From Puniceicoccaceae bacterium (GTDB taxonomy: Bacteria > Verrucomicrobiota > Verrucomicrobiia > Opitutales > Coraliomargaritaceae), in NCBI GenBank assembly GCA_017854655.1, contig JAFMHF010000002.1, positions 1-64,000 of the forward strand: DNA of 64,000 nt. The letters are read 5' to 3'. The translations under genes were made by a program, and so were the position numbers. How positions within the stretch are numbered: position 1 is the stretch's first letter; the number at the start of each line of letters is the position of its first letter. This document shows, piece after piece, positions 1 through 64,000 of the stretch. The notes beneath the pieces were generated by a model, which did not search any database, was not told the DNA's origin, and worked only from the letters and a program-made list of their open reading frames with translations.

Positions 1-305
1 CTGCGAGCTTGATTCGTAAGGCTCGCCGCGAAGCTGCTTCTGAAGAAGCTGCTCCTGTGGCTGAAGTTAAGACTGAAGCTCCAGCGGCTGAAGTTAAGGC
101 TGAAGCTCCAGCGGCTGAAGTTAAGGCTGAAGCTCCTGCAACTGAAGCTAAAGCTCCTGCGGCTAAGAAAGCTAAAGCTAAAGCGCCTGCGGCTAAGAAA
201 GCTAAAGCTAAAGCACCAGCGGCTAAAAAAGCTAAAGCTGCTCCTGCGGCTGAAGAAGCTAAAGTCGAAGCTCCTGCGACTGAAGAAGCTAAAGCTGAAG
301 CATAA
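1..305 (+). CDS. rpsP: C-terminal tail of probable ribosomal protein S16 (5' end outside window)
   Basis: The frame is open from the window edge and ends at TAA 303-305, so only the C-terminus is visible. After a short basic stretch (IRKARREAA) the protein is pure low complexity: three AEVKxEAPA units followed by three KAPAAKKAKA units and an acidic end. The identity is inferred from position: the rpsP-trmD-rplS order is common, and some bacteria carry Ala/Lys/Glu tails on S16. The TTG start in the ORF track is not a real start. The tail resembles histone-H1-like Lys/Ala repeats and might bind RNA or DNA, which is speculation. It could equally be the tail of another ribosome-related protein. 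Confidence 0.5.
   Translation, partial: ASLIRKARREAASEEAAPVAEVKTEAPAAEVKAEAPAAEVKAEAPATEAKAPAAKKAKAKAPAAKKAKAKAPAAKKAKAAPAAEEAKVEAPATEEAKAEA
60..140 (+). repeat. 27-bp tandem repeat, three units (AEVKxEAPA)
   Basis: Three in-frame units of 27 bp (60-86, 87-113, 114-140) are nearly identical at DNA level. They encode the acidic half of the low-complexity tail. The near identity suggests recent expansion by slippage or unequal recombination. Confidence 0.85.
150..239 (+). repeat. 30-bp tandem repeat, three units (KAPAAKKAKA)
   Basis: Three in-frame units of 30 bp (150-179, 180-209, 210-239) encode a lysine/alanine-rich stretch directly after the acidic repeats, giving the tail a block of strong positive charge. 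Confidence 0.85.
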
Positions 306-349
306 GCTGGTCCACCCCTGATCTTTCAGGGCAATCGACCGATTGCACC

Positions 350-1042
350 ATGCACATCGAGTTTGATATTTTAACCCTCTTCCCAGAAATGGTGGAGGGT
401 TTTTTATCGTCCAGTATGCTGGGACGCGGCCAACGCCATGGCTTGATCCGTGCTGAGGCGCACCAACTGCGTGATTGGACCACGGATAAGCACCGTAAGA
501 CCGACGAAATGCCCTTCGGGGGAGGAGCGGGGATGGTAATGAAGCCAGAACCGATCTACGCGGCGGTCGATTCGATGCGTCGCCCTGAGTCTAAGGTGAT
601 CTATATGGCACCAGACGGTGAGCCGTTGACCAGTCAATTGGCTCGTGAGTTGGTCCAGGAAAAACACCTTATACTATTGAGCGGTCACTATGAAGGAGTG
701 GATCAACGCGTTCGCGACGATTTGATCGACCGAGAAGTGAGTATTGGGGATTATGTGCTGACCAACGGCACCTTGGCAGCGGCAGTGATGATCGACTGTA
801 TTAGCCGATTTGTGCCTGGGGTTTTAGGTGACGAAAAATCCTTGACGGAGGAATCCTTTATGACCAACTTCCTCGGCTTTCCTCAATACACCCGTCCTGC
901 GCAGTTTCGCGGTATGGGTGTGCCAGACGTTTTATTGTCTGGGGACCATGCAGCTATTGCGAAATGGCGACGTGACCAGCAGATCGAAAAGACCCAGCAA
1001 CTAAGACCAGATATTTTACCAAACGGAGAATTCCAGCAATGA
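350..1042 (+). CDS. trmD: tRNA (guanine(37)-N1)-methyltransferase TrmD
   Basis: This SPOUT-family enzyme methylates G37 of tRNAs from S-adenosylmethionine and so prevents +1 frameshifting. The family motifs are visible: FGGGAGMVMKPEPIY near residue 60, SGHYEGVDQR near 105, SIGDYVLTNGTLAAAVMID near 130 and PQYTRP near 180. The length of 230 aa is normal. Two positions look odd. The usual TGGEL reads TNGTL, and the aspartate of the usual EDSF (Asp169 in E. coli numbering, from memory) is a glutamate in EESF. The gene overlaps rplS by four bases (ATGA), which indicates translational coupling. Confidence 0.95.
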   Translation: MHIEFDILTLFPEMVEGFLSSSMLGRGQRHGLIRAEAHQLRDWTTDKHRKTDEMPFGGGAGMVMKPEPIYAAVDSMRRPESKVIYMAPDGEPLTSQLARELVQEKHLILLSGHYEGVDQRVRDDLIDREVSIGDYVLTNGTLAAAVMIDCISRFVPGVLGDEKSLTEESFMTNFLGFPQYTRPAQFRGMGVPDVLLSGDHAAIAKWRRDQQIEKTQQLRPDILPNGEFQQ

Positions 1043-1410
1043 GCCAAGCAATCCTAGAAGACATCACTAAAGATCAACTTACGAGCGACCGCGCAGACTT
1101 CAAAGTCGGCGATGGCGTTCGCGTACACCTTAAGGTTACCGAAGGTGATAAGACACGTATCCAGATTTTTGCTGGCATCGTCATCGCTCGCAAGGGCGGC
1201 AGTCTCCAAGAGACTTTCACAGTGCGCCGTATCGCATCGGGTGTGGGTGTTGAAAAGGTATTCCCTGTTCACAGCCCATCGATCGAGAAGATCGAGATTG
1301 ATCGTGAGTCTGTCACTATGCGTGCTCGTATGTATTACATGCGCGACCGTATCGGTAAGGCTGCTAACCAAGTTAAGGAAAAACGCTTGGTCGAAGCTAA
1401 GCGCAAATAA
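1039..1410 (+). CDS. rplS: 50S ribosomal protein L19
   Basis: L19 lies at the 30S-50S interface of the ribosome. The protein has the family core (FKVGDGVRVHLKV, RIQIFAGIVIARKGG, SFTVRR-like strand, ending in basic residues), and 123 aa is slightly longer than the usual ~115. Its ATG overlaps the trmD stop. A strong Rho-independent terminator follows 27 bases after the stop, closing the rpsP-trmD-rplS operon. Confidence 0.97.
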   Translation: MSQAILEDITKDQLTSDRADFKVGDGVRVHLKVTEGDKTRIQIFAGIVIARKGGSLQETFTVRRIASGVGVEKVFPVHSPSIEKIEIDRESVTMRARMYYMRDRIGKAANQVKEKRLVEAKRK

Positions 1411-1464
1411 GCGTTTCGCAGATATTTTTAAAAAGGCCGTCCCGATTGGGGCGGTTTTTTTGCG
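1411..1464 (+). repeat. Copy 1 of a ~54-bp direct repeat that includes the rplS terminator
   Basis: The stretch starting GCGTTTCGCAGATATTT and running through the terminator is repeated with about 90% identity at 3000-3053. The two copies enclose about 1.5 kb that separates rplS from the AsmA-like gene. Confidence 0.85.
1437..1461 (+). terminator. Rho-independent terminator of the rplS operon
   Basis: The stem CCGTCCC/GGGGCGG (one G-U pair) with loop GATT is followed by seven T residues. Confidence 0.9.
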
Positions 1465-1719
1465 TTCATCGTCAATTGCTAGGAAACGTGTTGATGGTAG
1501 CGCCGCATGCCCCATCAGATAGCAGGTTGTCGGAAGCTTCGACACTGAGGGAAAGCCCCTCTGGTACGAGTTGAGTGGCTTCTGGCAGCAGATCTCCGAG
1601 CAATACGAAATCGCACCCACAGTGATGCATATTAATCGTTAGTGAGAGCACAGCCGAGATTAATGGCACGGCGATAGACTCTGATCCGCAAAAAAAATGC
1701 TGGTCATCAAATTTCACCT
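1465..1719. other. Non-coding stretch with no recognised feature
   Basis: Between the rplS terminator and the next gene I see no RNA gene, hairpin or convincing ORF. A minus-strand frame of 81 codons (1472-1717) spans it but shows no family I recognise. This is the left part of the segment enclosed by the duplicated terminator. Confidence 0.5.
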
Positions 1720-1734
1720 ATGCAGCGTAATTGT

Positions 1735-2700
1735 ATGAAATACTTTATCCCCGTAGTCGTATTACTCTCCCTCTCTTTTTTGTCTTCTATTGTAACTGCT
1801 CAAGGTCTTGGCAGCAGGCTAAGTGAGCCGTTGCTTTGGCCCGCTAAAGTTGGGATTGACGAGATCGATTTCAAAGTCGTCAAGGATGATGAAAGGGCCC
1901 AGAAATTTGTCTATCAGTCAAAGCACTTTGAGTTAAACACACCTTTCAAATTAGAGCCTAGAGAAGTGAAGCAGGTAATGCGTGTTTTTGAGGCGACGCA
2001 TACTGCGGTGAGAGCCATGCCCTTTGATTTTGAACGACGTATGCCACGCGATTTTACTGTGAGGCTGTATTCCAACCACACGGCTTATGTAGAAGCAGGT
2101 GGTTATCGTTTCGATAATGCGCGCTATATTGCTGATGAAAAAGTTTTGTTTCTATCCCCTCAGATATTGGACCTTAAAAAGTCCTCTGCAGGTCATTACA
2201 ATTTAGGCAGGATTAAAACGAGTGAGATTATCGGCGAAGTCACTGAGCAGTTGTTAGCTGGTTATGAATTCCCATACTGGTTGAAGCAGGGGATTGCGCG
2301 CTACATGGAGTTGGTGCCTTACCATGATGGTTACTTTCAATTTGATCAGCTTGATGTCACTGCGGAACTAAAGCGTAAGGCGAAATTGCTCAAAGAGCAT
2401 GGAATAATGTCCGAAGACGGCATCGCTAAATCAAAGGTAAAGGACACTGGCCCAGCGATGAAACCTGCGGGGAAACTAACTAATACCGGATTTGTTTGGG
2501 TGGCTTACATCTTTCAATTATCTGACCCGGAGGTAGGCGAGCGTTTCAAAAAGTTCATCCAGAGAACTCCCGGTTCATGGGAGCGAGGAGCAAATAGTTA
2601 TCGAATTCTCACTGATCACAGTTCTGATGTAGGAATGGATATTCGTATTGATGAAGCACTACGCGCCATTGGCATCGAGGTTTTTTTCTATGAGGATTAA
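1735..2700 (+). CDS. Secreted peptidase-MA-like (gluzincin-fold) protein without zinc ligands
   Basis: The protein (321 aa from ATG 1735) begins with a clear signal peptide (MKYFIPVVVLLSLSF...TAQG), which is why this start is preferred over ATG 1720. Around residue 180 the sequence GEVTEQLL followed by FPYWLKQGIARYMELVPY fits the layout HExxHxLL...WLxEGxAEYxE of secreted gluzincin peptidases, but both zinc-binding histidines are replaced (G and E) while the first glutamate stays. It is therefore probably not an active metalloprotease and may be a binding or scaffold protein in the periplasm. It sits alone between duplicated terminators beside a transposase remnant. The fold assignment rests on pattern recognition only. 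Confidence 0.65.
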   Translation: MKYFIPVVVLLSLSFLSSIVTAQGLGSRLSEPLLWPAKVGIDEIDFKVVKDDERAQKFVYQSKHFELNTPFKLEPREVKQVMRVFEATHTAVRAMPFDFERRMPRDFTVRLYSNHTAYVEAGGYRFDNARYIADEKVLFLSPQILDLKKSSAGHYNLGRIKTSEIIGEVTEQLLAGYEFPYWLKQGIARYMELVPYHDGYFQFDQLDVTAELKRKAKLLKEHGIMSEDGIAKSKVKDTGPAMKPAGKLTNTGFVWVAYIFQLSDPEVGERFKKFIQRTPGSWERGANSYRILTDHSSDVGMDIRIDEALRAIGIEVFFYED

Positions 2701-2797
2701 GGCGTTATCTACATAATTATCAATAATTTAAGGTCGCATCTGGTTTTTATGGAAGATAGTCCTCTTGGTTTCTCTGTTTAAGCCTTTGCGACAGTGA

Positions 2798-2986
2798 AAC
2801 CACCTCGAAAACTCGGATGTGTCGGAGTTTATGAAGGCGGTGAAGCAGCGTTTCTTAGTTTGGTATAATCATTCGCATCAGCGGTATGGCACTCTGTGTG
2901 CGGAGCGCTTTAAGTCAGTGCTGATAGAGGGGCAGGGTAATCCACTGCAGATGATGGCCGCTTACATTGACCTGAACTCTTGTTGA
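2798..2986 (+). pseudogene. Remnant of a REP-associated-type (Y1) transposase
   Basis: The frame ending at TGA 2984-2986 reads SEFMKAVKQRFLVWYN, GTLCAERFKSVLIEG and MMAAYIDLN, matching the C-terminal half of Y1_Tnp proteins (usual form ...MAAYIDLNPVRAG). The frame opens after a stop at 2795-2797, so the N-terminal half with the HUH motif is missing. The C-terminal NPVRAG part is also lost, because the frame ends right after YIDLNSC. It is a double-ended fragment, absent from the ORF track, and lies just before the second copy of the terminator repeat. Confidence 0.8.
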
Positions 2987-2999
2987 CTGTGAGCATTGG

Positions 3000-3053
3000 C
3001 GTTTCGCAGATATTTTAAAAAAAGTCGTCCCAATTGGGGCGGCTTTTTTTGCG
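3000..3053 (+). repeat. Copy 2 of the ~54-bp terminator repeat
   Basis: This copy matches 1411-1464 from GCGTTTCGCAGATATTTT onward, with a few substitutions and a slightly different A/T run. It lies 42 bases upstream of the first possible start of the AsmA-like gene. That suggests the ancestral order was rplS, terminator, AsmA-like gene, later split by the enclosed segment. Confidence 0.85.
3024..3050 (+). terminator. Rho-independent terminator (second copy)
   Basis: The stem GTCGTCCC/GGGGCGGC (one T-G wobble) with loop AATT is followed by seven T residues. In the present arrangement it would end transcripts from the 1.7-kb gene. Confidence 0.8.
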
Positions 3054-3115
3054 CTTAGGAACCTTGCCAGCAAACGGTTTACTCATAGTTTATCATGGAT
3101 CTGCTCTATATATCT

Positions 3116-6097
3116 ATGAAATCCTTGTTTCGAATATTTGCTGTTCTCTTTGTACTACTCTTGATCGCGCTTGTCGGGGGGTATTTTATACTGACCAATG
3201 CCGGCGTCCAAAAAAGTCTGGTCGAGAGACAATTACCTGCAGGCAGTTCGATCGAGTCGATCCATGTGACGACTGCGCAGGTGACGCTCTCGGGCTTGAT
3301 CCTGATGTTGCCGGATGGCACGCGTGTGGAGGTCGGTGGGGTCGATACGGCATTTGAGCCGTTGGCAGCTGTATTTGATCAGACGATTAAGATGGGCGTG
3401 TTGCAAGTGGAGGGACTGCGTGTGGATCTTCCGACGGTGACTGAGCCGACTATTGCTGCTAGTCGATCAGCGGCAGGGCGTGAGCCTCGCGTTGAGACGG
3501 CACCTTCGACGCCAGCTGCTGCCGAACCAGAAGCATCGACGAATCCGATGGAAGTGCTGAATGCATTGGGGCATTTTGAATGGTTGCTCGATATCGACGA
3601 AATCGACTTTGAAGGTGAGATTCATGACGGGCAGGGCTCGATGTACGTGGTGCGAGTCGATTCGCCGGCAATTCGCCCCGGCGAGTCTTCTAAAATCGAT
3701 GCGTCGCTACAATTGCTGACGGACAAACCACTGCCGTCTGGCTTGAAAGTCTTTGATTCAACAGCGACGCTGAGTTTTATGCAGAAAGCCGAAGGTGGCT
3801 TTGAGTCGCTGCAACTTGAGTTGAAGACATTGGGCGCGGATGCCCAAGGGCAGCAGTTGATCTCAGTGCAGTCGGCATTCGCGCTGGAGGTCGATGACGC
3901 TGCGGGTGAGGCAACTGTTTCAGTGAACTTCAATGCCGACCTGCCGAAACCGCAGGTGATCGCTCCTGAGTTGGCAATACTGGGTAGATTGCAAGTCACT
4001 GGCAATGCAGTGGCATCGACTGACGGCGATGCGATGACACTCAGCGCGGCGAATTTGACCGCGTCTGCTGCGAGTACTGAGCTGTTGGCGCTAGACTTGA
4101 AGCGCAGCATGGTGTTTGGCGGCGAAGCGGATTTGTCGGGCGAGTTACTGGATATTACGATCACAGCACTGCAGCTCGAATGGCTTAATCCATGGTTGTC
4201 AGATGGGTTACGAATTCAATCGCTGGCGCCGGTATCGCTCGCTCTTTCAGTGGCAGGTGCAGCGGATGGAGCCTTTGTGTTGACCTTTGCCGAGCCGCTT
4301 CAGCTCGGCCCTTTGACTGTGACTGAGGCAGGTGCGCCGTTGGTTCAGGATCTCGTCGTGATGCTCACTCCAGAATTGCAGTTAAGCGCGGATCAGTCTT
4401 TGAAGTATTCGCTCAACTCGCTAAGTATTGCGGATAAATACGGCTCTTTCATCCAAGGCAGCTCTAGTGGGGTGATTCAGTTGGATGCGACACGTGATGC
4501 GGCCAATCTTTTTGCGGGCATTCAGTCGCAAACTGAGCTCCAGCTTGGGCTCCAAGAAGTCTTTCAGTTGCCCGCCTTAGCGGGCAATGCTTCAATTGTT
4601 AGTGGTCAGCTATCACTGAATGTGAACGTCGATGCGTCAGCTGATGAGCCGCTTCAGCTGCAAGCGCAGGTCAAGGGCCTACGTGCGCGTAGTATGCCGA
4701 GCGTGGCGAAGGATTATGCCCTCGCGTTAGCGGTGAAACCGACATCAAAGCTCGGCGAATGGGCGATCGGGGCAGATCTTCTCGCGGGGCCAACACGCCG
4801 CCCTTCAACGAGCCTGCAACTCGCAGTTAAGGTTAATCCGAGCCAACAACCGATGACTTTTTCCGCAGCGGTATCGGGGCCACGTGTGACTCAAGAGGAC
4901 CTCTCGATTCTAAGCGCAGCCTTTACGCCGAGAGCGCAGCCGGCCGTTGCAACGCCGACGTTACCACGCCCGAGTGCTGTGCGGGGCACAGAGCAGCCTC
5001 AAGCGGCTCGCGGCGTTGGAGTTGATGTGTCAGGCAGTGTACCGCCTGTATGGGCGATGCTGGATGGTCGTGCCACGATCAGTATCGACGAATTTCGCCT
5101 CGAGGCGGGGCAGGTGATTGAGGCGATTGCGCTCAAGGCAGTCGTTTCTGAGCCGAAGTTGATGGTGGATCCAATTTCAGCCAAGATCGGCGAGGGCGAG
5201 TTGCAGGGCAGTAGTACGGTCTTGTACGCGTCGTCGCTGGCAAAGCCTTACAGTCTCTCTGCGGATATTCGTTTCGCAGATGTAGATCCCGCGTTTTTTG
5301 TTAAACGGCATCAGAGCTCCCCCGTGCAAGGGCGATTCGACGGGGTGTTTCAGCTGACGGGCGTCGGCGAGTCCTTGGATGCGGCGGTTGAAGATTCCAC
5401 GGCAACCCTCAAAATTACCGGCGAGCAGGGCGTGCTGACGGCATTTGAAATGGACGAACGCCAGCAACTCGGTCTCGGTCTTGCGGGACTGCTAGGGCAG
5501 AGTCTGGATCGCCCAGGGATTACGGCGCTGTCGCGCACCATTCCGTATTTTAAGGATATTCCCTTTGATAGTTTTGTCTTCGAACTCAAGCGCGGCGCGG
5601 ACAAGCGAGTGTTGATCCCGCAGTTGCGATTGATGGGAGACAGTGTTTTGATCGATGCGTCCGGCTCGGTGGGCGCGAGCGGTTTGAGCGAGGTGATGGA
5701 TCAACCGTTGGATTTGACTCTGTCACTCGGAGCAAAGGGCCGTCTGACTGAGTCTTTAGAAACGCTAGAATTGCTGCAGCCCAGTACTGCCGAAGACGGC
5801 TTTAGGCGTTGGAATAAGGACATTCAAATTACCGGTAGTTTAGCCGATCCAGATACTGGGGAATTGATGGATATTCTTAATAATGCGGCGAAGGGAGCGT
5901 TTTCGACCTCGAATAAGCGAGAATCCGTGCCAGCGGAAGGTGATCTGGGTCAGCAACAGTCGACTGAACTTGTGCCTCAGGCCGAGGGCGGCACCACAGC
6001 TGAATCAGAAGCGCCACAAAAAAAATCTAAGGAAGAGCGCCGCCGCGACGACATTGAGATGGGCTTGGACTTGTTGAATTCCTTCTTTGGGAATTAA
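3116..6097 (+). CDS. AsmA-like / large inner-membrane-anchored envelope protein
   Basis: The 993-aa protein has one N-terminal membrane segment (LFRIFAVLFVLLLIALVGGYFI) and then a long periplasmic part rich in beta-type repeats such as LSGLILMLPDGTRVEVGGV and ITGSLADPDTGELMDIL. A low-complexity charged C-terminus ends in RRRDDIEMGLDLLNSFF. This layout is that of AsmA/TamB-like proteins, which span the periplasm and are linked to lipid movement or outer-membrane assembly. That role is inferred from architecture. ATG 3116 places the membrane anchor right after the start; ATG 3095 is an alternative with no better ribosome site. The gene converges on serC across a bidirectional terminator. Confidence 0.7.
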   Translation: MKSLFRIFAVLFVLLLIALVGGYFILTNAGVQKSLVERQLPAGSSIESIHVTTAQVTLSGLILMLPDGTRVEVGGVDTAFEPLAAVFDQTIKMGVLQVEGLRVDLPTVTEPTIAASRSAAGREPRVETAPSTPAAAEPEASTNPMEVLNALGHFEWLLDIDEIDFEGEIHDGQGSMYVVRVDSPAIRPGESSKIDASLQLLTDKPLPSGLKVFDSTATLSFMQKAEGGFESLQLELKTLGADAQGQQLISVQSAFALEVDDAAGEATVSVNFNADLPKPQVIAPELAILGRLQVTGNAVASTDGDAMTLSAANLTASAASTELLALDLKRSMVFGGEADLSGELLDITITALQLEWLNPWLSDGLRIQSLAPVSLALSVAGAADGAFVLTFAEPLQLGPLTVTEAGAPLVQDLVVMLTPELQLSADQSLKYSLNSLSIADKYGSFIQGSSSGVIQLDATRDAANLFAGIQSQTELQLGLQEVFQLPALAGNASIVSGQLSLNVNVDASADEPLQLQAQVKGLRARSMPSVAKDYALALAVKPTSKLGEWAIGADLLAGPTRRPSTSLQLAVKVNPSQQPMTFSAAVSGPRVTQEDLSILSAAFTPRAQPAVATPTLPRPSAVRGTEQPQAARGVGVDVSGSVPPVWAMLDGRATISIDEFRLEAGQVIEAIALKAVVSEPKLMVDPISAKIGEGELQGSSTVLYASSLAKPYSLSADIRFADVDPAFFVKRHQSSPVQGRFDGVFQLTGVGESLDAAVEDSTATLKITGEQGVLTAFEMDERQQLGLGLAGLLGQSLDRPGITALSRTIPYFKDIPFDSFVFELKRGADKRVLIPQLRLMGDSVLIDASGSVGASGLSEVMDQPLDLTLSLGAKGRLTESLETLELLQPSTAEDGFRRWNKDIQITGSLADPDTGELMDILNNAAKGAFSTSNKRESVPAEGDLGQQQSTELVPQAEGGTTAESEAPQKKSKEERRRDDIEMGLDLLNSFFGN

Positions 6098-6128
6098 GCA
6101 AGCGACCGATTCGGGCTGAGAAGTGGCA

Positions 6129-6190
6129 GTGTGGGCGGACTCGCTCACGTTGAGCCGATGTTGATGCCAATGAGGGCGCGCCGTCGCTCC
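6129..6190. repeat. Diverged copy of the GTGGGCGACTCGCCCAC hairpin family
   Basis: The element starts GTGTGGGCGGACTCGCTCAC and ends GGGCGCGCCGTCGCTCC. It aligns over its whole length with the better preserved copy at 48485-48550, but both hairpins carry mismatches, so it looks like a decayed copy. Confidence 0.65.
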
Positions 6191-6199
6191 TTAGACACA

Positions 6200-6231
6200 A
6201 AAAAAGACGCTCCGTATGGAGCGTCTTTTTG
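6200..6231. terminator. Bidirectional terminator between the AsmA-like gene and serC
   Basis: The perfect stem AGACGCTCC/GGAGCGTCT with a 4-base loop is flanked by A-runs on the left and T-runs on the right, so it can work for both convergent genes. Confidence 0.9.
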
Positions 6232-6320
6232 ATTTAAGTGATTCGGCGTTCAAAGTTGAGCGTTTGATGTTGCTTCGCCATCTACGGTAGACCTCCGTCA
6301 ACGTTAGCGCCAACGACGCT

Positions 6321-7466
6321 TTAGCCTTGGATCTCCGCGAAGGCCCAATCCAGCCATGGCAGTAGTGCTTCGATATCTGCGGTGTCGACGGTTGCGCCAC
6401 CCCAGATGCGGAGGCCGTCGGGTGCGTCGCGGTAACTGCCGAAATCGTAGCCGACGTCTTCTTTGTCGAGCATGCTAACGAGCTGCTTTGCCTTGGCTGC
6501 TTGCTCGTCGGCGGGGAGGGCTTGATACCAATCCGCAGTGATCTTCAAGCAGATCGAAGTGTTCGAAATCGTCGCAGAATCTTCGGCTAGAAATTCGATC
6601 CAGTCAGTTTGTGCCACCCAATCGGCAATCGCCTTGAGGTTCGCTTCAGAACGCTCGATCAGTGTTGGCAACCCGCCGATGCTTTCTGCCCAACGTAGGC
6701 CGTCCACTGCGTCTTCGATGGCGAGCATGGAGATGGTGTTGATGGTCGCACCACTGAAGATGCCTTTGATTAGCTTGCCGCCGCTAGTCATGCGGAAGAT
6801 CTTTGGTAGTGGCCATGCCGGCGTGTAGCTTTCGAGGCGTTCGATTGCTCGTGGGCTGAGCACGATCATACCGTGCGCACCTTCGCCGCCCATGACTTTT
6901 TGCCAAGACCATGTAACGACGTCGAGTTTCTCGAAATCGATGTCCATCGCGAATACCGCAGAGGTCGCGTCACAAATCGTCAGGCCTTCGCGGTCGGCTG
7001 GAATCCAGTCGAGATTCGGCACCTTTACGCCGGAAGTGGTGCCGTTGTAAGTGAAGACTACGTCGTTGCTAAAGTTGACCTTGGAGAAGTCGGGCAGCAG
7101 GCCGTAGTCGGCCTCGTGCTTGGTGATGTTGTCGAGCTTGAGTTGCTTGACGACGTCAGTAACCCAACCCGAGCCAAACGATTCCCATGCGCACATTTCC
7201 ACGCCGCGTGCACCGAGCAGCGACCACATGGCCATTTCCACTGCCCCAGTGTCTGAAGCGGGAACGATGCCGCAAACATAGCCTTCAGGCAGACCGAGAA
7301 TAGAGGCGGACTTGTCGATGACTTCTTGGATGCGCGCCTTGGCAGGCTTTGCGCGGTGTGAGCGGCCGACAAGTGCTTCGTTAAGGGCTTCGAGCGACCA
7401 ACCGGGACGCTTGGAGCACGGGCCAGATGAGAAATAAGGACGTGTTGGTTTAACTGTTGGTTTCAT
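6321..7466 (-). CDS. serC: Phosphoserine aminotransferase (Methanosarcina-type SerC)
   Basis: This PLP enzyme makes 3-phosphoserine from 3-phosphohydroxypyruvate in serine synthesis. The 381-aa protein begins [21 protein letters not shown], typical of the subfamily whose hallmark is SSGPCxKRPGW. The PLP lysine lies in [15 protein letters not shown] near residue 190. The start at 7466 is preferred because the 15 extra residues of the ORF-track start ([11 protein letters not shown]) are only a translation of the GTTGGACGTT intergenic repeat. The gene stands alone and converges on the AsmA-like gene. Confidence 0.93.
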
Positions 7467-7472
7467 GGAAAT

Positions 7473-7506
7473 GTTGAACGTTGGACGTTGGACGTTGTTG
7501 GTTGGG
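7473..7506. repeat. GTTGGACGTT low-complexity intergenic repeat
   Basis: GTTGAACGTTGGACGTTGG-type tandem decamers lie just upstream of serC. Similar degenerate stretches occur at 6248-6272 and 46319-46343. The repeat has produced a false N-terminal extension in the ORF track. Confidence 0.7.
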
Positions 7507-7545
7507 TGCAATTTTTAAGAACGCTCAACTGACAACCTACAATTA

Positions 7546-10095
7546 TCAACTCCTTTTCGCTTTCTTTTTAGCTGCCTTCTTCACGGGGCGTGGTGCGAAT
7601 TCGAAGCCGATTTTGCCATTTTCAAAGTCGAGGGTGAGGTGGGCTTTGAAAGGGCGCTTGGTGCGCTTCGAGATAAAGCCGTCGAGCAGTGGTGTCTTAC
7701 CCTCGGTAAATAGCTGTTCGACCGCCTCGGGATCGAGCTCTTTCTGTAGGATGACCTTGCCGAGACGGAAGCCGTCGGGTGAATCTTTTGGTTTGAACTC
7801 GGGTACATGGTAGGCCTTGTCGGTGCCGTAGAACTTCGCTTCGAGTCCGTTTTGTAACGTGACTGTTTTAAGCAACTGATCCTCGGTCAACTCATCCGCA
7901 GAGTCGAGGTCGTCGTCGAATACGAAGTTGGTCTTCCACTTGCCGATCTTGCCTGTCTTGGTGACGTTTTGCACGAGTTCTAATGCGGCGCTGAATGGCT
8001 TGTTGAAGCGAGATACGAAGCCTTCCATCTCGGGCAGTGCCTTGGTAGTAAATAGTTGGACTGCTTCGGCTTCGCTGAGTGAGCGACCAGCGATATGCTT
8101 TGAGATGCGAAAGTCGCAAGCTTCTTCGCGACACTCGTAAGTGGCGTCGGTTTGTTTGAGACGTTCGGTGCCACAAGCTGGGCAAGCGCATTCCAAATCA
8201 GGGAAGGTGCGGCTGACTAGCATCTCCATGTGGGCGCGGGCTTTGCTGACCACGTCTTCGGTAAAGGTGGCGATCTCTTGCATGAAGTCGTCGCGCTTAA
8301 TCTCGCCGCGTTCCATTTTGTTGAGCTTCGCTTCCCAGTCGCCGGTCATGGAGGGGGAGGCGAGCTGCTCAATATGCATCTCTTCGCAGAGCTCGATCAG
8401 GCGCAGGCCTTTGCCGCTGACGTTGAGGTCGCGGCCGTCGCGGGCGATGTATTTCTGGCGGAGTAAGCCTTCAATCGTGGCGGCACGTGTGGCGGGAGTG
8501 CCAAGTCCACGCTCGGACATGGCTTCGCGCAATTCGTCATCGTCAATAATCAGTTTACCGGCACCTTCCATCGCTGCGAGGAGCGTGGATTCCGTATAGC
8601 GGGCCGGCGGCTTGGTTTCTTTGTCCAATACGTCAATCGCTTCGGTCTGCGCGTCTTCGCCTTGAGCGACGGCGACGAGCTCGTCCTTCTCTGCAGCAAC
8701 GCCTGCCACGCGGCCATAGACGGCAAGGTAACCTGGCTTGACCAGTGTTTTACCATTGGTCAGGAAAGTGTCTTTTTCGTCGCCGTGGTTGATCGTGGTT
8801 AGGCGCTTGGTGACTTCGAATTCAGCATGTGGGAAGAACACCGCGATGAAGCGTTTGAGGACCATATCGTAAAGCTTCGATTCCTGCTCGTTGAGTTTGA
8901 CTACGCGGCCAGTTGGGATGATCGCAAAGTGATCCGAGACCTTGGCGTTGTTGAACACGCGCTTTGAAAACTGCACACGGTCATTCTCGATGGCATCGGT
9001 GGCCCATTTAGCTGCAGGATGTCCTGAGCTGGCGAGGTCGCGAAAGGTCTCAAAGACCTTGCTCATATAGTCCTCTGGCAAGTAGCGAGAGTCGGTTCTC
9101 GGATAGGTGAGCATCTTGTGACGCTCGTACAGTGCTTGTGCCAGACCGAGTGTATTCTTGGCGGTGAAGGGGGCTTCACGCTGAAGGGTGGTAAGGTCGT
9201 AGAGCTGCGGTGCGATTTGTTTGGTCGGCTTGGTTTCTTCAGTCACGGTGCCAGTCTTACCTTGGCAGCGCTGGTGAATCTTCTCGGCAGTGGCTTTGTC
9301 CCAAACGCGTTCGGCGCGGCCGTGTGGCTGCTCCTTATTTTTCTTAAAATTGAGATCGATCCATTTGCCTGGGTATTCGCCATTGGCGACGCCGAACTCG
9401 GCGTGGACCTCCCAGTAATCTTCTGGGTTGAATGCAGCGATCTCGCGCTCGCGCTTGGCGAGGATCGCAAGGGTAGGGGTCTGCACACGGCCTGCGGCGG
9501 TAATGTTGAAGCCACCGTGACGTGAGCGGAAGCAGGTAAAGGCGCGAGTGGAGTTGAGGCCGACGAGCCAGTCGGACTCGGAACGGCATTTGGCGGCGTC
9601 GGCGAGGTTCGACATTTGCTCGCCATCGCGAAGGTTGTCCCATGCTTCGAGGATCGAACCAGTGGTCATTGATTGCATCCAGAGGCGCTTGACGGGCTTC
9701 TGGATCTTGCCGATGTCCATGATGTATTGGAAGATCAGCTCACCTTCGCGGCCGGCGTCACAGGCATTAATGATGAGATCGAATTCCTTCTTTTTCGCTA
9801 AGCTGAGCACGTGCTTGAGGCGGTTGTGCGTTTGCTCGATGGGTTGCAGTTCGAATTCCTTCGGGATCGCGGGCAGCACCTTAAAGTTCCAAGGGAGGTT
9901 TTTGCCGTTGGGTCCAGTCGGCATCTTCAGCTCAACGAGGTGACCGACCGCCGAGGTGATGGCGGCATTTTCATTCTCGAAATATTGTGCGTCGCGGGAT
10001 TTGCCTTTTTTCTCAAATTTGCCCAAGTGCTTGGCTAGGGCTTTGGAGAGGTCGGTGGCGACGGAAGGCTTTTCGGCAATAATTAAATATTTCAT
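7546..10095 (-). CDS. topB: DNA topoisomerase III (type IA)
   Basis: This type IA enzyme relaxes and decatenates DNA through a 5'-phosphotyrosine intermediate. The 849-aa protein starts with the Toprim domain ([23 protein letters not shown] near residue 110). The active-site tyrosine is in [13 protein letters not shown] near 330. After residue ~640 come a CPACG...CREEAC zinc-binding element, two topoisomerase C-terminal repeats ([27 protein letters not shown]) and a lysine-rich tail ([12 protein letters not shown]). The length is larger than E. coli TopB (~650 aa) because of this C-terminal module. It is separated from serC by 79 bases that include the low-complexity repeat. Confidence 0.95.
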
Positions 10096-10478
10096 GTGTT
10101 CGAATCTGTCGGTCTGTAAAGTGCTGAGCCTCCGAAGTGAATGGAGGCTCGTTGAAAATGGACACTATTAGTGTGTTACTGGGGCGGGGTGTTTAGTGAG
10201 TTGGGCAGCCGCGCAAAGTCGATTCGACACGGGTGAATTCCGTGGCTTGTAACTAAAAGATTGTTGGTGCGGAGGCTCATTGAATGAAAAGTGTCAGTTT
10301 TATCGTGTGAAGAGGGAAATGGAGTTTGGCGATCTCAATCTATTATGCATTGCTTTACTTGGGCAAATGAGAGTCGCTAGGTTTTCGGTAAAACAGGCGA
10401 ATAAAACGGGCGTCAACCCTGTTTCTCATTTTTGCCATATCTGCCTCAGCACAAAACTCACCACTCGCACTCCTTTTT
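10096..10478. other. Divergent intergenic region topB / lpxK
   Basis: This 383-bp gap must hold the promoters of both divergent genes. A hairpin GAGCCTCC...GGAGGCTC lies at 10126-10150, and a third copy of GGAGGCTC occurs near 10272. No RNA gene is visible, and the 69-codon ORF at 10280 overlaps the lpxK start and looks spurious. Confidence 0.5.
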
Positions 10479-11711
10479 ATGCTCCGTAAATTCCGCGAAG
10501 ATCTAGCGCGCAAGGCCAATGACTTTGCCCAATTCACTGCGGATGTGATCTACGATCGGCAGCATGGCCGCGCGGCTGAGCTGTTTGGCTCCTTCCTGTA
10601 TGTACTTTCGTTTCTGTTCAGTTTTATCGTGCAGTTGCGCTGGTATCTGTATGAGCATCGAATCCTTCGCAATAAACCACTAGGCTGCTTAGTGGTGGTC
10701 GTGGGAAATTTGACGGTCGGCGGCACGGGTAAGACGCCGGTAGTGGAGAAATTTGCCCGCACCTTGTCGGAGCGTGGGCGCAAGGTCGCCATTCTCAGCC
10801 GTGGATATAAAAGTAAGAAAGAGCCACTACCTAAAAAAATATGGCGTAAGTTGACGCATGGCGAGGAGGTACCACCGAAAGTCGTGAGTGACGGTAAGAA
10901 TGTGCTGCTTGACTCGGAAGTCGCTGGTGATGAGCCGTATATGCTCGCTTGTAACTTGCCGGGGGTGGTTGTGCTATGTGATAAGAACCGTGTGAAGGCC
11001 GGTTCGTTCGCAATTCGGCGCTTTGGTTGCGACACACTCATTCTCGACGATGGGTTCCAATACTTACCTCTCAAAGGACGCTTGAATTTACTGCTGGTAG
11101 ATAAGACCAATCCATTTGGGAATCAGCACCTGTTGCCGCGTGGAATCTTGCGCGAACCGATCAAGCATCTTTCCCGAGCAAGCTACATTTTCTTAACCAA
11201 GTCCGACGGCACGCAAGATGATGCCTTGCTCGAATTAATCCGCGAGCACAACCCGAAGGCGGAAATCATCGAATGCTCCCATCAGCCGCAGTATTTACAG
11301 GCCATCGATGGCGGCGCGCGCTTGCCACTTGATACCTTGAAGGGGGCGCATATTGCTGCATTTAGCGGAATCGCCTCTCCTGAGAGCTTTGAGAACATGT
11401 TGCGCGGCTACGGTGCAGAGATTCGCTATAATCACCGGTTCCTCGACCATCACCGCTTCTCGCGTGGGGAAATTCAGCATGTCTACGATCAGGCGGATGA
11501 GGCCGAGCTCGATATGATTGTAACCACCGAAAAAGATGCCGTGCGCTTGTTTGAAGATATTAAGCCCAAAATTCCGATTTATTTTCTCCGTCTCGAAATC
11601 GACATTCTGTCGGGGGAGGAGGACTTCGAGGGCGCGGCCGCTCGTATTTGCCTGCCTCGAAATACATCTGCTCAGATGACCCGACCTTCATTCATTTCTG
11701 AGAATAGTTGA
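10479..11711 (+). CDS. lpxK: Tetraacyldisaccharide 4'-kinase LpxK (lipid A synthesis)
   Basis: LpxK phosphorylates the 4' position of the lipid A disaccharide at the inner membrane. The Walker A motif [12 protein letters not shown] lies near residue 77, after an N-terminal membrane-associated helix ([21 protein letters not shown]). Further family motifs are [24 protein letters not shown] and the late [10 protein letters not shown]. At 410 aa it is somewhat longer than E. coli LpxK (~330 aa), through extra residues at both ends. Its presence means the organism makes lipid A. Confidence 0.94.
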
Positions 11712-11799
11712 ATGCGCAGTGAATGGGGCTTGATCGCCAGTCACCTTTTCGCCACATATCTTTGCTTTCCACTGATTCACACTATCTACTATTATTACA

Positions 11800-13017
11800 A
11801 TGGCTTCCACACCAGCCAACACAGTTCCCAAAATCGACAGCAAAAAACTTCATGACCTTGAGGTTAAAGACGCGCAATTTATCTTCCAGTCGGTCTGGAC
11901 GGTGCTGGTCGACGAATTTGGGGAGGAGAATCTTCGTTTTCCTAAAGAGATTTTTTGGCTCAACGGAGCGCCTGGGGCAGGTAAAGGCACGAATACTGAC
12001 TTCATTATGAAGTTTCGTGATTTGACTGCACCGCCTGTGGTTGTCAGTTCGCTGTTGGAGAGCCCTGAAGCGAGGCAGATGATTAATGCTGGCATGCTCG
12101 TGGGCGACCGCGAAGTGGTCGAAATTATTTTGCGTAAGCTGCTGGAGCCGATCTTTCAGTCTGGTGCTGTGGTGGACGGCTTTCCTCGTACCAAAGTGCA
12201 GGTGGAATGTGTTAAGTTGCTGTTTAATAAGCTAGTCGACTTACGTAATAATTATGCAGATACGCTGTTTGCTCAGTATTTAAAGAAGCCACACTTCCAC
12301 ATTGTGGTGCTCTTCGTCGATGAGAAGGAGAGCGTCCGACGACAGCTTTACCGTGGTGAGCAGTCACGCATCCATAACGAGGAAGTGCGTGAGTCTGGTG
12401 ATGGCGAACTCATGGAAGTGCGACCGACAGACCTCGATCCAGTTGCAGCGCTCAATCGTTACCGCACCTTTAAAGAAAAAACCTACGGGGCACTCAAAGA
12501 CCTCCGAGCGATTTTCTTTTATCATTTTATCAATGCACATGGCACGCTCGATGAAGTGCGTGCACGTATTGATAAAGAGCTGTGCTATCAAGGCTCTCTT
12601 GAACTCGACGAAGCCACTTACGACCGCCTTTCTTCGATCCCGATTGCAAGTACGATATCGGCACATGCTCGTCAAGACTTGGTAGATCGCCTCGATAGCT
12701 ACGAGCAACGCCAAAACGCGTTGTTTACTAAAGTAGTCGATACGATCAATTGTGTTTTTATGCCGATCATTCAGCGCCACGCGATTTCCGGCATGGCTGT
12801 CGTGAATACCGAAGATACGACCTTTGGCGATGCCGATGCGCTGACCATGCTCATCGATATTTTCTCTGAGCGTGGTTATCATGCTATCATTGATATTCAT
12901 CGCGATGAAGTGCCTGATTCGATTGATCCCAAAACTTTCAAAATCAAGACCCGCATCAAGCTGGTATATCGGGTGCGCGTGCAGTTCAAGGGATCCGAGA
13001 TCCGTCGCGGACGCTAA
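11800..13017 (+). CDS. Adenylate-kinase-like P-loop protein with a conserved C-terminal extension
   Basis: Residues ~50-270 form a nucleoside monophosphate kinase-like domain: P-loop [16 protein letters not shown], then VVDGFPRT near 130 as in adenylate kinase, and a lid-like region with [12 protein letters not shown]. About 130 further residues (from [13 protein letters not shown] to the end) form a separate part that I do not recognise, with [13 protein letters not shown] and [15 protein letters not shown]. Substrate and role are unknown; it may phosphorylate a nucleotide or sense adenine nucleotides. It starts 88 bases after lpxK on the same strand. Confidence 0.7.
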
Positions 13018-13187
13018 TATTCCGCAATCGCCGAATCGTCAACGTGAAGAATGGCAGGGGCATTCTTGGTGGCTCTTTTATGGCCGACTTAAATCGTGTC
13101 TGGCTGGAGCCGGTGATTGGTCGGTTCATTGCCTAGTTGAATGGTGGACGCATGAGGTGCATCACCGACTATATGGCTTGCGTGGTA

Positions 13188-13532
13188 TCAGCCGAAGGTC
13201 TTGCCGTTCCAGCCCCAGTTGGTAGGTGGCTCGTTGTGATAAGTAATATAGATACGGTCGGCTTGGATGTCGGTGGTCAGGCGGATACGTTCGGATAGTT
13301 CGGCGGTGAGTCGTTGCGGGGCATCTTCTGCTAGGCGGATTGCACTCAGGTCAACCAACATGGTCGGGTGTTCCGTACCAGCCATGGTCATTTTAGCGCT
13401 GATCCAGCTGGTCATGACGAAGTCTTCGGATTTTCCGAGTAACTCAGATACTGCCTTGGAAAGGGTCTGTAAGCAGTTGGACTTTTCTGAGTCGGTGAGC
13501 GCGAGGTTGGAGGTGACTTGAATGAGCGGCAT
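13188..13532 (-). CDS. MIF/D-dopachrome tautomerase family protein
   Basis: From ATG 13532 the protein is 114 aa and begins MPLIQVTSNL, giving the catalytic N-terminal proline of the tautomerase superfamily after methionine removal. It ends NWGWNGKTFG, the counterpart of the NxGWNxxTF end of macrophage migration inhibitory factor. A lysine near position 33 fits the family. The 40 extra residues in the ORF track have no counterpart in the family, so the internal ATG is chosen. The physiological substrate is not predictable. Confidence 0.88.
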   Translation of the reverse strand: MPLIQVTSNLALTDSEKSNCLQTLSKAVSELLGKSEDFVMTSWISAKMTMAGTEHPTMLVDLSAIRLAEDAPQRLTAELSERIRLTTDIQADRIYITYHNEPPTNWGWNGKTFG

Positions 13533-13643
13533 GGTGGGTGAGGAGTGGGGGAGATGGAGAGAGCGCAGGAGTGCTGCAGTTAGTAAATCTATCTCTGAAG
13601 TGTTGTCTGGGCAAGTCGTCCGAGCTTTTGCTTCCTTCTGTGG

Positions 13644-13663
13644 AAGCGACACTCTTGTCGCTT
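13644..13663. repeat. GCGACACTCTTGTCGC hairpin, single copy
   Basis: AAGCGACACTCTTGTCGCTT is a hairpin of the same family as the three tandem units that follow and the pair at 56.3-56.4 kb. Confidence 0.8.
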
Positions 13664-13670
13664 TAGTTTC

Positions 13671-13815
13671 CGCAACCTTGCACGATGCAAAGCGACAGGA
13701 GTGTCGCTTCTACGTTTCCGCAACCTTGCACGATGCAAAGCGACAGGAGTGTCGCTTCTACGTTTCTGGCAACCTTGCACGATGCAAAGCGACAGGAGTG
13801 TCGCTTCTACGTTTC
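13671..13815. repeat. Three tandem 48-49-bp REP-like units
   Basis: The units start at 13671, 13719 and 13767. The first two are identical and the third has a one-base-longer junction. Each contains the hairpin AGCGACAGGAGTGTCGCT followed by CTAC; read on the minus strand this is GTAG followed by the hairpin, the layout of REP sequences. The rest of 13533-14008 holds nothing else I can identify except the gyrA terminator. Confidence 0.9.
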
Positions 13816-13956
13816 TGGCGTGGCCTCGATCGTGAGATCGGGGAGCTGTTGAGAGGTGTCGAACGTTTGTGTCTAGGGCGCCTTGGCGCGGTCTTCGCAC
13901 CCAAGGGGTATCATAACTAGCAAAGCCCCTATAATCACAAGGAGACGCGCACAAAA

Positions 13957-13985
13957 AAGCCGCTACACGATGTGTAGCGGCTTTT
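13957..13985 (-). terminator. Rho-independent terminator downstream of gyrA
   Basis: The stem AAGCCGCTACAC/GTGTAGCGGCTT with a 3-base loop is followed, on the minus strand, by a T-run 3' of gyrA. Confidence 0.9.
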
Positions 13986-14008
13986 GTTAAACAATTATCG
14001 AGTACAAT

Positions 14009-16582
14009 CTATTCTTCGGTTGCGTCGCCTTCTGGTGCGGGGGTTTCCGAGGCTGTACCTTCTGTGAGAGCTTCACCTTCGCCGAGTTCGACTTCCTCGT
14101 CTTCGCCGGATTCGTCTTCGCCGGATTCGTCTTCGTCGGAGGCGACGACCTTAGAGATGCCGATGAGAGCGTCTCTGGCAGCGAGGTTGACGAGCTTCAC
14201 GCCGCTTGCGGCACGACCGGTGATGCGAACGGTGTCGATCGGGCTGCGGACGGCTTGCCCCTTCTTGGTGAACATCATGATCTCATCTTCGTCGGTGACG
14301 CTGAGAGCGCCGACAACCTTGTCAGACTTGATTGCGATGATACCGGAGCCACCACGCGATTGAACGCGGTAGTCGGAGAAGTCAGTGCGCTTACCGAGGC
14401 CGTTGGCGCCTGCGATCAGCAACTTGGCGTCTTCTGCGACTATTTCGATCGCGACGACCTTATCTTTCTCGGTCTTGAGCTTGATGCCGCGGACACCACG
14501 TGTGGCACGACCCTGGTCGCGGAGATCCGTTTCTGGGAAGCGAATCGACTGTGCATTACTGGTGACGAGCACGATGTCGTTGCTGCCGTTTGTGAGGCGT
14601 GCGCCAATAAGGTTATCACCCTCGTCGATTTTAATACCGATGAGACCGCCTTTACGGTGGTTGCGGTAGTCGGAGAGCATAGTCTTCTTGGTGACACCAT
14701 TCTCGGTGGCGAGAACGATGCGCTGCTCGGACTCTTCGAAACCATCGACGCAAATCATCGCGGCAATCTTCTCACCCTTTTGGAGCTCGAGGATGTTGGC
14801 GAGGGCGCGTCCCTTAGCGATGCGTGACCCTTCTGGAAGGTTGTAGACCTTTTCGACATATACGCGACCACTGTTCATGAAGAACATAATGTTGTCGTGT
14901 GTACTCGCGGTGAAGAGGTGTTCAACGAAGTCTTCTTCGTATTGGCCTGAGCCGATGACGCCCTTGCCACCGCGTTTCTGCGAACGGTATTCGTCGAGCG
15001 ACGTGCGCTTCATGAAGCCCTTATGAGTGATGGTGATCATGCAGCCTTCGTTTGGAATGATGTCTTCCATGCTAAGGTCGCCATCGACTGCGAGGATCTC
15101 GGAGCGGCGTGGGTTGCCGTATTTCTCGCGCATCTCTCCTAGCTCTTCCTTGATCACTTCGAGTAAGCGATGCTCGTTGTCGACGATGTCGCGAAGGTAA
15201 GCGATGAGCTCCATGAGGGCTGCATACTCTTCTTCGATCTTGCCGCGTTCGAGGCCAGTGAGCTGGTAGAGGCGCAGTTCAAGAATCGCGTTGGTCTGTA
15301 ATTCCGAGATATCATAGGTCGCCATCAAGTTCTGCTTCGCTTCGTCGCGGTTCTTGGACGCACGGATGATCTTAACGAAGTCGTCGAGATTATCGAGGGC
15401 GATACGGAAGCCTTCGAGGATGTGGGCACGTGCCTCTGCTTTACGCAGCTTAAACTGTGTGCGGCGGTAGATGACTTCGCGGCGGTGATCGATGTAGCAA
15501 CCGATCATTTCCTTGATGTTCATCTGCTTCGGACGACGGTTGTCGAGCGCAAGGAGGATGACACCGAAGGAGCTTTCAAGAGCAGTACTCTTGTAAAGTT
15601 GATTAATAATGACGCGAGGGATCGCACCACGCTTCAGTTCGATAACGATACGTGTGGTCTCGGTGGACTCATCACGCAGATCTGAGATGCCGTCGATCGA
15701 CTTGTCGGTGATGAGCTCTGCGATACGCATGACGAGTGTCGCGCGATTGACGTTATAAGGGATGGCCGAGATGATGATCTCTTCCTGTCCCTTGGTCTCG
15801 ACGACTTCTGCGATACCACGTGTGCGGACGATACCGCGACCAGTGCGGAGGTAACTCTGGATGCCGGCAGTGCCATGCACAAAGCCACCACCTGGGAAGT
15901 CAGGGCCTGGGATGATGTCGATCAGGTCATCCAAGCTGATGTTTGGATTGTCGATGATGGCACAAGCGGCGTCGATGACTTCGCTCAAATTGTGCGGTGG
16001 GATATTAGTGGTCATACCGACCGCAATACCTGTGGAGCCATTCATCAAGAGATTTGGCAAAGCTGCAGGTAGGACGGATGGCTCAGTGGTGCTTTCCTTA
16101 TAGTTGGGCACGAAGTCGACGGTATCTTCGTCGATGTTCTTGAGCATCTCTTCGGCGATCGCTTCGAGCTTACACTCGGTATAACGATACGCAGCGGGGG
16201 GATCACCATCAATGGAACCGAAGTTACCTTGTGGTTTGATCAGCGGATAGCGCATGACCCAGTTTTGAGCTAGCCGGACGAGGGTGTCGTAAACGGAGCT
16301 ATCACCGTGCGGGTGGTAGTTCTTTAGGACTTCCCCGACCACACCTGCGCACTTATCGAAGTTGCGGTTGTGGAGCAGGCCTTCACGCAGCATCGCGTAA
16401 AGGATGCGGCGCTGCACGGGCTTGAAACCATCACGTGCGTCGGGCAGGGCACGACTAACGATGACGGACATCGAGTAATCGATGTATGCGGTCTGCATAA
16501 TATCGATGATCGATGTGACTTCCGCGCGATCTGCATCGTTTGGAATTTCTGCTGGTAATTCTGGTGGGAGTTCTTCGGACAT
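14009..16582 (-). CDS. gyrA: DNA gyrase subunit A
   Basis: GyrA carries the DNA-cleaving tyrosine of gyrase. That tyrosine lies in PPAAYRYTEC near residue 135. The quinolone-resistance-determining stretch reads HPHGDSSVYDTLVR, with serine and aspartate at the classical sensitive positions. The GyrA box QKRGGKG in the C-terminal domain (near residue 565) marks it as gyrase rather than topoisomerase IV. The last ~45 residues are a very acidic low-complexity tail with repeated DESGEDE. It lies 118 bases downstream of gyrB on the same strand with no terminator between, so the two are probably cotranscribed. Confidence 0.98.
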   Translation of the reverse strand: MSEELPPELPAEIPNDADRAEVTSIIDIMQTAYIDYSMSVIVSRALPDARDGFKPVQRRILYAMLREGLLHNRNFDKCAGVVGEVLKNYHPHGDSSVYDTLVRLAQNWVMRYPLIKPQGNFGSIDGDPPAAYRYTECKLEAIAEEMLKNIDEDTVDFVPNYKESTTEPSVLPAALPNLLMNGSTGIAVGMTTNIPPHNLSEVIDAACAIIDNPNISLDDLIDIIPGPDFPGGGFVHGTAGIQSYLRTGRGIVRTRGIAEVVETKGQEEIIISAIPYNVNRATLVMRIAELITDKSIDGISDLRDESTETTRIVIELKRGAIPRVIINQLYKSTALESSFGVILLALDNRRPKQMNIKEMIGCYIDHRREVIYRRTQFKLRKAEARAHILEGFRIALDNLDDFVKIIRASKNRDEAKQNLMATYDISELQTNAILELRLYQLTGLERGKIEEEYAALMELIAYLRDIVDNEHRLLEVIKEELGEMREKYGNPRRSEILAVDGDLSMEDIIPNEGCMITITHKGFMKRTSLDEYRSQKRGGKGVIGSGQYEEDFVEHLFTASTHDNIMFFMNSGRVYVEKVYNLPEGSRIAKGRALANILELQKGEKIAAMICVDGFEESEQRIVLATENGVTKKTMLSDYRNHRKGGLIGIKIDEGDNLIGARLTNGSNDIVLVTSNAQSIRFPETDLRDQGRATRGVRGIKLKTEKDKVVAIEIVAEDAKLLIAGANGLGKRTDFSDYRVQSRGGSGIIAIKSDKVVGALSVTDEDEIMMFTKKGQAVRSPIDTVRITGRAASGVKLVNLAARDALIGISKVVASDEDESGEDESGEDEEVELGEGEALTEGTASETPAPEGDATEE

Positions 16583-16700
16583 GATCTTAGAAGTGGAAAA
16601 GTTGAAATGTGAAAAAGTGGGAAGGTCTGAAGTCTGAGCAAGCTATCTGAATTAAATACTTTCTACTTGGTTACTTTAATACCTTCGCACTCTGAATGCA

Positions 16701-19259
<2,559 letters not shown>

Positions 19260-19328
19260 TTATTTATGCTCTCGAAATAGTGCTCTGACCACAAAAAAGT
19301 GACTTTTTAGTGGTTTTTTTTGATGTAT

Positions 19329-19345
19329 TATATCAGTCTGATATA
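19329..19345. promoter_or_regulatory. Perfect 17-bp palindrome, candidate Rrf2 operator
   Basis: TATATCAGTCTGATATA is a perfect palindrome with arms of eight bases around one central base. It lies between divergent gyrB and the rrf2-type gene, 89 bases before the chosen GTG start. Its size and symmetry fit a dimeric Rrf2-type repressor. A second, imperfect inverted repeat (CCACAAAAAAG / CTTTTTAGTGG) lies at 19289-19313. Confidence 0.55.
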
Positions 19346-19433
19346 CAGTGGGTTACAGGCTTTTTGGCGGGACCTTGCCGCGGCCGCAGAGATTCAAGTT
19401 TACTTCTTGAGTCAAGAGCCTAACTTAAGGGCT

Positions 19434-19847
19434 GTGAAACTCTCCCATAAGCTTGAATATGCCTGCCGTGTCTTGGCACAGTTAGCCCGCACTCATGGCC
19501 AAGAAAAATTGGCCCATATCGATGAATTGGCTGAGGCGGAAAAAATCCCGGCCAACTATCTAGTGCAGATTTTGAACGAGCTGCGCAATGCGGGGCTGAT
19601 TGTCAGTAAGCGCGGGAAGCAGGGTGGTTATGCGCTAGCACGTGCGCCTGAGCGAATCCGATTGGACGAGATCGTCACGGCGGTGGATGGTGACCTGCTC
19701 GAGCGCACGTTCGACGATCAGGGGCATTCTGGTGAACGCGTTGCGAGCATCTGGAGCGATATCGGCGTCGAATTTGAGAAGAAGATCAGCAGCTACACCC
19801 TGGAAGCGTTCGTTGTGGAGGATACCAGCTCGATGTATTACATCTAA
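19434..19847 (+). CDS. Rrf2 family transcriptional regulator
   Basis: The winged-helix protein (137 aa) begins KLSHKLEYACRVLAQLAR and has AEAEKIPANYLVQILNELRNAGLIVSKRGKQGGY, the signature DNA-binding region of Rrf2 proteins. The three cysteines that bind an Fe-S cluster in IscR/NsrR are absent, so it is more like the CymR-type non-Fe-S members. GTG 19434 is preferred: AAGGG lies just upstream, and the longer ORF-track start would put the palindrome inside the gene. The regulated pathway is unknown; CymR-type proteins control sulfur metabolism. Confidence 0.85.
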   Translation: MKLSHKLEYACRVLAQLARTHGQEKLAHIDELAEAEKIPANYLVQILNELRNAGLIVSKRGKQGGYALARAPERIRLDEIVTAVDGDLLERTFDDQGHSGERVASIWSDIGVEFEKKISSYTLEAFVVEDTSSMYYI

Positions 19848-20089
19848 CTCAGTTTATCTGAATTAGATGTAGTAGGAAGGTATGAAGGGTTTGAAAGTTG
19901 GAAGGTGGTAAGGCCGAGGATGTGATACGGTCTATACTTAATCATATTCCTAATCTTGCTCTTAATCCTCCGTCTCACTCGCAGGGAATGATTAAGATAA
20001 TGAGTCAGAGTAGGATTAAGTCGCGCAGGGATTGGAAGGTTTGAAAATTGTGACCTTGGCACTTTTCTACTTTGCGACTCTCATACTCC

Positions 20090-20108
20090 AAAATGGCTAC
20101 GCCATTTT
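20090..20108 (-). terminator. Hairpin overlapping the stop of the SLC13-type transporter gene
   Basis: AAAATGGC/GCCATTTT with loop TAC overlaps the transporter stop codon. No long T-run follows on the minus strand, so it is a weak terminator or mRNA 3'-end hairpin. Confidence 0.45.
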
Positions 20109-21924
20109 AAAAACTCCAGAACCTCGGCACGACGCAAACGGTGACGATGAAGCAGATGATGTTCAGCGGCAGTCCGACCTTTGTGAAGTCGAAGAATCTA
20201 TAGCCACCGACACCATACACGTAGGTATTGGTTTGGTAACCAATTGGTGTCGCAAAACTTGCAGAGGCGGCGATACATGCGCCGACCACGAGTGGACGAG
20301 GGTCGATCCCGAGAGTCGTGGCGATGCCGAGAGTAATCGGTACCATCAGCGCGATGGCGGCATTGTTTGAGAGGAACTCGGTGAAGGTCGATGTAATGAT
20401 ATAGACGAACGCGAGCATCATGACGCTTTGTAAATGCTCAGGGGCAAAGTTTTGCACCACACCAATCATATTCTCGGCGATTAACAGGCTGGCTCCCGTG
20501 GAGTCCATTGCTTGCCCGAGCGCGAGCATGCCGAAAATAATCATCAAAATACTCCACTCGACGGAAGAATAGGCATCTTTCGATTTCATACAGCCAGTCA
20601 GCATCAAAATTGCCACGCCCAGTGTGACGGCGGCGACGATGGGCACGATGTTGAGCGTGGCGAGTGTGACGATCCCGATGGTGATACCGATGGCAATTGG
20701 CATCTTCGCACGAATACTGCGAGCTGGCACGCGCGGCCGATCCAACAGGATGATTTCTTCGCTGGTGGAGAGCGAGTTGATTGCCTTGGTCGAGCCCATC
20801 ATGAGCAGAGTGTCGCCGGGCTGTAGGCGTAAGCTGTCAAGTCGGTCGCGCTGATTGTGCCCTTTGCGGTGCACGGCGACGACGACCATACGAAAGCGTT
20901 GGCGGAAGTTGATCTCGCCGAGTGTCTTACCGAGGATGGTTGCGTGTGGACCGACCACACCTTCGACGAGCGCACCTTCATCCATTGCGATCGTTTCTAG
21001 GCCGGCGGATATTTCGCCGTGCAAGGCGATACCTTTGATCGAATGTGCTTCGGCAATGCCAGATGGGCGGCAGGCCAGTACCAGACGATCACCGACTTCG
21101 AGTTTTGTTTGTTTCGGATCGCCTGTGATGGCCACGCCGTGGCGCACGATTTCGAGTAGACGAATGCCGCGCCCTTTAAGCATGCCGCTTTCGAGTGGGG
21201 TCTGGCCTTTGAGCTCCGATCCAGCGCGCACGAAGGCTTCGGTCATAAACTCCTTGCGCTCTTCATCGCTGAGGATCGAAGTCAGTGTCTCGCGGTGGGG
21301 GAGTAGTTTGTCGCCAAACAGAACCAGATAGAGTGAGCCGAAAGCTAGGATCGGCAGGCCGACTGCAGCGAGCTCGAACATTCCAATCGGCGCATGACCA
21401 GATTCGACTAAGATACCGCTGGCGAGCAAGTTGGTGCTGGTGCCAAGCAGCGTGCAGGTGCCACCAAAGATCGATGCGTAGGACAGCGGAATCAGTAGTT
21501 TTGAGGACGCGATCCCCATTTCGCGGGACAGTGTTAGCACGACGGGCATCAATACGATCACAACCGGCGTGTTGTTGATAAATGCAGATACTGAGGCCAC
21601 ACCGATGACCATGATGAAGATGAAGCTCCTGTACGGGAGTTTGACCAATCGCCTTAAATAGCCGGTGATGAGGTCAATCGCACCCGTGCGTTCTAAGCAT
21701 CCGCTGACGATAAACATCGCGGCAATCGTCAGGGGTGCGGAATTACCAAAGACGCCTAGTAGGTTTTCGAGTGTCGGGAGTTCTGGACTCTTGCTGATCA
21801 TGCTGACGAAAATCAGCACGCCAAATACAGTAATCGCTGTGAGGTCCGCAGGGATGCGTTCCCAGATGAAGCTCGTAATCGCGAAGATTAGCAGTGCAAA
21901 AACAAATAATATCTCCCAAGTCAT
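20107..21924 (-). CDS. SLC13/DASS-type anion transporter with two TrkA-C domains
   Basis: The 605-aa protein has membrane segments in two halves (residues ~1-195 and ~400-605) separated by two soluble RCK_C/TrkA-C modules. The first contains [15 protein letters not shown] and [13 protein letters not shown], the second [24 protein letters not shown] and [12 protein letters not shown]. Motifs [15 protein letters not shown] and [12 protein letters not shown] match the SNT sodium/substrate motifs of the DASS family. Substrates in the family include sulfate and dicarboxylates; the sequence does not decide. It lies two bases from ctaG and may belong to the oxidase transcript. Confidence 0.88.
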
Positions 21925-21926
21925 TC

Positions 21927-22748
21927 TTAACTAGAGCTTTGTGCGTTTTTATTGGCGGCTTTTGTGGTCATGAGGTCATCCTGTTCTTCACTCTTCGCCC
22001 AAAAGTAAAAGGATATTGCAAGAATTGTAAGTGAAAATCCCATATTTACGACTTTCATTATAATACCACCGAGAATTTGATCATTGAGCGGGTCGAGATC
22101 GATGATGCGAGGCGCCCAGGCGTAAGTCGGGTAGATTGCTTCCCCGGCGAAAGTTAGGAAGGCAAACACTGGCAGTTGACCGACCATGAGTAGGAAGATC
22201 GCCAGCATTCGAATGCCATAGCTGCGGCGAGGCACCCGATTCGACAGAGTGAGGTAGGGCCAGAGCATGAGTATGCCGAGGGAAAACATCGTCCAGTGCT
22301 CTAGGACGTGGATGCGTTTGTCATGTAGCGCTGCTTCGTAGAGTGCGGGGATGTGCCATGCAGTATAGACAAAAGTGAACAGCAGGCCGCCGCAGGCTGG
22401 GTGGGTGAGCAGGTTCATGGTTTTGCGCAACCACTCCGGCTTGAGTAGCCAATCGATCAACCAACTGGGCGTGCCGAAGATAAAAAGTACTGGGCTGAAA
22501 TAGATCAACAGCATGTGCTGTGTCATGTGTGCGCAGAACAGGAACTGTTCGCCGATCTGGTCGAGCGGCGAGCCGACTGCGAGATAGACGATGGTCAGAC
22601 CGAGGTAGAACAAGATCACTTGGCCGCGCGGAAAGTCAGTGCCGGGAGCGATGCGTTCTCGCAGTGGCCCGACGCCGAGCGCATAGAGCCAGCCGATCAT
22701 CAAGAGTGTGATCAGGAGCAGAGGTTCGGTGTGCCAGTGGAGTTGCAT
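21927..22748 (-). CDS. ctaG: Cytochrome c oxidase assembly protein CtaG (caa3 type)
   Basis: This 273-aa membrane protein of the caa3_CtaG family helps build the copper centres of caa3-type oxidase. Family features are [24 protein letters not shown] near residue 70 and [27 protein letters not shown] near 130, with conserved histidines in membrane helices. Seven membrane segments are expected. It follows the ctaCDEF genes on the same strand after a terminator. Confidence 0.92.
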
Positions 22749-22820
22749 GGGTTCGGTGTTTGCGTCGGTATTCGAAGTTACGGCTCAATGGCTAAGTATT
22801 CTTGGATTGAGTGAATGGCA

Positions 22821-22850
22821 AAAAAAGGACGACAATTTCCTGTCGTCCTT
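22821..22850 (-). terminator. Terminator after the ctaCDEF genes
   Basis: The stem AAGGACGACA/TGTCGTCCTT is followed on the minus strand by a run of T residues. It lies between ctaF and ctaG, so ctaG expression needs read-through or its own promoter. Confidence 0.85.
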
Positions 22851-22874
22851 AGAAATCTCAACTCTGATTTGAAT

Positions 22875-23216
22875 CTAGAATGCAGAGATGGCCTCGAAAT
22901 CGACAAATCCACGATCCATAATGAACATCAGCGCGACAACCGTGCCAGATGCGATCGATAGGCCAGTGCCAAACGCGAGAGTCAGGATCAGCTTGTCATA
23001 CAGTAGGTGCATGAACCATGCGATCACACTGAAAAACTTAAACAGCGAGAGGGAGACGAGCGTAGCGAAGATAAAAGTGCCATTGATCGGCAGGTAAACA
23101 AGCACCAATTCGATGCCAGTGATCGCTGCTAAGACCAGTGCCAAATTAATAAAGGCGTGGTACTTTTGTTCTTCGCCGCTGTGGTCAGCGTGGGATGTAG
23201 AAAGCGTGTCAGACAT
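22875..23216 (-). CDS. ctaF: Cytochrome c oxidase subunit IV (prokaryotic)
   Basis: The small membrane protein (113 aa) has three hydrophobic segments and the family pattern [20 protein letters not shown] ... [17 protein letters not shown] of bacterial COX4. The cytoplasmic N-terminus is rich in His/Ser ([13 protein letters not shown]). It follows ctaE after 11 bases and belongs to the same operon. Confidence 0.88.
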
Positions 23217-23227
23217 GATGGGCGTCC

Positions 23228-23830
23228 TTATTTAATGAATTCGATCAGATAGATTACAGTGAAGATGATGATCCAGACGATATCCACAAAGTGCCAGTAA
23301 AGGCCAGCGACTTCAACATCGATGGCACTTTCGTGTGGGTCCATCTTGCCCGTATAAGAGTAGAAATACATACAGGTCAGCCAGAATACACCGATTGCGA
23401 CGTGCACCCCGTGGGTGCCGGTTAACATAAAGAATGTTGAGCCGAAGGTGCCACTGTTCAGTGTGAGTCCCTCGTGGACGAATTCAGTGAACTCGAACAC
23501 CTGACAGGCAAGGAAGATCAGTCCGAAGAAAATCACGCCGAGTGTGTTGCGGCGGAATGACTTAATGTCGCCCTTGTGCATCGCAGACACTGCGAGTGCC
23601 ATCAGGAATGAACTCATCAGTAGGATGAAGGTCGAGAAAGAGGTGAGCTCCAGGCTAAATAGGCTAGTGGGATCAAATGACTCCGGATATAACTTACGAT
23701 ATATCAGGTGCGTGGAGATCATGGTGCCGAAGAACATGCAGTCGGAACCAAGAAACAACCACATCAGGAGTTTCTTGTTATTGACCATCAAGTTGTGATG
23801 GCTGTCGTTGTTGTGGGCGTCGTCGCTCAT
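23228..23830 (-). CDS. ctaE: Cytochrome c oxidase subunit III
   Basis: The 200-aa membrane protein has five predicted helices and the subunit III motifs [16 protein letters not shown] and [17 protein letters not shown]. It completes the oxidase core with subunits I and II. It is the short bacterial form without the two extra N-terminal helices. Confidence 0.95.
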
Positions 23831-23863
23831 TATTTTTAAATCTTAAATACTAAAAACGAATGC

Positions 23864-25843
23864 TTAAATTTCGTCTTCTTTCGGGTGGAGGTGGTAGCCG
23901 CCTGGACCTTCAATTGCCCAGAGGGTGACGCCCAATGCGATGATTGCGAGTCCGCCTATTGTGACGTAGCCCATGTAGGCAACCCCTGCTTGCATCAGGC
24001 AGAGTCCCAAGCCGAGCGGTACAAATCCAAAAGATGCGATAAATGGCATCCAAGATTGGCTGGGCATATGAATGCCGTGAATACCTTCGTCGACAAAAGT
24101 AATCTTACGGTTCTCTGCACCATGCTTGTGCTCCCACAGTGCATCACGTGCTGGAATGATCGGTGTGCGAGCGAAATTGTAGCTGCGTGGCGGGGAAGTA
24201 GTGGCCCACTCGAGTGTGCGTGCATCCCATGGATCGTTACCTGCAGGTTTGCCTTTAGTCATTAGAAGAATAATATCGACCACGAATAGTAGGATTGAGA
24301 AACCAAGGATGAATGCACCGATGCTGCAGATCATATTGTAGCCCTCCCAACCGAAGCCGGAGAGGTAAGTATGTGTGCGGCGTGGCATGCCGATCAATCC
24401 GAGGAAGTGCATCGGGAAGAAAGTCACGTTCAGGCCGACCGTTGATAAGATCGCGACCCAGGTGCTGAGCTTACCTGCCCACATTTTCCCGAGGATTTTC
24501 GGTAGCCAGAAATAAAGACCACTGATGGAGGCGAGCAAGATGCCACCAATTGCCACGTAGTGGAAGTGGGCAATCACGAAGTAACTATCTTGTTGTTGTG
24601 CGTCTGCCGGTGCTGCGGAGTGCATGATCCCAGAGAATCCGCCCATCATGAACATCCAGATGAAGCCGACACTGAAAATCATCGGTGCGTCGAAGCGAAC
24701 ACGACCACCCCAGAGTGTGCCGATCCAGTTGAAGATTTTAACACCGGTTGGCACGGCGATGGCCATCGTCAGTAGCGAGAAGGCTGCTGTTGCAACTTTG
24801 CCCAAACCAGTGGTGAACATGTGGTGTGACCAAACAGCGAATCCGAGGAAGCCAATCACTGCGCCAGAGAATACCACGATCGAATAACCAAATAATGGCT
24901 TCTTCGAGAAAGTGGGGAGCACCTCGGAGACGATTCCCATTGCTGGGAGCACCAGGATGTAAACTTCCGGATGGCCGAAAATCCAGAACAAGTGCTGCCA
25001 CAAGATAGGTTGGCCGCCTTGTGCCACTTGGAAGAAACTGGTGTCGAACACTCGGTCAAACATGAGCTGTCCTAGGGCAATGGTGATTGCCGGGAATGCG
25101 AAAACGATCAGCAGGGATACGATTAGTGTCATCCAAGTGAATACTGGCAGGCGCATCATCTTCATGCCCGGAGCACGCATATTGACAATGGTTGCGATGA
25201 AATTCATCGATGCACTCAAGGATGCGATACCTAAAATTTGCAGACCCATGATCCAGAAGTCGGTGCCAACACCAGTAAATTGGCGCTCGGTCAAGGGCGC
25301 ATAGCCGAACCAACCCATACCAGGGACGAAATCGGTCATGCCAGCAGTCGGGCCAGACGCAGTGAACCAGCCGAGTTCACTAAAGGCTTGCATCAACCAA
25401 CTAAAATTTAACACCAGCGCGCCAGCGACGAATGCCCAAAGGCTGAAGCTGTTAATTCGTGGGAAGGCCACGTCGCGTGCACCGATTTGTAGTGGCACAA
25501 GGAAATTGAAGAACGCGGCATTGAGTGGCATGATCGCGAGGAAAATCATGGTGGTGCCGTGCATTGTGAACAACTGATTATAGCGCTCAGCGGAGACCAA
25601 GTCATTTTCCGGCACGATTAGCTGTGCACGAATGATCAAGGCTTCAAGGCCGCCGACCAGGAGGAAGAATAACGCCATCGCACCATACATGATGCCGATC
25701 TTTTTGTGATCTACAGTCGTGAGCCAATCGATAATCACGCTCTTACTGTGGTCAGGTCGCATTAAACCGAGATTACTTTTCTCGGGTTTGAGCGCGTGAT
25801 CGTGCGTTGCGGGTGTGGTAGGTTCTGTCAGCGTGCTGCTCAT
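23864..25843 (-). CDS. ctaD: Cytochrome c oxidase subunit I
   Basis: Subunit I holds heme a and the heme a3-CuB centre and pumps protons. Visible motifs are TMHGTTMIF (low-spin heme ligand region), FWIFGHPEVYILVLPAMG (CuB histidine and the cross-linked tyrosine), SHHMFTTG (two further CuB histidines) and YFVIAHFHYVAIGG (heme a3/a ligands). The 659-aa protein is of the caa3 length class with an extended C-terminus (GPGGYHLHPKEDEI). Confidence 0.98.
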   Translation of the reverse strand: MSSTLTEPTTPATHDHALKPEKSNLGLMRPDHSKSVIIDWLTTVDHKKIGIMYGAMALFFLLVGGLEALIIRAQLIVPENDLVSAERYNQLFTMHGTTMIFLAIMPLNAAFFNFLVPLQIGARDVAFPRINSFSLWAFVAGALVLNFSWLMQAFSELGWFTASGPTAGMTDFVPGMGWFGYAPLTERQFTGVGTDFWIMGLQILGIASLSASMNFIATIVNMRAPGMKMMRLPVFTWMTLIVSLLIVFAFPAITIALGQLMFDRVFDTSFFQVAQGGQPILWQHLFWIFGHPEVYILVLPAMGIVSEVLPTFSKKPLFGYSIVVFSGAVIGFLGFAVWSHHMFTTGLGKVATAAFSLLTMAIAVPTGVKIFNWIGTLWGGRVRFDAPMIFSVGFIWMFMMGGFSGIMHSAAPADAQQQDSYFVIAHFHYVAIGGILLASISGLYFWLPKILGKMWAGKLSTWVAILSTVGLNVTFFPMHFLGLIGMPRRTHTYLSGFGWEGYNMICSIGAFILGFSILLFVVDIILLMTKGKPAGNDPWDARTLEWATTSPPRSYNFARTPIIPARDALWEHKHGAENRKITFVDEGIHGIHMPSQSWMPFIASFGFVPLGLGLCLMQAGVAYMGYVTIGGLAIIALGVTLWAIEGPGGYHLHPKEDEI

Positions 25844-25852
25844 GGTAGTGGT

Positions 25853-27142
25853 CTACTTGAGGGTTTGCAGGTAAAGGGAGATTTTGTGGATTTCGTCGTC
25901 AGTAAGCAGCTCGTCGAGTTCACCGATACCGCCGCCGTTGGCTTTCCACATACGGTTGCCAGGTTTGACGGTATTGGGCTCTTTGATCCACTTGAAGAAA
26001 TTCGCATACTGTTGTTCGACGTCCACTGAACCGTCTTCGGCACGATGATTGAGCCATCCTGCTGCGACGGACTGACGAGAGGCTAGCTTAGTCAAGTTTG
26101 GACCTGCTACGCCTACGGCGCGAGGGTTGCCGTTCACTGCGTGGCAAGTTGCGCATTTGCCACGAGACATAAAGAGTTGAAGGCCCTCGTTGATATCGCC
26201 TGTGAGTTTTTCTGGAGATTCATCGTTAGCTGCATACCAGTCCTCCCAAGCCATGTCGTCTGGAGCTTGGTGGCCGGTTTTGATTTCAGAGACCCATGAA
26301 GTAAAGTCGTCGTCACTGACTACGGACGCACGGAACAGCATGCGTGCATGAGAATCACCACAATACTCAGCGCACTGACCGTAGTAATAATTATGGATTT
26401 CGTCTTGCAGATACTGTGCGTAGGCGGCGCGGAGTTCTTCGTCAGAACCAGTGGCGCCAGTCTTTGCCTGCCAGTCTTCAATACTGTCGCCAGCTTGAAT
26501 CCACATTCCATTTGATCGTCCGGGGATCAGATCGACCTTACCAGCGATGCGTGGGAGCCAAAATGAGTGAATAACATCTTTGGAACGCAGCTCTAGGCGA
26601 ATAGCTTTACCAGCTGGGATGATTAACTCGTTGGCTGAAGTGATGCCGAGTTGCGGGTAGGCAAAGCCCCACCACCATTGGTATCCTTCGACGCGGATAG
26701 TTAAAGGTTGGTCTTCTTCGGCTGCGCTGAGGCCTTCGCCTTGATACCAAGCGCCGAGTTTACTTTCTTCAGTGACTGGAAAATCGTGAGTATACCAAAT
26801 CGCACGCAGTGTCGGCACAGCGACTATTACGAGGAGTAGGATCGATGCACCAATCAGACCAATTTCGATCAGCGGGTTGCCGTGGCCTTGGACGGGTAGT
26901 GGGCGATCGTCGTCTTTGCGCTCACGAAACTTGAACATGGCGACGATGTACACCGCACCGACTAGTACGAAAATGAACAAACTCACCCAGACCGTTACCA
27001 TAAAGAGGTCAAGTTGTGCCTCTGCAATCGGTCCCTTGGTGTCAAATGTTGACATGCGGGTATTCGTGTCGCAACCACCCAAGAGGGCGAGTGCGATGAG
27101 CGAGGATACGAGTGCGATGAGGCCGCGGAATGAGTGCTTCAC
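25853..27142 (-). CDS. ctaC: Cytochrome c oxidase subunit II fused to cytochrome c (caa3 type)
   Basis: The protein (429 aa from GTG 27142) carries a lipoprotein-type signal ending LALLGGC, two membrane helices, and a CuA domain with HSFWLPRIAGKVDLIPG and QCAEYCGDSHARM. A C-terminal cytochrome c domain follows with heme site CATCH and a late GNRMW methionine. Electrons thus pass from the fused cytochrome to CuA and on to subunit I. The GTG is chosen because the ATG at 27196 would give a 42-residue leader before the lipobox cysteine; neither start has a clear Shine-Dalgarno. It is the first gene of ctaCDEF. Confidence 0.94.
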   Translation of the reverse strand: MKHSFRGLIALVSSLIALALLGGCDTNTRMSTFDTKGPIAEAQLDLFMVTVWVSLFIFVLVGAVYIVAMFKFRERKDDDRPLPVQGHGNPLIEIGLIGASILLLVIVAVPTLRAIWYTHDFPVTEESKLGAWYQGEGLSAAEEDQPLTIRVEGYQWWWGFAYPQLGITSANELIIPAGKAIRLELRSKDVIHSFWLPRIAGKVDLIPGRSNGMWIQAGDSIEDWQAKTGATGSDEELRAAYAQYLQDEIHNYYYGQCAEYCGDSHARMLFRASVVSDDDFTSWVSEIKTGHQAPDDMAWEDWYAANDESPEKLTGDINEGLQLFMSRGKCATCHAVNGNPRAVGVAGPNLTKLASRQSVAAGWLNHRAEDGSVDVEQQYANFFKWIKEPNTVKPGNRMWKANGGGIGELDELLTDDEIHKISLYLQTLK

Positions 27143-27299
27143 AATTAGTGAGTGGTCAATAAGTTGGAACGAAAAACGAGAGGGTGATTCATTCAAGAAT
27201 CAATGCAAATTTGATAGAGGCGCGAATGCCGGCTGACAAGATAATCTTCGTATATTATAATCAATCAGAAACCCTATTGAGCCCTATTAGAAGAGGTAA

Positions 27300-27743
27300 T
27301 CAGGTAGATGCCTGAAACCATTGATAGAGAAAGCAATACACCAGTACACCAGTCACAGAGACGTAATACCAAATCGGGAAGGTCCAGCGTGCCCAAGCCC
27401 GATGTCTCTCGCGTTTACCTTTGATTGCAAGTGTCAGCGTCGTGAGTACCAGCGGCACGATTGCGATGGCCAACACGATATGCGTCACCAGCATAATGTA
27501 GTAAAACGTGCGCCATGCGCCTTCGCCGCCAAAGGGCGTATGCACGCCTTGCACTAGGTATTTGTGTAGCACATAAAACACTAGAAAAATGATGGAGACG
27601 CTGAACGCACTGATCATACAAGTGCGGTGCGCTTTTTCGCGGCCGGTCTTGATGCAGATGAAACCTGCAGTCAGTAGCACAGTTGCGCAGCCATTGAGGA
27701 GTGCGTTGACTGTCGGAAGTGTTTCAGTGAAGGTCATATTCAT
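27300..27743 (-). CDS. DUF420 membrane protein (CtaM-like oxidase maturation factor)
   Basis: The 147-aa protein has four membrane segments and the DUF420 pattern LPTVNALLNGCATVLLTAGF, KAHRTCMISAF, ILHKYLV-like histidine site (FYVLHKYLV) and THIVLAIAIVPLVL. Members such as CtaM are needed for heme-copper oxidase maturation in Firmicutes. Its position between ctaB and ctaC supports that role. Confidence 0.85.
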   Translation of the reverse strand: MNMTFTETLPTVNALLNGCATVLLTAGFICIKTGREKAHRTCMISAFSVSIIFLVFYVLHKYLVQGVHTPFGGEGAWRTFYYIMLVTHIVLAIAIVPLVLTTLTLAIKGKRERHRAWARWTFPIWYYVSVTGVLVYCFLYQWFQAST

Positions 27744-27772
27744 TAACGATTCGCCATTGCTCTAAGCCTAGC

Positions 27773-28696
27773 TTAGAGCAACCAGAGATCTAGCACCAAT
27801 GGCAGAAGTAGGGCAGGCAAGTAAAAGATCGAGGCAAAGAAGAGCTTGCGAGCGGCCGTGTCGCGTTGATCGACGTTGAGGAATGCGATCGCTGGGCGCA
27901 GGTAATAGATGCCGGCCACAATGGCGATCACTCCATAGATCCATGTCGCGTAGCCCAATAGCACGGGCAGTAAAGTGCAGACGATCAGGGCTAGGCAGAA
28001 GACGAACGATTGAACTGCAACTTTGCGGCCAGTGTCGTCAGCATTCGATAGCATCACAAAGCCGCCCTGCGCGTAGTCTTTACGGTGCGTCCATGCGATC
28101 GCGAAAAAGTGCGGCATCTGCCAGAGAAACAAAATCGCAAACAAGATCCAGCCGAGCGTCGTGATCTGACCTTCCGCAGCGGCCCAGCCTATGAGTGGCG
28201 GTAGTGCGCCAGGGATCGCTCCGACTAAAGTGTTCCAAGTCGTGAAGCGCTTTAGCGGCGTATACAGTAACACATAGGAGGCGATTGTCACCGCGGTCAA
28301 TGTGCCAGCCAGTAGATTCGCCCCTTTGTAGAGTAGTAAGCAGCCGAGAATGCTTAGCCCCATCCCGTAAATAAATGCGTGTATCGGTGCGATGCGTCCT
28401 GCTGGGATCGCACGGTCCTTGGTACGTACCATTTTAGCGTCGGCTTCGCGCTCCAGCCACTGATTGAGCACTGCTGCCCCACCAGCCGCCAGCGAAGTGC
28501 CGATGAGCAGGCTGAACAGCACACTGAAGTCACGTGTCGGATCAGCGGACAAATAGCCAGCCACTGCGGTGACCACTGACATGAAGCTCAAGCGCGGTTT
28601 AGTCAGCTCATAAAAGTCTTCGACGCGAGCGCGCAACGAAATCTCCGATTCTGCAGCACCGGTGAGAGGAGAGGATTCTGTAGTTTGATGACTCAA
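27773..28696 (-). CDS. ctaB: Protoheme IX farnesyltransferase (heme O synthase)
   Basis: CtaB transfers farnesyl from farnesyl diphosphate to heme B. The UbiA-family motifs NQWLEREADAKMVRTKDRAIPAGRI (allylic diphosphate site) and WQMPHFFAIAWTHRKDYAQGG are present, with about nine helices. The TTG at 28696 gives a normal 307-aa product. The ORF-track start at 28963 would overlap ctaA by over 200 bases and adds a low-complexity, cysteine-rich leader that is a shadow of ctaA. Confidence 0.93.
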   Translation of the reverse strand: MSHQTTESSPLTGAAESEISLRARVEDFYELTKPRLSFMSVVTAVAGYLSADPTRDFSVLFSLLIGTSLAAGGAAVLNQWLEREADAKMVRTKDRAIPAGRIAPIHAFIYGMGLSILGCLLLYKGANLLAGTLTAVTIASYVLLYTPLKRFTTWNTLVGAIPGALPPLIGWAAAEGQITTLGWILFAILFLWQMPHFFAIAWTHRKDYAQGGFVMLSNADDTGRKVAVQSFVFCLALIVCTLLPVLLGYATWIYGVIAIVAGIYYLRPAIAFLNVDQRDTAARKLFFASIFYLPALLLPLVLDLWLL

Positions 28697-28743
28697 CTGG
28701 TACGTCAGCGATAGAGTGGTGTGTTTGTGTGAATTGAAGCTGA

Positions 28744-29727
28744 CTAGATAATGGGCTTCGGAACCACGGAGCGATGAGCTAGAAAAGTTAAGCCCCACGT
28801 GCTGGCAAGTAGAAAAGCACCGACGAGGTGATGAATCGTTGCGACATAAGGATTTCTTACAGTCCAGATAGTCAGGGCGCCGAGATAAACCTGCACAAAG
28901 AGAAGACCTATCACAGTCAGAATCCCGAAGATTAGAGCCTTTCGCGTGTTCGGATTTGCCCACAGCTTACTTAAATAAATTAGTAGGAAAAGCGTCACGA
29001 TGACTGCACCAACACGGTGAGCGAAGTGGATGCTCACATCGAAATTCCAATAGCCGGGTAATAAGCTCCCTGGGCGGGCCATCGGGAATTGGGCGATCGC
29101 TAGACCAGCTTCCGCCTGGCGCATGATTGCTCCGATTAAAATTTGTAGAAAGATTGCGATGGTACTGGCGATTCCCCAGCGTTTTAGTGAAGCAGGTACG
29201 GGGCGAACAAATCCGCTCTGGCGCTCGATCCAAGCTCTCGAACTGCCAAGTGTCAGTGCGATCAGAATCCCGAGCACGATCATGGCGCCACAGGCGTGGA
29301 TCACTGCGAAGCTTTGAGCAACCAGATTGTGCTCCGCCATTGTGTTAAGGGTATCGAAGCGCACGCGGGCTCCACCCAAAACTCCTTGCAAAACGACAAC
29401 GAGCACTAACACGCGGGCTAGTTGGCGCATCCATGCACGTTCTTCCCGCAGCCATATTAGCAGCAGAAGGCCGAGGGAGAGGAAGCCTATAATCATGCCG
29501 AGCAGGCGATGGCTGTGCTCCGCAAGCATATCGGATTGAATCGTCCAATCTTGCGGGTTCAGGGAGCCATTTGACAGCGGCCAGTCCAAAAAAGCCATGC
29601 CCGCACGAATACTGGTCGTAAAGCCGCCTGCGAATAGCAGCGGCGTGATCCAGCAAAGTGCGAAGACGCAGAAAGCAAAGAGCCAAGGTTGATACTCGGC
29701 AGTGCGTTTAAATGTTAAGGCGTTCAT
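28744..29727 (-). CDS. ctaA: Heme A synthase (CtaA/Cox15)
   Basis: CtaA oxidises heme O to heme A for the oxidase. The 327-aa protein has eight membrane segments arranged as two four-helix halves. Heme-ligand histidines lie in DMLAEHSHRLLG, MAEHNLVAQSFAVIHACG, DVSIHFAHRVGA and ATIHHLVGAF. ATG 29727 is chosen over ATG 29766, whose 13 extra residues have no hydrophobic or family character. It is the first gene of the ctaA-ctaB-DUF420 block. Confidence 0.94.
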   Translation of the reverse strand: MNALTFKRTAEYQPWLFAFCVFALCWITPLLFAGGFTTSIRAGMAFLDWPLSNGSLNPQDWTIQSDMLAEHSHRLLGMIIGFLSLGLLLLIWLREERAWMRQLARVLVLVVVLQGVLGGARVRFDTLNTMAEHNLVAQSFAVIHACGAMIVLGILIALTLGSSRAWIERQSGFVRPVPASLKRWGIASTIAIFLQILIGAIMRQAEAGLAIAQFPMARPGSLLPGYWNFDVSIHFAHRVGAVIVTLFLLIYLSKLWANPNTRKALIFGILTVIGLLFVQVYLGALTIWTVRNPYVATIHHLVGAFLLASTWGLTFLAHRSVVPKPII

Positions 29728-29979
29728 GGTCGGGGCAGACTGTGCGCACTTCGAAGTCGGGATCAAGCGGAAGATATAGTAAATTCGGTTGCGTGGATTG
29801 GGTTATGTACGTTAGTTTTAAGCTGAATTCACTTAGTTGCTATTTGTTATAAAACCAACTCCCCAAAGGGTATTTTGTTATTTGCCGTATTCTCACATCC
29901 CGAAACACGTACCCCGCTCTGCTCCGAATTATTTAATTTGAAATCTATGTTTCAGGCAACGACACTATTCGCTTAACTT

Positions 29980-30450
29980 ATGAACAAGACTTTATTTTTT
30001 AATACCTTAATTGATACTCTACGTAAGGAAGCATTGCATGCTGTCAAAGCCTCGCAAGATGCCGCCGAATACGCGACCAGCGAAGAATCTCGTGCAGAAT
30101 CACAATGGGATACGCAAGGCCTGGAAGCGTCCTATCTTGCCGCTGGTCAGGCTGGGCAAGCGAAACAGTGGGCCGATGCAGTCGAAGAGCTTCAGTCGGA
30201 ACGCGAAGATTTGCTCAAAACAAATACTGATGTCTCGCTCGGGGCATTGTTTAAGTGCGACTTCGACGGATCTGAAGAGGTGTTCTTCTTTGCTGGTGTG
30301 GCTGGTGGCCAGGTGATCTCAATGGATCATATTGAGGTTACAGTGATCACAGCGCAATCGCCGTTGGCGGGGCGTTTGCGAGGTCATAAAGTCGGCGATA
30401 CCTTTGCGCTACCAAATGCTAAGTTCGGCGAGATCCTGGCGATCGAGTAA
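29980..30450 (+). CDS. GreA/GreB C-terminal-domain protein (transcription factor-like)
   Basis: The 156-aa protein ends in the FKBP-like C-terminal domain of Gre factors: SLGALFKCDF near residue 85, ITAQSPLAGRLRGHKVGDTFALPN near 125 and a final GEILAIE. The first ~80 residues are charged and probably helical (LRKEALHAVKASQDAAEYA), but I cannot align them with the GreA coiled-coil tip or see its paired acidic residues with confidence. It probably binds RNA polymerase in the secondary channel region, without assured cleavage activity. Confidence 0.75.
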   Translation: MNKTLFFNTLIDTLRKEALHAVKASQDAAEYATSEESRAESQWDTQGLEASYLAAGQAGQAKQWADAVEELQSEREDLLKTNTDVSLGALFKCDFDGSEEVFFFAGVAGGQVISMDHIEVTVITAQSPLAGRLRGHKVGDTFALPNAKFGEILAIE

Positions 30451-30639
30451 ATTAGAGCCTAGTGCTTGCGGCCGCTTAGTTTGTCGTGATGTGAGGCGCA
30501 CTCGCATCTTAGGTATCCGTCTTTAGTGCACTTCGCCGAGATCAGCTGTTCCGAGGCACCGCGTGTTAATCGCATGTTTGCGAATAAATCGGGCTATGGC
30601 AGGCCCTAGCTCACTAATATTATGATGTGAATCCACTCA

Positions 30640-31524
30640 CTAGTTGATTCGATGCTCTAGGTCGCCGATCAAGTCTAGCAAGAAGGCGTTGTTTCCGCCC
30701 AGTGCCTCGGCTGCTTCGAGGGCCTCGGCGGTGTGTTTTTTTGCTTCGCGGTAAGCACCGTCGATGCCATGCAGTGCAACGTAAGTGCTCTTGTCGCTGG
30801 CGCTGTCGTTGCCAACTGGCTTGCCGAGCTCTTTGGCATTCGAAGTAGCGTCCAGTATGTCATCGACGATTTGAAAGGTCAGGCCGAGGTGGTAACCCAC
30901 CGCTTCGATCTGCTGCAGCTGCTCTGCTGAGGGGCCGCAAAAACGCAACCCCATCGTTAATGCGGCAGTGAGTAGCGCGCCGGTTTTGTTTTCGTGAATG
31001 TAGCGCAGTGTTTCGGCATCGATTGGTTTACCTTCGTTGTCGATGTCTTCCATTTGTCCTCCGATCAAGTGTTCGCTGCTACTGGCGGTGGCGAGGTCGT
31101 GGACGAGTCCAATGGCGAGGCTCGGTTGTTGGGTGTAGCTCCGCGCCAGTAGCTGAAAGGCGTAGGTCAGTAGGGAGTCGCCGGCCAGCACTGCGGTGGC
31201 TTCGTCAAACTGTATGTGGCAGGAGGGGCGTCCACGACGGAGATCACTATCGTCGATTGAGGGCAGATCGTCATGAATGAGTGTGTAGGTGTGTAGGCAC
31301 TCGATGGCAACTGCTGCTGCGAGTGGATCGGCTTGCGAAGGAAATAGTTCACTTGCCGCGATCACCAGCACAGGGCGAATGCGTTTGCCGCCAGCCTCCA
31401 TAGAGTAGCGCACTGCTGCGTGTAACCGCTCGGGGCGGGTCGATGCGGTGGGAAGCAGTTGCTCAATACCGCGTTCCACTCGTTTTTGATAGGTTGCCAA
31501 TTTTTCTTTTAATGCCTGATTCAC
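30640..31524 (-). CDS. ispA: Farnesyl (polyprenyl) diphosphate synthase
   Basis: The enzyme condenses isopentenyl diphosphate with allylic diphosphates. The first aspartate-rich motif is DDLPSIDDSD (the DDxxxxD form of bacterial FPP synthases) near residue 85, and the second is FQIVDDILD near 220. GGKRIRP near 45 and GGQMEDI near 153 also match. The product is farnesyl or geranylgeranyl diphosphate; sequence alone does not settle which. Farnesyl diphosphate would feed CtaB encoded nearby. The start codon is GTG. Confidence 0.93.
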   Translation of the reverse strand: MNQALKEKLATYQKRVERGIEQLLPTASTRPERLHAAVRYSMEAGGKRIRPVLVIAASELFPSQADPLAAAVAIECLHTYTLIHDDLPSIDDSDLRRGRPSCHIQFDEATAVLAGDSLLTYAFQLLARSYTQQPSLAIGLVHDLATASSSEHLIGGQMEDIDNEGKPIDAETLRYIHENKTGALLTAALTMGLRFCGPSAEQLQQIEAVGYHLGLTFQIVDDILDATSNAKELGKPVGNDSASDKSTYVALHGIDGAYREAKKHTAEALEAAEALGGNNAFLLDLIGDLEHRIN

Positions 31525-31549
31525 TCAGTTACCTTGACTGAAACTAGCT

Positions 31550-32146
31550 ATGAAGGAAAAGCCCATATTTGAAGAAGTTTTCGCCCAGCTGATCCATCAG
31601 CCGCATTTGGGCCGCAAATTATTAATTGGCAGTGCGCTGTCTTTTATACCGATCGTGAATCTCTTTGCGTTTGGTTATTTGTATCGTTTTGCCGCGCAGT
31701 TGCGGCGCACGGGCCAGCTGAGCCTGCCGGAATGGACTGATTGGGCCGGCTTGTTTGCGGATGGGTTGAAATTCGCAGTCGTGTGGTTGGCCTACTGGTT
31801 GCTGCCCTTAATTGTCGGAATGTTCATCGCGACTGGGTTCTGTGCGCTTGGGCTCGGTGCGTTGGCATACATATTCATGGCTTCGGTGTTTTTAGCCGCA
31901 TCGGTGCTATTTTGCGCTGCGCTGTATCGTCTGCAGATGCGTTCCAACTACAGAGATTTGTTGGATGTGATGTTAATTGCCCGGATGAGTTACATGCAGG
32001 CTGTCGAGTTCATTCTGCCGGTGCTTGTTTTTGCTGGGATCTGTGCATTCGCTCTGCCGCTTTATGGTTTCGCCTTTTTTGCTGGATTTCTGTTGTTAGT
32101 GACTCAGACCAGCCTGTGTTACCGATCGCTTGAATCGGGAAAGTAA
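31550..32146 (+). CDS. DUF4013-like integral membrane protein
   Basis: The 198-aa protein has a short cytoplasmic start and about four to five membrane segments (LLIGSALSFIPIVNLFAFGYLY, VVWLAYWLLPLIVGMFIATGF, LAYIFMASVFLAASVLFCAAL, ILPVLVFAGICAFALPLYGF). The pattern IPIVNLFAFGYLYRFAAQLRRTG fits DUF4013 proteins, whose function is unknown. It starts a three-gene run on the plus strand with 20 bases to the next gene. Confidence 0.7.
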   Translation: MKEKPIFEEVFAQLIHQPHLGRKLLIGSALSFIPIVNLFAFGYLYRFAAQLRRTGQLSLPEWTDWAGLFADGLKFAVVWLAYWLLPLIVGMFIATGFCALGLGALAYIFMASVFLAASVLFCAALYRLQMRSNYRDLLDVMLIARMSYMQAVEFILPVLVFAGICAFALPLYGFAFFAGFLLLVTQTSLCYRSLESGK

Positions 32147-32166
32147 CTTTTAAGCACCTTAATATT

Positions 32167-32871
32167 ATGTCTGCTGCCAAAACTCCCAAAGAAGAAGGTC
32201 CCACTTTAGCTGGTATTTCCGTTTCTGCTGTCTTGCTGGCACTCGTCGGTGCCCTGTTAGGGTTTCTATACTTAGCTTCGGTGCCTCCGACATCCTTTAA
32301 ATCTGTGGCAGACCTAAATGCCTATCTGGAAAAAAACCCTGAGCTGAAGTTGTTGGATGTATCTCATTTCGAAGGCCCAGTATCGAGAAGTCGCAGTTGG
32401 GAGCAAAAACGTGAGGTCTTACTGAATGGCAGTGCTACCACGGTCGAACTGACTGCGGGAGAGATCAATGCGTGGATGTCAGCTAAATTTCGTCAGCCCA
32501 GCGCAGCATCAGCAGCTGCGGATGAGACTGGTATTGTGATTCAGCCAGGGGTGCCGAACTTTTTTATCGATGCCTCTGCAGGAGTTTTTTTCAACTTGCC
32601 GACAGAGGTCTCGATCTATGGCAGCACACATGAGCGCATGATGATTGCACAAGGGCATTTTTCTGCGGGCCCAGAGGTGCAGTTTCAAATCAGTGCGCTG
32701 CGTGTGAATAATGCTGCGATCCCAGTAATTGCAGGGCTGGGTAAACAGTTGGTTCAGGTATTGTTGCAGGCCTATTCGGAGACTGATGAATTTGTCGCCT
32801 GCCAAAAAGCATGGGGAAAAGTTGAGTCTGTCGAACTGGTGGGAGACACGATGCGCTTGAAGCTTCGCTAA
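32167..32871 (+). CDS. Single-pass membrane protein of unknown function
   Basis: I recognise no family. The 234-aa protein has one membrane anchor near residue 20 (ISVSAVLLALVGALLGFLYL) and then an extracytoplasmic part with TVELTAGEINAWMSAKF and VPNFFIDASAGVFFNLPTEVSIYG. This recalls lipid- or ligand-binding beta-rich domains, though that is only an impression. It overlaps the next gene by one base (TAATG), so the two are translationally coupled. Confidence 0.6.
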   Translation: MSAAKTPKEEGPTLAGISVSAVLLALVGALLGFLYLASVPPTSFKSVADLNAYLEKNPELKLLDVSHFEGPVSRSRSWEQKREVLLNGSATTVELTAGEINAWMSAKFRQPSAASAAADETGIVIQPGVPNFFIDASAGVFFNLPTEVSIYGSTHERMMIAQGHFSAGPEVQFQISALRVNNAAIPVIAGLGKQLVQVLLQAYSETDEFVACQKAWGKVESVELVGDTMRLKLR

Positions 32872-34031
32872 TGAAATCGTGCACTGGTTTCCAGTTCTTG
32901 CTTTGTCTCGTTCTCGGTTTTCTGCCTCGCTTCGGTGTGGCGCAACCTAGCGAGAGCTTGGACTTTGTCGAGGGTCGCTATTTCGAGGTGGTAGGCACCG
33001 ACAATCGCTCCGTGTCCTTTGTTAATACGCTTGGTGAGCATATCGTCGAACTATGTGCGAGTTACTTGCAGGTGGGCAGCCATGAATTCCCTCAGCGCAT
33101 CTTCGTAGCGCTACGCCCCGAAGAGCACGTCGAGTTTGATGGTGATTATCAAATAAATACTAGGGCGAGGGGGCAGGTCAGCCTGGATTTTCGATGGGAG
33201 TCCGCGCTCAACTTGGAGACAGTATGCCGCGCGCTGACCGAGGCCTATATTGTGCGCTATGCGAATTTTAACTATGGTCCTGAGGCGAGTGAGCGCATCC
33301 GTTATTGGGTGATGTCTGCGCTCGGCTCGCAGAGTTATTTGAGCTTACGGCCTGCGCAGCAGGGCCAGTATATTCAGGAGGCGCGGCAGGCAGGATTATT
33401 AAAGATCACTTCACTACTTTCATTGGAATGGGGGGTCGGTCGCGAGGGCGAATTGTCTCCGCGGCAAGGCTATTGGGTGCTGTATGCAATGCGTCAGCGC
33501 GGTATACTGCGATCTGATATCGGTGCATTACTAGATCGAGCGGTGGCGGGGCAGGACGTGTCCGATGCACTTGAAGTGGCGATTCAACCGACCGATGTCG
33601 ACCAACAACCAAGCACTTTGGATATATGGTGGCAGCGCCAGATGGTCCAGTATTTATCTCAGGATACTGAGTACTACGAGAGCCTGGATGCGTCGCGGGT
33701 GTGGATTGCAGAGTTGGCCAATTTCGATACCTATCGTGCCTCAGGTGGTGACTTGAAAACCCTTATGGGCTTGTGGGAGCAGCGTGATAATCAGAGCTTG
33801 CGCGCTATCCTTACGGCTCGCCGTGAGATTATTGCCCTACGCCTTGAGCGCGTGAACCCCGCCTATTTTAATTCTGCTCAGTCCTTAGGCGCTCTCTACG
33901 AGACCGCACTTGAATCATATCGTCGATTTGAGTTTATCCATGCTTTCACCACTTATCTCAGCGATTGGGAAGATACTAAGCGGCTGCACGATATGACAGA
34001 TGAGCTGCTGGATGCACCATTGAGCGAGTAG
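32871..34031 (+). CDS. Secreted protein of unknown function, possibly gluzincin-derived
   Basis: The 386-aa protein starts with a signal peptide (CTGFQFLLCLVLGFLPRFGVAQ). Its middle part has LETVCRALTEAYIVRY followed by IRYWVMSALGSQSYLSL. The spacing recalls the HExxH...WLxEGxAEY region of peptidase-MA-like proteins, but no zinc ligand remains. The second half is helical and rich in charged residues. It is coupled to the upstream membrane-anchored protein, so the two probably act together outside the cytoplasm. Confidence 0.55.
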   Translation: MKSCTGFQFLLCLVLGFLPRFGVAQPSESLDFVEGRYFEVVGTDNRSVSFVNTLGEHIVELCASYLQVGSHEFPQRIFVALRPEEHVEFDGDYQINTRARGQVSLDFRWESALNLETVCRALTEAYIVRYANFNYGPEASERIRYWVMSALGSQSYLSLRPAQQGQYIQEARQAGLLKITSLLSLEWGVGREGELSPRQGYWVLYAMRQRGILRSDIGALLDRAVAGQDVSDALEVAIQPTDVDQQPSTLDIWWQRQMVQYLSQDTEYYESLDASRVWIAELANFDTYRASGGDLKTLMGLWEQRDNQSLRAILTARREIIALRLERVNPAYFNSAQSLGALYETALESYRRFEFIHAFTTYLSDWEDTKRLHDMTDELLDAPLSE

Positions 34032-34166
34032 TGGACTGCGTGGCGCAGATACGGCTTCGCACTACCGTGATCTCTCTGTCCTGCCTAGATTTTTTTGTCA
34101 GATTTAAGCGCTTCTTGGGCGGTCTTTTTTCAGATCGTTTGCCCAGGACAGGTTAAGAATTATCAC

Positions 34167-35783
34167 TTACATCAGCAGACCAATCAGAATCTTTGCGATC
34201 AATATCATCACGATTAAGGCTACAGGATAGGCGGATACATAACTGATCACTGGTACCTGTGAATCGGTCTTCGAAGTGATAGCTCCAAGAGCCGGGGTCG
34301 ATGTCATACCGCCGCAAATACCACCGAGGGCTTGGAGTGGATCCAGCTTGAAGAGCTTACGAGCCAGTGGCCATGCGAGCATGAGCGGTACGACGCTAAC
34401 GAGCATGCCGAGGCCAAACAGTGTGATGCCATACTGCTCTACTGTGGCTACTAGCGAGACGCCGCCTTCAACGCCTGCATTGGCAAGGAAGAAGACTAGG
34501 CCTAGGTCTTGCAGCAGCAGACGGGTCGGGCGTGGGATATGGCCGACGATGCGGCCGACTTTACCGAAGTGCCCAAGCAAGAGTGCAACCAAGAGTGGGC
34601 CACCGGCGAGACCGAGTGTAATGGGTGTGCTCCCAGGCAGACCGATTGGAATCAAGCCAGCGACGATGCCGAGCGTCAGCCCAGCAGAGAGTGAGAGTAG
34701 GTCGGTCGAATCAGTCGCTGTGCTACGGTGGCCGATCGCTTTGGCAAAGACTTTGAGGTCTTCAGTGCGCCCGACTGTGGTGAGATTGTCGTGGGTCTCA
34801 ATAAGTGTGGCCGTGTTTGGCACGAAGGTCAGTCCACCACGAGTGACACGTGTGATGACCACGCCGTAGTGCTTGAGTGGTGCAAGCTCGTGGATCGATT
34901 GACCTGCGATCTTATGGTCAGTTACGAGGAGGTTCTGGCGCTCGTTCTCCACATCTTTCAATAGTTGGCGATCACTGCGGTGGCCGAGGGTGTCGATCGC
35001 GATGGTGATTTCCTTACTGCGTCCGACTAACAGCAGGAGTTGCCCTTGGCTAAATTCATCACCGTAGCTGAGTGGCATGAGTTGGCCTTCTTTGTAGACG
35101 CGTGAGATCTGGCAGGCGTTGAGGTTGTTAATGCCAGCTTCAGCAATTTTTTTGCCGATAAAATTTTGGTTGGTCACTTCGACTAGCACCGTGACGACAC
35201 GTTCATCGATATTGTCATCCGCTTCGTGCTCGGCGGCGATGGCGTCGAGGTCATGCTTCAAGAGACGTGGTAGCAACTGCACAAACAGTACGACACCGAT
35301 CACGCCAAAGGGGTATGCGATCCCGTAGCCGATACTGACACCTGAGGCGGCGTCTGCTAAACTTTCTGTGGCAGCAGCGAGTGCCGGCGTGCTAGTCAAT
35401 GCGCCAGCGAAGATACCAGTTGCCAAATCTACTGGTAGATCTAGAAGCTTCGCGCCTGCCCAAGTGATCGCACCGCCAATCGCGACGATGACCAGCGCCA
35501 GTTTTCCCAGCGTCGCACCTTCGCGGGCGACCGATGCGAAAAAGCGTCCACCCGCACCGATCCCAACGCAATAGACGAACAGCACAAGTCCGAGTGTGCC
35601 GATGCCGTCGGGGATGCTATAGCCGAGGTGGCCAGCGAGTAGGGCGGTAAATAGAACGCCTGAACTGCCGAGGTTGATCCCTTTGATTGAGATGTTACCG
35701 AGTAGTAACCCCGACGCAATAATCGCGAACAGCGCGATGAGCGGCTGATCGAGTAGCAGTTGATTGATAGCTTCTAGATTCAT
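34167..35783 (-). CDS. AspT/YidE-type transporter with central TrkA-C domains
   Basis: The 538-aa protein shows the duplicated membrane domain of the aspartate:alanine exchanger family. Each half contains a GxxxS/T-P-A-L motif: FAGALTSTPALAAATES near residue 125 and ICGGMTSTPALGAITSKTDS near 495. Between them lie two RCK_C-like modules (VTNQNFIGKKIAEAGINNLNACQISRVYKEG and ITRVTRGGLTFVPNTATLIE). Family members exchange amino or dicarboxylic acids; the substrate here is not predictable. The gene stands alone. Confidence 0.88.
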   Translation of the reverse strand: MNLEAINQLLLDQPLIALFAIIASGLLLGNISIKGINLGSSGVLFTALLAGHLGYSIPDGIGTLGLVLFVYCVGIGAGGRFFASVAREGATLGKLALVIVAIGGAITWAGAKLLDLPVDLATGIFAGALTSTPALAAATESLADAASGVSIGYGIAYPFGVIGVVLFVQLLPRLLKHDLDAIAAEHEADDNIDERVVTVLVEVTNQNFIGKKIAEAGINNLNACQISRVYKEGQLMPLSYGDEFSQGQLLLLVGRSKEITIAIDTLGHRSDRQLLKDVENERQNLLVTDHKIAGQSIHELAPLKHYGVVITRVTRGGLTFVPNTATLIETHDNLTTVGRTEDLKVFAKAIGHRSTATDSTDLLSLSAGLTLGIVAGLIPIGLPGSTPITLGLAGGPLLVALLLGHFGKVGRIVGHIPRPTRLLLQDLGLVFFLANAGVEGGVSLVATVEQYGITLFGLGMLVSVVPLMLAWPLARKLFKLDPLQALGGICGGMTSTPALGAITSKTDSQVPVISYVSAYPVALIVMILIAKILIGLLM

Positions 35784-35841
35784 GACTAATGCGACTATTG
35801 GAATGGCTGAAATGATTCGATATAATCGCAGTGTTTTGGTA

Positions 35842-39247
<3,406 letters not shown>

Positions 39248-39359
39248 ATCTATTTGATTCTGAGCAGGGTTTACGCGTGTGTCGAGTTTGCACCTTGTGA
39301 TTTTGACGATGCATGATTCGACTTGCGGAGATGAACTATCGACAATTTGACAATCTCGA

Positions 39360-39524
39360 ATGGAACGTTTCAAAAATGACCATTTTGCGGGCGATCGCAT
39401 GTCACACGCAATTCGCAATAAGCCGCGGCAAATGCAGCCGGACATGCCGCCACTGAAAGAGAGGACCTTGAAGGCGTTACACGCGCACTATTGGCGGCGT
39501 GCTTTCTGGTATGGGAGTAAGTAG
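39360..39524 (+). CDS. Possible small basic protein (54 aa)
   Basis: This frame is too short for the ORF track. It runs ATG to TAG and encodes a basic peptide with MPPLKERTLKALHAHYWRRA and FWYGSK at its end. It has codon use like the neighbours and no stop-rich look, and it lies divergent to hemY in a 366-bp gap otherwise holding only a hairpin repeat. I know no family for it, and chance is possible. Confidence 0.3.
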   Translation: MERFKNDHFAGDRMSHAIRNKPRQMQPDMPPLKERTLKALHAHYWRRAFWYGSK

Positions 39525-39543
39525 TGCTTAGAGTGAGCTCTCT

Positions 39544-39606
39544 TGGGGTAAACCCAGTCGCTAGGGTATTTGTAGCGAGCCGACTTAACCCGCAATCGCG
39601 GGTACA
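39544..39606. repeat. Hairpin repeat, AGTCGCTA...TAGCGAG family, copy 1
   Basis: The element has a stem TCGCTA/TAGCGA around GGGTATTTG and a second stem CCGC/GCGG near its right end. The same two-hairpin layout and most of the bases recur at 56347-56402. Confidence 0.75.
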
Positions 39607-39613
39607 TCGACGC

Positions 39614-40645
39614 TTACGCGTTCTTCTGGCCCGTCACGACTTCCATCAAAGCTTCGACACATTCGATCTTGGCGCTCGGTATCATACCGTGGCCGAGGTT
39701 AAAGATGAAGCCAGGGTCTTTACCTGCTTGCTCGAGCACGCGGAGTGCTTCGATACGAACGATTTCTGGAGTCGTGGTTAGAGTGACGGGATCGAGGTTA
39801 CCTTGGATCGCGGTGCCGTGCTTAAGTGTGCTGCGCACGCGGTGCAAATTCATAGTCCAGTCGAGGCTGAGGACCGAAGCGCCAGTGTCAATTTGATCGG
39901 CGGCTTTGTGGCCCATACCTTTTGCATAGAGAATCACAGGTACGCGTTTTTTGAGCTCTGAAATAATGTGTCGAATCCAGCGCAGTGACCACGCTTCGTA
40001 ATGCGTGGCTGGGCAAATTGCGCCCCATGAATCGAAGATTTGCAGGGCATCGGCACCTGCGTCGATCTGCATGTGCAGGTATTCGACGATCGCGCTGGTG
40101 AGCTTTTGCATGAGTGCTTCGAACTGCTCTGGCTGATCCCATGCGAGTTTCTTGATAGCAACAAAATCCTTGGCTGACCCACCTTCGACCATGTAGCAAG
40201 CAAGCGTCCAGGGGGAACCGCAGAAACCGAGCAGTGCTTTCTCGTCGCCCATTTTAGTGCGAGTGAGCTTGAGCGCTTCGGCGACGTAGTTGAGCTTCTC
40301 AGTGATTTTTGATGGGTCGAGTGCGGCAATCTTCTCTGGCGTATCGAGTAGGTAGTCCATGCCGATGCCCCCTTGGTCGCGAAAATGATAGCCTTGTCCG
40401 AGTGCTTCAGGGATCACCAAAATGTCAGAGAAGATAACTGCGGCATCGAGGGGAAAGCGTTTCAGTGGTTGCAGTGTGACTTCAGCGGCTAGTTCTGGTG
40501 TGCGCACCATCGTGACGAAGTCGTGCTTAGCCTTGAGTTCGCGATATTCTGGCAAGTAGCGGCCAGCTTGCCGCATCAGCCAGATTGGTGGGCGATCGAC
40601 AGGCTGGCAATGGGCGGCGGCGAGAAAACGTTCACGAGAGTTCAT
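39614..40645 (-). CDS. hemE: Uroporphyrinogen decarboxylase
   Basis: HemE removes four carboxyl groups from uroporphyrinogen III to give coproporphyrinogen III. The 343-aa protein has the two family signatures: PIWLMRQAGRYLPEYR near residue 20 and GFCGSPWTLACYMVEGG near 142. FSDILVIPEALGQG near 70 carries the catalytic aspartate. It lies between hemF and hemY on one strand, separated from hemF by 63 bases. Confidence 0.97.
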   Translation of the reverse strand: MNSRERFLAAAHCQPVDRPPIWLMRQAGRYLPEYRELKAKHDFVTMVRTPELAAEVTLQPLKRFPLDAAVIFSDILVIPEALGQGYHFRDQGGIGMDYLLDTPEKIAALDPSKITEKLNYVAEALKLTRTKMGDEKALLGFCGSPWTLACYMVEGGSAKDFVAIKKLAWDQPEQFEALMQKLTSAIVEYLHMQIDAGADALQIFDSWGAICPATHYEAWSLRWIRHIISELKKRVPVILYAKGMGHKAADQIDTGASVLSLDWTMNLHRVRSTLKHGTAIQGNLDPVTLTTTPEIVRIEALRVLEQAGKDPGFIFNLGHGMIPSAKIECVEALMEVVTGQKNA

Positions 40646-40708
40646 AGTGGTGAAAATTAAGAATGAAAAATTAGGACGGAGCGCGACTATGCGAAGATGG
40701 CAAAGCCA

Positions 40709-41635
40709 TTAGGAACTTTGATTAATTGCGAGCCAATCTTTTGGTTTTAAAAATACGTCGTAGAGCGTGGCTTCGGCAGAACCTGGCTCTGGATGCCAGT
40801 CGTAGTCCCAGCGCACGAGCGGGGGGAGTGACATGAGAATCGATTCGGTGCGACCTTTGGATTGTAGGCCGAAGTGAGTGCCGCGGTCATGGACGAGGTT
40901 GAACTCGACATAGCGGCCACGGCGGTAGAGTTGAAAATTACGTTCGCGCTCGGTATAGGGCGCGGCTTTGCGCTTAGCGACGATTGGCTGATACGCTGGC
41001 ATAAAATGGTCGCCTACGGATTGCATAAAGGCAAAGGCTTGCTCGAAGCCACCGGTGCTGAAGTCGTCGAAAAAGATGCCGCCGATTCCGCGTGGCTCGT
41101 TACGATGCGGAAGGAAGAAGTATGTATCGCAGATGTCTTTGAATTTTGGATACAACTCATTGCCGAAAGGGGCGCAGGCGTCGCGCGCGGTTTTATGCCA
41201 GTGTACGGCGTCTTCGATGTGCCCATAGTAGGGGGTCAGATCAAATCCGCCGCCAAACCACCAGATCGGTTCACCATCTGGTGGCTCTGCATAAAAGAAG
41301 CGTACATTCATATGCGTGGTCGGCACATGCGGATTGAGTGGGTGGCAGACGACTGAGACGCCCATCGCTCGGAATGGTGCACCGGTCAAGTGTGGTCGAT
41401 TAGCAGTCGCAGAGGGGGGCAGACTCGCTCCGTGGACATCGGAAAAATTGATGCCCGCCTTTTCAAACACGGCACCGCCTTCGAGCACGCGCGAGCGCCC
41501 GCCGCCACCTTCGGGGCGGTCCCAATTGTCTTCGCTAAATTGGCAGCTGCCGTCCTCATTTTCGAGAGCAGTGCCAATGCGTTCTTGGAGGTCGAGCAAG
41601 TAGTTGCGGACGATTTCTGGATCTACGGTTAACAT
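40709..41635 (-). CDS. hemF: Oxygen-dependent coproporphyrinogen III oxidase
   Basis: HemF decarboxylates coproporphyrinogen III with O2. Family motifs are [13 protein letters not shown] near residue 105, [14 protein letters not shown] near 125 and [20 protein letters not shown] near 180, followed by [19 protein letters not shown]. From ATG 41635 the protein is 308 aa, close to E. coli HemF (~299). Use of HemF and a cytochrome oxidase indicates aerobic life. It begins the hemF-hemE-hemY group and is divergent from the SDR gene. Confidence 0.97.
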
Positions 41636-41686
41636 GAAAGACAGGAACTTGTTGCAGATTTCGCCGGGGCACAAATACTTTTGAGG

Positions 41687-42625
41687 ATGTCAGTACATCT
41701 TTTACCAGACGCGCTCGTCGCCAATTTGCCTAAATCGGTGATTATTTTTGGGTGTGGTTATATCGGCACCGCTTTGGCGGAGGTATTGTTAGCGGCTGGC
41801 GTGCGAGTCGGTGCATTGACCCGGAACGTCCAGAAAGCCACGCGCTTGCGGGAGTTGGGAGTGCACGAAGTGATTGTTGCTGATTTAGATAGTGATGCTT
41901 GGCATGGTCAGTTTACAGGGGCTTATGAGTCAGTGGTGAATTGCGTGAGCTCGGCTGGTGGCGGCATTGATGGCTATCGAAAGTCTTATCTGGAGGGACA
42001 ACGTTCAATTCTGAAATGGGCAAAGGGGCGCGGCATTCAGAGTTATTTGTATACCAGTAGCACGTCAGTCTATCCGCAGGATGGGGGAGTGAGAGTCGAT
42101 GAAACTGCGGATACTGCCGACGCGCCGCTGACCGGACAGGTGCTGTGTGAGTCAGAGCGGCTACTGGCGGATGCCGCTGATACCTTTGGTGCGTGGTATG
42201 TGTTGCGCCTCGCAGGTATATATGGACCGCGGCGGCACTACCTACTGGATTTATTGCGCGCAGGGGAGTCGGTGATTCCTGGAGTCGGGGACTATTTCCT
42301 GAATTTGATTCATCGCGACGATGTTGTGACAGCTATCTGCACTGCGCTAACATGTCACCCATCGTCAAAATCTGGAATTTATAATGTCTCGGATGATCAA
42401 CCAGCCTCCAAAGCCGAGCTCGTTGCCTGGTTGGCCAAGCAATTGGGGCAAGTACCGCCGCTTTTTGATCCTGAGCATGTATCGCCTCGCTTGCAGCGTC
42501 GAGGCGGGCGGATGCCGAGTCGGCAGATATCAAGCTCGAAGTTTCGCGAGACGTTCAGATGGTCGCCGCAGTATGAGGATTTCCGAGCTGGCTATCGCGA
42601 TCTATTGGGCATAAAAAAGGCATAA
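41687..42625 (+). CDS. Atypical SDR / NAD(P)-binding epimerase-like protein (YeeZ-like)
   Basis: The 312-aa protein begins with a Rossmann site [16 protein letters not shown]. It has [11 protein letters not shown] near residue 128 and [17 protein letters not shown] near 175, typical of extended SDR proteins. The catalytic YxxxK is not seen where expected (VLCESERLL), which fits the atypical YeeZ-like group. Its reaction is unknown. ATG 41687 is used instead of the TTG two codons before. Confidence 0.8.
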
Positions 42626-42680
42626 GTTCATTTAGAAACTGGAGTTGCCAGTTGCAGGCAAATTTATATTCTTATCACTT

Positions 42681-43133
42681 ATGCCCTTAAATAAAGTTCC
42701 AGTTACCATTCTACTTAAAGATAAAAGCACTTCCGTTTATTGTATTGCGGTCAATTCGACCGTGGACGCAGCGGTTTCTGAGATGAATCGGCAACGAGTC
42801 GGTTCAATTATTGTCAAGGATGCCGAGAAAGTGGTCGGGGTTTTTACTGAACGTGATGTTTTGACGCGAATCGTAGCTGCTGGGCGTGATCCGAAGACGA
42901 CTGCTGTGAGTGAGGTGATGACGGCGGACTTCCTTTCGATTACACAGGATACTTCAGTGGAAGACGCAATGCAGATGATGACCGACAAACGCGTGCGTCA
43001 CTTACCGGTTTTTGATGACCAGCAGCTACTCGGACTAATTTCGATCGGCGATGTGACGCGTTGGTTGTTAAAGGTGAATGAGATGGAGGCCGAGAATCTC
43101 CGTAATTACGTCTTTGGAGAGTACCCTGGTTGA
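42681..43133 (+). CDS. Protein with two CBS domains
   Basis: The 150-aa protein consists of a CBS pair: VNSTVDAAVSEMNRQRVGSIIV...GVFTERDVLTRIV and DTSVEDAMQMMTDKRVRHLPVFDDQQLLGLISIGDV. Stand-alone pairs bind adenine nucleotides and regulate partners. The start ATG 42681 is chosen because the TTG upstream adds no family sequence. It precedes the cNMP-FHA gene by 68 bases on the same strand, so the two may be one signalling unit. Confidence 0.9.
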   Translation: MPLNKVPVTILLKDKSTSVYCIAVNSTVDAAVSEMNRQRVGSIIVKDAEKVVGVFTERDVLTRIVAAGRDPKTTAVSEVMTADFLSITQDTSVEDAMQMMTDKRVRHLPVFDDQQLLGLISIGDVTRWLLKVNEMEAENLRNYVFGEYPG

Positions 43134-43201
43134 TTTATTTTGGTTGAATACTTTTCCTGGAACTTCCGCAGCAACCCCTGCTGTCATTTTTTCTATTCCT
43201 A

Positions 43202-44032
43202 ATGAAAACTGAACAATTTGCAGCGGGTGTCCGTATTTTTGCTCAAGGTGACTACAGCGAAGAGGCTTATCGTGTCGTAGATGGCAGTGTTGAGATCTCG
43301 ATCAATGAGGGCCGTGTAAAGGTGATTCTCGCGACACTCGGAGTGGGAGAAATCTTTGGTGAAATGGGGATGATCGAGCGTCTCCCACGTTCTGCTACTG
43401 CTCAAGCGCTGGATAATCTGACCGTCGAAGTGATTACTGAGGAGGCATTTAATGAGTCGCTTGCTAGTGGAGGCGATATTCTTGTGCCTTATTTGACGAC
43501 TATTTTTGAGCGACTTCGGGACACGAATGAGCGGCTTCGCACTGCGCACGAGCAGCTCGATACGCTACGAAGCCCGGCATTTCCTGCGAATGTGAAATCG
43601 GGTGGCCCTGTAGTGCTAAATGCCGGTAATCTTGTCATCGAACCAGACTCGGACGAGACTCGTAGGCAGTCAGCGCTAAAGAAACAGACACTCACTAGTT
43701 TTCCATTTATAATCGGGCGGCGGGCCGATCTTGCAGCTTGTGTGGATGTCTTTTCGAAGATCCGTCTGTTGATCGGCGATCGTATGCCGTTTCGAGTTTC
43801 CCGTTCGCATTGTGCGATTGAGCACGTTAAAGGGGCTTATTTTATTCAAGATCGAGGCAGTAAGCTCGGTTCGATTGTGAACGGAATTCCGATTGGTGCT
43901 GCTGCAAAGGACGATCGTGTGCGTCTGCGAACAGGCAGGAATACACTGGTGCTGGGGCCTGCAAACAGTGAGATATGTTTTATTCTGACAGTGCCTGACT
44001 TGAGTTCGTCGAGGCCTGAGGCAGATTCGTAG
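43202..44032 (+). CDS. Cyclic nucleotide-binding domain fused to an FHA domain
   Basis: Residues ~1-95 are a cNMP-binding (Crp-like) domain: FAQGDYSEEAYRVVDGSVEI, LGVGEIFGEMGMIERLPRSATAQA. A linker with a short coiled-coil-like stretch (ERLRDTNERLRTAHEQLDTLR) leads to an FHA domain at ~165-265 with FPFIIGRR, FRVSRSHCAIE and FIQDRGSKLGSIVNG. FHA domains bind phosphothreonine. There is no DNA-binding helix-turn-helix, so it is an adaptor rather than a regulator of the CRP type. Function is inferred only. Confidence 0.85.
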   Translation: MKTEQFAAGVRIFAQGDYSEEAYRVVDGSVEISINEGRVKVILATLGVGEIFGEMGMIERLPRSATAQALDNLTVEVITEEAFNESLASGGDILVPYLTTIFERLRDTNERLRTAHEQLDTLRSPAFPANVKSGGPVVLNAGNLVIEPDSDETRRQSALKKQTLTSFPFIIGRRADLAACVDVFSKIRLLIGDRMPFRVSRSHCAIEHVKGAYFIQDRGSKLGSIVNGIPIGAAAKDDRVRLRTGRNTLVLGPANSEICFILTVPDLSSSRPEADS

Positions 44033-44129
44033 ACTTCAGCCGCTCAATCGGCTTGACTCAACCTCTGAGCTTCGTGGACACTTCCGCCTTTTATTTCGCA
44101 GATCTTAACCCAAACAAAAGAACACTATT

Positions 44130-44438
44130 ATGGCAGGAGTTGGTAAACTATTAAAGCAGGCCCAGAAGATGCAAAAACAGATGGAGGGCATTCAATCAAA
44201 GCTCGCTGAGCAAATTATCGAGGTGTCCAGTGGTGGCGGAGCAATCAATATTAAGATTAATGGCCAAGGAGAATTTCAGGCGTTTAAGATCGATCCTGAA
44301 TTCTTGAAAGAAGATGCTGAGTTCATCGAAGAGACGTTGCTTGGCGCAGTGCAGGAAGCAGCTGCCAAAGCCAAAGAAACCAGTGAAGAAGCAATGGGCT
44401 CGGTGACAGGTGGCATGGGCGGGTTCCCTGGATTTTAA
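44130..44438 (+). CDS. ybaB: YbaB/EbfC family nucleoid-associated protein
   Basis: The 102-aa protein shows the family pattern: LLKQAQKMQKQMEGIQSKLAEQ, then the beta part VSSGGGAINIKINGQGEFQAFKIDPEFL, and a Gly/Met-rich end. Members bind DNA as dimers. Its place 12 bases before recR is the classic ybaB-recR arrangement. Confidence 0.95.
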   Translation: MAGVGKLLKQAQKMQKQMEGIQSKLAEQIIEVSSGGGAINIKINGQGEFQAFKIDPEFLKEDAEFIEETLLGAVQEAAAKAKETSEEAMGSVTGGMGGFPGF

Positions 44439-44450
44439 ACCACCGTATTT

Positions 44451-45047
44451 GTGACTCCCGCCTTTGAGAAGCTCTTGCAAGAGCTAAAGCGCCTGCCAGG
44501 TCTAGGCTTTCGATCTGCCGAGCGCATTGCGATGCACTTACTAGTCGAACAGCCTGAGGCGCTGGAGGGCTTAATGGAGTCAATGGGGGAGGCCCGCATT
44601 GCGGTTCGGCGTTGCGATACCTGTGGGAATATTGCCGAAAGTCCCAAGTGTGCAATTTGTGAAGATCAGCGGCGTACTGCTGGCTCACTTTGTGTTGTCG
44701 AGCATGTGCCAGACCTAATCGCAATCGAGCGCTCTGCCGCATGGAAGGGCCAGTATCATGTGTTGCATGGCAAGCTTTCGCCGATCCATGGAGTCGGTCC
44801 GGAAGATCTCAATCTCCAGAGTTTAAAGGCACGACTTGAATCTGGTGAGGTCACGGAATTTGTCTTAGCCTTGTCAAACGACATCGAAGGGCAGGCGACC
44901 TGCCACTATATCCAAGAAGAGATCGTCGGGCAGCGTCCGATCAAGGTCACTCGAATTGGCTTCGGCCTGCCCAGCGGCGGCGGTGTGACCTACGCCGATT
45001 CAGTGACACTGCGCAGTGCGCTTGAGGGCCGCCGAGAGTATCACTAA
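44451..45047 (+). CDS. recR: Recombination protein RecR
   Basis: RecR works with RecF/RecO to load RecA at gaps. The HhH part (LKRLPGLGFRSAERIAMHLL), the C4 zinc finger CDTCGNIAESPKCAIC near residue 57 and the Toprim part (VVEHVPDLIAIERS, IHGVGPEDLNLQ) are all in place, as is the Walker-B-like end GLPSGGGVTYADSVTLRSAL. The start is GTG. Its stop overlaps the stop of the convergent MFS gene by four bases. Confidence 0.97.
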   Translation: MTPAFEKLLQELKRLPGLGFRSAERIAMHLLVEQPEALEGLMESMGEARIAVRRCDTCGNIAESPKCAICEDQRRTAGSLCVVEHVPDLIAIERSAAWKGQYHVLHGKLSPIHGVGPEDLNLQSLKARLESGEVTEFVLALSNDIEGQATCHYIQEEIVGQRPIKVTRIGFGLPSGGGVTYADSVTLRSALEGRREYH

Positions 45048-46273
45048 GTCTTGAAGCGCGGGTGATGGCGTACGCACTCGAATAGCACGATCGATACGAA
45101 GATCAGCAGCATGCCAGCGAAGGCGACGCCTTTTGGGGCTGAGTTACTTAGGATCCAGTAACCGATAAAAGGAGCGAGTGTGCCGCGGAAGCCAGTGAGC
45201 GCCATATGAATGCTCATGTAGGACGATACTTTTTCGTGAGGCGCGATTTTAGTCACCCATAGACTCCAGATGATTTTGCCGCCGCCAGTGGCGAGTCCGA
45301 CCAAGATCATTGCAAGCGTCAGCAGTATCATATTTTTGGTGAAAAAGAAGCAGGCAATGCCGAGCAAGAAGAAGGTATTGAGCAGGTTGCGCGTGGTAAT
45401 GAAGTGTAGCTTATCGAATAGGCTACCCCATAGTTTAGTGCTTAGGATACGTGCAGCGGCTGGCACGACAACTAGCAAGAAAGCAATGGTGGTATTGTCG
45501 GCATTGATGCCGAATTTCGGGTTGGCGAGATATTCCACGCGGATCGGCATAGTGATGAGATTGCCTAACCCGAGCAGCATCCAGCTGCCCAGCAGATAAC
45601 CAAAGAAACGGTCTTTCCACATCAGGCTAAAGTTTTGCCATGGATTGCCGACATGATCGGTGGAAAGCGGTACGCTGGGGATGCGGTTGGTAGCCCAGCC
45701 GCAGGCGGCTGCAGAGAGCACCATAATTACAAACAGCAGATGGTAATAATTGATCGAGCTGTCCAGCAGCCAACCGCCCAGCAGTGAGAATAATATCATA
45801 CTCAACGCAGAGAGAATGAACGGTGTGGTCATGCGTTTGCCGCGCTCACGGGCAGGGTAGTTTTCCGCGTAGATTTGAATCATCAGCGGGCCTTGTTGCA
45901 CGGTGGCCATTTGGCTGGTGATGATAAAAATGGTGAACAGGGTTAAGCTTTGAATGACCGTTGCGCCGACCATGAGTAGGGCGGCTAGCGAGAACATGTA
46001 TGCCGAAGCCAAGCTGGGGCGAATTTGTCGTTTCGCGACGAAATAAAGTGTTAGCGGCGTGAGTAGAAAGCCAATCGGCCACGCCCCGGCGATGAACGCT
46101 TTATAAGTTTCTGGGGCGTCGAAATGACGAATCGCTATTAATAGCGCAAAAGTCGACCAGCCAGCTTCGAGTATGCCATAAAAGGGTGCACGCAACACAT
46201 CGTTACGATAAGTCGCAGCGGCGCGATGGTTAAAAGCTGAGGCCTGAGGGCTGAGATTTGAGTGCTGAGACAT
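45044..46273 (-). CDS. Major facilitator superfamily transporter
   Basis: The 409-aa protein has about twelve hydrophobic segments and a central cytoplasmic stretch (TNRIPSVPLSTDHVGNPWQNF) between two six-helix halves, with RERGKRMTTPFILSALSM after helix 4. No substrate-specific motif is recognised. It is convergent with recR. Confidence 0.8.
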   Translation of the reverse strand: MSQHSNLSPQASAFNHRAAATYRNDVLRAPFYGILEAGWSTFALLIAIRHFDAPETYKAFIAGAWPIGFLLTPLTLYFVAKRQIRPSLASAYMFSLAALLMVGATVIQSLTLFTIFIITSQMATVQQGPLMIQIYAENYPARERGKRMTTPFILSALSMILFSLLGGWLLDSSINYYHLLFVIMVLSAAACGWATNRIPSVPLSTDHVGNPWQNFSLMWKDRFFGYLLGSWMLLGLGNLITMPIRVEYLANPKFGINADNTTIAFLLVVVPAAARILSTKLWGSLFDKLHFITTRNLLNTFFLLGIACFFFTKNMILLTLAMILVGLATGGGKIIWSLWVTKIAPHEKVSSYMSIHMALTGFRGTLAPFIGYWILSNSAPKGVAFAGMLLIFVSIVLFECVRHHPRFKT

Positions 46274-46318
46274 AAGAGGAGGCGTAAATGTTATATGGAA
46301 AACATCAGACCATTAAAA

Positions 46319-46343
46319 TTGGACATTCAAAGTTGGACGTTCC
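46319..46343. repeat. GTTGGACGTT-type intergenic repeat
   Basis: TTGGACATTCAAAGTTGGAC and the bases after it repeat the decamer motif seen upstream of serC. The stretch lies between the MFS gene and nadA. Confidence 0.5.
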
Positions 46344-46410
46344 CCAACAGTGAGCTCAGAATTAAGTTGTTTCGTGCCTCAAGTCTCAACTCTTCCAATT
46401 CAGCTCTCTG

Positions 46411-47397
46411 CTACTTGCTCCAATCAAGCATACGCTTGAGTGGTACGTAGGCTTGTTGGCGCACGTCTTCGTCCATCTCGATTTGTGGGCTCATGTCACG
46501 TAGGCAGTCGCGTAGCTTGACGATGGTATTCATCTTCATGAATCGGCAATCGTTACAGGCGCAAGTATCTGTGGGGCCCGCGATAAAGGTCTTTTCGGGC
46601 GCTTCACGTTGCAGCCGATGGATCATGCCTGTCTCGGTGATAATGATAAATTGCTGCGCTTCGTTGTTTTGGCAAAAGCCGACCATTTTCTCGGTGCTGC
46701 AAACGATGTCGGCATTATCACGCACGGTTTCGACGCACTCGGGGTGGGCAACCACTAACGCTTCTGGGAATTTGAGTTTGAGCGCTTCGATTGCTTGTTG
46801 GGTAAAGAGCACGTGCGCGTAGCACGAGCCTGGCCAGAGTTGCATCTCGCGGCCGGTTTGCTTGGAGACCCATTGACCGAGGTTCTGATCCGGCACGAAC
46901 AGGATGTCGCGATCAGTCGGTACGTTTTCGATGATCGTCTTGGCGTTGCCACTGGTGCAGATCACGTCGCAGAGCGCTTTGACGGCTGCGGAGCAATTAA
47001 TGTAGGCGACCACGTAAACATTTGGATTCGCTGCTTTGTAAGCGGCCAGCTTCTCTGCGGGGCAAGAGTCGGCGAGTGAACAGCCAGCATTCATATCTGG
47101 GAGGAGCACTGCTTTGCTCGGGTTAACGACCTTCGCGGTCTCAGCCATAAAGTGCACGCCGCAGAATACGATGCAATCGGCATCCGCCTCAGCTGCACGG
47201 TAGGCGAGTCCAAGTGAGTCACCTACATAGTCTGCTACGCGCTGGATCTCATCCACCTGATAGTTATGGGCGAGGATGACGGCGTTGCGCTCCTTCTTTA
47301 GTGCAAGCACTTCTTGTTGGATCGCAGAGAGAGGCCCTTCTTCGCCGTGACGCGGATTGAAGACCATCGGTTCGTAGTTAAGAGTGAGTGTTGCCAT
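46411..47397 (-). CDS. nadA: Quinolinate synthase NadA
   Basis: NadA condenses iminoaspartate with dihydroxyacetone phosphate to quinolinate for NAD synthesis and holds a 4Fe-4S cluster. Motifs are ILAHNYQVDEIQRVADYVGDS near residue 38, AGCSLADSCP, HPECVETVRDNAD and the cluster-region CACNDCRFMKMN near 300. From ATG 47397 the protein is 328 aa; the 63-residue extension in the track lacks family similarity. Confidence 0.96.
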   Translation of the reverse strand: MATLTLNYEPMVFNPRHGEEGPLSAIQQEVLALKKERNAVILAHNYQVDEIQRVADYVGDSLGLAYRAAEADADCIVFCGVHFMAETAKVVNPSKAVLLPDMNAGCSLADSCPAEKLAAYKAANPNVYVVAYINCSAAVKALCDVICTSGNAKTIIENVPTDRDILFVPDQNLGQWVSKQTGREMQLWPGSCYAHVLFTQQAIEALKLKFPEALVVAHPECVETVRDNADIVCSTEKMVGFCQNNEAQQFIIITETGMIHRLQREAPEKTFIAGPTDTCACNDCRFMKMNTIVKLRDCLRDMSPQIEMDEDVRQQAYVPLKRMLDWSK

Positions 47398-47627
47398 GCG
47401 GGTCGTTGGAAAAAGCCGATGAAGATCTAGCGAAGGCGCGATTAAGTCAAGCTGTGCCTGCGATGATACGACCTGCTGACGTTGTGAGAGTGGTAGTAAG
47501 GAGTGAAAGGGGCGTCCGCACTGCTGCAGGCCAGCTTGATAAAAGCCTGAGCAAGCTCTGACGCCACGAACAGGAGCGATTCGCACTCACCTTTTAAGTC
47601 TCTTACCTCAGTCCTCAAGTCTCTGGT

Positions 47628-48263
47628 CTAACTTAGCGACGCACCCAGCCCGACTGCGGTGAGGATTTCGAAGGCCTTTTGGCTGTGTTCGATCAGTTTG
47701 TCGAGATTGCGTAGGGTGAGGAGCTGAAAGGTCATTTCGCTCTCGCTGACTTTTATTTCGAGGTCGAGTGGAATCAGCCTGAGTTCGAATGAGCTGCCGT
47801 CCGGCTCGTAGGTGAGATATTGCGCGATTTCGTCAATGTCTTCGATCGCGTCGATTTTTTCGTCGATATTGATCGAGCCGGGAAATTCGACGATCAGCGT
47901 CTCGCAGTGGTGCGTGAAGCAGGCGTGAAAACGCTCGTCTCCGACGATCTCGGGATTGTGCAGCGCGACGATTGCGGTGGTCAGTTGATAATTCTTCGGA
48001 TCTTCAGGACTTTGATCGATCCGCACTTGTAGGTCGAAGTCGGGCGTCTTTATACAGCCGAAGCCATCTTCGCAGGTGTAGTCGAATGTGCGCCGTTTGT
48101 AGCCAAACAGGCTGCGTATGTCGGTATAGAATTGATCGATCAGTTCTTTGACATTCTCATGGCCAACTTTACGTACAAAGGCTTGCGCTGCCGCGTGGTG
48201 ACCGTCGGGCAGGTGATGGCTCTTTTGATAGCCTTTCAAGCGGCGCACGCGTCCCTCAACCAT
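47628..48263 (-). CDS. Conserved-looking protein of unknown function
   Basis: I recognise no family. The soluble 211-aa protein (ATG 48263) is rich in Asp/Glu, with YQKSHHLPDGHHAAAQAFVRK near the start, a CEDGFGCIKTPDFDLQVRID middle and SINIDEKIDAIEDIDEIAQYLTYE. The upstream 50 residues in the track include a proline/serine-rich run typical of read-through intergenic sequence, so the internal ATG is used. It is 230 bases upstream of nadA on the same strand. Confidence 0.55.
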   Translation of the reverse strand: MVEGRVRRLKGYQKSHHLPDGHHAAAQAFVRKVGHENVKELIDQFYTDIRSLFGYKRRTFDYTCEDGFGCIKTPDFDLQVRIDQSPEDPKNYQLTTAIVALHNPEIVGDERFHACFTHHCETLIVEFPGSINIDEKIDAIEDIDEIAQYLTYEPDGSSFELRLIPLDLEIKVSESEMTFQLLTLRNLDKLIEHSQKAFEILTAVGLGASLS

Positions 48264-48715
48264 GCCAACGATGCGGCTTTGGAGGGCGGGGGAGTTACAA
48301 TCTGGAGTTTCGGCGTCGATGGTGAAAAGGGAAGAAGGGAATGAGAGCGGTAAAAGCGGCGGGTGGAAAGTGGAAAGTGGGCTCTCTACTAGAAATCGTC
48401 GGCTAATTTCCATTTCAGCTTAATATCCGCATCGTATTATTATCGCGGACAAGTAGTGCTTGTTTGAGCCATTGACCGCAATAGGAGTGTGGGCGACTCG
48501 CCCACATTGACCCTGTGTTGCTGCAAAGGAGGGCGAGTCGCCCTCCCTCCTTTACCCTTTTCCCACTAATCAACGAACAACCATAAAAAAGGTGGGATTG
48601 AGTCGATTACCTGCTGGGATCCGAGTTCAGATGTGGCTTCATTCTAAGTTTCTTACTTTAACCCTTTACAAGCCGCTGCAAAAGCTGTGTTTTCCCCATC
48701 TTTTCCAACTTTCTC
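48264..48715. other. Divergent gap before rpmI-rplT holding a hairpin repeat
   Basis: Apart from the repeat at 48485-48550 the gap should contain the rpmI promoter and leader. I see no infC upstream of rpmI, which is the usual arrangement, and no obvious L20-binding leader structure, though I cannot exclude one. Confidence 0.4.
48485..48550. repeat. GTGGGCGACTCGCCCAC two-hairpin repeat, best-preserved copy
   Basis: The left hairpin is GTGGGCGACTCGCCCAC and the right one GAGGGCGAGTCGCCCTC, joined by ATTGACCCTGTGTTGCTGCA. Related copies or parts occur at 6129-6190, 49545-49650 and 51594-51631. Confidence 0.85.
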
Positions 48716-48907
48716 ATGCAGAAAACACGTAAATCCATCGCCAAACGCTTCAAGAAGACAGGCACCGGTAAACTCTTGCGTCGCACGCCAGGGCACCGTC
48801 ACCTCCTTCGTAATAAGAGTGTCAAGCAACGTCGCCGTGCAGGTCAAAGCAAACTGGTCGCTCCCGGCCAACGCGCTAACCTCATTCGCGGATTGCCTTT
48901 CGCTTAA
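48716..48907 (+). CDS. rpmI: 50S ribosomal protein L35
   Basis: The 63-aa basic protein shows KTRKSIAKRFKKTGTGKLLRR and HLLRNKS...KRRRAGQ-type sequence, standard for L35. It precedes rplT by 92 bases, the conserved rpmI-rplT pair. Confidence 0.95.
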   Translation: MQKTRKSIAKRFKKTGTGKLLRRTPGHRHLLRNKSVKQRRRAGQSKLVAPGQRANLIRGLPFA

Positions 48908-48999
48908 GTCGAAGAACGTTTGATACTAAAACTCACGCTAGTCGGGTAACATGAAAATGGGCGACCCGACAGCGACCAAATCGAGAGATTATATAAAAC

Positions 49000-49368
49000 A
49001 TGCCTAGAGCAACTAATGGTCCGGCAACCTTAAAACGCCGCAAGAAAGTTCTGAAAAAAGCCAAAGGCTATTTCGGAAATAAATCACGTCTCTTTCGCTA
49101 TGCGAAGGATGCAGTCGACCACGCGGAAGTTTACGCTTACCGCGACCGTCGCAAAAAGAAGTCCGAGTTCCGTTCACTCTGGATCGTTCGTATCAATGCT
49201 GCATGCCGTGCAAATGGCATCAACTACAGTCGTTTCATCCGTGGCCTCAAGGCTGCTGAGATCGATATGGACCGTAAGCAGCTCTCCGAGCTAGCGATTC
49301 ACGATGAAGTCGCTTTCAACACTTTAGTTGAAAAGGCAAAAGAAGCGAACACAGCACCTGCTGCTTAA
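49000..49368 (+). CDS. rplT: 50S ribosomal protein L20
   Basis: L20 is an early assembly protein that binds 23S rRNA. Motifs include [46 protein letters not shown] and [21 protein letters not shown]. The length of 122 aa is normal. A strong terminator follows. Confidence 0.97.
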
Positions 49369-49397
49369 ACTTCGGACTTAACATAAGTCTTTCTTAA

Positions 49398-49426
49398 GGC
49401 CGTCCCGTCTCGGGGCGGCCTTTTTT
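49398..49426 (+). terminator. Rho-independent terminator of rpmI-rplT
   Basis: The stem GGCCGTCCC/GGGGCGGCC (one wobble pair) is followed by six T residues. Its core resembles the rplS terminator. Confidence 0.93.
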
Positions 49427-49544
49427 ATGGCTGCTGCTTATTCAGTGGGGCAATCGAAACGTGAAAAGTTGTGACGTTACGGGACAGACTGCCTGGCCAG
49501 TTCGCCGAAGCCTAGAGGTCGAAAGACGGGAGTCTGTGTTGTCG

Positions 49545-49650
49545 GAGTGTGGGCGACTCGCCCACATCTGTGTATCCACCGCTCTCTGTTGCCGTGTTAT
49601 TCGCTATGCGGCTACATTCCGACGACACGGAGGTTGTCCCTCCCCGTTGA
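49545..49650. repeat. Copy of the GTGGGCGACTCGCCCAC repeat, with a spread-out right part
   Basis: GGAGTGTGGGCGACTCGCCC is identical to the left hairpin of the 48.5-kb copy. The right part (GACGACACGGAGGTTGTCCC) instead resembles the 51.6-kb element. The gap 49427-49681 holds nothing else I can identify. Confidence 0.7.
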
Positions 49651-49681
49651 CTCGAGCCCTAATCGCATTTGCGCGCACAAA

Positions 49682-49710
49682 AAAGCCCGCCGTGTTGACG
49701 GGCGGGCTTT
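49682..49710 (-). terminator. Rho-independent terminator downstream of clpP
   Basis: The stem AGCCCGCC/GGCGGGCT is followed on the minus strand by a T-run, 21 bases beyond the clpP stop. Confidence 0.88.
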
Positions 49711-49730
49711 CGAAACTGGCTTCGGAGCGC

Positions 49731-50309
49731 TTAGATCTTTTCGACGATCGCATCGGCAAGGCCGTAAGCGATGGCTTCCTTCGCGGTCATGTAAAAATCG
49801 CGGTCCGTGTCTTGCTGGATCTTTGCAAGCTTCTGGCCTGAGCTTTCTGCGAGGATCGCGTTGAGCTCGTCGCGCAGACGTTCCATTTCCATCGCTTGAA
49901 TGTGGATGTCCACGGCTACAGCGACCATTTGGCCGGAGATGAGCGGTTGGTGGATCAATACGCGTGAGTGCGGGTAGAGGAAGCGGTTGCCCTTGTCAGC
50001 GCCGCAGAGCAGAATTGAACCCATGCTGGCGGCCATACCGGTGACGATCACTTTGATCGGTGAGCTGATCAGCTTCATGGTGTCATATACTGCCATGCCA
50101 GCTGTGATAGAGCCACCTGGAGTGTTGACGTAGAAGGTGATCTCTTTGCCCGGAGCGTCTGCTTCGAGATAGAGGAGTTTCTCGGTGATATCGCGAGCGG
50201 ATTTATCCGAGACTTCGCCCCAAAGAAATACTTTACGTTCCTTGAGGAATGTTTCCTGGATTTTTGGGCCTGCGCCTTTGTCTGCGTCTTTTGTTTTTTT
50301 GTCTGCCAT
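49731..50309 (-). CDS. clpP: ClpP-family serine protease subunit
   Basis: The proteolytic subunit of Clp complexes. The catalytic serine is in GMAASMGS near residue 96, the histidine in HSRVLIHQPL near 120 and the aspartate in QDTDRDFYM near 170. From ATG 50309 the protein is 192 aa; the 61 extra residues in the track overlap rpiB and are spurious. An unusually charged N-terminus (ADKKTKDADKGAG) replaces the common ClpP leader, and no clpX follows, so it could be a second ClpP paralogue. Confidence 0.93.
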   Translation of the reverse strand: MADKKTKDADKGAGPKIQETFLKERKVFLWGEVSDKSARDITEKLLYLEADAPGKEITFYVNTPGGSITAGMAVYDTMKLISSPIKVIVTGMAASMGSILLCGADKGNRFLYPHSRVLIHQPLISGQMVAVAVDIHIQAMEMERLRDELNAILAESSGQKLAKIQQDTDRDFYMTAKEAIAYGLADAIVEKI

Positions 50310-50361
50310 GAGAATTATTTGGTATCGATTAAATGTGAAAAAAGAAAAGTTGGTAAGTGAC

Positions 50362-50805
50362 TTAGCCTTCGATCTTATCGACCCGGCGTTGGTGGCGGCC
50401 ACCTTCGAAATCAGCGTCGAGCCAGATGCCGACGATCTTGAGCGCCATTGCTTCGGAAACTGGTCGGGCGCCGATGGAGATACAGTTGGCATCGTTGTGC
50501 TCTTTAGTCATCTGCGCGGACCATTCGTCCCAGCAGAGGCCGCAGCGCACGCCTTTGACCTTGTTGGCGACAATGGCTTCGCCGTTGCCGCTACCGCCGA
50601 GCACGATGCCGTAATCGGCTTTGCCTTCTGCCACCGCCTCAGCTGCAGGGCGGATGAAGTCGGGATAATCGCAGGACTCGGTCGAGTCGCAGCCACAATC
50701 GATGACTTGGTGGCCACGGTCGCGTAGAAATTGAATGATTGGCGCCTTGAGGGGAAACCCTGCGTGGTCGGTGCCGATGGAAACTGTAAGGGACGTTTTG
50801 CTCAT
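50362..50805 (-). CDS. rpiB: Ribose-5-phosphate isomerase B (actinobacterial-like active site)
   Basis: RpiB interconverts ribose 5-phosphate and ribulose 5-phosphate. The 147-aa protein has GTDHAGFPLKAPI near the start and EHNDANCISIGARP later. Where E. coli RpiB has the CGTGIG nucleophile cysteine, this one reads GGSGNGEAIVANKV, the form of the Mycobacterium enzyme, in which a glutamate serves as base (from memory). ATG 50805 is chosen; the TTG three codons upstream is an alternative. It precedes clpP by 52 bases on the same strand. Confidence 0.92.
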   Translation of the reverse strand: MSKTSLTVSIGTDHAGFPLKAPIIQFLRDRGHQVIDCGCDSTESCDYPDFIRPAAEAVAEGKADYGIVLGGSGNGEAIVANKVKGVRCGLCWDEWSAQMTKEHNDANCISIGARPVSEAMALKIVGIWLDADFEGGRHQRRVDKIEG

Positions 50806-50874
50806 TGGAAGCAAACAGTAAAAACGTGCTGCGACGAGGAGGGCAATACGTAATCTAATGAAATACGAATCGGT

Positions 50875-51075
50875 TTATTTAGCTTTAAATAAAGCGGCAT
50901 CCAGAATGGACCAAAGGTGTATGATCCAGCCGAGCAGGACGACCCAGAGAGCCGCGGCTAGGAGGAATTGGACGATGGCGATAAGTAGGCGGCCTTGTAC
51001 GAGCTGCCCGAGTCCCGGAATGAAGAAGCTGCAAAGTGCGGCAATGACGTTGCCTGCGGATCCTTGTTGTGTCAT
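50875..51075 (-). CDS. Small membrane protein of unknown function
   Basis: The 66-aa protein has two membrane segments with the motif ALCSFFIPGLGQLVQGRLL before the second (LLAAALWVVLLGWIIHLWSIL). Short proteins of this type with FxPGxGQxxxG are widespread, but I know no function. It ends 69 bases upstream of the rpiB start on the same strand. Confidence 0.75.
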   Translation of the reverse strand: MTQQGSAGNVIAALCSFFIPGLGQLVQGRLLIAIVQFLLAAALWVVLLGWIIHLWSILDAALFKAK

Positions 51076-51253
51076 ATCGTTGGGAATTAAGAGGATGAAT
51101 CAAAATGAAAATTTGTTTTTGATCGAAGTATTCAGTGATTTCAAGCCTAGGTCTGGTCGGTTTTATTGAAATTCAGATGAAAAAAGAGTTGCTTCAGCTC
51201 CTGAAGCACCTAACTTCCGCTCTTTTTTCAAAATCCAACAGAGAATTTTTAGT

Positions 51254-51424
51254 ATGGCAAGAGAACACGTAATGATCGAATGCACTGAGGCACGCGCCGA
51301 GGGCAAACCAGTATCCCGCTATATGACCAGCCGCGATAAAAAGCAGCAGCCAGATCGCGTTGAGAAAAAGAAGTATAACAAGTTTCTTCGTCGTCATACA
51401 CTGCACCGCGAAATCAAGAACTAA
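51254..51424 (+). CDS. rpmG: 50S ribosomal protein L33
   Basis: The 56-aa frame is below the cutoff of the ORF track. It encodes [19 protein letters not shown], then [20 protein letters not shown] and [15 protein letters not shown], which match L33. Only one cysteine is present, so it is the form without a zinc ribbon. A strong terminator follows 30 bases after the stop. Confidence 0.93.
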
Positions 51425-51454
51425 TCTTTTTTGGCATTTGTGCCTATTTTTGAA

Positions 51455-51483
51455 AACCCGCCTGAGAAGGCGGGTTTTTTTGT
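51455..51483 (+). terminator. Rho-independent terminator of rpmG
   Basis: The stem AACCCGCCT/AGGCGGGTT with loop GAGA is followed by a run of T residues. Confidence 0.93.
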
Positions 51484-51493
51484 GCCTGTGTGT

Positions 51494-51572
51494 GGAGGGA
51501 AATGCTCCGTCATTTCCATTAGTTAAATCAGGATTCACTGAGTCTCTCGGTGGCAACGACGGAGCATTGCCC
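51494..51572. repeat. Inverted repeat with 11-bp perfect arms
   Basis: AATGCTCCGTC (51501-51511) pairs with GACGGAGCATT (51558-51568) across 46 bases. The arms extend imperfectly on both sides, giving a REP-like intergenic element. Confidence 0.65.
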
Positions 51573-51593
51573 TTCACGGATTAAGGCCTACTT

Positions 51594-51631
51594 GAGGCAA
51601 TGCGGGCGACGCGGAGGTCGCCCCTCCCTGG
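51594..51631. repeat. GCGGGCGACGCGGAGGTCGCC hairpin element
   Basis: GGGCGAC...GTCGCCC forms a hairpin around GCGGAG. It resembles the right part of the 49.5-kb repeat. Confidence 0.65.
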
Positions 51632-51651
51632 ATCCCATCATTCCGCCCACA

Positions 51652-51681
51652 AAAAACCTCAGCTGAATCACTGAGGTTTTT
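51652..51681. terminator. Bidirectional terminator between rpmG and the 51.7-kb gene
   Basis: AAAAACCTCAG/CTGAGGTTTTT with an 8-base loop has A-runs on one side and T-runs on the other, so it can serve both strands. Confidence 0.88.
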
Positions 51682-51687
51682 GAAAGT

Positions 51688-51927
51688 TTATTTTTTTCTG
51701 GGCGATCGCTCGCTGCGCCAGTTCTCGCGGTGCTTTCGAATCCAGTCGAGCAGGGCACGTTCGAAACCAATGTCTTTACCCTTTTTTTCCGATTCAATCC
51801 ATTTGTGACGAAGGATTTCTTCGCGCTCTGCGAGGAACTCTTGATATAAACTGGAACGCTCTGCGAAGCCTTTGGAGGGCTTTGCGTTGGTGGTTGTGGG
51901 TGACATATCTTTTTTATCCTTACTCAT
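51688..51927 (-). CDS. Small conserved-looking protein of unknown function
   Basis: The protein (79 aa from ATG 51927) has a disordered Lys/Thr start and a helical part with LYQEFLAEREEILRHKWIES, KGKDIGFERALLDWIRKH and a basic end. I have the impression that this REEIxxHKWxESEKxGxDIGFERA pattern recurs in bacteria, but I know no function. The TTG start at 51978 is an alternative. Confidence 0.65.
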   Translation of the reverse strand: MSKDKKDMSPTTTNAKPSKGFAERSSLYQEFLAEREEILRHKWIESEKKGKDIGFERALLDWIRKHRENWRSERSPRKK

Positions 51928-52028
51928 TACAGGCAATTTGCCTTTGGGTTGATCGCTATACTTGATACTTAATGACAAGGCTTTCGGTGGCTAGTTCAAA
52001 ATTAAAACAATGGAGTTTTAACGAAAAA

Positions 52029-53099
52029 CTATGCGTTTAATTGCTCGATGATCTGGCGGGCGACTTTGAAGAATTCCTTCGCTGCCACAGATTCGGGCTC
52101 GCTGACGACAATCGGGATGCCGTTGTCGCAGCCGATACGAATCGAGGGATCGATTGGTATTTCGCCCAAAAGTGGCGTGCCGAGACTGTTTGCAGTACTT
52201 GCGCCGCCGCCTTCACCAAATAGCTGCTGGCGTGTGCCATCTGCGTTTTCGAGGTAGCTCATGTTCTCGACTACGCCTAGATACGGCACGTTGACCTTTT
52301 CAAACATGCGCGCGCCGCGTCGAGCTACATTGGATGCCGCTGGCTGAGGCGTCGTCACGATCACTGCACCGTCGAGCGGGATGGTTTGCACTAAAGAGAG
52401 CTGTGCATCGCCAGTGCCTGGTGGCAGGTCGACGACGAGAATTTCCAATTCACCCCAATTCACGTTTTGCGCGAACTGTTGAATGGTCTTCATGATCATT
52501 GGGCCACGCCAGACGACTGGAGTGTCCTCGTCTACTAGGAATCCCATCGACATGGTGCGCACGCCGAAATTTTCCAATGGTACGATTAAGTCGTTCTCGA
52601 TTTCTGGGCGTCCGCAGGCGCCGAGCATCAGAGGGATGGAAGGGCCATAAATGTCGCAGTCCATAATGCCGACGCCAGCCTTGCCGTCTGCTGCAAGCAG
52701 GCGTTGTAGTGCGCAGGCTAGATTCACGGTGACGGTGGACTTACCGACGCCGCCCTTGCCGCTGGCGACTGCGATGGCGTACTTCACCTGCTGCATGGCA
52801 GCGCTGTTAGTAGGCGTGCTACCGTTGGCTCCGCCAGTCGGACTGGGCTGATTTTTTGGCTGGGAAATTTCCATGCGGACTTTAACGTCCTGAATCCCAT
52901 CGAGTGCGCCCACTACCGACTTGATGTCGGCAGCAATCTGCTCGGGGATTTTGGTATCCGCAGTGGTGATTTCGACGCTGATCAGGGCTTCGCCATCCTT
53001 TAGGTCGACGTCTCTGACGAGGCCGAAGGAGATGATGTCACGGCTAAACCCTGGGAATTTGACCGTCTTAAGAGCTGCTTTGATGCTTTCTGTGTCCAC
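52029..53099 (-). CDS. mrp: Mrp/ApbC-family P-loop iron-sulfur carrier, without the CxxC motif
   Basis: The protein (356 aa from GTG 53099) has an N-terminal FeS_assembly_P/DUF59 domain (FPGFSRDIISFGLVRDVDL). The ATPase follows with the deviant Walker A VASGKGGVGKST near residue 112, then MDCDIYGPSIP and DLPPGTGDAQLS. Bacterial ApbC proteins bind a bridging cluster through CxxC after VENMS; here the segment reads VENMSYLENADGTRQQLFG with no cysteine. The 41-residue extension in the track is not supported. It may therefore act differently from E. coli ApbC. Confidence 0.92.
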   Translation of the reverse strand: MDTESIKAALKTVKFPGFSRDIISFGLVRDVDLKDGEALISVEITTADTKIPEQIAADIKSVVGALDGIQDVKVRMEISQPKNQPSPTGGANGSTPTNSAAMQQVKYAIAVASGKGGVGKSTVTVNLACALQRLLAADGKAGVGIMDCDIYGPSIPLMLGACGRPEIENDLIVPLENFGVRTMSMGFLVDEDTPVVWRGPMIMKTIQQFAQNVNWGELEILVVDLPPGTGDAQLSLVQTIPLDGAVIVTTPQPAASNVARRGARMFEKVNVPYLGVVENMSYLENADGTRQQLFGEGGGASTANSLGTPLLGEIPIDPSIRIGCDNGIPIVVSEPESVAAKEFFKVARQIIEQLNA

Positions 53100-53335
53100 T
53101 GTATGTTTTGGTTGAAGAATTGAGCAGAGTGAAACTCTCTGGCTGCGACTCAACACGAATCGAATAAATATACGCGAAAGAGTCGATTTTGTTGAGAATA
53201 CCCAGTCGGATCTCCGTTTCACTTTATTAAAAAAGCATAGCTTCTGAACTTTGCTGCGTTTCCGAATGATTTAAAATGTTTGTTGTAGTGGATTTGCGTT
53301 TGCGGTTCTTGGAAGCCTAGGACTATTTATTACAT

Positions 53336-54532
53336 ATGCGCATATTTCATTATCTTCTGCTTCTTATTGCTTCGATTTCTTTGCTGACGACTGCTGTTTC
53401 GGCTCAGGTGATTGATATTGGCGATGCTGTTCGCCAAGGTGAGGGGCGTTTGGCAATTGCAGTGGACAGCACCGATGCAGCGCTAGCAAAGTTGGCACGA
53501 CGGGCGTTTGCTCTGCATGGCGGTTATACGGTGACGACCGCAGCGAAGTCGGCTTACACCTTCCAAATCGAGCGTGCTAGTGGCTCGTCGGTGACGCTTA
53601 CGATTGGCTCTGGCCAGCCAGTGCAGGAACAGTTGCGCCGCGTGGTGCCGGGGCGCAATTTGCAAAACGCTACCCTTCGCGCCTGCGATCTGGCGGTTGA
53701 GGCAACTTTGCATACAAAAGGGTTCTTTGCGGGTAAGTTGGCCTTTATTGGTAAGCAGCGTGGTGTGTCCGAGGTATATACGAGTGACTTGTTGTTTAAT
53801 CGTGTACGTCCGTTAACTGCGGATCGTGCGTTGGTGACTGGTCCTAGTTGGTCGCCAGATGGTACCAAGCTGCTCTACACGACTTATTATAAAACAGGTT
53901 TTCCTGATATTTATATGATTGATCTGCTGAGTGGTCGTAAGATCCCAGTGGCGACTTATAAGGGCACTAATTCTGGCGGCGAGTATAGCCCGAATGGCCG
54001 GAGTGTTGCGATGTCGCTCTCGAGTGCTGGTAACGCAGAGATTTTTGTGGCTGCATCGATCGACAGTAAGCCGCGTCGTTTGACGATAAATAAAAGCTTA
54101 GAAACGTCGCCGACATGGTCTCCAGATGGTCGCCGTTTGGCCTTTACTTCGGATGCCCGTGGAAAGCCTCAGATTTATGAGATGTCTGCCAATGGTGGGC
54201 CGATGCGTCGCATCCCGACCAATGTCAGTAGCTATTGCTCCGAGCCGACATGGAACCCGATTAAAGAGAACTTGATCGCCTTTACCGCAGCAGTGAGCGG
54301 TGGTTTTCAAATCGCGTTGTATGATTTTAAGACTCGTTCGAGCCAGATTCTGACCACCGTGTCACAGTCTGCGGTTGAACCAACTTGGATGAATGATGGT
54401 CGTCATTTGGTGTTCACACAGCGTCAAAACGGGCGAATGCGCCTGATGTTGCTGGATACTGAAACCAAAAAAGTTAGTTCGCTGCACGTGCCAGACTTTG
54501 GTGATGCGTCGTCGGCGAGCTTCGTTTATTAA
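53336..54532 (+). CDS. TolB-like beta-propeller protein
   Basis: The periplasmic protein (398 aa) starts with a signal peptide (YLLLLIASISLLTTAVSAQ). It has an N-terminal TolB-like domain up to about residue 120 and then PD40 propeller repeats: GPSWSPDGTKLLYTTYY, GGEYSPNGRSVAMSLS, SPTWSPDGRRLAFTSD, EPTWNPIKENLIAFTA and EPTWMNDGRHLVFTQ. TolB of the Tol-Pal system is the closest known form, but no tolQRA or pal lies in the window, so the exact role is open. Confidence 0.88.
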   Translation: MRIFHYLLLLIASISLLTTAVSAQVIDIGDAVRQGEGRLAIAVDSTDAALAKLARRAFALHGGYTVTTAAKSAYTFQIERASGSSVTLTIGSGQPVQEQLRRVVPGRNLQNATLRACDLAVEATLHTKGFFAGKLAFIGKQRGVSEVYTSDLLFNRVRPLTADRALVTGPSWSPDGTKLLYTTYYKTGFPDIYMIDLLSGRKIPVATYKGTNSGGEYSPNGRSVAMSLSSAGNAEIFVAASIDSKPRRLTINKSLETSPTWSPDGRRLAFTSDARGKPQIYEMSANGGPMRRIPTNVSSYCSEPTWNPIKENLIAFTAAVSGGFQIALYDFKTRSSQILTTVSQSAVEPTWMNDGRHLVFTQRQNGRMRLMLLDTETKKVSSLHVPDFGDASSASFVY

Positions 54533-54534
54533 TA

Positions 54535-54622
54535 GTAGGCGACTTGCTTTAGCTGGTCGCCCGGATGGTTGATTTGGTCGCGTTTGTTGCAGTCGATCCG
54601 CCAGCTAAAGCAAGCGGACTAC
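54535..54622. repeat. Inverted REP pair upstream of the RAYT gene (88 bp)
   Basis: Each half reads GTAG, a 5-bp stem, the loop TTGCTTTAGCTG and the stem complement: GCGAC/GTCGC on the plus strand and TCCGC/GCGGA on the minus strand. The stem bases differ between the halves while the loop is identical. The element begins two bases after the stop of the TolB-like gene. Confidence 0.92.
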
Positions 54623-54721
54623 GACATAGAACTTGCTCGGGGTGAAGTGGCATGTTTAATTGTCGTTGTGTTTGATGGTGCTCAGTCTGTCTTTCCTCCG
54701 ATTGATTGCTGGTCGGGCACC

Positions 54722-55306
54722 ATGCGCGGCGTCTATTACGATCAACTTCCGCATTGGGTTGTTGATCGCGGTTATTATTCACTGATGTTTCGCTGCCGAG
54801 GTAGTTTACCCGATGCGGTGCTGTTACGCCTTTCTGAAATCAATCAGAATCAACAGGGGATTGTCACGCGCGATCAACAGGCATTAGAGCAACAGCGTCG
54901 CTCTTTCAAAATACTAGAAGCGTATTTGGATCGGTCGCAGGGCTTTGCTCCGTTCCATGACGATGCTGTGCGAGGCGCTTTTCATGATTATTTGCAGGAG
55001 TATGATGTGGGAGGACTCAGGTTTCAGCACTGGGTAATTATGCCGAATCACCTGCATTTGTTAACTGCCCCGCTGAATTGTGAGCGTATTGAATGTTTCA
55101 AGAGTGCGATGACGCAGTTCAAATTGCGTTCGACCCAAATGTTGAATCGAACACTTGGACGTCGGGGGGGATTTTGGCAGTCGCATCAATATGATCGTTG
55201 GGTGCGTAATGAACGTGAGTATCATCGGTGGCAGAAGTATTTTAAGGACAACCCAGTGAAGGCTGGCTTGTGTCAGCAGCCAGAGTGTTGGGTAGGTTTG
55301 CAGTAG
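54722..55306 (+). CDS. REP-associated tyrosine transposase (RAYT, Y1/HUH type)
   Basis: The 194-aa protein shows the RAYT layout: YYDQLPHWVVDRGYYSLMFRCRGSLP at the start, the HUH motif in HWVIMPNHLHLL near residue 110 and the C-terminal EYHRWQKYFKDNPVKAGL that carries candidate catalytic tyrosines. ATG 54722 is chosen because the ORF-track start would place the upstream REP arm inside the protein. RAYTs cut single-stranded REP hairpins next to GTAG. The TAG stop is part of a GTAG of a shortened REP (GTAGGCGACTGGTCG) that starts the downstream repeats. The gene looks intact. Confidence 0.9.
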   Translation: MRGVYYDQLPHWVVDRGYYSLMFRCRGSLPDAVLLRLSEINQNQQGIVTRDQQALEQQRRSFKILEAYLDRSQGFAPFHDDAVRGAFHDYLQEYDVGGLRFQHWVIMPNHLHLLTAPLNCERIECFKSAMTQFKLRSTQMLNRTLGRRGGFWQSHQYDRWVRNEREYHRWQKYFKDNPVKAGLCQQPECWVGLQ

Positions 55307-55316
55307 GCGACTGGTC

Positions 55317-55404
55317 GTAGGCGCCTTGCTTTAGCTGGTCGCTCAGATGGTTGATAGGGTCGCGATGGTTGCAGTTGGGCAGCCAGCTAAAGCAAGCTGC
55401 CTAC
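55317..55404. repeat. Inverted REP pair downstream of the RAYT gene (88 bp)
   Basis: The same 88-bp layout as at 54535. The left half has the stem GCGCC/GTCGC (imperfect) and the right half, on the minus strand, GCAGC/GCTGC (perfect), both around the loop TTGCTTTAGCTG and each led by GTAG. Confidence 0.92.
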
Positions 55405-55457
55405 GTTGTAGAACAGGGACGTTGCTTTTCACGTAAAAGCTGTCCTATCTTGTCGGC

Positions 55458-56291
55458 ATGAATTGGAAAAAAGTCCGTGAGTTTGAGGAGATCATTTATG
55501 AGAAGTGCGATGGTGTTGCGAAAGTGACGATTAATCGCCCGCATCGGCGTAACGCATTTACCCCGGATACCGTATCCGAGATGATCGAGGCTTTCACCGA
55601 TGCACGTGAAGATACGTCAGTCGGTGTCGTGCTACTGACTGGATTTAATCCACAGACAGACGGTAAGTTCGCATTCTGTGCGGGCGGCGATCAAAAGATT
55701 CGTGGCCATAAAGAGGGCGGCTATATCGGCAAAGATGGTGTGCCGCGCCTGAACGTGCTCGATTTGCAGAAGCTGATCCGTTCGATGCCGAAGGTCGTGA
55801 TCGCGCTGGTTGCCGGCTTTGCTGTCGGCGGCGGGCATGTGTTGCACGTGGTGTGCGATATGACGATCGCGGCGGATAATGCCGTGTTTGGTCAAACTGG
55901 ACCCAAGGTCGGTAGCTTTGACGGTGGTTTCGGTTCGAGCTATTTGGCGCGTATAGTCGGCCACAAAAAGGCGCGCGAGATTTGGTATTTGTGCCGTCAA
56001 TATAATGCGCAAGAGGCGCTGGATATGGGATTGGTCAATAAGGTCGTACCTTACGAGGAACTCGAAGCCGAAGGATTTGAATGGGCGCAGCAAGTAATGA
56101 ATCATAGCCCACTGTCGATTCGTTGCCTCAAGTCGGCGTTCAATGCGGATGTCGATGGTCAGCAAGGCCTACAAGAATTGGCGGGTAATGCGACGATGCT
56201 CTACTATCTCACCGAAGAGGGCGAGGAAGGCCGCAAAGCATGGAACGAAAAGCGCGAGCCCAATTTCAGGAAATATCCTTGGCTACCGTAG
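55458..56291 (+). CDS. menB: 1,4-dihydroxy-2-naphthoyl-CoA synthase (menaquinone synthesis)
   Basis: MenB closes the second ring of naphthoquinone from o-succinylbenzoyl-CoA. The crotonase-fold protein (277 aa) has [11 protein letters not shown] near residue 75, [21 protein letters not shown] near 120 and [21 protein letters not shown] near 140, the signature that separates MenB from other crotonases. The end [14 protein letters not shown] is also typical. No other men gene lies in the window. Confidence 0.95.
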
Positions 56292-56298
56292 CGGGAAA

Positions 56299-56445
56299 GT
56301 AGAAGCGACACTCTTGTCGCTTTTGCTGTTCAGTATTGTCCTCCTGGCATAAAGCCAGTCGCTAAGAAGAGTTGTAGCGAGCGGGTTTATCCCGCGATTT
56401 TCAGATACGTTTCAAAGTAAGCGACAAGAGTGTCGCTTCCACTAC
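56299..56445. repeat. Composite hairpin element: GCGACACTC pair enclosing a TCGCTA/TAGCGA element
   Basis: GTAG followed by AAGCGACACTCTTGTCGCTT (56303-56322) faces the inverted hairpin AAGCGACAAGAGTGTCGCTT (56419-56438) followed by CTAC. Between them lies the second copy of the 39.5-kb repeat (56347-56402) with its stems TCGCTA/TAGCGA and CGGG/CCCG. The right CTAC (56442-56445) contains the purT stop codon. Confidence 0.85.
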
Positions 56446-57626
56446 AATTGCACATCCACCGCGCTCGATGTGCGGCAAGCTTTAGCGCGAGCTGCATCGA
56501 TCGTCTCGGCGCGGGCTAGGGCCACGCCCATGCGCCGCTTGCCATTGACCGCGGGCTTGCCGAACAGGCGTAGCTGTGTGTCGGGTTGGCTGAGTGCTTG
56601 TTGCAGATTGCCGAAGCTGACTTGCTCCGACTTGCCTTCGACCAGAATCACCGATGAGGCGCAGGGGCCAAATTGGCGAATGCTGGGGATCGGTAATCCC
56701 AGAATGGCGCGGGCATGCAGTGCAAATTGGGTTAAGTCCTGCGAGATCATGGTGACCATCCCCGTATCGTGCGGACGTGGGGAAACTTCGCTAAAGATGA
56801 CGGTGTCGTCTTTAACGAAGAGCTCGACACCGAACAGTCCATAGCCGCCGAGGTTGCCAGTCACGGCTTCGGCCATTTGCTGAGCGCTATTGAGTGCGGC
56901 GTCGCTCATGGCCTGCGGTTGCCAGGATTCGCGATAGTCGCCATCGACTTGAATGTGGCCGATCGGCGCGCAAAAGCTGGTGCCATCGACGTGACGCACG
57001 GTAAGTAGGGTGATCTCGTAGTCGAAATCGACAAATCCTTCGACGATGACCTTACCCTTGCCGGCGCGGCCGCCTTCTTGGGCGTAATTCCAGGAGGCTT
57101 CGATGTCGGCTTCTGTTTTCACGACGCTCTGACCTTTGCCGGAAGAGCTCATGATGGGCTTGATCACGCAGGGCATGCCAATTGCGTGAATCGCAGCGGT
57201 GAAGTCTTCCAACGTGTCGGCGAATTGATACGGCGAAGTGAGTAGCCCCAGCTCTTCGGCTGCGAGGCGGCGAATGCCTTCGCGGTTCATCGTTAGTTGG
57301 GTGGCGCGAGCTGTGGGGATGATGGTGGCGATGCCGTCCCGTTCAATCGCAGCGAGTGTATCAGTGGCGATGGCTTCGACTTCGGGTACCACGAAGTCGG
57401 GATTCTCTGCTTCGATCACAGCGCGGAGGGCGTCGCCGTCGAGCATGGAGATAACATGTGAGCGGTCGGCCACTTGCATGGCTGGTGCGTCGGCATACGC
57501 ATCGACGGCGATGACTTCCACGCCGTAGCGTTGTAATTCGAGGGCGACTTCTTTACCCAGTTCGCCTGAGCCGCAAAGCAGCACTTTTATTGCCGTAGAT
57601 GTAAAAGGTGTGCCGATGGTAGACAT
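56442..57626 (-). CDS. purT: Phosphoribosylglycinamide formyltransferase 2 (formate-dependent)
   Basis: PurT makes FGAR from GAR, formate and ATP in purine synthesis. The ATP-grasp protein (394 aa) has [29 protein letters not shown] near the start, [31 protein letters not shown] near 155 and [30 protein letters not shown] near 280. All regions of the family are present. The TAG stop lies inside the GTAG of a REP-like hairpin. Confidence 0.96.
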
Positions 57627-57795
57627 GTCGCGAGTTAATGGCAGTTAAGGTTCGGCTTCAACTCAAACTTGCAAATACCCGCAGTCCGTTTCATTTTGTA
57701 GTTCTTCTTTTGTTGCACGGCTTTTTTATCGTGACTTTAAGCGTCATTCTTGCCGGCTACAGCTGGAGAATCTGTTAATTTAAACTTCTGTTATT

Positions 57796-58395
57796 ATGAC
57801 TATTGGACTGATTTTTTTGAGTGTGTTGGCTGTGTGCGTTGTGGTCGTGGCATTGTGGGTGATGGGGATTTACAATGGTCTGGTGACCTTACGAAATCGC
57901 TTTAAGAATGCGTTTGCGCAGATCGATGTGCAGCTGAAACGCCGCTATGATTTGATTCCGAATCTAGTCGAGACCGCCAAGGGCTACCTCTCGCATGAGC
58001 GCGAGACGCTGGAGGCGGTAATTACTGCGCGCAATGGTGCGGCTTCTGCTGGCCAGGCAGCGGCGAGCGATCCGAGCAATCCAGACGCGATCAAACAGTT
58101 GATGGGGGCCGAGACCGCGCTGACCGGTGCAATGGGTAAATTCTTTGCGCTGTCGGAGGCGTATCCAGATTTGAAGGCCAATCAAAACATGATGCAACTC
58201 ACGGAGGAGCTGACTTCGACGGAGAACAAGGTCTCGTTTGCACGTCAGGCCTACAATGACTCGGTGATGACATATAATACCAAGCGCGAAGTGTTTCCTG
58301 CCGTATTATTTTCTGGAGTCCTAGGGTTTCGCGAAGCGCAGCTGTTTGAGATTACCGATGAGCGCGAGCGCGAGGCGGTCAAGGTCAGCTTTTAG
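57796..58395 (+). CDS. LemA family membrane-anchored protein
   Basis: The 199-aa protein has one N-terminal membrane helix and then the long helical LemA domain (YNGLVTLRNRFKNAFAQIDVQLKRRYDLIPNLVETAKGYLSHE, near residue 25). KVSFARQAYNDSVMTYNTKREVFPAV is the typical late signature. LemA proteins often sit next to M48 proteases, as here with 18 bases between. Their biochemical role is unknown. Confidence 0.92.
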   Translation: MTIGLIFLSVLAVCVVVVALWVMGIYNGLVTLRNRFKNAFAQIDVQLKRRYDLIPNLVETAKGYLSHERETLEAVITARNGAASAGQAAASDPSNPDAIKQLMGAETALTGAMGKFFALSEAYPDLKANQNMMQLTEELTSTENKVSFARQAYNDSVMTYNTKREVFPAVLFSGVLGFREAQLFEITDEREREAVKVSF

Positions 58396-58413
58396 CGACG
58401 CCCAGTTCTAAAA

Positions 58414-60333
58414 ATGGATTTTTTTGAAGCCCAAGAATTGGCTCGTAAGCGCACCCGCCTGATGGTGGTGCTGTTTGCGATGGCAGTGCTGAGTATCGCT
58501 GCTGCGTTGTATGGCGTCGTGGTGTATGTGACGGGCGCGGGCTTCCTTGATGCGGAAGGCGCGGTGCGACAGCCGATGCAGTTGTGGCAGCCGAATCTAT
58601 TTTTTGGCACCTTGGCGGCAGTGGTCGTATTAGTCACTGCTTGCTCGCTGTTTAAAGTGGGGCAACTGCGTTCGGGTGGCGGTTATGTGGCACGTTCCAT
58701 GGGGGGGCGTGAGATCGAGCATACGACACAGGATGCCGATGAGCGCATGTTGATGAACATCGTCGAAGAGATGTCGATCGCCTCTGGGGTGCCGATGCCT
58801 GAGGTCTATTTGTTACCAGAAGATGGTATCAATGCCTTTGCCGCCGGGTTTAGTCCTGCAGATGCGGTAGTGGCGGTGACGCGTGGTTGTGTGCGCACCT
58901 TGAATCGTGATGAATTGCAGGGCGTGGTCGCGCACGAATTTAGCCATATCTTGAATGGGGATATGCGCATGAATATCCGCCTGATGGGAGTGCTGTTTGG
59001 CATCATGGCGATTGCAGTGCTCGGGCAACTTGTTTTCAGAGGTACCGCGCAGGCCAATTTCTTGGGTGGCGGCCGACGTCGCAGCAAAGAGGGTGGCGGC
59101 GCGTTGATCGTGATTATGGTGATCGGCATCTCGGTGATGGCGATTGGCTATATCGGCGTGTTTTTCGGACGTATGATCCAGAGTGCGATTTCGCGTCAGC
59201 GGGAGTATTTGGCGGATGCCGCGGCGGTACAGTTTACTCGTAATCCGGAGGGGATCGGCGGCGCTTTGAAGAAGATTGGTGGGGCACCGTTGCATGGCGC
59301 GGTGGCGAACGCGCACTCGCAGGAGGCCGCGCATTTCTTTTTTGCCAGCGCGCTTAAGTCAAAAAGCGTCAGTCTATTTGCGACCCACCCGCCGTTGGAG
59401 CAGCGAATCGCAGCGATTGAGCCGAATTGGGATGGCAAATTCGTCAGTGGCGAGCGCCGACAGTCAGCGCGTCGATCCACTTCGAAAAAGCCAGAGGCGA
59501 CGCCACCGCCATTGCAGGCGCACGATTTTATCAACTCAATCGGGCAAGTCAGTGCTGCGGCAATTCTGAGCGCGCAGGAAATACATGGCCAGATCGGTAT
59601 CGATCTAGATCGCTTACACCAGAGCCGCGAGGCTGCTGGTGCGGTGTTGATCGGCTTGCAGATTTCGGCCAGCGCGGTCGACGATGATGCGGCTCAATTA
59701 CTGACGGCAAAGAAGCGCCTAGATGGAGCGGTGTATCGCGAGACCGTGGAGTGGTTGCCACGGCTACGTGCGCTTAATTTGAATCAACGCTTTGCCTTGT
59801 TCGACGCGGCCTTACCGATGGCGCTGGGGCGAGATCTTGAAGCCTTCGTGCCAATGTCAGAATTGATTCATGATCTAGCGCACAGTGATGGCTCGATTGA
59901 ATTGGAAGAACTCGCACTGTTACGTGGCGTCGCTGGCTATTTGCAAGGTCGTCGCCAGCCTAGGCGCAAAGTAAAGCCGCTTAGCCCTGTAAAAATTGAA
60001 ATGCCGCTCTGTGTGCTGCTCTCGGCGATTACTTATACTGCGGCCGTTGAGCCTGCTGCGCGCGAGTCTGCTTTTCAGCAAGGCGCGCGCAAATGCAACC
60101 GCTACATGTTGAAGGAATCAATTCTATTGCCCGAAGAGACGATTACTTTCGAAGCCTTGGAGGTCGCACTAGATTTATTTATGCACTTACCGTTGCCACA
60201 AAAAAAAGTTATTTTTGAAGGTGCCTTGGCAGTTGTGTTGGCCGATGGCAAAGTCGCGCAAGACGAACTAAGCTTGGTCAGAGTTATCGCTATCAGCCTG
60301 GGCTTACCAATGCCACCGCTGATCAGCGAGTGA
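58414..60333 (+). CDS. M48 (HtpX-like) membrane metalloprotease with a C-terminal extension
   Basis: The 639-aa protein has two N-terminal membrane helices, the zinc site VVAHEFSHILNGD near residue 170 and a further helical pair (MGVLFGIMAIAVLGQLVF). REYLADAAAVQFTRNPEG near 268 carries the third ligand, and THPPLEQRIAAIEP near 330 closes the peptidase part. About 290 further residues have no peptidase similarity; they end VIFEGALAVVLADGKVAQDELSLVRVIAISLG, which resembles the metal-binding TerB-like pattern. It pairs with LemA and is presumably a quality-control protease. Confidence 0.9.
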   Translation: MDFFEAQELARKRTRLMVVLFAMAVLSIAAALYGVVVYVTGAGFLDAEGAVRQPMQLWQPNLFFGTLAAVVVLVTACSLFKVGQLRSGGGYVARSMGGREIEHTTQDADERMLMNIVEEMSIASGVPMPEVYLLPEDGINAFAAGFSPADAVVAVTRGCVRTLNRDELQGVVAHEFSHILNGDMRMNIRLMGVLFGIMAIAVLGQLVFRGTAQANFLGGGRRRSKEGGGALIVIMVIGISVMAIGYIGVFFGRMIQSAISRQREYLADAAAVQFTRNPEGIGGALKKIGGAPLHGAVANAHSQEAAHFFFASALKSKSVSLFATHPPLEQRIAAIEPNWDGKFVSGERRQSARRSTSKKPEATPPPLQAHDFINSIGQVSAAAILSAQEIHGQIGIDLDRLHQSREAAGAVLIGLQISASAVDDDAAQLLTAKKRLDGAVYRETVEWLPRLRALNLNQRFALFDAALPMALGRDLEAFVPMSELIHDLAHSDGSIELEELALLRGVAGYLQGRRQPRRKVKPLSPVKIEMPLCVLLSAITYTAAVEPAARESAFQQGARKCNRYMLKESILLPEETITFEALEVALDLFMHLPLPQKKVIFEGALAVVLADGKVAQDELSLVRVIAISLGLPMPPLISE

Positions 60334-60342
60334 CATTCAACG

Positions 60343-62415
60343 TTACAGCGGCGCTCTCCATTTGCCGTGTTCCTTGATCAAATCGATTAGGCGGTCGAGG
60401 GCTTCTTCGGCGGGCACGTTATACTTCACGCATTGTTTGCCGACGTAGAGATTAATTTTGGCGGGGGCGCCACCGACATAGCCGAAGTCAGCATCAGCCA
60501 TTTCGCCAGGGCCATTAACGATGCAGCCCATGATCGCGATGGTAACACCTTTGAGGTGGTCGGTCCGTGCGCGAATGGTTTGGGTGACACTTTGTAAATC
60601 AAACAAGGTGCGCCCGCAGCTCGGGCAGGCGACGAATTCGGTTTTGGTGATGCGTGCGCGTGCGCCTTGTAAAATATTATAAGCGAGCGTGGTGGCTTTT
60701 TCGAGGAGTGGTTCGGTCTCGATGCTGATCGCGTCGCCGATACCATCGCAGAGCAGAGCGCCGCTGAGAATGCTGCTTTCGAGTAGGCGATCTGAAAAGT
60801 AGTCTTTCGGCGCAAGCGTGTTGGTGAGGGTATTGCGTATCCAGATCGGTGCGTCCGGCACGAAGGCTTGGGCGGCTTCGGCAAGGGCACGGTAGCTGCC
60901 GACGGGGTGGTTGGGCGATTCTGATGCAGAGCCCGAGCAAGTTCGAACGCCACTGGTTAGAATGAGACGCTCGCTGCCCATCGGTGCGAGTTGTGCGCCG
61001 ATCTCCTCGCGCAGGGCGTCGGCTTGGCAGTCTATGGCGCAGTTAAAGCCTTTTTGGCGGCAAAACTGTAGCAGGTTGGTTGCGTAGTAGGCGTCTTCTT
61101 TCTCGATGTGTTGCAAGAGGGTGATGCCGGCGAGGCCGTCTGCAGGCCATTCGAATGCTTCGAGATCAGTGAGGTCGACTGCGTCCGACAGTTCGAGTAC
61201 GAAGGCTTGCACCACGCTGTGGAGGGCTTCGTGGAGTCCAGTAAATGCGGCGAGGTCATCGTTGCCATTGATTGCAACTTGGAGGCCTTCGAGCTTACTT
61301 TCTTTGAGCGAGCTCTGGGTGCGGCAAACGTCTTGGATGATTTCGCTCGTTGCGCTGATCGGGTGCTGTGTTTTGACGATCACGGCGGGGACGACGTCGC
61401 CGCCGATGCTACATTTCGGGCCGAGCTCAATGACGCGGGCGCTGCGGCGATTAAAGTCGAACGGGTTAATGCTGTCTTTGGTTTCGGCCGAAAGTGGTAG
61501 CTCCGCCTGCTGGTCCCAGAGCGCCATTGCTTTGTCGGCGAGGTCGCGGGCAACGGGCACTTCGTAGATGGGATCTTCGGTAAGTGAGACGCGAATGGTA
61601 TCGCCCAGTCCATCGTTGAGCAGTGCGCCAATCCCAATCGCGCTTTTGACGCGGGCATCTTCGCCGTCGCCAGCTTCGGTCACGCCGAGGTGTAGCGGAT
61701 AGTTCATGCCTTCTTCGGCCATACGTGCCGCGGTCAGACGGTAAGCCTCGATCATGACTTTGGGATTACTCGCTTTCATCGACAGGCAAATGTCGTGATA
61801 GTTGTGACTCTCGGCGATACGGATAAATTCGAGTGCGCTTTCGACCATGCCGAGTGGTGAGTCACCGTAGCGATTCATCAGTCGGTCAGAGAGGGAACCG
61901 TGGTTGGTGCCGATGCGCATGGCGCGGCCAAGCTCTTTGCAGCGCAGAACGATCGGCGAGAACGCTTGGTGCAGGCGCTCGAGTTCTTCGGCATAGGCGG
62001 CGTCGGTATATTCGAGGACGGCGAACTTCTTTTTGTCGGCGTAATTGCCTGGGTTGATGCGGACTTTTTCAACATGTAGCGCGGCCTCCATTGCGGCGGT
62101 CGGCAGGAAGTGGATGTCGGCGACCAGTGGCACGTCGCACTTAGCGGCACGAAGCTTCTTGGAGATTTCGCCGAGGGCTCTGGCCGCGGCTTTATTGGGT
62201 GCTGTGATACGGACGATCTCGCAGCCTGCTTCAGCCAAGGCGAGCGTTTGCGCCACGGTGGCGTCGACGTCTTGCGTATTAGTGGTCGTCATCGATTGAA
62301 TGCGAATCGGGTGGTTGCCGCCGATAGCGACATTGCCGATGTGGATGACACGTGAATCGCGACGCTTCGCCTGGAAGCGCGATGCGCAGTAATCGAGATT
62401 TGAGAGAGCTGTCAT
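60343..62415 (-). CDS. ispG: 4-hydroxy-3-methylbut-2-enyl diphosphate synthase, long (plant/Chlamydia) form
   Basis: IspG (GcpE) is the sixth enzyme of the MEP isoprenoid pathway, with a 4Fe-4S cluster. The TIM-barrel part has IGGNHPIRIQSMTTTNTQDVDATV-type sequence and LHVEKVRINPGNYADKKKF. The cluster domain has FVACPSCGRTLFDLQ and GCIVNGPGEMADADFGYVGG near the end. Between them lies an insertion of ~250 residues (about 330-580), giving 690 aa compared with ~370 in E. coli; this three-domain form is known from plants, chlamydiae and related phyla. Confidence 0.97.
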   Translation of the reverse strand: MTALSNLDYCASRFQAKRRDSRVIHIGNVAIGGNHPIRIQSMTTTNTQDVDATVAQTLALAEAGCEIVRITAPNKAAARALGEISKKLRAAKCDVPLVADIHFLPTAAMEAALHVEKVRINPGNYADKKKFAVLEYTDAAYAEELERLHQAFSPIVLRCKELGRAMRIGTNHGSLSDRLMNRYGDSPLGMVESALEFIRIAESHNYHDICLSMKASNPKVMIEAYRLTAARMAEEGMNYPLHLGVTEAGDGEDARVKSAIGIGALLNDGLGDTIRVSLTEDPIYEVPVARDLADKAMALWDQQAELPLSAETKDSINPFDFNRRSARVIELGPKCSIGGDVVPAVIVKTQHPISATSEIIQDVCRTQSSLKESKLEGLQVAINGNDDLAAFTGLHEALHSVVQAFVLELSDAVDLTDLEAFEWPADGLAGITLLQHIEKEDAYYATNLLQFCRQKGFNCAIDCQADALREEIGAQLAPMGSERLILTSGVRTCSGSASESPNHPVGSYRALAEAAQAFVPDAPIWIRNTLTNTLAPKDYFSDRLLESSILSGALLCDGIGDAISIETEPLLEKATTLAYNILQGARARITKTEFVACPSCGRTLFDLQSVTQTIRARTDHLKGVTIAIMGCIVNGPGEMADADFGYVGGAPAKINLYVGKQCVKYNVPAEEALDRLIDLIKEHGKWRAPL

Positions 62416-62438
62416 GCGAGTGTTGGGAGTGAAAAGAA

Positions 62439-62468
62439 TTAACCGCAGAGGACGCAGAGAACGCGGAG
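62439..62468. repeat. Left arm of the inverted repeat around the GxxExxY gene
   Basis: TTAACCGCAGAGGACGCAGA and the bases GAACGCGGAG after it contain the same TTAACCGCAGAG and GAGAACGC blocks as the opposite arm inside rseP, in inverted orientation. Confidence 0.8.
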
Positions 62469-62500
62469 CTTAGAATGATGTGGCTCAGGGATTATGAATT

Positions 62501-62878
62501 CTAGTCTTTGTGATTATAGACGACTCGTTTGATGCCGTCTTTCATTTTTGTGACATTGAAATTCAGTAAGTAGCCAAGCGTGCAACCTGATAGTTTTAAA
62601 TAGGTAATCAGTTGGGCTGTATGGATGTTATTAAGTTGATCGACGACTTTTAGCTCTAAGATGATTTGGTTTTCGACAAGAATATCGAGGCGGTAGCCTT
62701 CGTCTAACTCCAAGCCTTTATAGGTGATCGGCTGTTTCTTTTGGCGAATACCCTGAATGCCTCGCAAAGATAGTTCGTGGTCGAGGCAACGTTCGTATGT
62801 GCTTTCCAGTAGTCCGGGCCCGAGCTCGGTATGCACATCGATTGCAGCACCTAATACTTGTTCGCTTAAGTTACTCAT
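62501..62878 (-). CDS. GxxExxY family protein (PDDEXK-nuclease-like)
   Basis: The 125-aa protein has the name-giving motif GLLESTYERCL near residue 23 and a PD-(D/E)xK-like core (YRLDILVENQIILELKVVDQL, D and ExK). It probably has a nuclease fold, but activity and role are unknown. Its ATG overlaps the rseP stop by eight bases (ATGAGTAA). It is enclosed by inverted repeats AACCGCAGAG...GAACGC, and so looks like a small mobile cassette rather than a native member of the rseP-ispG operon. Confidence 0.85.
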   Translation of the reverse strand: MSNLSEQVLGAAIDVHTELGPGLLESTYERCLDHELSLRGIQGIRQKKQPITYKGLELDEGYRLDILVENQIILELKVVDQLNNIHTAQLITYLKLSGCTLGYLLNFNVTKMKDGIKRVVYNHKD

Positions 62879-64000
62879 TGATTTGCTCAGCGTTCTCTGC
62901 GGTTAGTTCTTCTTTGCTGATGTCTTTGACTTGGACGGGTGCTGCCGAAGCAGGCGCAGCTTCAGGCTCTTCGCCTTGGCCGATGCCGATGTCTTGGCCG
63001 ACGCGCTTGACGTCGAAGAACGAGACATAAACCACAAAGGAGAGTAGCATGACGATGCAGGCGGTATACGCACCTTCCATTATTCTACGAGGCAGCGGAC
63101 GGCCGGTGATTTTTGAGATCGTGGCAAATAGCATGTGGCCGCCATCCAGCACAGGGATTGGTAGCACGTTGAAGATCGCGAGATTGACGTTGATCAATGC
63201 GAGGAACCAAACGAGGTCGATCCAGCCATAGCGGGCCATCGTAGTGAGACCGTGTACGATACCGACGGGGCCGCTCATGTTGCGCACTTTGACGTCTGAT
63301 TTCTGGCTGACGAGCGCGACGAGTGTCATCTTCATCGTGTTGGCCATGATGGTGATCTGCTCGAATGGATTGCGGTGCACTCGCTCGGTTTGCGCTTCGT
63401 AGTAGTAGGCGAATCCAAAACGTAGTGACTCTTCACCAGGCGCAATCCCAGGTTCGATCGGCAGGATGACTTCTTGACCTTCACGGAGGAGGGTGACCTC
63501 GATGCTGCCGCCTGGATGGTTTTTCAGATAAACGCTCAGAAAGGCTGCGGAGGTAATCGGCTCGCCATTGAGGGCAATAGGTTGGTCGCCAGGCAACATG
63601 CCTGCTTCAAACGCGGGCATATTCTCTTGCACCATGCTGACGACGAGATCGGTACCAGGTTGCACGCCGAGGGTGCGGATGTCTTCGGAGGTGACGAGCA
63701 CCGGGTGAGCAGTGAGGGTGAGCTCTTTATCACCACGCAGAACAGTGACTTCGGTGGTGGGGATGCCTGCGTCGTTGCGACCAGTGCCGGTCATCACCGC
63801 ATTTTGTAGCTGCATCCAATCGCCAATCCGTTCGTCATCGACTTCAAGAATGGTGTCGCCTGTGAGAAGGCCTGCTTCGAAGGCTGGACCAGGCACGATT
63901 TCGCCGGCGGAATTGACGATTTGCTCCGGGGCGACGTCGACTACGGTGGTTTTAACAATGTCGCGACCGACACCCCAAAGGATGAGGGACAGGCAGAATG
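62871..64000 (-). CDS. rseP: RIP metalloprotease RseP (site-2 protease), C-terminal part
   Basis: The frame stays open to the window edge (a further FCLSLILWGVGRDIV membrane segment lies upstream of the ORF-track start), so the N-terminus with HExxH is outside. Two PDZ domains are visible (VPGPAFEAGLLTGDTILEVDDE and NMPAFEAGMLPGDQPIALNGE), followed by the catalytic aspartate motif NVLPIPVLDGGHMLF and a last membrane helix. RseP cuts membrane proteins such as anti-sigma factors. The C-terminal tail ends ELTAENAEQINE, encoded by an intergenic-repeat arm. Confidence 0.93.
   Translation of the reverse strand, partial: FCLSLILWGVGRDIVKTTVVDVAPEQIVNSAGEIVPGPAFEAGLLTGDTILEVDDERIGDWMQLQNAVMTGTGRNDAGIPTTEVTVLRGDKELTLTAHPVLVTSEDIRTLGVQPGTDLVVSMVQENMPAFEAGMLPGDQPIALNGEPITSAAFLSVYLKNHPGGSIEVTLLREGQEVILPIEPGIAPGEESLRFGFAYYYEAQTERVHRNPFEQITIMANTMKMTLVALVSQKSDVKVRNMSGPVGIVHGLTTMARYGWIDLVWFLALINVNLAIFNVLPIPVLDGGHMLFATISKITGRPLPRRIMEGAYTACIVMLLSFVVYVSFFDVKRVGQDIGIGQGEEPEAAPASAAPVQVKDISKEELTAENAEQINE
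62889..62906. repeat. Right arm of the inverted repeat, inside the rseP 3' end
   Basis: AGCGTTCTCTGCGGTTAG is the inverted counterpart of the arm at 62439. On the minus strand it encodes LTAENAE, part of the RseP C-terminus. Confidence 0.8.

Follow-up and report, generated by a model that had tools for sequence, protein, structure and literature searches.

A Y1/HUH transposase gene enclosed by repeated GTAG-headed hairpins raises the question of what the enzyme and the repeats are to one another, and we addressed it in the whole 64,000-nucleotide stretch of DNA analysed here, which is referred to as the window. We found that the locus is very probably an ordinary REPtron, that is, a chromosomal single-copy RAYT gene whose cognate REPs are grouped into two 88-bp REPINs/BIME units with GTAG facing outward, and whose product presumably mobilises the paired units. 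This reading draws on the anatomy of the locus, the preservation of the residues for catalysis and for reading GTAG, hairpin covariation, the paired intergenic copies in congeners and the cognate hairpins at homologous RAYTs, all of which were observed here.

The features of the locus are listed in Table 1. An earlier note on this DNA described four GTAG hairpins in two 88-bp inverted pairs around a Y1/HUH gene, and both the sequence and the coordinates were found to be correct. Pair A (54535-54622) and pair B (55317-55404) are 88 bp each and were identical to each other at 75 of 88 positions, and are therefore copies of one unit. The rayt gene is thus flanked by inverted palindromes composed of GT(A/G)G and a hairpin, and the repeated 88-bp unit, in which a conserved spacer separates two REPs of opposite orientation, has the arrangement of a REPIN or BIME. 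At no more than one mismatch, TTGCTTTAGCTG occurred four times in the window compared with 0.43 occurrences expected, a count that was reached in none of 100 shuffles.

Table 1. Positions of the rayt gene and the REP sequences in the window.
Feature	Positions	Strand	Description
REP copy 1	54535..54560	+	GTAG GCGAC TTGCTTTAGCTG GTCGC; R1 model 44.6 bits
REP copy 2	54597..54622	-	GTAG TCCGC..GCGGA, inverted; closes 88-bp pair A
rayt (tnpA-REP) gene	54668..55306	+	212 aa from GTG 54668, putative start
REP remnant	55303..55316	+	GTAGGCGAC-TGGTC, without the 10-nt hairpin tip TTGCTTTAGC; read directly
REP copy 3	55317..55342	+	GTAG GCGCC..GTCGC, one stem mismatch
REP copy 4	55379..55404	-	GTAG GCAGC..GCTGC, inverted; closes 88-bp pair B

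The open reading frame between the two hairpin pairs is an intact Y1/HUH frame with HLH, the catalytic Tyr and NPVKAG. Its product has 194-212 aa depending on the choice of start codon, and 245 aa from the first TTG; the alternative starts are ATG 54722 and TTG 54569. The GTG start was favoured because the N-terminus of the 49-50% identical homologue in genome G041 begins MALANNIPTNCWSGT and because the window frame has CWSGT upstream of ATG 54722. The TAG stop codon (55304-55306) falls inside the GTAG of the REP remnant, a fifth and tip-deleted repeat that the earlier note does not mention, and stop codons supplied by REP termini are already on record (PMC3733652).

The window RAYT scored 67.9 bits with the NCBIfam model NF047646 (REP_Tyr_transpos), below the NCBI cut-off of 80, and a Pfam search of the protein at 0.001 found nothing. 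The fold was settled by a sequence profile of nine relatives from the window RAYT clade, which matched the E. coli TnpA-REP structure 4er8 (E=1.6e-11); next in the ranking came solved chains that carry a transposase label, 2xm3 and 2f4f among them. As evident from alignment A2, H128 and H130 (codons from 55049) and Y191 (codon 55238) are invariant, giving the HUH motif and the single tyrosine of the Y1 type, and the NP(L/V)(R/K)xG motif follows the tyrosine as YFKDNPVKAG. W170, Q171, D176, R180 and Y191 are spaced exactly as W94, Q95, residue 100, R104 and Y115 of the E. coli protein (E. coli numbering: PMC6006769, PMC8266576), in which Q95, residue 100 and R104 have been implicated in GTAG reading (PMC6006769, PMC8266576). 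The window RAYT has a longer N-terminal half than E. coli TnpA-REP. A threonine in the N-terminal region that was reported to be 100% conserved among RAYTs (PMC2817692) is Met40 in the window protein, whereas it is Thr in all eight aligned homologues; the sister RAYT of G041 keeps it. This threonine is a marker residue of RAYTs rather than their definition, and its change to methionine may have impaired the window enzyme. Upon comparison with the subclass motif table for RAYTs (PMC6006769), the window motifs (NHLH, WQ and YFKDNP) did not match those of the E. coli type, subclass 2.2 (DHLH, WE and YIHYNP). None of the published subclass signatures fits exactly; the nearest is subclass 2.4 (NH[IFV]H, WQ and YIxNNP, median 194 aa), which is close to the window protein with its 194-212 aa, but inexact.

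We also examined the fold of the repeats. The earlier note had taken the 12 bases between the stem halves for a constant loop, and folding and covariation revealed instead a bulged stem with a covarying pair of its own: the hairpin is built from five pairs that vary, then a constant T-G, a single T-T mismatch, an inner stem of 2 bp and finally TTTA. Single-strand DNA folding gave ....((((((.((....)).)))))) in three of the five hairpins folded, while REP copy 3 folded with a bulge and a competing fold was present for REP copy 4. That the loop never changes was true of the four window copies and untrue of the family, in which the inner pair alternates between GC..GC (22 of 64 copies) and CC..GG (41 of 64). 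The one mixed inner-stem match, in G064, is also without a stem and looks like a chance match; the search pattern allowed all mixtures. Since that pattern prescribed T-T, T-G and TTTA, the constancy of these letters is partly by construction, and the covariance model recovered copies that vary at these positions.

The proposal that covariation reveals a selected fold was borne out over 33 distinct copies. In these, 96.6% of cells were paired compared with 71.7% after shuffling, and the covariation score was 0.672 against a shuffled mean of 0.241, a score reached in 0 of 500 shuffles; structures slid along the alignment scored at most 0.098. Double changes were found at six of the eight pairs. 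When the 3' stem halves were shuffled among copies, 173 Watson-Crick pairs remained, compared with 295 of 320 observed. The architecture of the hairpin is that of the bulged REPs described for the E. coli type (PMC8266576, PMC6006769). With these REPs (group 2 / subclass 2.2) and with GTAG-3 of Di Nocera 2013 (PMC3733652) it shares the GTAG at the stem foot, a mismatch-interrupted stem and a short GC-flanked inner hairpin, and differs from them in its 5+1 bp outer stem, single T-T, 2-bp inner stem, fixed TTTA and length of 26 nt.

To the earlier expectation of further copies in the genome, the covariance model returned five in the genome that carries the window, together with 75 in congener G007 and 28 in congener G010. 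G036, from the same family, had 30 GTAT-headed or related copies, the remaining 53 of the 57 genomes searched had 0-3 copies each, and none of 387 further genomes, drawn from across the phylum, contained the strict hairpin pattern. A search of the genome contigs for related loci revealed one weak, unrelated locus. Dispersal was weak in the own genome, with one dispersed copy (contig C112), and strong in the congeners, where G007 contained at least 23 outward-GTAG pairs of 85-89 bp. The chance that the hairpins stand beside a transposase gene by coincidence is virtually nil: no point in its support was found, and it was refuted by the covariation and by 0 control matches compared with 5, 51 and 10 real ones in G000, G007 and G010, respectively.

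The predicted intergenic bias proved to be strong, as 61 of the 62 copies examined were outside open reading frames in loci that are 83% coding, and the exception was at a contig end. The copies were found in convergent (29), unidirectional (30) and divergent (1) contexts; being intergenic and nearly absent from divergent contexts, they follow the published REP pattern. They resemble REPINs/BIMEs (Bertels and Rainey 2011, PMC3116915) in their two inverted REPs, outward GTAG, length of about 88 bp, conserved spacer and intergenic dispersal. In contrast to REPINs/BIMEs, the family has tens of copies rather than hundreds, and most of them are in genomes without a cognate RAYT. The idea that copies would be confined to genomes encoding this RAYT therefore failed: no close RAYT is present in the copy-rich G007 and G010 (best identity 31% and 35%, respectively, with different flanking repeats), and no RAYT flanked by the window hairpin was found in G007 or in the two-contig assembly of G010. 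Within the genus, REP copy number does not follow the presence of the RAYT. Some E. coli strains are known to have lost REPtrons while retaining the REPs (PMC3733652).

These copy-rich genomes count against the REPtron reading, as do Met40, the score below the NCBI cut-off, the lack of a Pfam hit and the presence of just five copies in the RAYT-bearing genome, which gives little sign of recent activity there. Several of the same observations would suit a reading in which the hairpins are now mainly RNA elements, acting in mRNA 3'-end protection or attenuation of transcription, with the covariation reflecting RNA folding and the RAYT being an inactive passenger. The copies follow genes and hardly ever lie between divergent genes, the hairpins are still there in G007 and G010, where no close RAYT accompanies them, and the RAYT genome combines a low copy number with the T-to-M change. 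However, pairs that face head-out at a constant distance, their GTAG heads and their occurrence at dozens of sites are the marks of a mobilised element. Few of the stem pairs that vary are G-T, a ground on which DNA and RNA folding are inseparable. We consider the RNA-element explanation rather unlikely.

The element sits between a tolB-like gene and a menB-like gene of the enoyl-CoA hydratase/isomerase family, and all eleven congeners have the same tolB-menB gene pair with no RAYT between. A gene that is missing at its site in other members of the genus and is bounded on both sides by similar REP pairs might be an active IS200/IS605-like insertion sequence moving itself, yet such an element should be present in several near-identical copies, whereas rayt is a single-copy gene in its own genome and the nearest protein elsewhere has 49% identity. 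Moreover, a right flank like AAGCTGCCTACGTTG is found in several congeners, with 17 identical nt in G007, which is more in keeping with a site occupied long ago and then vacated than with a recent hop. A self-moving insertion sequence is thus very improbable. At the site itself, the 17 nt of G007 are those of the half-REP on the right together with its flank (GCAAGCTGCCTACGTTG), AGCTGCCTGC is present in G001 and G003, and G010 has another GTAG...CTAC unit, which suggests, weakly and from sequence comparison, that tolB-menB has long been in use as a REP site. Deletion of the window RAYT from this site in G007 was also considered and rejected; the 17-nt match is suggestive, but related sequence is present in G001, G003 and others. 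The tolB-menB gap of seven congeners (G001, G003, G004, G005, G006, G008 and G011) is occupied by another block, which is repeat-like and about 150 bp long (GTTGTCACAATCGGTTGTTGAAGG...CGCAATGACA).

The genome is rich in REPtrons: its RAYT-like genes or fragments number at least five. It also has 21 pattern matches to another REP family, GTAGAAGCGACACTCTTGTCGCTT, which is of the perfect palindrome type, is unrelated to the first and adjoins a RAYT-like gene on contig C93, likely its cognate. The window holds six near-matches to GTAGAAGCGACACTCTTGTCGCTT; an array of four is found at 13640-13810 and a pair lies just past the menB-like gene, at 56299-56322 (+) and 56419-56442 (-). Additionally, the window's only copy of GTAGCGAGCGGGTTTATCCCGCGA, at 56374-56397, resembles the Pseudomonas putida-type REP TGTGGGAGCGGGTTTACCCGCGAA (PMC2817692).

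To place the window RAYT among its relatives, a tree was used, which grouped it with the RAYT of G041 (support 99/97), near those of G013, G036 and G063. Elsewhere in the order, neighbouring RAYT groups are flanked by cognate hairpins of their own. G041 has a near-identical hairpin, mostly GTA(A/T)-GCGGC-TTGCTTYAGCTG, of which some copies directly flank its RAYT; the full form is GTAA/GTAT-GCGGC-TTGCTTCAGCTG-GCCGC, and a looser pattern found 14 copies. The flanking hairpin of the G003/G020 RAYT group is GTAGCGTGCAGCTTTAGCAAACG, and those of G036 and G063 have mainly perfect or near-perfect stems. A scan for perfect-stem GTAG hairpins missed most cognate repeats of the relatives, which were found by flank inspection, an energy-based scan and the identity of upstream and downstream GTAG-led 28-mers. 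Two further observations concern individual members. In G023, the RAYT at C22:355554-356078 (L035) has a stop exactly at the conserved W codon beside intact cognate REPs and is a candidate pseudogene or recoding case. The RAYT-like proteins of L167, L168 and L170 have SNHAH or ANHVH replacing PNHxH, lack an NP following the Tyr, are flanked by perfect-palindrome GTAG repeats, and seem to be a separate subgroup.

Of the 47 RAYTs whose motif could be read (loci L025-L049, L106 and L151-L176), a GTAG-led repeat was present on both sides of 20 of the 36 with Q at the position of Q171 and of none of the 11 without it (Fisher p=0.001, a statistic that ignores kinship, with about four independent changes). 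In the latter, the conserved W is followed by M, A, P or S. This association agrees with the subclass-level conservation of Q95 that has been published (PMC6006769) and goes one step further, with the residue after the conserved W as a possible foot-reading residue. The window and G041 RAYTs are the cleanest case and would be a natural switch pair, Q171 going with GTAG and Met with GTAA/GTAT on an otherwise almost identical hairpin. That this residue (Q95/Q171) decides the tetranucleotide foot is a tentative proposal from sequence, and one we would hold with more doubt than belief.

Overall, the claim of a RAYT with cognate GTAG REPs was supported. The locus shares with the RAYT/TnpA-REP REPtrons (Nunvar 2010, PMC2817692; Quentin 2018, PMC6006769; Corneloup 2021, PMC8266576) the Y1 HUH enzyme, NPVKAG, the single gene copy, the inverted GTAG hairpins that flank the gene and recur elsewhere, and the conserved W/Q/D/R positions that contact GTAG. 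The suggestion of a distinct, possibly undescribed family held only in part: no description of the exact window hairpin sequence was found in the literature, but RAYT-flanking REPs of many phyla and the bulged REPs of E. coli-type RAYTs have already been published (PMC3733652, PMC6006769, PMC8266576). So have GTAG REPs of Opitutus terrae, a member of the Verrucomicrobia (GTAG-17, -19 and -20; PMC3733652), which are probably from the same phylum and are likened here by description only; a search of the window's own assembly for the 16S EUB338 region returned no match. The novelty of the window hairpin lies in its sequence and not in its kind.

In the REPtron reading, each REP would fold when the region is single-stranded, as the lagging-strand template or during transcription, into GTAG followed by the 5-bp stem, T-G pair, T-T mismatch, 2-bp stem and TTTA loop. 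The RAYT would bind the GTAG foot and the irregular stem and cleave nearby via Tyr191, with the metal held by H128/H130, and strand transfer would copy or move the paired unit to other intergenic sites. Binding, cleavage and mobilisation by the window RAYT are predicted by analogy with the E. coli, Stenotrophomonas and Marinomonas enzymes.

Gamma-proteobacteria have been the setting of nearly all RAYT/REP experiments, and the locus adds a clean, covariation-backed REP/RAYT pair that is probably from outside that group. G007, with 75 copies and no close RAYT, offers a case for what keeps REPs once the enzyme is gone. The window and G041 RAYTs form a matched pair suited to probing how the GTAG foot is read apart from the hairpin; if the proposed role of the residue after the tryptophan is true, foot specificity would be changeable by one residue while hairpin recognition is kept.
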